A stretch of 30,577 nucleotides of DNA from a virus. Location: IMG/VR virus record IMGVR_UViG_3300037042_001926, positions 1 to 30,577 of that record. The stretch is one strand, 5' to 3'. The notes under the pieces are model-generated. The model had not been told where the DNA came from and made no database searches. It worked only from the letters and a program-made list of their open reading frames with translations. Both the position numbers and the translations under genes were made by a program. Below are positions 1 through 30,577 of this stretch, piece by piece; positions within the stretch are counted from its first letter, which is position 1, and the number at the start of each line of letters is the position of its first letter.

Positions 1-290
1 GCAGGTGCTGGAGCAGGCGCTGGAGCAGGTGCAGGCGCTGGAGCAGGTGCAGGCGCTGGAGCAGGTGCAGGCGCTGGAGCAGGTGCAGGCGCTGGAGCAG
101 GTGCAGGTGCAGGTGCAGGTGCAGGTGCTGGAGCAGGCGCTGGAGCAGGTGCTGGAGCAGGAGTCGGTGCAGGCGCTGGAGCAGGAGTCGGAGCAGGTGC
201 TGGAGCAGGAGTCGGAGCAGGTGCTGGAGCAGGAGTCGGAGCAGGTGCTGGAGCAGGTGCAGGTGCAGGTGCAGGTGCTGGAACGGGAAC
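1..290. repeat. Degenerate 6/12-bp repeat coding for an alternating (Ala/Thr/Val)-Pro rod
   Basis: In the minus frame nearly every second codon is proline (CCT or CCA), alternating with Ala (GCA, GCT, GCG) and sometimes Thr or Val. The run covers about 95 residues, includes some 47 X-Pro pairs, and reaches the window edge, so its full length is unknown. Alternating X-Pro rods form stiff extended spacers; the periplasm-spanning Pro-rich region of TonB is the familiar case. That comparison is inference only. Confidence 0.93.
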
Positions 291-3158
291 GTCAGGGAAA
301 GGCCAGCCGGGCTTTACAGTGGTTGGCGCTGGGGCAGGAGTTGGCGCTTGGCTGGTATCTACGTCGGTGAAGGGCCAAGTGGCTCCAGTCACCGGAGCAG
401 GTGCTGGCGCAGTGGTGGAGCCGTCGCCAGTAATGTCTACCGGCGTGACAGTATTGTCGGAAAGGGTAACTGGAGTCAGCGGCTTGAGTGTTCCAGTAGT
501 TCCATCATTAACTATATAGGTGCCATCAGGTCCTAAAGTACGGGTATCAGAACCTGTAATAGTTGGGGGTTGGTCAAACCTTCTAGCTAACTCTTCTCTT
601 TCGTTGTCATTTAAATCCCCAGACCTTGTCATAAGGTCTACAAAAGTCATTGCGGGGTTTAGCTTGGCAAGCCATTGGAATGCTTTACCGGCAACACTTG
701 AGAGGTCCAATCCTGCGGCAGCAGCCTTTGCGGCTGGTGAAACATCTTTAAGAACCTCAGGGTTCAAGGCCGCCATCTCTGCGGCAGAAATTACACTTTT
801 TGGATCGCGACTTATCCAGTTTGCCGCATTGCCAAAAAAGTTATCCCCTCTGATTGCGTCAATTGCACGCATGAAAGCGGCAGCACCTTCTTTTCCAAGC
901 TTTGGTATCTGCTGGCTAAGTTTCTGCACCTCTGTGGCATCTGCCGCGTTGATGGGAACAATTTCCCCGGTTTCGGCAATAATTCTTACCGGCAAATCGC
1001 GCCAAGTTCCATCGGCCAATATTTGGCGCAAGGAAGCATTACCTGTCAGCGGGTCAAAATTTACTGTGCCAACTCTAGGCGGATTTTTTCCCGGTGCTCC
1101 GCCCGTGTAGTCTTCCCCGGCGGCAAGCTCAGTGGATTCGTCAACAATATTGATTCCAAGGCTATCAAGGTTCAACCCAGCAAGGGTATTGTTTGTGTCC
1201 TGCGAAGCGCCAGTAAGTTTGAATGGTGTAGTTTCGGTAGTGTCTGTTGTTGTGTCCGCAGTCTGAACTTTGTTTGGATCAGCAATGATGTCCTTGAACT
1301 TGGTCTTCAAGTCATTTCCAATGCCCTTTACCGTTTCACTGATTCCAAGAGCATTGTCGATGTAACCAGTAATTGCCTGACGACCCAACTGCAAGGCAGT
1401 GTTAAGGGCAGCCTGAGTTGGGTTCTGACCGAGCAGGCTCTGCTGCATTGCCGTGGTGGCAATTTGCTTGGCCGATGCAGGCAGTTGGTCCCAGCCGGGT
1501 ATTTGAGAGCCAAGTGAGGTTGCCGCATAACCTGAAGCTGCGGCAGTCAGTGCAGACAGTGGGTTCTGGCCGGTTGCAACTGCAATCGTGGCGTTGGTGA
1601 CGCCTCTTGTGAGTGCATCCCTTGCGCTTTGGCTCAAGGTATTAGCCGGAATATTGTCAACCACTCCAGAGATTGCCCTGCTTAGCTGAGTTCCAGCAAG
1701 ATTGAAACCGTAGCTCAATGCGGCGCTCTTTAGCGCGGCAGCAACGTCTCCGCCATTTTGAGCGGTTGTCAATGCAACTTGGCCGAGGGCGGCAGCTATT
1801 TCTGGCGTCATGGCTAGGCCAGTGGCAGCGCTCATAGTGCTGCCAATTGCAAGGAATGGGTTCGAGACCCAAGCGCCTAGCGTCGATGGAACAGAGAGGA
1901 CCATGGAGGTGGTCCCCGAAGGGATGAAGGCACCTGCCGTAGATTCTGCACCACCTAGGCTAAAAAGCTCGGTGATGTCTGGTATGCCCATCGCCATCAA
2001 GGCCAGAGCAATAACAGGCAAAGCCTGTTGAATTCCATGCTCCCTATCTTTTACCGCAGTAATGATGGGCTTGCTGTCAGCGCCTAAATTTTTGTCCAAG
2101 TAGATGTATTGACTTTGTCCGTTGTCAAAGTAATAGCCTTTGAGTGCGCCATTAACAGTTCTTGGAGTGCCGTCTCGATTCTCACCAACTTGAATCTGCT
2201 CGTAGTAAGGAAGAAGATCAGTCCCTAACCATGACTTAGCATTTGCAGCCCAATCTGGAATTGTGTCGTTGGCAGTTCTCGCGGCAATGTCTGTAGCTAC
2301 AGGAACGACCCATGTGTATGTAGGCCATTGGCCGTTTTTACCAGTAGTGCCTGTTTGTATTTGCACTGCACCGGGTGTATTGGCAGTTATCGGGACTTGA
2401 TAACTAATAATATCCTCGCCACCTCTGGTCGTGCCAGTAACCACCGCAACTGCGCCGGGAGTGTCTTTTGTAGCAGAGTACCCAGTGACGTTTCCTTGCG
2501 CGTCTCGGATTTCTGAACCCATCAACGATGTAGTGATGGGAACTGGAGCAGGCGCTGGGGCAGGAGCAACTGGAGTCGGTGCCGGGGCAACTGGGGCAAC
2601 TGGGGCAACTGGGGCAACTGGGGCAACTGGGGCAACTGGGGCAACTGGGGCAACCGGGGCAACCGGGGCAACTGGGGCAACTGGGGCAACTGGGGCAACT
2701 GGGGCAACTGGGGCAACTGGGGCAACTGGGGCAACTGGGGCAACTGGGGCAACTGGGGCAACTGGGGCAACTGGGGCAACTGGGGCAACTGGAGCAACTG
2801 GAGCAACTGGGGCAACTGGGGTAGGAGCCAAAGCAGGCGCAACAGAAGTGTCTGTTGTTACGGGGGCCACGGCCTCCAACAATGTACTCACAGGAACAGG
2901 AGCAGGTGCCGCTGGTGTTGGCGCTGGAGCCAAATAACTGGAAACATCAGTCTGGAAATTTGCCAATGCGCCCTTGGCAATATCAGCGTCAGAGTAGCCT
3001 TGAGCGCGAGATGCAGCAATGGCGCTTTGAATTTGGTCAGCCGTGTACGTCACCGGAACGGGGGCCGCAGGCACAACAGCCTGCTGCAATGGGCTCAAAG
3101 GCGCACTAGGCTGCACAGGCTCATCGCCATAAAGTTCTTCAAGGTCAGTTACTCTCAT
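1..3158 (-). CDS. Giant proline-rich putative virion/ejection protein, C-terminus cut by window edge
   Basis: Reading the minus strand from the ATG at 3158, I find no in-frame stop down to base 1, giving at least 1,052 codons. The ATG overlaps the stop of the preceding 77-residue gene as ATGA. Visible parts in order: a short helical segment (about residues 38-65, containing [20 protein letters not shown]); a proline-rich stretch with 26 VAP units (about 115-192); a beta-rich region (about 210-373); hydrophobic, Ala/Gly-rich helices (about 375-480, including [15 protein letters not shown]); a long soluble helical region; and an alternating Ala-Pro rod from about residue 957 to the edge. Hydrophobic Ala/Gly-rich segments in a very large late protein are typical of internal or ejection proteins of short-tailed phages, so I infer a role in DNA delivery or the tail. 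I recognise no catalytic motif. Existence is near certain; function is uncertain. Confidence 0.85.
2584..2817. repeat. 26 tandem 9-bp units, coding for (VAP)n
   Basis: The plus-strand unit is ggggcaact, repeated 26 times. The few single-base variants (ggggcaacc twice, ggagcaact twice) are all synonymous for the minus-strand reading, which gives Val-Ala-Pro each time. The period is a multiple of three, so gain or loss of units by replication slippage keeps the gene in frame. The encoded segment should be an extended, rigid linker near residues 115-192 of the giant protein. Confidence 0.97.
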
Positions 3159-3388
3159 CGTCTCATGCTCATTGAGTTGGTGAAGGCAAAGGCCCAATCC
3201 TGCCAGTTCTCAAAGAGACGGGAGTCTGGTACGCCTGAACTGCCAAATAAACCTATTCCGCTCAGGCCGTCAACCCACTCGCGCCAACGAGTCTCTTCCA
3301 CCGTGCCAAGCTGCTGGGCACCGAAAAGCTCATTGGTCAATGCGCACCAATAATCCCACTCCATGTTTCGGGGATCATAGGTCGTCAT
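3155..3388 (-). CDS. Small hypothetical phage protein (77 aa)
   Basis: A 77-residue acidic, Trp-rich protein ([20 protein letters not shown] at the start). It begins at an ATG that overlaps the stop of the nozzle-like gene as ATGA, behind a good Shine-Dalgarno (AGGAAACC then ATG). Its own stop overlaps the start of the giant proline-rich gene, also as ATGA, so three genes look translationally coupled. No signal peptide, membrane segment or known motif is visible. Its position between the nozzle-like protein and the giant protein suggests a tail-assembly or minor virion role, but I do not recognise the family. Confidence 0.8.
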
Positions 3389-5580
3389 GGGTTTCCTGTC
3401 GAGCGTGTATCGCCTGTGGTTATAGACAGTATTACTTTGCCGGTCTCGTAGTTCCCATTGAACGTATTGGACTCGAAGTGCAGTCTAAGCTCACGGCGCT
3501 GTTCCCGCATGTCAACCTTCAAAGTGGTTGAATCAAAATAAAACGGGTCAGAGGCCTGATCAACATCATCGGCGTAACCTTTACCTAGCACCGTCACACT
3601 CATTTCACCGCTTTGTACAAAGTCAGGCTCAACCCTGTCAATGCGGGTCCAGACGTTATCCCCCGGCTGGGTCGTCGAGCCCACCAAGTTAATCATGGAG
3701 CCAATGGTCGTGGTCTCAAAGAAGCTCTTAACCGCGTTTACGTTGGTCAAATATATTTGATCGGTACCGTACTCGTGCTGCCAAATCGTGTAGGTCGTGA
3801 TATTCAAAGCACGAGATGTCAGCGGCGTGGAATATGTATTGCTGACGGTATAAGTTCCAGCGCCACCTGAGCCCGAGCCCAAGGCGGTAATGTATGTGTT
3901 GGTTGAGACACCAGTTCCTGTTACAAGCTGACCAAGGGAAATGGTGCCTGAGGCAACTGCCGTGACGGTCATTGTCGTACCAGTAATGCTGGCCGTGAAT
4001 GATGCACTGATCAATGGAGTATTGTCAGCCCACAAAGGCTTTGGGAAAACCTCAGAAAAGACGCCAGAGCTTCGGCGTGAACCAAGAGCCGTTCCGGCGT
4101 CATACCAAGACTTTTCGCGCACGTTATAGATGATCGCATCGTTGCACTCAGTAGCATCGCCCTTGGGGTAAAACCACCATATCTCGCCCCATCGAGGGAC
4201 CTTGGTAGCCCACACCTTCTGCCTCTGATACATATTTATGTTGTCAAAGAAATAGTTTTGGTTGATGCCATTAGGGATTTCCTGCACGACACCTTGGTAC
4301 GCTAAGAATCGGTCCACGCCAATCCAGTAGTAGATGCCGTCATACTCAATGACGCACTGTGACGACATGATCGAGCTTTGGCTGCTGATCAGGTCATAGC
4401 TCCAGTACAGAGTAGAGCCGCCTGCCGAAGTCGGTGAAAAGCTGACGCGAATCAAAGCATCAAGCGCCCAAAACAGGCCGCTTGGGGACGCCGTACCGCC
4501 ACGCAATGGTAGACCCTTGACAATCTTACCGGTCGACACGTTGTTGGCATTTGCAATAGGAGAGGCCCAGTCTTGGAAGTTGCCAGCGCCAGAGTTCTGG
4601 ATTAATCCATTGTTGCCGTACACAAACAAGTACGGGTGGATCATCACGCAGCCACCAGAAACCGATATGTTGTTGTCGAACGTGACCGTCACCGACCCGG
4701 TAGTCATTGAAGCCGATGATGTGAATGTAGTGGTCGCGCTTCCAGCAAATGAAACTGGAGTCACAATGCTGCCAACCGTTTGAGATACGCTGATTGTGTA
4801 AGTACCTGCATACCCGATGCCGCTGCCTAGGGCTGTGATCGTGGTGCCAGCAGCAACGCCTGCGCCTGTAATCGTTTGACCCACGGCAATAGCGCCCACA
4901 GTGATTGTCACCACCGTTAGTGTTGTGCCGGACATGTAACCGGTCATGCTGGCACTCACAACGATTGACACGGAGCTTAATGTTGTCCCCGTGGTGATGC
5001 CGGTTCCGCTGATGGTTTGGCTTACGCCAACCAAGGCGTTATTGCCGTTGATGATTCCGGTGGTGCCGTTCAAATACGCAGTGGCCGTAAAAACGCCCAC
5101 CTTGGACATGGTGAGGCTGCCTGTGCTACCCGGGAAAGCGCCAAACAGCACCGGGGTGTTGACCGTTGAGTCAATCGCGCTTAGGTTCTGTCCGGGATGA
5201 CCGATCAAGTTGTTGTTAGCGCCACCTGTGGAGTCGTAGCCAATATCAAACTGCCAAAGATTATTCAGGTTGCTGCTGAAGTTGCTAAGGGTGTATTGAT
5301 AGGGTCCGGAGCCCACGCCGTCGTCGTTGTCAGTTAACCACTGCTCCAGACCATTGGCATTTCCTGAAACAACATAGTTGATTCCGTTCGTGGAGGTCAT
5401 TTGCATGCCACGAGACACGCCAGTTGCGTTCAAAAAGATGGCTTTGTAACCACCTATTTTTCTGGGACGCCCACGCTGAAACCGGACCCACTGGCCGTCC
5501 ACGCACATTGGTGAGTCGAACTGGGTTCCGTCCCGCTGGATACCAGCGGGAAAATTCATCGCAATGACTTTTGAGGTCAA
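3385..5580 (-). CDS. Tail nozzle / packaged-DNA stabilisation-like protein (P22 gp10-like) with inserted beta modules
   Basis: This 731-residue protein starts [20 protein letters not shown] (residues 11-30) and runs on with [15 protein letters not shown], a pattern typical of the tail-nozzle or DNA-stabilisation proteins that plug short tails. The C-terminus (about 640-725: [32 protein letters not shown]) also fits that family. Between them lie two clear copies (about 210-278 and 526-590) and one divergent copy (about 162-208) of a Gly/Thr-rich beta module that also occurs in the 330-residue protein at 19319. The reading frame starts at TTG (5580), overlapping the preceding stop as TTGA; an ATG at 5559 is the alternative, and neither has a strong Shine-Dalgarno. 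The family call is by sequence pattern only. Confidence 0.78.
3811..4005 (-). repeat. Shared beta module, copy C (in nozzle-like protein)
   Basis: Residues about 526-590 of the 731-residue protein contain GTTMTVTAV, then [14 protein letters not shown], then [19 protein letters not shown]. The order and spacing match copy B in the same protein and the copy in the 330-residue protein (20042-20230). Coordinates are approximate domain edges. Confidence 0.8.
4747..4953 (-). repeat. Shared beta module, copy B (in nozzle-like protein)
   Basis: Residues about 210-278 of the 731-residue protein contain [13 protein letters not shown], then [11 protein letters not shown], then [20 protein letters not shown] more divergent copy directly precedes it (about residues 162-208, with [16 protein letters not shown]). 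The copies are similar in protein but clearly diverged in DNA, so they are not a fresh duplication. Confidence 0.8.
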
Positions 5581-6791
5581 AACGTGCCCCCGGAGATGCC
5601 ATTGGCAACATAGAGGCCGGAAGATGAAAGAGAGGCGCCTTGGACGCCGTTAATCGCAAATCCAATCGTGTTACTGGACGGCAAATAAAAACCAGTGCTC
5701 AAGTTTCCAGAAAAGTTAATAGATGGAGACGTTACCGATCCCACATTGGCAGTAAATGTGCCGGATGTAGCGGTATTGCTGGTGGTGCTGTATACATTGG
5801 TTCCATCGGAGACCACGAACGCCGTCTGACCTTGATTGACAACTTGAGTTGTTCCGACACCCGCCGTCTTGAACGTCAATGTGTAAGCGCCAGTTGTTCC
5901 GTTGGTCAAAGAGTAAAGCTGCACGGTAGAAGGCAGAACAACAATACAATTTGAAGTCAGGGCGCCGTAGTACTCCTGAATGATGTTTGCTCCCTCGGCT
6001 GAGGTGAGCGTCACCGTTCCTCCTGTGACCGTCTTAACCAACTGGGTAAACGCAAACGTGCTAGATCGTCCATATGCGTATGTATTAAACCCGGTGGAAC
6101 CGTTAGAGACAATTACCAAAGACTCGGTTAATTGCAATTGTTGGCTTGCATTTCCGTCAATCGTGTCTGTGCCTGACGGTGTTAAGGTCAAGATTCCGGT
6201 GCCGCTGTTACGGATGATTGAAAACCAATTATTTCCAAGCGCAGATGAAGAAGGAAAGGTGATTGTTCCAACGCCCCCAGCCCAAACAACAAACATGGCC
6301 CGGTTTGACACGGAAAGTGTGGCGTCTGAGTAGAAATTGTTGACGTTGTAGGCCTGATTCAGAGTCAGGCCAATTGGCGTCAAGCCATAACCAGCAAGGG
6401 CGCTTGCGTTGGCAGACGACGTTCCAGCGCCGAACACCACACTGGCCCATGTGCCGTTTACTGTCGTGTTGTTGGTCAGGAAAATAAACTGAGCAATCCC
6501 AGAAGTAATAGCAATAATAGTATTGCCAGAATTGTCCGTGACTGTGAAGGTGTTTGAACCCACATTGCGAACGAGTACAGACTGTCCAGTAGAGACCTGA
6601 GAAGCAGGAGGCAACTCAAGAAGCAGGCCAGTAGTAGTAGCAGTGCAATCAATGATGCTACTTGCAGGAGTATTGTCGTTGCCGTTAATAGGCCACTCAA
6701 GGGTCGTATTTGCGCTGATTGAAATTGATTCATAGCTGACGGACGATGGAGAGATCGTCTGGCCGGTAAAGGGATTGACATAGCTGGTCAT
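5577..6791 (-). CDS. Fiber-like beta-rich virion protein (404 aa)
   Basis: A 404-residue Ser/Thr/Gly/Asn-rich protein with almost no charged residues, typical of trimeric phage fibers. Three similar beta segments can be seen at roughly residues 75-115, 180-230 and 300-340, each with a stretch like [16 protein letters not shown] or [15 protein letters not shown]. The C-terminus ([20 protein letters not shown]) resembles the end segment common in phage fiber proteins. The ATG at 6791 lies two bases after the adaptor stop, with AGGA about ten bases upstream. The gene lies between an adaptor and the nozzle-like protein, so it may be an accessory fiber or tail-surface protein. The specific receptor cannot be inferred. 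Confidence 0.75.
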
Positions 6792-6793
6792 AA

Positions 6794-7432
6794 TTAAGAG
6801 TCCTGTGCAACGGCGGAGCGGTCACCAATACGCAGCGTATCTTCTGTCTTCAGTGCGGTCATGGCTTCGGTGAATAATTGGGACCAAACGGCAAGCCGGG
6901 TGTCGTCCTTCAGGAACGGTGCGGTCTGCTTCAAGGTGCCAAAAAGCATGGCATTTGGGGCATTCTGGGTGAGCCAGTTTGTCTGGTTCGATGACGACAG
7001 CGGCTCAAGCCGGGTGTAGCACAAGGCCTCAAAGGCAAACGCGCTGCTGGGGGTTGGCGCCACGAACCAGTGGTCGTAGTCGTAATCGGCGTAATACAGC
7101 GGGGTTCCCGTGGCCGTAACGTCAGGTGCGTAGGTGTTCAAGTACTCCAGCTTGCGCAAGAACATGGGCTGCTTGGAGCCGCTTACCGCAAGGGTCATGG
7201 AGACGGTTTTGCGCCAGCGTGCTGGTTTGGCAATGACCGGGTTACCGACATTCATGGTGCCATCGGCGACGATCATCTGGCCCAAGGTCTTGATCTCTTG
7301 GGCTATCTCGAACTCGGCCATGGTGATGGCCGTGGGAATGAAAGCTACAACGGCGGCGTCGCTACGCTCCAAATACTGGAGGACCAGACTCGTAAGATTG
7401 TCGTAAGTCAGAACGTAGGACGGTGTGGTCAT
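6794..7432 (-). CDS. Head-tail adaptor (SU10 adaptor-like)
   Basis: A 212-residue protein with N-terminal helices (TYDNLTSLVLQYLERSDAAV, then FIPTAITMAEFEIAQEIKTL). A beta part follows, with P/RWRKTVSM and FLRKLEYLNTY, then TPLYYADYDYDHWFVAPTPS. The C-terminal helices carry NAPNAMLFGTLKQTAPFLKD. This is the typical organisation of the phage adaptor family that docks the tail to the connector in short-tailed phages. It would act with the portal, the gp4-like protein (15735) and the nozzle-like protein. The ATG at 7432 has a weak GGGT upstream. It directly follows the endolysin gene, so the lysis cassette is embedded in tail genes. Confidence 0.72.
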   Translation of the reverse strand: MTTPSYVLTYDNLTSLVLQYLERSDAAVVAFIPTAITMAEFEIAQEIKTLGQMIVADGTMNVGNPVIAKPARWRKTVSMTLAVSGSKQPMFLRKLEYLNTYAPDVTATGTPLYYADYDYDHWFVAPTPSSAFAFEALCYTRLEPLSSSNQTNWLTQNAPNAMLFGTLKQTAPFLKDDTRLAVWSQLFTEAMTALKTEDTLRIGDRSAVAQDS

Positions 7433-7440
7433 CGGATACC

Positions 7441-7917
7441 CTATGAAAGAAAAAGAGCCCGTTCGTCGATGCGGCGGTTTTGCAGCCCTTTAAGGATTTT
7501 ACCCCCGCCCATGCAATACTTCAAGAACTCGTCCGCAGCGCCCGCCTTATCCCCGCGAAGCAGCTTTTGGCGAAGCGTAGAACGCTGGAGTGTCCCAAGG
7601 CCGCAGTTAAAAGAGAAGCTAACAAGCCCATCAAACATACCTTGTGTAAGGCTGACAGGACAGAATTGCTCGACCCCGCGCTCAAATCTAGCCAAATCTG
7701 CTGCAAGTATTGCATCTACTTCCTCCATAGGGAAAACCCTATCATCTTCTGGGCGCAGGGGGAACCCATCCCGCTGCTCAAGTTTTAGCCTGCCCTGCTC
7801 AGGGTAAAGCACATGGCCCACGCCAATTGTCCAAAGACGGGCGGGGCAGCGATACGCACGTTGCCGAGTACCTTCATGGTGCTTGATGGCCCCCAGTGCT
7901 TTGGCAGAGACTTTCAT
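7441..7917 (-). CDS. Endolysin, GH24 lysozyme (muramidase)
   Basis: This 158-residue enzyme should cleave peptidoglycan between N-acetylmuramic acid and N-acetylglucosamine at the end of infection. The GH24 catalytic pattern is visible: Glu15 (KHHEG), eight residues, Cys24 (YRCPA), five residues, then Thr30 in WTIGVGH. Cys replaces the Asp of T4 lysozyme, a substitution known in some family members. Downstream, SLTQGMFDGLVSFSFNCGLG and the RRIDERALFL tail are typical. The start is the ATG at 7917, overlapping the holin stop as ATGA; a longer in-frame extension lies inside the holin gene and is unlikely. There is no signal or SAR anchor, so export should depend on the neighbouring holin. Confidence 0.93.
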   Translation of the reverse strand: MKVSAKALGAIKHHEGTRQRAYRCPARLWTIGVGHVLYPEQGRLKLEQRDGFPLRPEDDRVFPMEEVDAILAADLARFERGVEQFCPVSLTQGMFDGLVSFSFNCGLGTLQRSTLRQKLLRGDKAGAADEFLKYCMGGGKILKGLQNRRIDERALFLS

Positions 7918-8429
7918 TTGCCAAATGCCCTGCCGCCAAAGTGGAACGCCACAATACTGGCAAACAAGGCTTGGGTGTTGGAATCCCAAAGACGGTCAGC
8001 CAAGACAGGGAATTCAACGCCGTGGTTGTAGCCGTAAATGAACAGGCCGATATCCACAAACACCAGCAGGAAGAAGAAGCCTAAGGTGATGAAGGAGCGC
8101 ACACCGGCCCGCAGGTTCTTCATCCACTGGCTGGTGCCCTCGTTCAAGGACTCGTCGTGCTCGTAGATGGCTTGCATCTCAGCAACTTGGGCGTTGACCA
8201 GATTCTCGTTGCCCTTGGCAGTAGTCTCCATCTCCAGTTGGGCGCTGTGTATCTGCTCTATACGCTCCTGTGCTTCAAAGCCAGCCTTGCGTAGCTCTAA
8301 CTCCCGCTCAATCTGCATCCGGGCCAAATCCAGTTCGTGGCGTTTGTCCTGCCGGTCTTGGAAGAAATCCAGCAGTTTGGGAAGGCCGCCCATAAGGAAT
8401 GAGATCAGTGTGGATAGGATAGTCAACAT
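7914..8429 (-). CDS. Holin, GTA-holin-like (3 TM type)
   Basis: A 171-residue protein with a hydrophobic N-terminus (MLTILSTLISFLMGGLPKLL), then a long charged helix (about residues 25-95: KRHELDLARMQIERELELRK and on), a strong membrane segment (about 110-135: FITLGFFFLLVFVDIGLFIY) and the C-terminal ALFASIVAFHFGGRAFGK. This layout fits the holin family first named from gene transfer agents. It would permeabilise the inner membrane to release the endolysin encoded immediately downstream. I chose the ATG at 8429, which has AAAGGG six bases upstream, over a GTG at 8435 that overlaps the previous stop but has no usable Shine-Dalgarno. Confidence 0.83.
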   Translation of the reverse strand: MLTILSTLISFLMGGLPKLLDFFQDRQDKRHELDLARMQIERELELRKAGFEAQERIEQIHSAQLEMETTAKGNENLVNAQVAEMQAIYEHDESLNEGTSQWMKNLRAGVRSFITLGFFFLLVFVDIGLFIYGYNHGVEFPVLADRLWDSNTQALFASIVAFHFGGRAFGK

Positions 8430-8431
8430 AG

Positions 8432-8887
8432 TCACCCTTTCAATTCAAAACTTAAATTTGTATGCCGGGGGTATTGCACAACGCGCTCCCCTTCAGGGCA
8501 TTTGTATTTGATGGTCGCCAGCAAGGTTGCTTTGCCGCTGGCAATCTTCTCTTTTCTCACCATTGTGAGTTCGTATGTAAACGTGTCAATCTCCGGGCCT
8601 GCTGGGCCGCTGAACTTGCTTGCGGTGGTGGTTGCCTCATGCACCATGCCTGCCGCATCACGAATGCTTGGCGTAAAACTTTCAACAGAACAGTCGTCCC
8701 GTTTTTTTATTCTTGCAACCGTGACAGTAATGGGCTTTCCAGTATCTGCCACAATTTTAAAATTCTCTGGAGACCATTCAATAATGGCTCGGTCAAAAAA
8801 ACCAAACTTGTCGGCAAGCGTGTAACTGCCACCTAGCGCGGCAACGCTTGCGGCAACTGCCCCAATGGCTTTGGTAAGGTCAATCAT
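8432..8887 (-). CDS. Membrane-anchored hypothetical protein of the lysis cassette (151 aa)
   Basis: The N-terminus (about residues 6-28: AIGAVAASVAALGGSYTLAD) is a single hydrophobic segment, followed by a soluble domain with mixed beta character (FKIVADTGKPITVTVARIKK, RDDCSVESFTPSIRD, FSGPAG, IKYKCPEGERV). Its two well-spaced cysteines could pair in the periplasm. The predicted topology is N-in with the domain outside. The ATG immediately follows the previous stop (TAGATG). It sits just before the holin, so a lysis or envelope-related role is likely, but I cannot assign it to spanins, because it lacks a lipobox and a coiled coil. Confidence 0.78.
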   Translation of the reverse strand: MIDLTKAIGAVAASVAALGGSYTLADKFGFFDRAIIEWSPENFKIVADTGKPITVTVARIKKRDDCSVESFTPSIRDAAGMVHEATTTASKFSGPAGPEIDTFTYELTMVRKEKIASGKATLLATIKYKCPEGERVVQYPRHTNLSFELKG

Positions 8888-9358
8888 CTATTTCCCCATC
8901 AAAAGTGTTAACCACCAAAAAGACAGGCCCAAAACCAAAATGGCAATTGCGCCGCCGAGGAGCCAGTTTATGAACTCGTCCAACTCCTTCTTCTTAGCCG
9001 CTGCGTTCTTCTCGTCTAGGATTTCCTGCGCCTTGCGCTTCTGGATAATGTTGTTGCGCTCAATCAGTAGCTGCTGCCAAGTATCAGCATGGCCTGACAT
9101 CACCATCCAGTTGTTCAGTTCCTTCTCAGCGTCATTTAGCATCTTGGCCTGCATGACGATCTCAAAAGCTTGAGCCGTATCCGACTTGGCAAACGTGCTC
9201 TTAGGCTGGGACGCCGCCTTCTGCACTACATCCTTAGCCTCAAAGAATTTCATGGCCTCGCCAGTGATGGCGTGGATGTCCTTGCCCAGCTTGATAGCTG
9301 CCTGCACCCCCTTAACAGCCGCTTGGGCAGCGGCAAAGGCCGTTATGGGGTCTAGCAA
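8888..9358 (-). CDS. Helical protein with C-terminal membrane anchor, lysis region (156 aa)
   Basis: The protein is mostly helical: an Ala-rich N-terminus (MLDPITAFAAAQAAVKGVQA), a long charged helix (about 55-125), and one hydrophobic segment at the C-terminus (about 130-153: WLLGGAIAILVLGLSFWWLT). The reading frame starts with TTG at 9358, preceded by AAGGGG; the next Met is at residue 36, so TTG is preferred. It overlaps nothing and lies between two other membrane proteins, three bases after the XhlA-like gene. A role in lysis or membrane association is inferred from context only. Confidence 0.76.
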   Translation of the reverse strand: MLDPITAFAAAQAAVKGVQAAIKLGKDIHAITGEAMKFFEAKDVVQKAASQPKSTFAKSDTAQAFEIVMQAKMLNDAEKELNNWMVMSGHADTWQQLLIERNNIIQKRKAQEILDEKNAAAKKKELDEFINWLLGGAIAILVLGLSFWWLTLLMGK

Positions 9359-9361
9359 TTT

Positions 9362-9571
9362 TTACCCCTTGTGCATCCAATGCGTCAGGTAGCCGATGAC
9401 AGTAGAGACAGCCGAAATTATTGCCATGCCGACCCACAGGCCACCACGGCCCTGATTCGCTAGGGCCAGTAGTTCTTCCATGCCTGTCTCCAGCTTGTCC
9501 ACCTTCTTGTCAAGGTCTTGGACTTTTTGCCAGAGCACGCCGTACTTAACTGGGTCGATTTCAGCACTCAT
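9362..9571 (-). CDS. XhlA-like membrane protein, candidate holin partner (69 aa)
   Basis: A 69-residue protein with an N-terminal coiled coil (about residues 12-40: WQKVQDLDKKVDKLETGMEE) and one C-terminal membrane segment (about 45-64: LWVGMAIISAVSTVIGYLTH) ending in a basic tail. This arrangement matches small hemolysin/XhlA-type proteins often found with phage holins. It is the first gene of the lysis cassette in the direction of transcription. Its Shine-Dalgarno is weak, so expression may depend on coupling to the gene before it, whose stop is two bases upstream. Confidence 0.75.
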   Translation of the reverse strand: MSAEIDPVKYGVLWQKVQDLDKKVDKLETGMEELLALANQGRGGLWVGMAIISAVSTVIGYLTHWMHKG

Positions 9572-9573
9572 GA

Positions 9574-9783
9574 TTACGGCGTCGTGGTATCAGTCGTCTG
9601 CTCTTGGGAAGCGTTGGGGTCGGTAAACACGCCGTCGGCGTATGTCCAGCCAGCCTGCACATCGTCGGCGCAGGACACCATCTGGGCTACCAGATCGGGG
9701 TGAAAGCACTGGGTGATGGCGAACCCTTCGGGGGGCACACAGATTTCGGCGACCTTGCCTTCATTAATTCGTGCGTACTTCAT
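9574..9783 (-). CDS. Small conserved-looking phage protein (69 aa)
   Basis: A 69-residue soluble protein: MKYARINEGKVAEICVPPEG, then ITQCFHPDLVAQMVSC and VQAGWTYADGVFTDP, with an acidic Thr-rich tail. The FHPxLVxxxV and GWxYxDGxF pattern is a common one in small phage proteins encoded next to fiber genes. A similar C-terminal motif is seen in tail-fiber-associated and chaperone-like proteins. A GGAG lies seven bases before the ATG. Placement right after the glycine-rich tip gene would suit a fiber-assembly helper, but this is inference. Confidence 0.72.
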   Translation of the reverse strand: MKYARINEGKVAEICVPPEGFAITQCFHPDLVAQMVSCADDVQAGWTYADGVFTDPNASQEQTTDTTTP

Positions 9784-9784
9784 T

Positions 9785-10507
9785 TCAATACTCCACCGTT
9801 ACAAAACCTTTAGCCCCGTTTGTCGTATTCCCTGAGCCGCCGCCGGGAAAGCCGCCAATGCCGACAAAGCCAGCGCCGCCGCCGTTAATACCGGACACTG
9901 CATTCGCGCCGCCACCACCAACGCCGATGAAATCAAGCGACCCGTTCGTTACCATACCCGATGTAGGGAAAATGGATACCGTGGTGGATTGGTATTGAGC
10001 GCCGCTTCCAAATGCACCGTTACCCCCTACGTTACCCGCAGTGCTACTGCCACCACCGCCAGCGTTGCCGCTTGACCCAGAAGCCGTTGATGCACCGCCA
10101 GCACCGCCCGTTCCAAACATCCCACCAACGCCGCCACCGCCGCCAGAAGAGCCGCCACCAGCCCCGCCATTGCTGTTGATATCGCCGCCAGTGCCAGCGC
10201 CGCCAGCACCAGATAAAACGCCACCAGTGGCAGAACAATACGAACCGAAGGATGAGGATGCACTGGCAACGGCTCCAACAGTAACAGCAATTGACAGGCC
10301 GGGAGTCAACCCGGTGATTGTGCGCATTGAAAATCCACCTCCGCCACCCCCTGTACCTCCGCCAGCGCCCCAGACACGGACACGGACGTTAGAGACATTG
10401 GGTGGGACGACGAAGGTGCCAGAGGCTACATACCCCGCCACTTGCCCGTTCCCAAAAACCCCAGTGATGGGGTTGGAGATCACATTAGTTGCGACTGGTA
10501 TAGCCAT
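9785..10507 (-). CDS. Glycine-rich tail tip / adhesin-like protein (240 aa)
   Basis: After a short N-terminal segment there is a strand-rich lead-in (VASGTFVVPPNVSNVRVRVW), then a Gly/Ser/Ala-rich body (about residues 48-235) with runs such as GGGTGGGGGG, ending GAKGFVTVEY. This is the pattern of the glycine-rich domain found on phage tail proteins. Related glycine-rich tip adhesins such as the gp38 proteins of S16-type phages fold as packed polyglycine helices and bind receptors. The ATG overlaps the stop of the 961-residue gene (TAATG) and has AGGGGAA upstream. I infer a host-recognition tip or decoration protein. The antisense Pro-rich reading frame is a shadow. Confidence 0.8.
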   Translation of the reverse strand: MAIPVATNVISNPITGVFGNGQVAGYVASGTFVVPPNVSNVRVRVWGAGGGTGGGGGGFSMRTITGLTPGLSIAVTVGAVASASSSFGSYCSATGGVLSGAGGAGTGGDINSNGGAGGGSSGGGGGVGGMFGTGGAGGASTASGSSGNAGGGGSSTAGNVGGNGAFGSGAQYQSTTVSIFPTSGMVTNGSLDFIGVGGGGANAVSGINGGGAGFVGIGGFPGGGSGNTTNGAKGFVTVEY

Positions 10508-13392
10508 TACACATTCCCCTGTAGATTGACGTTGCGGTTAAGCTGCGTGCCCTTGGCCCCGAAGGTGACCGGCGATGAGAAGTCGAACGACTGCGCAGTT
10601 GCCGTAGCGGGGTAGTTGCTGTTGAGGGTTGCGCTGCCGTTGATGGTCACATTGCCAGAACCTTTTGCAGGGCAATCCGATGCAGCAACACCAAGCAGGT
10701 AGTAGCCAGTCGAAGGAGCAAGCGTTTGCGATGGGTTAGACGCTGTAGTGCCCGCAACCAAGGTTATGTCATACGGCTGAGAATCAACATTAATGATTGT
10801 GAATGCGGGGTACTGGGAGGTGGTAATGTAGGTAAAAATCATCACCGTGCCATACAGTCCAACCAAACGGAATCCGCCATATGAGTTGGTGGATGTCATA
10901 TCGCTAATGGTAAGCGTGGTCACGGTTCCAGAGCCACTGGCTGCCCCGGACTGATAAATGTACTTCAAAGTTTTACCGGCCATCGTTACTGCTGCATGTA
11001 CACGGCCCCCAGCGCATGGCGCACCAGCAACCGGAAAAGAATCTGGGGTTGCATAGGTACCGGCCGTAATAGTTGTGCCTGTAATAACTTCGCTGTTGTT
11101 CAAAGTTCCTCGTAAAGTTCCAACAGTCGCAAGGAGTCCGGTGGTTGTACTAGTGCGGGGTATTAGCGCCGAACCATTTGCCGCTGCGACAGCTTTAATG
11201 TCAAAGGTAGTACCCATTGCTCCTGAGTTAAGCACGCCGCCTTGTGTAAACGAGTTAGACTGATCCACCGCCTCGTAATAAGAGTACATGTTTTGGACGG
11301 AGGTACCTGTGTTGTTAAACGAATAAGTAAAGCCAATCGGGGTGTTGGTGACCGTAACGGATTGCGCTGAGGTCGCAAGCACGAGCGTGCTGCTTACAGA
11401 ATTGGTTCCAGTATCAGTGTATATCGCGTAGTGTGGTTGGTTACTAACCAACGCAGCCAGTACGAATCGCCCTCCCGACAATGGCGCGATCGCGATATTC
11501 TCTACCATGCCGCCTATCGAGAAATTAACGGGGACAGCGCTAAACGTGGTTAAAAGGGCGTAGCTGGTGGAATAAACTTTAAAGGCTAACGTTGATCCGC
11601 CTGTGCGGTAAGCAACAAGCAATTTGCCGTTTGACAGTTGGGTAATTTTGTACATCCCGCCTACGCCTGCCGCATGACCCGTAAGAAAAGATATAGTTGT
11701 TTGCAAGACCATGGACACGTTGTAAATTGCAATTTTTACAGTGCCAGAAGATGCTTGCCAATACATTATGGCCACACCCCCATTGGACAACGGGCACGCA
11801 TCCATAGTATCGGTTGTAAACGCCTCAATAGTAGTTCCAGCCGTAATTGTTCCGGTCGTGTTGGCGACGGTCGTTGTCAACAAACCGCTGGTTGAAGCGT
11901 AAAACGCCGCGCCAGTTGTCGATGAATTGCCGGGAGCGTAGGCCGATACTGGTTGCGCGGCGGTGTTGCCCATGGTCTGGGTGCTGGACTGATTGGGCAC
12001 CACCTTGTAGGTAGTTGGGCTGATGCGCGTTCCAATCAACACGCAAGGTATATTCGCGGTAGCAGAACTAACATTCAAACTGAAAATCATCGAGTTGATA
12101 TTGTGGATGTAATTCGTAGTGCGTACAAACACGTTCCAATTTTGACTTCCGGTGTTTCCTATTGTGTTTAATAACACAAGTGGGTTGGCGCCTGACAAAA
12201 TCACACCAGCGGAACTTGCCACAAAGTACACGGTGTTTTGGGAATACCGGCTACTTGCGGTGTTTTGCAAAGCAACCACATAATTATCTGAGTCCAGTAG
12301 GTAAACGTCATAATGGGTAGGGTTGGCAAAATAAGTAACGCCATCATACGCAAATAGCGTAACCGCTGAACCTAAGACGTTTGCAGAACTGAGTGTTCGC
12401 GCAGTAATTGGCTGACCCGATCCCGATTGGTAAACAAATACGACAGCATTCGTGGATAAGCAAACGCTAGATATAGGTAAGTTCGCCCCGCTTCCGACAC
12501 CTGTACTGGTTGGCGCGACCGTCGCTACGTTTGTTGCGCTTCGTACCGCATAAGTAAGCAGGTTGGTAGTGACAATATACCAAGCCAGCACGAACGAGTT
12601 GTCGCTACGCACCGCAATTGTTACTTGCCCGGCACCGCCGTTGGTAGTGCCAATTGATGTCCACGCATAAACTTGCGTCCCTGTGGCGCTGAACACCTTG
12701 TACACAAAAGAGGTTGCTCCGCCCTCAACACCGTACAAAATCCAGCTCCCATCAGGGCGCGGAACGGCTTGCAAAAAGTAAGCATTAAATGTGTAGGTTG
12801 TGTCTGTTGTTGCGGCGGTTACCAAAGTGCCCGCATTATTGTAAATAGCAAACACTGGTTGGCTTGATCCATTTATGGAGTAAATTACAAAACCCCCTCC
12901 AGTTAAGGCAATAACACCAACGTTGTTAAAACCACTTTGGCCTACGCCGGTAACGGTAATTTGCGCCACCACTTCGGTGTAATTTTCATCCACAATCCTA
13001 AAGGCACTGTTGCCAGTGGCTTGGATTTTGTAGACGACTACAATATTGCCACTTGTTAAAGTAGCTGCATAACTAAACCCCGTAACTGGGCCTGAATTGG
13101 CAATTACGCAGCAATCACCACTTGCTGTGGATGTCGTTGCCAGCCAAGTAGGTGCAGACACGCTATTTAAGATGGGCGCGGCAACAGTGATCGGGAACGT
13201 GGCCGAACTCGTGGATGTAACAGGATTAGCGTAGTCGCCATTACGGTTGTACACCAGACTGCCAGAAGAAAACCCAGCAACACTATTTACCGCCACTGTG
13301 ACCGGAGTCAGGGCATTGTTCGTGCCGCCGCCAGTAGAAGTGGTCGTAGGAGCGGTGGGAAACCCGCTCAACCCAAATGATCCGTTTGCCAT
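10507..13392 (-). CDS. Large tail/host-recognition protein with propeller-like repeats (961 aa)
   Basis: A 961-residue, nearly uncharged beta protein. Between about residues 110 and 400 a motif like GGGFVIYSINGSSQPVFAIY recurs about every 50 residues (near 114, 167, 216, 266, 315, 370). A second block follows (near 538, 588, 640: NGGVAIMYW, NGKLLVAYR, GGRFVLAAL), and more degenerate copies occur near 810-880. A repeat of this length and pattern suggests beta-propeller blades. The C-terminus (TLAPSTGYYLLGVAASDC and on) resembles phage fiber ends. It starts at the ATG 13392 with GGAG inside the end of the previous gene. It is probably a receptor-binding or spike protein; no enzyme motif is visible. 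Confidence 0.78.
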   Translation of the reverse strand: MANGSFGLSGFPTAPTTTSTGGGTNNALTPVTVAVNSVAGFSSGSLVYNRNGDYANPVTSTSSATFPITVAAPILNSVSAPTWLATTSTASGDCCVIANSGPVTGFSYAATLTSGNIVVVYKIQATGNSAFRIVDENYTEVVAQITVTGVGQSGFNNVGVIALTGGGFVIYSINGSSQPVFAIYNNAGTLVTAATTDTTYTFNAYFLQAVPRPDGSWILYGVEGGATSFVYKVFSATGTQVYAWTSIGTTNGGAGQVTIAVRSDNSFVLAWYIVTTNLLTYAVRSATNVATVAPTSTGVGSGANLPISSVCLSTNAVVFVYQSGSGQPITARTLSSANVLGSAVTLFAYDGVTYFANPTHYDVYLLDSDNYVVALQNTASSRYSQNTVYFVASSAGVILSGANPLVLLNTIGNTGSQNWNVFVRTTNYIHNINSMIFSLNVSSATANIPCVLIGTRISPTTYKVVPNQSSTQTMGNTAAQPVSAYAPGNSSTTGAAFYASTSGLLTTTVANTTGTITAGTTIEAFTTDTMDACPLSNGGVAIMYWQASSGTVKIAIYNVSMVLQTTISFLTGHAAGVGGMYKITQLSNGKLLVAYRTGGSTLAFKVYSTSYALLTTFSAVPVNFSIGGMVENIAIAPLSGGRFVLAALVSNQPHYAIYTDTGTNSVSSTLVLATSAQSVTVTNTPIGFTYSFNNTGTSVQNMYSYYEAVDQSNSFTQGGVLNSGAMGTTFDIKAVAAANGSALIPRTSTTTGLLATVGTLRGTLNNSEVITGTTITAGTYATPDSFPVAGAPCAGGRVHAAVTMAGKTLKYIYQSGAASGSGTVTTLTISDMTSTNSYGGFRLVGLYGTVMIFTYITTSQYPAFTIINVDSQPYDITLVAGTTASNPSQTLAPSTGYYLLGVAASDCPAKGSGNVTINGSATLNSNYPATATAQSFDFSSPVTFGAKGTQLNRNVNLQGNV

Positions 13393-13393
13393 A

Positions 13394-13831
13394 TTAGAAA
13401 TCTCCGCCCATCGCAGTCACAACAAAAGATTCAGCATTCGCCGTCGATACACGCAAGGTGCAGCCGGGGCCAATGATGATCGGATAAAGGGTCTGGTAGG
13501 TCACGGCCTGCAAGCTCGCATTAAACGCTTGAACTGTAGTTGAAGGAGTAGTCGCAGTAACAGGCACCTCTTCGTACAGGAACGTGTTGGAAGCCGTATT
13601 CGACGCAGCGTCTGAACTCACAAATAGACGAACCATGCCAGCGGTCACGGTGCCAGTTCCGACAATAGTGATGCGCTCGATTCGAGAACCTCCGGGGTTT
13701 GTGGCATCAACAAATGCGGGGGCCGTCCATAAGATGGTGACCGTGCCCGTGCCATCACGATTGGTGTTAGCGGTTGAAATTGTCACCGACGCTTGTCGGG
13801 CATTTTTGGTGTACTGTGCGTTGGTAGACAT
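13394..13831 (-). CDS. Hypothetical virion protein (145 aa), fiber neighbour
   Basis: A 145-residue beta-rich protein beginning MSTNAQYTKNARQASVTIST and containing ANTNRDGTGTVTILW and RIERITIVGTGTVTAGMVRL. The even strand pattern suggests a single beta-sandwich domain. Small proteins of this kind are common beside fiber genes in short-tailed phages. Its start overlaps the fiber stop as TAATG and its stop lies one base before the start of the 961-residue gene, so it is coupled to both. A minor tail or fiber-associated protein is likely; the function is unknown. Confidence 0.75.
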   Translation of the reverse strand: MSTNAQYTKNARQASVTISTANTNRDGTGTVTILWTAPAFVDATNPGGSRIERITIVGTGTVTAGMVRLFVSSDAASNTASNTFLYEEVPVTATTPSTTVQAFNASLQAVTYQTLYPIIIGPGCTLRVSTANAESFVVTAMGGDF

Positions 13832-15438
13832 TAACTGACTCCTGCGTTAATAAGTAAAAAGCTGGGGACGGATTGAACGATTGTCCCCACATCAACCCAA
13901 GTGGGCGCGCTGGCCGTGCCGTTGGTTTTAAGCACCTGCCCTGCTACCCCGTAGCTGCCATTGAACGCCACGGCGTTTGTGGGGCTCACTGTAACTGAAT
14001 CAGCGGCATTATCGTTGGTTACCAAGCGCAGGTAATGACTTGATTTTGTACCTATCACTAAGTCTGTGCTGATCGAGTACATGTACACGATGTTGGCAGC
14101 TTGGAAAGGGCCAGTACCAACGTAGGTGGAACTGTTCATACCAAAATCGCCGTAATACGTCGATGCGGTACCCTGATCGTTGGAGACAATGAAGTCTACC
14201 GACGCCGACGAGCCGGTGCTGGTATTTTGGATGACTTGTTGGGCGTAGGCGTTGACCGAAGTCTGATAGGACGCGAAGGTGTTCGCATCCGAGTAGCTCA
14301 GCGTACCGTAGTTGATTGCACCCGTCGCCGAAGACCCTGTAATCGCACCATTGGCTGTCAGCGTGGCACCAGTCACCGATGTGGTGGCGGTGATGGATGT
14401 TCCTGCCGTGACAGTGGTTCCAGCCGAAACTGAGGTGGTTGCAGAAACTAATGTGCCCGCTGAAACCGATCCTGTGGCCGAAACATTGGTTGTGCCAAAA
14501 GTATTGGTGCTGCTGTTGAACGTCAGGTTGGAGTTGAACGTAGTATTTCCAACACCGCTTTGGAACGGAATCTGATACTGTGCTCCGCCACTGATATTTG
14601 TCGTGGTGGTTGCTGCTGGTGCATTAACCCAAGTTAGGTTCGTTCCGTTCCAGCCAAGAACAGTTCCTACGGTTATAGGCGCCGAAACAAAAGTAGTAGT
14701 GCCAGAACCGCTCTGGTAGACAACCTCATTGGCGCCGCCGCCAGCGATGTTGGTCGCTGTGGTGGCCGTGGTCGCAGTAGAGGCCGATCCTGCCGAGGTA
14801 GCAAAACCGGCGGTGGCTGCTACGCCAACTGTCAGGCTGGCCGGGTTCACATACGTTGGATTTGTGCCATTTGACACAAGAACAAAGGTGTTTGAGCCGA
14901 CGGGCAAATAGGCCGGTGTGGTGCCATTGGAGTACAACAACGATCCAGTTGCTCCAAGAGCCACAGAGGTGGGTGCAGTGCCGTTGGAATAAATGATTGA
15001 GCCAGCCGTCCCGATGGAAGCATAGGCGGGCACAGTGCCGTTGGCATACAGAATCGAACCTTGAGCCCCAATAGCCAAAGATGTAGGTGCGGTGCCGTTG
15101 GTGTAAACAATCGCACCAGCAGCGCCTAAGGTGGCATAGGCAGGCAAGGAACCCGTCGAATACAGCAAGGAATTGGCTGCGCCTATGGGCAGGTAGGCTG
15201 TAACGCCAGTTGCGCTCTGATAGACCACAGAGCCCGCAGAACCACCCGGCAAATTACCTGTGGAGATTGCCCCATCAGCAAGTACCGCGACCGCGCCGGT
15301 GTTGGAATTTTTGTAGTATAGCTTGCCGTTGTAGGCATTAACCGCTAACTCACCATAGGCAAGGTCGGCCGCCAGAGGCGTATTACCATTGATGGTGCTG
15401 TAGTAAAGCTGTAAAAGGGTGCCGCCTGCTGCTGCCAT
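13831..15438 (-). CDS. Tail fiber-like protein with 19-residue repeats (535 aa)
   Basis: The N-terminus (about residues 21-52: PLAADLAYGELAVNAYNGKL then YYKN) matches the short repeat found at the start of many phage fiber and tropism-determinant proteins. Residues 67-200 are seven copies of a roughly 19-residue repeat (for example AAGAIVYTNGTAPTSLAIG). A Ser/Thr/Ala/Val-rich shaft follows (about 300-370), then a less repetitive C-terminal domain (about 375-535). The whole protein is almost free of Lys and Arg beyond the N-terminus, as usual for trimeric fibers. GGAG precedes the ATG. I see no S74-type self-cleaving chaperone at the C-terminus. It probably contacts the host surface. Confidence 0.82.
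   Translation of the reverse strand: MAAAGGTLLQLYYSTINGNTPLAADLAYGELAVNAYNGKLYYKNSNTGAVAVLADGAISTGNLPGGSAGSVVYQSATGVTAYLPIGAANSLLYSTGSLPAYATLGAAGAIVYTNGTAPTSLAIGAQGSILYANGTVPAYASIGTAGSIIYSNGTAPTSVALGATGSLLYSNGTTPAYLPVGSNTFVLVSNGTNPTYVNPASLTVGVAATAGFATSAGSASTATTATTATNIAGGGANEVVYQSGSGTTTFVSAPITVGTVLGWNGTNLTWVNAPAATTTTNISGGAQYQIPFQSGVGNTTFNSNLTFNSSTNTFGTTNVSATGSVSAGTLVSATTSVSAGTTVTAGTSITATTSVTGATLTANGAITGSSATGAINYGTLSYSDANTFASYQTSVNAYAQQVIQNTSTGSSASVDFIVSNDQGTASTYYGDFGMNSSTYVGTGPFQAANIVYMYSISTDLVIGTKSSHYLRLVTNDNAADSVTVSPTNAVAFNGSYGVAGQVLKTNGTASAPTWVDVGTIVQSVPSFLLINAGVS
14839..15240 (-). repeat. Seven 19-residue (57-bp) repeats in the fiber gene
   Basis: The consensus is roughly AAGSIIYSNGTAPTSLAIG. 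Repeats alternate between a PTSxAxG and a PAYxxxG ending, hinting that the real duplication unit was 38 residues. The first copy has one extra residue and the last is degenerate. The DNA copies are diverged but recognisable. Confidence 0.85.
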
Positions 15439-15453
15439 TTTTTAATCTCCAAA

Positions 15454-15732
15454 TCAGGTGTTGCCGTCCACATAACCGCCGTAAGGATACGACGGTGTGG
15501 TCAGGTCTGTCAAAGGCAGGTCTGGGCGAGGGAAGCGCAAATTGATGCGTTCAGTCTGACGAGCCGGTAGGCGATAGGGGTCAAACTGGTCCTTGCAGCC
15601 CTGATCGCAGACGCGCAGGCCGGGGAAGTTAGGGTCCGAACTCATTACCGCCAACGGACGCTTCATTTTGCAGCGGTCACAGATGGCTATCGCCAGCGAT
15701 GACATTCCTTCGGTGTTTAAAAATCTTGGCAT
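15454..15732 (-). CDS. Small zinc-ribbon-like phage protein (92 aa)
   Basis: Four cysteines sit as Cys18-x2-Cys21 (ICDRCKMKR) and Cys42-x3-Cys46 (VCDQGCKDQF), the spacing of a small metal-binding ribbon. The C-terminal third is Pro/Tyr-rich and probably extended (PRPDLPLTDLTTPSYPYGGY). The gene starts two bases after the gp4-like connector stop, with GAGG seven bases upstream of the ATG. Small ribbon proteins like this often sit beside connector genes in short-tailed phages, so a neck or minor virion role is plausible. A DNA-binding role cannot be excluded. Confidence 0.78.
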   Translation of the reverse strand: MPRFLNTEGMSSLAIAICDRCKMKRPLAVMSSDPNFPGLRVCDQGCKDQFDPYRLPARQTERINLRFPRPDLPLTDLTTPSYPYGGYVDGNT

Positions 15733-15734
15733 AT

Positions 15735-16808
15735 TTACCTCGTGTAAACAGAGATATTAGGCGCCAAATAGATCGGAGACTTGTCTCGCTCCTCCGATTC
15801 TGCATCGTTCAGGTACTGCGCGGCCATTTTTTCAAGATACCCAATGCGGTCGAGTGGAACACCGGGCAACTCCAAAGACATGCGGTGGGATAAATTCATC
15901 AGGATGGCCTCGTACCAGCGCTGCGGTATCTCCAACTGGCCCGAAAGTGCGCCAACGTCCATGATCTGGCGCGAATACCATACCGTCATCTGCACAAACG
16001 TGTCAGAAGGCACCGGCCAGAGGTACATGGTCGGCTGCGGGATGGTCCGGTTGAACCAGAACTGAAACGGCTGGTTGGCCGTGAAATTCTTGTTTGGCAG
16101 GTTGGTGTAGTCGTCACGGTTCAGGCGCGACATCTCAATTTCGCGGCTGTTGTTACCCAAGTACCACTCGCGGATCGCCAAAGTGGTGTTCCCAAAGGCC
16201 TGAATGCGGTAATACTGGACATTGGCGCCCGGGTCAATGTCTTGCCATATCCACTGCTTGTCGGTCACCGTAACGGCTGTGGCGGTGTACAGAGTCGTCC
16301 AGTTGATGTTGTCGTTGGACGACTGGTAGTAGTAGCTCCATGTGGCCGTGCCGCCGCCTGAGACGTATGGCATCAGGCCGATTGAGCCAATGTACTGGGG
16401 ATTTGAGCCGCCGTAATCAACCACAATGTTGCCATTGGAGGTTGACTGCTGGCAGTAGGTCGTGATGTCGTCATCGGCCACGTTTGCGGTCACTCCGCCT
16501 GCCGACGAGGTGTAGGTGCCGGTGGGCTGGTTTAGCGTCCTGTAGAGCACATTTAAGGCGTCTACGGCGCCCTCAGGCAGGGAATAGATGTACTCGTTGG
16601 CGTTCAGGCCAATAACCGTCTTGTTGATGGCCCAGTAGTTGATGCCGAGGTTGGCAAGGTTGGACAGCAGGATGAACAGCGACTCTTTGGATGAGGCAAC
16701 CTGCTCAGACGTCAACTCCTCGGCCAGCTTGCCACAGCGACGAGCGCCGTGGTCGATAAGCTGCTGTACCGTGATAACTGTCTGACCGACGGTCCCAGAG
16801 TAAGCCAT
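15735..16808 (-). CDS. P22 gp4-like head-tail connector with inserted discoidin-like domain (357 aa)
   Basis: The flanking parts look like the gp4-type adaptor. Residues 1-92 are mostly helical (TVQQLIDHGARRCGKLAEEL, EYIYSLPEGAVDALNVLYR). Residues 221-357 contain EIEMSRLNRDDYTNLPNK, MYLWPVPSD and a helical end (PQRWYEAILMNLSHRMSLEL). The insert at about 94-220 has the look of an F5/8 type C (discoidin) domain: VTANVADDDITTYCQ, IVVDYGG, WSYYYQSSNDNINWTTLYT and YYRIQAFGN. Discoidin domains usually bind sugars or surface polymers. The ATG at 16808 has AAAGGAA upstream. The adaptor call is well supported by pattern and context; the ligand is unknown. Confidence 0.78.
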   Translation of the reverse strand: MAYSGTVGQTVITVQQLIDHGARRCGKLAEELTSEQVASSKESLFILLSNLANLGINYWAINKTVIGLNANEYIYSLPEGAVDALNVLYRTLNQPTGTYTSSAGGVTANVADDDITTYCQQSTSNGNIVVDYGGSNPQYIGSIGLMPYVSGGGTATWSYYYQSSNDNINWTTLYTATAVTVTDKQWIWQDIDPGANVQYYRIQAFGNTTLAIREWYLGNNSREIEMSRLNRDDYTNLPNKNFTANQPFQFWFNRTIPQPTMYLWPVPSDTFVQMTVWYSRQIMDVGALSGQLEIPQRWYEAILMNLSHRMSLELPGVPLDRIGYLEKMAAQYLNDAESEERDKSPIYLAPNISVYTR

Positions 16809-16818
16809 TGGAGTTCCT

Positions 16819-17346
16819 TTACCAGCCGGGGCAATCCCAGCGCTTTAACGACGCCTTCGCACGAGGTGCATCGCCCTTGGAATGCTCCACTACCCCACTC
16901 ATGCGGGCGCAGAACGAATCCTTGCGTGCCCCGCCTTGCGGCTGGGGTGCCTTCAGGTGCGATCCAGTTTCCCGATTGTACTTGGCACGGCCCTTGGCTG
17001 TCAGCCCCGCCCCTGCCTTTGTTGATAGTTTTTCACCCCGTCCGACAGCCAAGCTTGGACCGCCATCAGCTTTTCCTTGAACCGTTTTAGCGGACTCTCG
17101 GAAGGCGTCAGCCGTTGGCGCACCTTCGCTACCCACTCGGCGCATCTTTTCGCCAGAGCCTTCAGCGATTCTTTCGCGTTTTTTATGAATGTTTTCATAC
17201 AAACCGCCTCCTTTAAATTTTTTGCCCTCATCAGCCTTGTCAAATTCTTTTCCGACTTTTTGAGGGATGCCCACCTTCTTGGCGAACGCAGGGTTATGTG
17301 CGACCGCCGCCATCAAATTGTGCTGGGAAGATGATTTGCTTGGCAT
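16819..17346 (-). CDS. Basic protein with DUF6321-like C-terminus, three-module fusion (175 aa)
   Basis: Three short modules can be read. Residues 1-40 (MPSKSSSQHNLMAAVAHNPA, FAKKVGIPQKVGKEF) resemble a free-standing small phage protein. Residues about 45-90 (GGGLYENIHKKRERIAEGSG then EKMRRVGSEGAPTADAF) resemble another. Residues about 110-175 (GLTAKGRAKYNRETGSHLKA, DSFCARMSGVV, LKRWDCPGW) resemble DUF6321. All are strongly basic, which would suit nucleic-acid or capsid-interior contact. The Shine-Dalgarno is weak. It lies directly before the gp4-like connector. The family matches are from memory of sequence pattern and the function is unknown. Confidence 0.78.
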   Translation of the reverse strand: MPSKSSSQHNLMAAVAHNPAFAKKVGIPQKVGKEFDKADEGKKFKGGGLYENIHKKRERIAEGSGEKMRRVGSEGAPTADAFRESAKTVQGKADGGPSLAVGRGEKLSTKAGAGLTAKGRAKYNRETGSHLKAPQPQGGARKDSFCARMSGVVEHSKGDAPRAKASLKRWDCPGW

Positions 17347-17348
17347 GA

Positions 17349-18128
17349 TTAGTCTGGGTTTTTAATGTAGATGCCTTCAAACTCAGCAGAAACATTTGAA
17401 GCCCCCGCTGAAGCAATCGCCCTAATCTCGATGTCTGTCTTTTCAGTAAAAGCAAGGGGGGTGTGTAGGTCAAGTATGAAGTCACCGTTGCCGGGGGTAC
17501 GCGCTGAACTTTGAATTCTAAACACGCCACCCAATGGGCGCTGAATCAACTGAAAGTTGGTCGATGCGTTTGCGGTTGAGTTTGCGGATGTGAAGTAAAC
17601 TCCCATCAAATACAAGGTGTACCCTGCTGGCACTGTCCAAAACGCCATTTGTGTTTGGTTTGCGGTAAGGGTAATCATGCCGTAAACGGTTGCAGGTACA
17701 CCAGAAGTAACAGTGCCTGTACCAGCATAGATAGTGCCTGCGGCAGTTGCTCCAGAACCAGCGGTGGTCACATACATACGAGAAATACGCAAGTAACTGT
17801 TGCCAGTGTTGACTGCTGTTTGCCCATCTAAAAGGACAGACTCGCTAATTTCGTTGTAATTTGCATCAAGACCAAAAATAGCAATTGTTCTTGCGCCAGT
17901 TCCGCCAGAAGCATCGTCTGCGCTTGAACTAGAAATTTTCATTACAGTGGCAGAAGCGGGGTACACATATGTACCGCCTTGCGCCCAAACTGTTTCAACA
18001 GATGTACCAACATCGCCGTTGATACCAAATTTAAATAAGGTTTTGTGACCATCAACTTGCCCACGGGCAACTTGCAATTCAAACGGCTCATATGCGCCTT
18101 GGCGCGTTGCGGAAGAGTAAGTTCCCAT
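17349..18128 (-). CDS. Beta-rich structural protein (259 aa)
   Basis: A 259-residue Gly/Thr/Ala-rich protein with an N-terminal segment YEPFELQVARGQVDGHKTLF and long beta stretches, including YEPF, VWAQGGTYVYPASATVMKIS, ARTIAIFGLDANYNEISESV and MAFWTVPAGYTLYLMGVYFT. This is the composition of a virion surface or decoration protein. It starts at ATG 18128 with GGAG eight bases upstream. A UUCG-capped hairpin lies just before it in the transcript, which could lower its expression relative to the capsid genes or act as a processing signal. No more exact function can be given. Confidence 0.76.
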   Translation of the reverse strand: MGTYSSATRQGAYEPFELQVARGQVDGHKTLFKFGINGDVGTSVETVWAQGGTYVYPASATVMKISSSSADDASGGTGARTIAIFGLDANYNEISESVLLDGQTAVNTGNSYLRISRMYVTTAGSGATAAGTIYAGTGTVTSGVPATVYGMITLTANQTQMAFWTVPAGYTLYLMGVYFTSANSTANASTNFQLIQRPLGGVFRIQSSARTPGNGDFILDLHTPLAFTEKTDIEIRAIASAGASNVSAEFEGIYIKNPD

Positions 18129-18147
18129 TATTTAATCTCCAATTAGA

Positions 18148-18169
18148 AGCGGGGGCCGAAGCCCCCACT
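18148..18169 (-). terminator. UUCG-capped GC hairpin, candidate (leaky) terminator or processing site
   Basis: On the minus strand the RNA would form AGUGGGGGC-UUCG-GCCCCCGCU. That is six GC pairs plus G-U, G-C and A-U pairs around a stable UUCG tetraloop. The outer G-U pair works only on the minus strand, supporting that orientation. It sits between the KKGG-protein stop and the next Shine-Dalgarno. No long U-tract follows (UCUAAUUGG), so complete termination is doubtful. Confidence 0.65.
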
Positions 18170-18172
18170 TTA

Positions 18173-19306
18173 CTAGCACTTAGCGCTGCCGCCTTTTTTC
18201 AGTGGCGTTACCGTGACCGACTCTTTCGACTTGGTCACGCTTTTCGGATTCACAAACCCGCGACCGGCGCCTGCTTCCTTCTTGGAAGAGAACAGGCTAT
18301 CAATCATGCCTTGGGCCTTTTTTGCAAAGCCCATACCCATTGGAGGCTCCTCCAAAGTTGCGTTATAAGCACCTTTGCTAAGGTCCTGTATATCGCCGCC
18401 AGTGGACTTGTGCATCACTCTTCCGCCCTTCTTGAAGGTGCCAGATAGCCGGTCAATGGAGACCGGCGCAGAAGGAGCTTTGCGACCTTCAGGCATTGCT
18501 ACGGCGCGGCCAGTGTTAACACTGCCCCCCGTAGCGAAGTGCTTTTTTACAGCACCGCCTTTTTTGTAGCCGCCAGCATTAGCTTCCTTGACTTCACCAG
18601 TGGTGGTGTTGGTCTTGCCGGGAGGGGTTCCATTGGCTGGACGGTTTTCCCAGTTTACGGTGCCGCCATCAGCATACTTCATCATGGCTTTCCCGCCATG
18701 CTTGAATCCGCCAGCATTAGACATGCGCACGCCACCAGTTTTACCTGAAGTCGTATCCAGCTTGTCGCCGTCAACAACCTTGGTGTTCTTGAACTGCTTG
18801 GCAACGCTGTCAGAGACAGTTCCGCCAGTTGCATAGCCAGCCGGACGAGCCAGCTTGACGCCAGTTGAGCCGCCCTTTTTCAAGCCCTTCATGGACTCTT
18901 GGCGGTCATGCTTGTCGTCCATCTTGGAGCTTTCCCAAGACTTCTTGGACATGCCATGTTTCTTGGCAAGCTTTGCGTCTTGAGCCTCGTCCTTGGCCGA
19001 GCCCTCGAACTTTCCGCCCTTTTTCATGGGGCGCATCATTCCGCCGGTTGACGGCGCAGGCATAGGAGGTGGAGCAGCCACGGTGCGGGGCATAGGACGG
19101 CGTTTAGCGGCCATGGCGCGTGCAATAGGACCCAAGACAGGGATTGCTGCGTCAGGCATCATTCCGCCCATAGCCATGCGGTTCATGGGCTTGTGATCAT
19201 GCTCGCCCTTGGAGTTCTTCATGTTCACATGGCCGCCCTTTTTGAGCCTCAGAATAACTGAAGGCTCCGTGGTTTCCATCTTAACCATTGGTTTAAATTG
19301 ACCCAT
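18173..19306 (-). CDS. Basic KKGG-repeat protein (377 aa), putative virion-associated
   Basis: A strongly basic, Gly/Lys/Met-rich, probably disordered protein. About ten copies of an aromatic/aliphatic-x-x-Gly-Gly motif are spread over it: LKKGGHV (21), MKKGGKF (94), LKKGGST (142), YATGGTV (158), FKHGGKA (201), YADGGTV (211), YKKGGAV (247), FATGGSV (257), FKKGGRV (291) and the C-terminal LKKGGSAKC. The ATG at 19306 has AGGAGG six bases upstream, so expression should be high. The basic charge and position next to capsid and surface protein genes suggest DNA or capsid binding inside the head, or a multivalent assembly linker. Both ideas are inference; GG-motif proteins of this type are seen in phages without assigned function. 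Confidence 0.75.
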   Translation of the reverse strand: MGQFKPMVKMETTEPSVILRLKKGGHVNMKNSKGEHDHKPMNRMAMGGMMPDAAIPVLGPIARAMAAKRRPMPRTVAAPPPMPAPSTGGMMRPMKKGGKFEGSAKDEAQDAKLAKKHGMSKKSWESSKMDDKHDRQESMKGLKKGGSTGVKLARPAGYATGGTVSDSVAKQFKNTKVVDGDKLDTTSGKTGGVRMSNAGGFKHGGKAMMKYADGGTVNWENRPANGTPPGKTNTTTGEVKEANAGGYKKGGAVKKHFATGGSVNTGRAVAMPEGRKAPSAPVSIDRLSGTFKKGGRVMHKSTGGDIQDLSKGAYNATLEEPPMGMGFAKKAQGMIDSLFSSKKEAGAGRGFVNPKSVTKSKESVTVTPLKKGGSAKC

Positions 19307-19318
19307 GATGGCCTCCTA

Positions 19319-20311
19319 TTAGGAAACGAGGTTTTGATTGACACCAAAAGCACCGATACGGGTTGCATTGGGGCCGACGGAGATGGCAGGAAGCATGATG
19401 CCAAGTACCAAGCGCTTGATACCGTCTGGTGCGGTGGATGGGCTGAATGTACCGCGCACATCACCACTGGTGGTGCTTGTAGTACCAGTATCAGCAGCAG
19501 CCAAAGTACCAGTGTCGAGGGTGAAGCCGGAACTCCAGCCGACGTGGCATATGTACACGCCGCTCGTAACACGAACAGGAATACCAAGCAACTGAGTCGT
19601 ACCAACCGTAATGGTCGATGTAGTGCCGCCTGTGCCTACAACGCTCAAGATTTGATAAAAGGCTTTCTTGCCGTTGGTAGTGGTAGACGCTACAGCACCT
19701 GAGGCAATGACTTCGCTCATGGGCTGGCCGTACTGATCCCAGCCTGTGATCGTGATGTTGGAGCTAACAGTTGTACCAGTACCAGTTGTCACGCTCAGGG
19801 CGCGTGGGCAATCCAGTTGGGTCACTGTCTGTCCATCAGGACGAACAACGCGCTTACCACCCAATGTGCTGGTCGTCAGCAACGTCAGGGCGCCTGCGCC
19901 AGTAGGAGTTTGCGAAGCGCAAATATTTGCAGCATTTGCAGTCAAGGGGACAACGTCAAACACATAAATACGACCCAGTGGGCCGACGCCTGTGTCCATC
20001 TGCGACGGGTCAGCCAAGTAATTTTGGCCTTGCGTGTAGATGGTTGTGCTAGATGCAGTCTGAGACACGTTAACGGTGTAGGTTCCTACGCCGCCAGTGC
20101 CAGTGCCGTACCCCGTAATGTAGGTGCCGGCGGTGACGCCAGTGCCGTTTACCCATTGACCGATGGAAATCGGGTCACCCTGCAAAACAGCAGTGATGGT
20201 AAGAGTGGTGGTTCCAATCGATCCTGTGTAAGTACCGGATGTTGGGTAAGTTGCCGTGCCCATAGCGGTGGGCGCCGTACCTAAGAATAGGTCGTCTGAA
20301 AATTGAGGCAT
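19319..20311 (-). CDS. Beta-rich virion protein carrying the shared module (330 aa)
   Basis: A 330-residue Thr/Gly/Val-rich protein encoded directly after the major capsid gene. Residues 28-90 are a copy of the beta module found in the nozzle-like protein. The rest alternates strands ([40 protein letters not shown]) and ends [18 protein letters not shown]. The [12 protein letters not shown] segment resembles the 259-residue protein's LDANYNEISESV, so the two may be related. A strong AAGGAG lies eight bases before the ATG. It is probably a capsid-surface or decoration protein, but a minor tail protein is possible. Confidence 0.75.
20042..20230 (-). repeat. Shared beta module, copy in the 330-aa protein
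   Basis: Residues about 28-90 contain [10 protein letters not shown], then [12 protein letters not shown], then [19 protein letters not shown]. Motif order and spacing match copies B and C in the nozzle-like protein at 3385-5580. Edges are approximate. Confidence 0.78.
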
Positions 20312-20351
20312 GGTCTGCTCCTTGAAAAGTTTGACCGATGTTGATAATGGC

Positions 20352-20377
20352 GGGGAGAGATTAGCGGCTCTCTCCCC
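20352..20377 (-). terminator. Hairpin downstream of the major capsid gene
   Basis: Nine perfect pairs (ggggagaga with tctctcccc) enclose an eight-base loop in the 81-base gap between the capsid stop and the next gene. On the minus RNA it is followed by GCCAUUAUC with no U-tract. It could be a partial terminator or could stabilise the 3' end of a capsid mRNA. The stem also forms on the opposite strand, so the orientation is taken from gene direction. Confidence 0.6.
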
Positions 20378-20392
20378 AAGGCCGATTAGCGA

Positions 20393-21307
20393 TTAAACGC
20401 CTGCTGTACCGTACATAGCACGGGGATCAGTCCAGCCCACTTGATAACGCTCGGTGGCCTTGTAGCGCATCGAATCGGTCTCAAAGTCGCCTTCCATGGT
20501 CTTCTCCAGTTCACGGCGCATCAAGAGCTTCATGCCCTCGGGAGCGTCGGTCTGGACCCACCATGCGTTAGCGCTGGTCAGACGGCTGATAACAGCGGCA
20601 CCTTCGTCCAGCAAGCCGATAGACTTGACGGGGTTGATGTCGTTGTTTGCAGTGCCTGCACGCAGAACAGACTTCAGCAGAACCTCGGCTTGGAAAATAT
20701 TGCCGGGGGCGACCACCAGTTGGCGGGGCACCAGACGAATCTTCTTGCCGTTGTTGTCCACAGCTTGGCGAATCTGAATCAGCATCTGCTCGAGAGATGT
20801 CTGCGACAGGTTTGCCGAAGTGGACAGTTGGTTGCTGAAAGTACCGTTCACGATGGGGTGAGCAGTGCTGATCAGGGATACGCCGTCGCCGCCGACATAC
20901 GACGAGTTGAACGCACGGTTCAAAACGTTCGCAGACAGGGTTTCCTTGGTTTCAATCAGAGATTGAGCCAAGTGCTTAGCGTAGACCTGACCGATACGGA
21001 TGTGGTCACCGTCCTCAACCAAAACTTTGGTCAGAGCGAATGCCAAACCATAGACTTGGTAGACATAGCGCTGGAGGAACAGAACACCACCTTGTTGGTA
21101 CGAAACCGGAGTGCCGTCAGGCAACTGCGGAGCCGCGCCAAAACCGTACAGAACCGGCTCTTCGTGGTAGTTACGGGGGATACCATTTTCCTCGCGGAAA
21201 ACGCGCGACCACTCGTCTTTACGTTGGTCATAGACTCCATCGAAGCATTCGTTGAGGATAGGTTCAACAATACTACGGAAGTCCGTACTTCTCATTGGTG
21301 CAGCCAT
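20393..21307 (-). CDS. Major capsid protein (Mu gpT-like, HK97 fold)
   Basis: A 304-residue protein with helical N-terminus (FRSIVEPILNECFDGVYDQR), a P-domain-like part (QVYGLAFALTKVLVEDGDHI, KHLAQSLIETKETLSANVLN) and SLISTAHP, a motif typical of the Mu-type major head family. It ends RYQVGWTDPRAMYGTAGV. Its size fits an HK97-fold capsid subunit. The position after the scaffold-like and decoration-like genes, with an excellent GGAG eight bases before the ATG and a hairpin after the stop, fits the most abundantly made virion protein. The long antisense frame is a shadow. Confidence 0.9.
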   Translation of the reverse strand: MAAPMRSTDFRSIVEPILNECFDGVYDQRKDEWSRVFREENGIPRNYHEEPVLYGFGAAPQLPDGTPVSYQQGGVLFLQRYVYQVYGLAFALTKVLVEDGDHIRIGQVYAKHLAQSLIETKETLSANVLNRAFNSSYVGGDGVSLISTAHPIVNGTFSNQLSTSANLSQTSLEQMLIQIRQAVDNNGKKIRLVPRQLVVAPGNIFQAEVLLKSVLRAGTANNDINPVKSIGLLDEGAAVISRLTSANAWWVQTDAPEGMKLLMRRELEKTMEGDFETDSMRYKATERYQVGWTDPRAMYGTAGV

Positions 21308-21318
21308 TTAACTACTCC

Positions 21319-21933
21319 TTAGACAATAGCTGTCACAGAACCGAAGTACTGAGACGAAGCGTTGACAACACGAACAATAACGTAGGCGTCACCCCAAGCG
21401 TTATCGGCATACGGGGCGATGTCAACGACACGCATCTGACCTTGTGAGCCGTTGGCCACAGCGGTAGAAACACCAAGAGCCGTCGAAGACAGGCCAGTAG
21501 TGCTAGAACCAGATGTAACGGTAAAGCCAGTACCAGCGGAGAAGTTGTATTCGCCGCCAAGAGAGGTCTGAGCAATGGTTGCGTCGGTTTGGATTTCGTA
21601 AACGATGTTTTGATCGTTGTAGAAATACGCAACACACGATCCGGTCACATATGCTGTGCTTGCGGGCCAGTAGTTGCTAACACGACGACGACCAGTGGTA
21701 TCAGTCCACTCGACGCCAGCAAAAGCACCAGTCCAAACACCAGTCGCAGCAGCGTTGGTGATCGTACCTGCCGCGACAGAAGTACCGGCAGTACTGTTGT
21801 AGCGAATTGGTGCGCCTTTCAAAATGTCTGTGGAATATCCAGAGACGATACCGCCAGCCAGAGCCTGTGCACGATCCAATCCGCTAGGATGGTATGCAGG
21901 GCGTAAGCCGAACGGAGCAGAGGTTGTACTCAT
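21319..21933 (-). CDS. Candidate capsid decoration protein (204 aa)
   Basis: A 204-residue protein beginning MSTTSAPFGLRPAYHPSGLD, followed by an Ala/Thr/Ser/Gly-rich beta body (TDILKGAPIRYNSTAG, GAFAGVEWTDTTGRRRVSN, SCVAYFYNDQNIVYEIQTDA, WGDAYVIVRVV). Genes of this size and composition immediately before the capsid gene often encode decoration or stabilisation proteins. GGAG lies ten bases before the ATG. No cleavage or enzyme motif is visible. The role is inferred from position and composition. Confidence 0.75.
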   Translation of the reverse strand: MSTTSAPFGLRPAYHPSGLDRAQALAGGIVSGYSTDILKGAPIRYNSTAGTSVAAGTITNAAATGVWTGAFAGVEWTDTTGRRRVSNYWPASTAYVTGSCVAYFYNDQNIVYEIQTDATIAQTSLGGEYNFSAGTGFTVTSGSSTTGLSSTALGVSTAVANGSQGQMRVVDIAPYADNAWGDAYVIVRVVNASSQYFGSVTAIV

Positions 21934-21965
21934 AAGTTCTTACTCCAAGTTAGTTAACAAGTCCG

Positions 21966-22505
21966 TCAGGAAAATACCGGAACGGGCATAGGTTTATCAA
22001 GCTCACTGATACCTTCGCCTTCGACCATACCTAAACGTCGACCATTACTATCTCGTCCAATTTGCTGCTCAGCTTGAACACGGATTTTGTCCGCCTCGTC
22101 CTGAGGTGCAAAGTGGTGAAGTTCCTCCATAATCTGTTGAAAGATGTCTAGGGGAATCTTGTGGAGAATCATCTCGTTGCAAGCAACAAGTCCTGAGTGT
22201 TCACCTGCTTTAACTTTAAAGTTTTCAAAGCCCGGAACCTCGTCGATGGTGACTGGCGTGTACCCCATCCGCTGACGCTTATGGATTGGGTCATACCCGT
22301 TTGTGGAAGAAAGCCAAATACAGTGAAACCCCGGAATATCAGGGGGGGTCGGTAGGGATTCTTGAACCCACTCGTTGCGGAACATCTTACGACGCTCCTG
22401 TTGACTTGCCAACTCATTTGAAGCGGAACCGCGTTGACTATCTTGCTTTGCGCGAGACTCGCGTCCACCAAGTGAGAGGTCTTTTTTCAATCGTTCATCT
22501 GACAT
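21966..22505 (-). CDS. Hypothetical protein of the capsid module (179 aa)
   Basis: The N-terminal third is highly charged and probably disordered (MSDERLKKDLSLGGRESRAK and on). It is followed by a compact domain with PGFHCIWLSSTNGYDPIHKR and YTPVTIDEVPGFENFKV, and then a helical, acidic C-terminus (LDIFQQIMEELHHFAPQDEA). A GAG Shine-Dalgarno precedes the ATG. It lies between the scaffold-like and decoration-like genes and is likely to take part in head assembly. I do not recognise a characterised family. Confidence 0.75.
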   Translation of the reverse strand: MSDERLKKDLSLGGRESRAKQDSQRGSASNELASQQERRKMFRNEWVQESLPTPPDIPGFHCIWLSSTNGYDPIHKRQRMGYTPVTIDEVPGFENFKVKAGEHSGLVACNEMILHKIPLDIFQQIMEELHHFAPQDEADKIRVQAEQQIGRDSNGRRLGMVEGEGISELDKPMPVPVFS

Positions 22506-22507
22506 AA

Positions 22508-23437
22508 TTAACTCCTATTCATGCGGTCATATTCTGCATACTTGCGGATCATCTTTTCACGCTCTGTTGGGTTGTCCCAACGTCCTGCTTCTTTGATGGC
22601 CCGCACTCGCTCTGGCGACAAACGAAATTCGTTGCCACCAGCCATCCTTGAGGATTCGCGACCAGAACTTGTAACCACGGAACGGGGTCTCCTATTTGAC
22701 GAACGACCGTCGCCCCCATTGTAATGGTGCGGCAAATACTTCGTCAATCGATTATCCAACTCTTCCCAATAGTCGGGATCGGTCGGGTCCCAGCCGTCTT
22801 TAAGCATCGACTCGTCGACCTTAATGGCGATTTGGGAGTCGGTATCCCCCCCGTTGGGGTCATACCAGTTGTTTCGGGACATCCAATCCTCGGCGTTTTT
22901 CTTCAGCCGGGGGTCAGCCGCCTTGGGAATACTAGAGGGATCAGGGGTGGAAACAACCTTTTTCTTCAGGTTATTGAGGGCCTCAACTTGGTTCCGGGCC
23001 TCGTACCAAATCTCCTGAGCGTTAGCCAAGGCAGTCCCGTCAGCCACCTCGGTGGCCTGTTTGATCTGCTCTTTGGCGTACTGAAGGCGCATTTGGGCGT
23101 CCTCAATGGCCTTGTCCACCCGGGCAACGTCGGCGCCTGCCGATCGCTTCTCAAGTGCGACCAGCCGCTCCGCCATCTGCTCATTCTGGCGCTTGAGCGA
23201 GTTGATCAGGTGGCTGGATTCATTGATTTTGGCCTTGTGGAACCGTTTTTTGAGAGTTCTTTCCTCCCGGCGGGCTGCTCGGATAGCCTCACGGTCCGGA
23301 TCGGACCCTGCTGCATCGTTTGAGCCACGGTTGTCTTCCATGTCGTCGGGAGACTCCATGTGTTCGGGCAGGGATACGGTCGCGGAGCCGTCGCTCTCCT
23401 CGTCCACCTGCATTTCAAGCTTTTCTGTTGAGTTCAT
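22508..23437 (-). CDS. Scaffold-like coiled-coil protein (309 aa)
   Basis: The N-terminus is acidic (about residues 1-50), followed by a long charged helix with coiled-coil character (about 50-160: REERTLKKRFHKAKINESSH, INSLKRQNEQMAERLVALEK). A Trp-rich segment comes next (AEDWMSRNNWYDPNGGDTDS, DGWDPTDPDYWEELDNRL) and then a basic C-terminal helix. This shape is typical of internal scaffolding proteins, where the C-terminal part contacts the capsid subunit. The gene lies upstream of the capsid gene and overlaps the GroES-like stop as ATGA. The scaffold function is inferred from architecture and position. Confidence 0.75.
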   Translation of the reverse strand: MNSTEKLEMQVDEESDGSATVSLPEHMESPDDMEDNRGSNDAAGSDPDREAIRAARREERTLKKRFHKAKINESSHLINSLKRQNEQMAERLVALEKRSAGADVARVDKAIEDAQMRLQYAKEQIKQATEVADGTALANAQEIWYEARNQVEALNNLKKKVVSTPDPSSIPKAADPRLKKNAEDWMSRNNWYDPNGGDTDSQIAIKVDESMLKDGWDPTDPDYWEELDNRLTKYLPHHYNGGDGRSSNRRPRSVVTSSGRESSRMAGGNEFRLSPERVRAIKEAGRWDNPTEREKMIRKYAEYDRMNRS

Positions 23438-23868
23438 AGGAATGCCTTCACTTTCAATGGGTCTGTGGTGACCTTGGCGATCACCTCATGGTCGTTAAAC
23501 ACGCTGAAAAGGGCTGTTTTGCCCTCTTTTGGGTCGCCGTAAGGCACTTCCCAACGGTCCCCGCCCCATTTGGGCATGCGGACGTAGTCACCAATCTCAA
23601 TCCAGTTGCCCTCGGGCCACGGTTCAAGACTGTCGCGTTTTTTGAAAGCTAGTGGACCCATCGAAATGACTTTCGCCACTTGGTTATTCCACTTTTCGGT
23701 TTCCTTGGTCTCTTCAACAAGTACGATTCCAGAAGCGGTCGTCTTTTCTGCCGTGGCACGCCACTGCACAAGAACTCGACCACCTGCTGGGATTGCACCG
23801 GGATCAACTGCTGGAAATGCTTCCTGCAACGCTGCTTCGTTCGAAGCTACCGGTTGTTCATCGCTCAT
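23434..23868 (-). CDS. GroES-like co-chaperonin (144 aa)
   Basis: The Cpn10 layout can be followed along the protein. Residues 27-36 (PAGGRVLVQW) match the first strand. Residues 37-59 form a mobile loop with the chaperonin-binding Ile48-Val49-Leu50 tripeptide in SGIVLVEE. Residues 60-75 (NNQVAKVISMGPLAF) match the GxVxxVG region. Residues 91-125 (EIGDYVRMPKWGG, ALFSVFNDHEVIAKV) match the second half. Bacterial GroES is about 97 residues; the extra length is an N-terminal extension and an inserted loop (76-90). It probably works with the host GroEL to fold the capsid subunit, as T4 gp31 does, and lies among the head genes. The partner is inferred. Confidence 0.83.
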   Translation of the reverse strand: MSDEQPVASNEAALQEAFPAVDPGAIPAGGRVLVQWRATAEKTTASGIVLVEETKETEKWNNQVAKVISMGPLAFKKRDSLEPWPEGNWIEIGDYVRMPKWGGDRWEVPYGDPKEGKTALFSVFNDHEVIAKVTTDPLKVKAFL

Positions 23869-24046
23869 CTACGTCTTCTTCCTTTAAAAGGTTGTTTAAA
23901 ATTTCCAGAGCTTTTGCAAGCCCTTGGTGCTCTCCTACCAGATATTGGTAGGCTTCGTAGCTGTTGGCATTGCCAACAGCCAACGATCCTGCGATACGTC
24001 CTTGTTCAGCTTCTATAGCACCGATAAAGTCGCTGACATACCGCAT
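23858..24046 (-). CDS. Small helical phage protein (62 aa)
   Basis: A 62-residue protein, MRYVSDFIGAIEAEQGRIAG followed by NANSYEAYQYLVGEHQGLAK and an acidic tail (LLKEEDVDER). It is almost entirely helical. The YxxYQxLVGEHQGLxxAL pattern is common in small proteins near the portal gene in short-tailed phages. Its ATG overlaps the previous stop (TAATG) and its 3' end overlaps the GroES-like gene by 11 bases. Function is unknown. Confidence 0.78.
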   Translation of the reverse strand: MRYVSDFIGAIEAEQGRIAGSLAVGNANSYEAYQYLVGEHQGLAKALEILNNLLKEEDVDER

Positions 24047-24216
24047 TATTTTTTCCTCAGAGCGGCCAGACCGCTTTGTTTCTTCTGAGAACCGCTGGAT
24101 TTGGGCTGAGATTTACCGCCGCTCTCCAACTTCGTGCCATCTAGGCTTTGGCCCATGGCAATTCGCTTGTGCATGGGCACGTCAGAGCCCGATTGATTTA
24201 CTTCACGTTCCGCCAT
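24046..24216 (-). CDS. Very small basic phage protein (56 aa)
   Basis: I translated this short frame by hand: it starts MAEREVNQSGSDVPMHKRIA, continues MGQSLDGTKLESGGK, and ends SGLAALRKK. A strong AGGAGG lies five bases before the ATG at 24216. The start is inside the last 14 bases of the portal gene, and the stop overlaps the next gene as TAATG. The VPMHKRIAMGQ segment looks conserved in phage genes next to portals. The C-terminal half is Ser/Lys-rich and probably disordered. A minor head protein is a guess. Confidence 0.8.
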   Translation of the reverse strand: MAEREVNQSGSDVPMHKRIAMGQSLDGTKLESGGKSQPKSSGSQKKQSGLAALRKK

Positions 24217-26713
24217 ATTGGCCTCCTAGGGTTTGCTGTGCGCCTTGCAGCGCGGAAATAGCAGTTTTTTGCTGCTCACTCTGCAAAATCTGCGCGTCGT
24301 GCGAGATTTCGGCAGTTTTGATGCGCTCGTCGGTCAAGTTGTCGTTGGCATTCAACGCAATTTCAATCTGCTGAGCGCGATTTTTTTGCAAAGACTCCGA
24401 CTGCATCTTCTCGTGGGCCAAGACGTTGTCGGCTTGGTCCTTGGCCGCACGACGCTGCGTCTCGGCCATGCTGGTCTGCATGTAAACCATGTCGGTGCTG
24501 TTCATTGGCGGCTTGGGAGCGAACTGTTTCGCCATCTCGGTGATCTTTTGGATGGCCGGCAGCATCTTCTCAAACGCCTTTTGCGCGTCCAAGTTGGTGT
24601 GCTGCGACGCCAAGGCGTACAGCTTGTCAATCTGGCCGGTCAACGCGGACTGTCCGTAATCTTTGACAGGCCCCTTCATGGATTTGGTCACATAACCGTT
24701 CATTCGTTGCAAATACCACAGGGTTATGTGCTGCTTAATGTGCTCAAGCTGCTGCGGGATGCACTGCGGCGCAATGATTGGGTTGGCGCCAAGGATCGGA
24801 TTGAGACAGAAGTCCAAGTGCGACTGCAAGTGCGCCAGTTGGTCCTGATTAGCGTAGGCAAACGCCGCCCGGCCAATAGCCATGGCCGCGTTTTCCTCTG
24901 CCGCGTTCAACTCCTCGGGGTCCGTGGAGTTGGGCATCAGTTCGTTCAGGTTGGGAATCTTCATTTGGCGCATCGCACGCTCAAGAACCGCCCGCTGGTC
25001 GAAGTGCTGGGGGTACTTGTCCATCATCGCCAAGACCGCTTGGGTCTGGGCCATGCGCTGAGTCTCGGAGAAAATGTGCGGATCGCTGACAGGAATGACA
25101 TCGTCATTGCGTTTGAAGTCATCGCGACTGATTTCCAAGTCAGAAATCGACTCTCCACGGTGCATCTCGTCCAAATACCATCGGTTGATGCGGCTCAGGA
25201 CCTTCAAAACGCGCTTTTGCGAGTCATGCAGGCGGGCATGGATGGCCGAGAACACGGCGGCGCCCTGCTCGATCAATGCCTGCGTGGTTCCAACCGGCGC
25301 GTTGGAGTTAACGTCGGCGATTTTTTCCTCGGACGTGGTCACAACACCCTTGGCCGCGTCGGTCAGCCAGCCCAAAAGCTGGAACAGGACCGGGTTTGGC
25401 GGGTTGAACGGCATCGGCATAGCGATCTTGCGGATGTCGTCCACGCCCGGCGCGGCCTCCACCTCGGTCACTTGGGTCACTTCGATGCTCTGGCTCTGGC
25501 CGGACATCTTGGCGCCCTTCAACTTCAGCATGGTCGCGCTGTTGTTTATGTGAGCAGTGTCCAGCAGAGCACGCAAAGCCCCAGTAAGAGCAGCAGATAG
25601 ACCACCAATGAGGTGAGGAAAACCAATTGCATAGGCGCCTCGCCATGGGATGAATTTAAATTCGATGAGCCAGTCCAGCTTGGTCATGGTCTCGTCGCCC
25701 TCTTCCCAGTTGCGGTACAGACCCAGCACCTCGGTCGAGTTCTCGTCCACCATCAGGATGTACGGAGCGGTATCACCGTCAGTTTCGTTGTCCTCTTCGA
25801 TGTCCATGTACGCGTATATGTGGTACACGCGGCGCAGGCCGTCCTCGTTGTCCTGCCACTTGCGGCCCTCGATCTTGTTGTTGGCCTTGCCCGGCCCGGT
25901 CGTCTCGGGCTCCATGCTGGCAAAGCCCACGTCCACGTCGCGGTACAGGCCGGACTTGACCCGGCTGTCAAACTCCTGCTGGGTGATGTAGTGCACCTCG
26001 GTGACGCGCTGAGCTGTGTAGAAGTTGCCGGCGGCAAATGGGATGATCACGTTGTCGATCGGCACAAACTCGGCGCAGGGACGGCGCTTGCGCTCGTCGT
26101 ACCACATCTTGAGGTACTGCGACCCGCCCAAAGGCAACTGGGTCAGCATCTGCTCTTCCTCGTCGCGGAACTCGACGATCTGCTCAGTCAACTGCCAGTT
26201 CATCCAGTCGCGCTTGCGGTCAGCGCGGGCGACGGCCTCTTGGTCGGCCTCGCCCTTGATGTTGGTGCGCACCGGGCCGTCCGGCGGGAACATCTCCTTG
26301 ATGGCGCGGGACTCGAAGTCGATGCAGGCCTCGGCCATGATCGGGTGCACAACCTTGCTGGCCCCCTGAAACATCGCCCCGCCCGGAGCGTCGTGTCCTA
26401 GGCCGGTGCGCTTTAATCCCTCTTCGTACTGCTTGTCGCGGTCCTCGCGGGCCTGCTTGTCCTTGTCGATCAGGTCCAAGTACTTCATGCCGATGGAACT
26501 GAGGTCCCATGACTTCAGGCTGCCGGTCATGTCGCCGTAGAAGTCTTGGTCCTCAACAGGGCCGATCTTCTCTTCCATGCGGACGATGGCCGAGCCGTCG
26601 GGCTGCTCTTCAACGTCTGACATCTCCTCGGCGCCCAAGTCGAAGGACATGCCCTCGTCGTCCTCGGGACTGCTGGTGATGTCTTCTTGCGGTTGAGGGA
26701 ATTCAATTGCCAT
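24203..26713 (-). CDS. Portal protein (P22-type, 836 aa)
   Basis: An 836-residue protein whose length and layout fit the P22-type portal: acidic N-terminus, GAMFQGASKVVHPIMAEACI, PDGPVRTNIKG, FVPIDNVIIPFAAGNFYTAQ, a stem and crown region (FIPWRGAYAIGFPHLIGGLS) and a long helical Gln/Ala-rich C-terminus (about 735-836: MQTSMAETQRRAAKDQADNV). The dodecameric portal would form the DNA channel at the head vertex, working with the terminase. I use ATG 26713 because a GTG four codons earlier has no better Shine-Dalgarno. The upstream region has only a weak GAG. A 455-codon antisense frame is a GC-rich shadow. Confidence 0.9.
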   Translation of the reverse strand: MAIEFPQPQEDITSSPEDDEGMSFDLGAEEMSDVEEQPDGSAIVRMEEKIGPVEDQDFYGDMTGSLKSWDLSSIGMKYLDLIDKDKQAREDRDKQYEEGLKRTGLGHDAPGGAMFQGASKVVHPIMAEACIDFESRAIKEMFPPDGPVRTNIKGEADQEAVARADRKRDWMNWQLTEQIVEFRDEEEQMLTQLPLGGSQYLKMWYDERKRRPCAEFVPIDNVIIPFAAGNFYTAQRVTEVHYITQQEFDSRVKSGLYRDVDVGFASMEPETTGPGKANNKIEGRKWQDNEDGLRRVYHIYAYMDIEEDNETDGDTAPYILMVDENSTEVLGLYRNWEEGDETMTKLDWLIEFKFIPWRGAYAIGFPHLIGGLSAALTGALRALLDTAHINNSATMLKLKGAKMSGQSQSIEVTQVTEVEAAPGVDDIRKIAMPMPFNPPNPVLFQLLGWLTDAAKGVVTTSEEKIADVNSNAPVGTTQALIEQGAAVFSAIHARLHDSQKRVLKVLSRINRWYLDEMHRGESISDLEISRDDFKRNDDVIPVSDPHIFSETQRMAQTQAVLAMMDKYPQHFDQRAVLERAMRQMKIPNLNELMPNSTDPEELNAAEENAAMAIGRAAFAYANQDQLAHLQSHLDFCLNPILGANPIIAPQCIPQQLEHIKQHITLWYLQRMNGYVTKSMKGPVKDYGQSALTGQIDKLYALASQHTNLDAQKAFEKMLPAIQKITEMAKQFAPKPPMNSTDMVYMQTSMAETQRRAAKDQADNVLAHEKMQSESLQKNRAQQIEIALNANDNLTDERIKTAEISHDAQILQSEQQKTAISALQGAQQTLGGQYGGT

Positions 26714-26733
26714 GGTTTTTCTCACAAAGATTT

Positions 26734-26790
26734 TTTTAAATTAACAAAAAGTATGTTACTATTTAGTTCCAACTTAACCGCTTAAAGGAG
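26734..26790 (+). promoter_or_regulatory. Candidate extended -10 promoter and Shine-Dalgarno for the lone plus-strand gene
   Basis: The gap 26714-26795 is very AT-rich compared with its flanks. On the plus strand TGTTACTAT at 26754-26762 reads as an extended -10 element, with a weak -35 about 17 bases upstream. An AAAGGAG Shine-Dalgarno at 26784-26790 lies five bases before the ATG. The Shine-Dalgarno is clear; the promoter is a guess. The gap must also serve the divergent portal gene, but I see no good minus-strand promoter. Confidence 0.4.
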
Positions 26791-26795
26791 AAACC

Positions 26796-26999
26796 ATGGA
26801 ACTGGAAGAACGCAAAGCAAAGGTCATAGACGTAGAAAATAATGGAGAATTCTTATCCGTCGAGTACATCAGAGAGGATGGGCAGCGTGTCATTGGCATG
26901 TTCAAACGCTTTGGGTGGGATGAGGCTCCGAGGGAAGTCATAGCTGAAGTCAATTTGGCTCTTCGGCAAGGTCCGATACAGACGGCGGGATTGCGCTAG
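26796..26999 (+). CDS. Lone plus-strand small acidic protein (67 aa)
   Basis: This is the only convincing gene on the plus strand. It encodes a 67-residue, probably alpha/beta protein: MELEERKAKVIDVENNGEFL, SVEYIREDGQRVIGMFKRFG, then WDEAPREVIAEVNLALRQG. A strong AAAGGAG and an AT-rich upstream region support it. It is divergent from the portal gene and its last 50 bases overlap the 3' end of the 901-residue gene tail to tail. A gene placed this way, with its own control, may be an early or accessory (moron-like) gene, for example one affecting the host. I recognise no family. Confidence 0.75.
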   Translation: MELEERKAKVIDVENNGEFLSVEYIREDGQRVIGMFKRFGWDEAPREVIAEVNLALRQGPIQTAGLR

Positions 27000-29655
27000 A
27001 TTCTTGACCGGCCAAGGAAACGCCAGACGCCAACGCGGCTGGCAAACCGGCAATGCCATATTTTTTAATGATCTCAAGCATGTTCATTAAATCTTCTCTG
27101 GTCGGCTCATTTGTTTTCTCTTGCAGTTTCCGGTAAATGTCGTACACATCTTCAGCAGGACGCTTGGCAGCTTCACTGACAGCATTCTGTTTGGACTTCG
27201 GCATCTTGGAGAAGTAGTCAAGCATCTTCTGGGTAACCGCTCCAGAGCCTTGGGGTGCAGCAAATTCACCCGAGTAGTCTATGTAATTGCCCGGAGTATG
27301 TACTCTGAGTACATCACTTCCGCCAAGCATTTCCTTGATTTTCTCTGCCTGAGACTTGTTAAATGAATCGCCCCAATTTAACACAGTGGCGCCACGGCCA
27401 GTGTCGGCAACGGCTTCGGTGCCCGGATCAAGTATTGACCCGGCATACGACATGTTCTCAGCGGGAACCTTCTTTTCCGACTTGACAAACAGGCCGGGGC
27501 CAGTTTTGTGCGGTATGGCGCCGCTGTATGGCGTGCCCAGTTGGGCCGTCATGCCACCCTCAATCGCGGAGATGGCATCCATTATTGATTGATCTTTTGG
27601 GTTCAATGAAGGCTCTTCGCCTTTGAATCTTATGGGTAGCTCAACCGTTGAGCCGTAGCCGGGCTGGGTTTCCATTGCATGCCTTCCGGGCAATGCTGGG
27701 CGCAAACCCATGCCGGGTTGGTTGAATGCCTTTTCAGAGATAAACGGTGGCTCAGCCCTTGGGCCAACATTACCAATGCCGCCCGGTGGACGGAAGGACC
27801 CGGTAAACGGCGTGGTGGGCAGCGGCTCGTAGCCAGCGGCGCCCATCAGCACATTGCGGTTCTGTTGGTCGTTGAAGGCATTGGAAAGCTTTGACGACAC
27901 ATTCTTGCGGACCGACTCAGGCGCATTGATCAGGTACTCCAAGTGCCCTGTGCCCTGCCCCGGGATGTACTCTTGGTTCTTGGTGAAGAAGCCTGTTTCA
28001 GGTAACGCGGCCTCCTCGGCAGGCATGCCCAAGCTTGTGAAACGCCTAGAGCTTTGGCGCATCCGGCCCAAGTTCTCAAGGTTACCGGCAATATCTTCCA
28101 AGTTTCTTTGGTCCGACATGGACATGTCGTACTTTGGACGCTGCCAATCGTGCGGCTTCAATGCAGCCAATTGGTCCCCGTATCCAGCCTCTTCAAGAAT
28201 TTTTCCATAGTTGCCCTGACGCAACAAGCTGGAGAAGTCGGGCGTGCCGCGAATCATTTCAGGCGTCAGCAGGCCCTTTTGCAATATCTCGCGGGCGGGC
28301 ATGCCGGTGCTGGTTTGCATTTCCATCAGGGGCATGAACCACGACCATGCCGTCTCTTGCGCCTCCGATGGGTACATGCCAGCCTTCTGAGCCGCTTGGC
28401 GCATGCGCACGTTGGTGCCGATATAGCCGGGGGACAGGCCCGGGTCGCCAGCGGCCAGTTGCAGGGCCGTGGGTGACCCGCTAAAGGCCTGCTGACTCAC
28501 CTTCAGGCCATTGGACATCCACGCGTCATTGGTCACGCGGTAGACGTCATCGGCCAAGTTGTGGAAGAACGAGTCAACCTTGGGGCCGGACAGCACGACC
28601 TTGGTCGGGTCGGGGTTGGACAGGGCACGAACGCTGTTGTTGACCCATGCTTCGAGCACGGACTCCTCGCCCTTTGTGCCGGCGACACTCTGGCCCATGA
28701 TGGCCTTGATCGACTTGGCATCGGTCGGGCGCCCGGCTGCCGTCCAGTTCTTCCAAGTGTTCAGCGAGTTGGTCAGGTTCATTTCCACAGAGGTCTGTGG
28801 AGACTGGGCGGCCAGCAGCGCGGCAAACCGTGGCGCGTCATCGACGCCGAACACGTCAATCAGGGCCTGCGTAGAGGCGCGATACCAGCCCTGCTTCTCG
28901 GCGCCAGCCTTGGTGACCGAGGCCAACTCCTTGGCCTGAGGCAGCACCTCAAGCAGACGGGTCATCTCGCGGATGCCATTGGGATTGCCCAGAATCTTGG
29001 TCAGTTCCTGAGGCGTCATGAACTTGGCCGCCTCGCCAAAGCCGGGGTGCTTCTGCGAGTAGGTCTCGAGCAGTTCCTTCTGCTCGTCGTTTAAAGCGCC
29101 CCTCTGCATGCGTTGAAGCTCGGCACTGGTGTTACCCCTGACCGGCTGCTTAGATGGCGCCAATGCCCCGGATAAGGCCGATGATGGGCCGCTTGGCTGG
29201 CTGCTACCCCAGTTTGACATCACAGCCTTCTGCGCCTCTGACATCTTGGGCTCGGCAGCGGCTACCGCCTTGGCCGCCTTGCTAGATACCATCTTGGTGC
29301 CCATGCCAACCGGCAGGCCCTTGGTAGCCATAGCCACGTCACCAGCGAATGGGGCCAAGTTCATGGCCGTATCCATCACCTCGGGCTTGACCCGGGTTGT
29401 GCCGCCAAGGCCGCCAGCCCCGGTGGTCAGCGGCTCACCGTAGGACAGCAGGTCCAAGGTCTTTGCCATGGACGGCAACTGGAACGTGTCGGCCATCATC
29501 TGCATATGCTGGGTCCGCTCGGGGCTGGATGCCGCCGCCAGCAGGTCGGCCACGGAGCCCAGCGCGGCGTTGCGCGGCGTGGCACGCATCGAGTCTTGGC
29601 GACGGCGAGGCACCGGCCCTTGGGCTTCCTTGATCATGTCTTCGATGCTTGCCAT
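26950..29655 (-). CDS. 901-aa phage protein with a DUF7178-like region
   Basis: It lies between the terminase and the portal. I start it at ATG 29655 (MASIEDMIKEAQGPVPRRRQ), which has AGGAG ten bases upstream and lies 11 bases after the terminase stop; a 66-residue longer in-frame version would run into the terminase and is unlikely. About residues 279-295 (LLAAQSPQTSVEMNLTN) and 356-384 (GPKVDSFFHNLADDVYRVTN, DAW) resemble the conserved blocks of DUF7178. The C-terminal part contains VLRVHTPGNYIDYSGEF and a hydrophobic YGIAGLPAALASG near the end. The large size suggests a virion-internal or ejected protein. The family call is tentative and the function unknown. G+C falls sharply from 5' to 3'. 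Confidence 0.75.
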   Translation of the reverse strand: MASIEDMIKEAQGPVPRRRQDSMRATPRNAALGSVADLLAAASSPERTQHMQMMADTFQLPSMAKTLDLLSYGEPLTTGAGGLGGTTRVKPEVMDTAMNLAPFAGDVAMATKGLPVGMGTKMVSSKAAKAVAAAEPKMSEAQKAVMSNWGSSQPSGPSSALSGALAPSKQPVRGNTSAELQRMQRGALNDEQKELLETYSQKHPGFGEAAKFMTPQELTKILGNPNGIREMTRLLEVLPQAKELASVTKAGAEKQGWYRASTQALIDVFGVDDAPRFAALLAAQSPQTSVEMNLTNSLNTWKNWTAAGRPTDAKSIKAIMGQSVAGTKGEESVLEAWVNNSVRALSNPDPTKVVLSGPKVDSFFHNLADDVYRVTNDAWMSNGLKVSQQAFSGSPTALQLAAGDPGLSPGYIGTNVRMRQAAQKAGMYPSEAQETAWSWFMPLMEMQTSTGMPAREILQKGLLTPEMIRGTPDFSSLLRQGNYGKILEEAGYGDQLAALKPHDWQRPKYDMSMSDQRNLEDIAGNLENLGRMRQSSRRFTSLGMPAEEAALPETGFFTKNQEYIPGQGTGHLEYLINAPESVRKNVSSKLSNAFNDQQNRNVLMGAAGYEPLPTTPFTGSFRPPGGIGNVGPRAEPPFISEKAFNQPGMGLRPALPGRHAMETQPGYGSTVELPIRFKGEEPSLNPKDQSIMDAISAIEGGMTAQLGTPYSGAIPHKTGPGLFVKSEKKVPAENMSYAGSILDPGTEAVADTGRGATVLNWGDSFNKSQAEKIKEMLGGSDVLRVHTPGNYIDYSGEFAAPQGSGAVTQKMLDYFSKMPKSKQNAVSEAAKRPAEDVYDIYRKLQEKTNEPTREDLMNMLEIIKKYGIAGLPAALASGVSLAGQESSAIPPSVSDLAEEPN

Positions 29656-29666
29656 GGCCGTGGCTC

Positions 29667-30577
29667 CTATTGGGCGTATGGGTTGAAGCGGGTACGCGTC
29701 TCGTCCGCGTACTCGTCGGGGATGTCCGCTGGGTCGATGCGGATTATCCCCGCATCCTTGAGGTAGCGCAACGCTTGGGTCAGGGCGTCGACGTAGTCGT
29801 CGTGCCGGACCTCGGGGAAGGCGCACCACTGGTTGATGGCGTCCTTGAGCCAAGACCGTGCCGTGCCCGGCGTGCGGTCGCTCTCGGGCAGGTACAGCAG
29901 GCCGCGCTCGATGATCGGCGCCACGAGGTTGGCCCTGAGCACCTTGTCGGCCCTGCCGGGGTTGTAGGCCCGCACCGGCATGCCGGCACGCTGGAGGTCT
30001 TGGATCAGGCTGATGCCCGCGCTCTTGTCCTCGATCAGCATGATGTCGGTCTTCTTGCCCGAGCCGAACTCGTCCGGGTCGCCGTACACCTCGCCGTAGT
30101 GCTCGATCACCTTGGCCCGCAGGTCAGGGTACTGGATGCGCTCAGACCACGCGTCGATCACCATCACGCTGGTGGGCCGGTCCTCGGGCTTGAACACGCC
30201 AAGCACGACGCAGGCCGTGCTGTCGTTCTGGGTCTTCTCGCTGGTGGCGCAGTCGTACGACTGGATCACCATGGTGAACATGGGCAGTGGCCGGTCCGCG
30301 TCCCACAGCCTGAACCACGACTGCTTGATGATGCCGTGGTCGCTCGGGTCCAGCAGCACCGCGTTGATCTCCTGCTCACCCAGCGCGGTGTTCTCGTACT
30401 GGAGAATCTGAGCCCGGAAGGTGGGCGCGAGGTTGTCGAGGTTGTCGTAGGTCGTGGCGCTGACGTAGCAGACGTCGTGGCCGTCGCGCTCGACGAGGTC
30501 GAAGATCAGCGGCTTGGGCCGGGGCGTCGTGGTGCACATCAGGCGCGGGTGCTTGCCCAGCCGCATGCCGAACTGAA
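29667..30577 (-). CDS. terL: Terminase large subunit, C-terminal part (partial at window edge)
   Basis: The frame stays open to the edge (codons QFG precede the first internal Met), so only the C-terminal part is here; the Walker motifs are missing. MCTTTPRPKPL is the motif III-like segment of the ATPase. The RNase H-type nuclease is visible (numbering from the internal Met): Asp105 in IQSYDCATS, Glu179-Asp180 in IMLIEDKSAG, and Asp256/257/260 in RHDDYVDALTQAL. The enzyme cuts concatemeric DNA and pumps it through the portal. The partner small subunit is outside the window. This region is about 65% G+C, higher than the rest. Confidence 0.93.
   Translation of the reverse strand, partial: QFGMRLGKHPRLMCTTTPRPKPLIFDLVERDGHDVCYVSATTYDNLDNLAPTFRAQILQYENTALGEQEINAVLLDPSDHGIIKQSWFRLWDADRPLPMFTMVIQSYDCATSEKTQNDSTACVVLGVFKPEDRPTSVMVIDAWSERIQYPDLRAKVIEHYGEVYGDPDEFGSGKKTDIMLIEDKSAGISLIQDLQRAGMPVRAYNPGRADKVLRANLVAPIIERGLLYLPESDRTPGTARSWLKDAINQWCAFPEVRHDDYVDALTQALRYLKDAGIIRIDPADIPDEYADETRTRFNPYAQ

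Follow-up and report, generated by a model that had tools for sequence, protein, structure and literature searches.

A divergent GroES-family protein encoded in a phage head operon is a probable lid for host GroEL in head-protein folding

Results

A phage reading frame encodes a divergent member of the Cpn10 family

The window analyzed here, a 30,577-base IMG/VR virus record taken at its full length, carries a GroES-like reading frame in the midst of genes for the phage head. This raises the question of whether the product is a genuine co-chaperonin and, if so, what the phage uses it for. A preliminary description had called it a virus-encoded GroES-like co-chaperonin in the head operon. The coordinates that it gave are exact, with the frame running from 23868 to 23434; the strand, which it left out, is minus.

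23434..23868, minus strand: Cpn10/GroES-like co-chaperonin gene, 144 aa (Pfam PF00166, PHROG 3188, AlphaFold2 model)

The 144-residue protein matched the Pfam Cpn10 family (PF00166) over residues 27–132 with an E-value of 1e-7 and 32.3 bits, the curated cut-off being 21.1 bits, and matched PHROG 3188, "co-chaperonin GroES," with an E-value of 9e-9. When the single sequence was searched against the PDB, the result was weak (best E-value 0.069). A profile of 118 relatives compared with PDB sequences found Thermus Cpn10 at an E-value of 2e-8, and all 15 sequences with E-values of 0.0025 or lower belonged to the Cpn10 family. Individually, 117 of the 118 diverse alignment members matched Cpn10 with an E-value of 0.001 or better. 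The threshold for a cellular GroES equivalog was missed by a wide margin (26.3 bits versus 136 for the best NCBIfam model, PRK00364), and we conclude from these scores that the protein is not a GroES of the cellular type. Compared with nine relatives, the gene showed a pN/pS of 0.14–0.28, revealing purifying selection and hence a reading frame that is a gene under constraint. The protein is 48% longer than the 97-residue E. coli GroES, in agreement with the earlier estimate of about 50%. Together, these data identify the frame as a real, slightly enlarged, and divergent GroES relative.

The predicted structure contains a Cpn10 barrel and a mobile loop

We built an AlphaFold2 monomer model from the 118-sequence alignment, with a mean pLDDT of 80.7 and a pTM of 0.76. 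Model confidence was high for residues 11–30 (pLDDT of ~90) and low for residues 1–6 and for the loop near residues 41–60. A Foldseek search of the PDB supported the Cpn10 fold (E-value 6.5e-6, probability 1.00), and every match with an E-value below 0.05 was either a Cpn10-family protein or T4 gp31. Alignment with VIA-align gave the highest similarity to Mycobacterium tuberculosis Cpn10 (1p3h_B; Z 9.8, rmsd 3.6, 96 residues), followed by E. coli GroES in 1aon (Z 8.4) and by gp31 in its GroEL-bound (Z 7.9) and free (Z 6.8) forms. The aligned ranges on the model extended from residues 21/25 to 132/135 for the Cpn10 chains, and the identity to solved Cpn10 proteins was only ~14–28%. Among viral structure models, a "GroES chaperonin family" protein ranked first, followed by named entries that were nearly all co-chaperonins.

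Oxidoreductase-like barrels were also recovered by VIA-align, with Z scores of at most 6.3, all ranking under the Cpn10 chains. Chance resemblance to Cpn10 was ruled out by the Pfam, profile-to-PDB, and Foldseek matches.

The preliminary description had proposed structure prediction as a check on the Cpn10 barrel and the mobile loop. Both are found in the AlphaFold2 model, and the protein is accordingly predicted to adopt the Cpn10 β-barrel fold. Its Cpn10/GroES identity is thus borne out by Pfam, PHROG, and the predicted structure.

The extra length lies at both ends and in the loops

The additional residues relative to E. coli GroES are distributed over several parts of the protein.

23794..23868, minus strand: N-terminal extension, residues 1–25, not in E. 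coli GroES (alignment and conservation)
23473..23793, minus strand: Cpn10 barrel, residues 26–132 (Pfam match and VIA-align ranges)
23683..23757, minus strand: mobile loop, residues 38–62, predicted flexible and 4–5 residues longer than in GroES
23719..23727, minus strand: IVL tripeptide, residues 48–50 (ATC GTA CTT), read from the sequence
23590..23658, minus strand: roof-loop region G71–G93 with the motif GxLAFKxRDxxxPWPEGxW, longer than in GroES
23437..23472, minus strand: C-terminal tail, residues 133–144 (VTTDPLKVKAFL), mostly past the end of GroES (alignment)

The N-terminal extension adds ~23 residues, with a predicted helix at residues 7–17 and a conserved AFPxVDPGA motif. About eight further residues lie ahead of the last strand, and the C-terminal tail adds about nine, including an invariant Pro-137. 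In the roof region, 21 residues separate the two glycines compared with 17 in GroES, a gain of four; Trp-89 and Gly-87 are invariant in all 247 distinct relatives.

The mobile loop comprises 25–27 residues in 247 of 247 distinct relatives, whereas GroES has 22 by the same count, and its pLDDT falls to 64 in block 41–50 and to 50 in block 51–60. As reported earlier, it contains the IVL tripeptide, here within ASGIVLVEE, at a position that we take to be that of the GroEL-contact motif of GroES. Scored by alignment-column counts over the 247 relatives, Gly-47 is conserved in 243 and is followed in nearly all by a hydrophobic tripeptide (IIL, IVL, IML, IVI, or similar; IAL in seven), the adjacent loop residues being variable. 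Conservation of a GIVL-type motif within a loop that is predicted to be disordered argues that GroEL binding has been retained.

The gene is strictly linked to portal, scaffold-like, and capsid genes

The reading frame is surrounded by the following features of the head operon.

24203..26725, minus strand: portal protein gene (PHROG 1216 portal, E-value 1.5e-18), upstream
23858..24046, minus strand: 62-aa ORF, overlapping the co-chaperonin gene at its start
23434..23437, minus strand: four-base ATGA overlap between the co-chaperonin gene (stop) and the scaffold-like gene (start), read from the sequence
22508..23437, minus strand: scaffold-like gene, 309 aa, highly charged, directly after the co-chaperonin gene
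20393..21307, minus strand: major capsid protein gene, 304 aa (~33 kDa), Mu gpT-like family, candidate client

The capsid gene matched the Pfam families Phage_capsid_4 (E-value 2e-11) and Mu-like_gpT (E-value 7e-7), and a scaffold role for the 309-residue protein is suggested by its position and composition. The four-base overlap proposed previously can be read directly from the DNA: the TGA stop of the co-chaperonin gene (23436–23434) shares the tetranucleotide ATGA with the ATG (23437–23435) of ORF 23437–22508. The overlap is retained in 68 of the 80 closest relatives and likely couples translation of the two genes.

Among loci recruited by the co-chaperonin, a portal homologue lay upstream on the same strand in all 232 that could be tested, the scaffold-like gene was directly next in 290 of 291, and the capsid gene lay downstream in 180 of 180 testable cases. 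Conversely, recruitment by the capsid protein recovered a Cpn10 gene in 57 of 57 loci with sufficient upstream sequence. These loci are mutually related, so that the counts do not represent independent events, and they include proteins that are only 26–31% identical. Placement in the head operon, as first described, is therefore borne out by the portal, scaffold-like, and capsid neighbors, and the strict linkage in the capsid-recruited loci makes the co-chaperonin a good marker of this phage group. In MW202601, which encodes a distant capsid relative (~30% identical over 72% of the query), no GroES is annotated between portal and capsid, indicating that a co-chaperonin is not a requirement of the capsid fold itself.

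Small ORFs are annotated at the place matching that of the 62-residue ORF in RW, HTVC023P, and DSL-LC04.

Relatives are widespread and already named in cultured phages

At least 598 viral-contig stretches encode candidate relatives of the window protein, and scans with the relatives from DSL-LC04 and Caulobacter phage RW returned 597 and 524 stretches, respectively. In GenBank, homologues annotated as co-chaperonin GroES are found in Caulobacter phages RW and KcrB and Pelagibacter phages HTVC023P and HTVC027P; further annotated homologues occur in DSL-LC04, Roseobacter phages CRP-901 and CRP-902, Planktothrix phages, and Alcaligenes phage QDWS535. For HTVC023P-type Podoviridae, 13 core genes have been listed, and GroES is one of them (PMC9599517). 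The novelty implied by the title of the preliminary description thus does not hold, as named homologues were already present in cultured podoviruses, and the window gene adds a divergent example to a kind that was already known. Our literature search found no paper naming both a Caulobacter phage and a co-chaperonin.

The closest of the named relatives compared, the RW GroES (QDH50451.1) and the chaperonin 10 of MW202545, are 54–55% identical to the window protein and of a like length class. They share its neighbors: portal, small ORFs, scaffold-like gene, two genes, and capsid. In RW, the co-chaperonin gene ends without overlapping its successor; a small gap in the loop is a further difference. 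The GroES proteins of HTVC023P, HTVC027P, and DSL-LC04 (146–150 aa) have the matching operon place, the loop motif, and invariant Trp-89, Gly-103, Asp-126, and Pro-137, but are only ~26–31% identical, with a roof region three residues shorter and a different N-terminal extension. Homology, the place between portal and scaffold-like genes, and a downstream capsid gene were found in RW, HTVC023P, and DSL-LC04 alike, placing them in one clade with the window protein.

Matches in bacterial assemblies amounted to eight MAG contigs, assigned to Gammaproteobacteria, Chthonomonas, Opitutae, Thiobacillus, Cellvibrio, Rubrivivax, and others. These have phage head neighbors and, where testable, the phage gene order, and look like phage contigs binned into MAGs.

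The phages encode a probable lid, with no GroEL gene found

A search for Cpn60/GroEL gave no match in 16 phage records, 15 of them 51–62 kb long, while matches were obtained in 14 of 14 control genomes; as the window is a 30.6-kb fragment, the absence rests on these longer relatives. If the protein works as a co-chaperonin, it must therefore use the GroEL of the host. Larger marine phages also encode chaperonin parts (Marine et al. 2017, as described in PMC9611531), but theirs are GroEL/GroES pairs, and these phages tend to exceed 70 kb; the clade of the window encodes the lid only.

Discussion

The best explanation of our data is that the gene encodes a Cpn10/GroES-family co-chaperonin that is expressed from the head operon and acts as a lid for host GroEL, favoring head-protein folding, a reading that we hold with considerable confidence. 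Seven copies would assemble into a ring that takes over from GroES, its mobile loops docking on the GroEL of the host. With its N-terminal helix, C-terminal tail, aromatic roof motif, and lengthened loop, this altered lid may then help head proteins to fold during their bulk synthesis; the client may be a single such protein or several, the major capsid protein being the most likely. Production of the lid together with the head genes would be the likely mechanism by which host GroEL comes to fold a head protein. The operon position fits any head protein as the client. The proposal that the protein serves capsid folding is well supported by a linkage to head genes (portal, scaffold-like, and capsid) that is almost without exception; the preliminary description was thus right about the identity of the gene and probably right about its role. 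The gene probably ties head assembly in an abundant group of aquatic phages to host GroEL.

That description had also drawn a parallel to T4 gp31, which stands for the mode of action but not for the reason why gp31 is needed. T4 gp31 (1g31, 2cgt) and RB49 CocO share the Cpn10 fold and a mobile loop longer than that of GroES, as does the window protein by the count given above. In gp31, this loop has 22 residues versus 16 in GroES by the definition of PMC6318259, and roof loops are lacking (PMC6318259). The missing roof loop and wide dome opening of the gp31 type are not seen in the primary structure of the window protein, where the stretch between Gly-71 and Gly-93 exceeds that of GroES, and the two proteins share only 15% identity over their structural alignment. 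Bacterial GroES and mitochondrial Hsp10 have the Cpn10 barrel, the GIVL-type loop motif, and the roof region in common with the window protein, which adds the N-terminal helix, the longer loop and roof, and the C-terminal tail. T4 gp31 serves head folding through host GroEL; for the window protein, it is the linkage to head genes that is known.

In T4, the usual rationale is that the ~56-kDa capsid protein is too large for the ordinary chamber. This argument does not carry over to the window, because its capsid protein has only 304 residues; at ~33 kDa, it should fit the ordinary GroEL-GroES chamber, and size would not account for the private lid. The reason for such a lid may lie in its dedicated roof, helix, and tail. 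We tentatively consider that these three elements form a specialized GroEL roof, dedicated to the capsid throughout the clade, that recognizes one small head protein and answers a need other than chamber size, unlike in T4, although we regard this extension as rather doubtful. Given the small capsid protein, Caulobacter phage RW and other cultured relatives may help to explain what makes a phage retain a private lid where chamber size is not at issue.

The same small capsid protein would also suit a general GroES substitute that sustains GroEL during infection, under stress or host shut-off, for many clients other than head proteins. T4 gp31 and RB49 CocO can indeed replace GroES on host GroEL for all essential folding in E. 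coli (PMC3012670). We nevertheless think such a role unlikely, since the gene always lies between the portal and the scaffold-like and capsid genes and not among early or metabolic genes. That position, with the coupling to the scaffold-like gene, could also be read as the mark of a Cpn10 barrel that has lost its function with GroEL and become part of the virion or prohead, for instance a portal ring or a partner of the scaffold; head proteins might then be bound by the additions at the two termini. A structural role would have no need of a GroEL-contact tripeptide conserved in a loop predicted to be disordered, which makes this reading quite improbable.

GroES genes are nearly universal in bacteria, so that the gene might instead have been captured recently from a host as an auxiliary gene without a fixed role. 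We give this very little credence: the relatives form a large virus clade with one fixed place for the gene, the few bacterial-assembly matches carry phage gene order where this can be tested, and the identity to solved Cpn10 proteins is as low as stated above. A lid for host GroEL that favors head-protein folding accommodates the fixed place, the conserved contact motif, and the lack of a GroEL gene in the phage records searched.

Other features of the window

Between the terminase and portal genes lies a large ORF (26950–29853, minus strand) with a DUF7178 match (E-value 8e-8). With the TTG listed as its start, the ORF would overlap the terminase gene, and the true start is therefore probably internal; the gene at this place in DSL-LC04 is annotated as PcfJ-like. 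At the other end, ORF 3–3197 (minus strand, at least 1065 aa) leaves the window. It contains an APVAPV repeat, with 26 copies of a 9-base unit at 2584–2821, and a long AP-rich tail at 1–278, and may encode a protein of the virion or one associated with the tail, equipped with a proline-rich linker. Antisense to this long ORF, ARAGORN predicted a tRNA-Met (cat) at 1803–1879 on the plus strand, which may be spurious or may be a genuine antisense tRNA.
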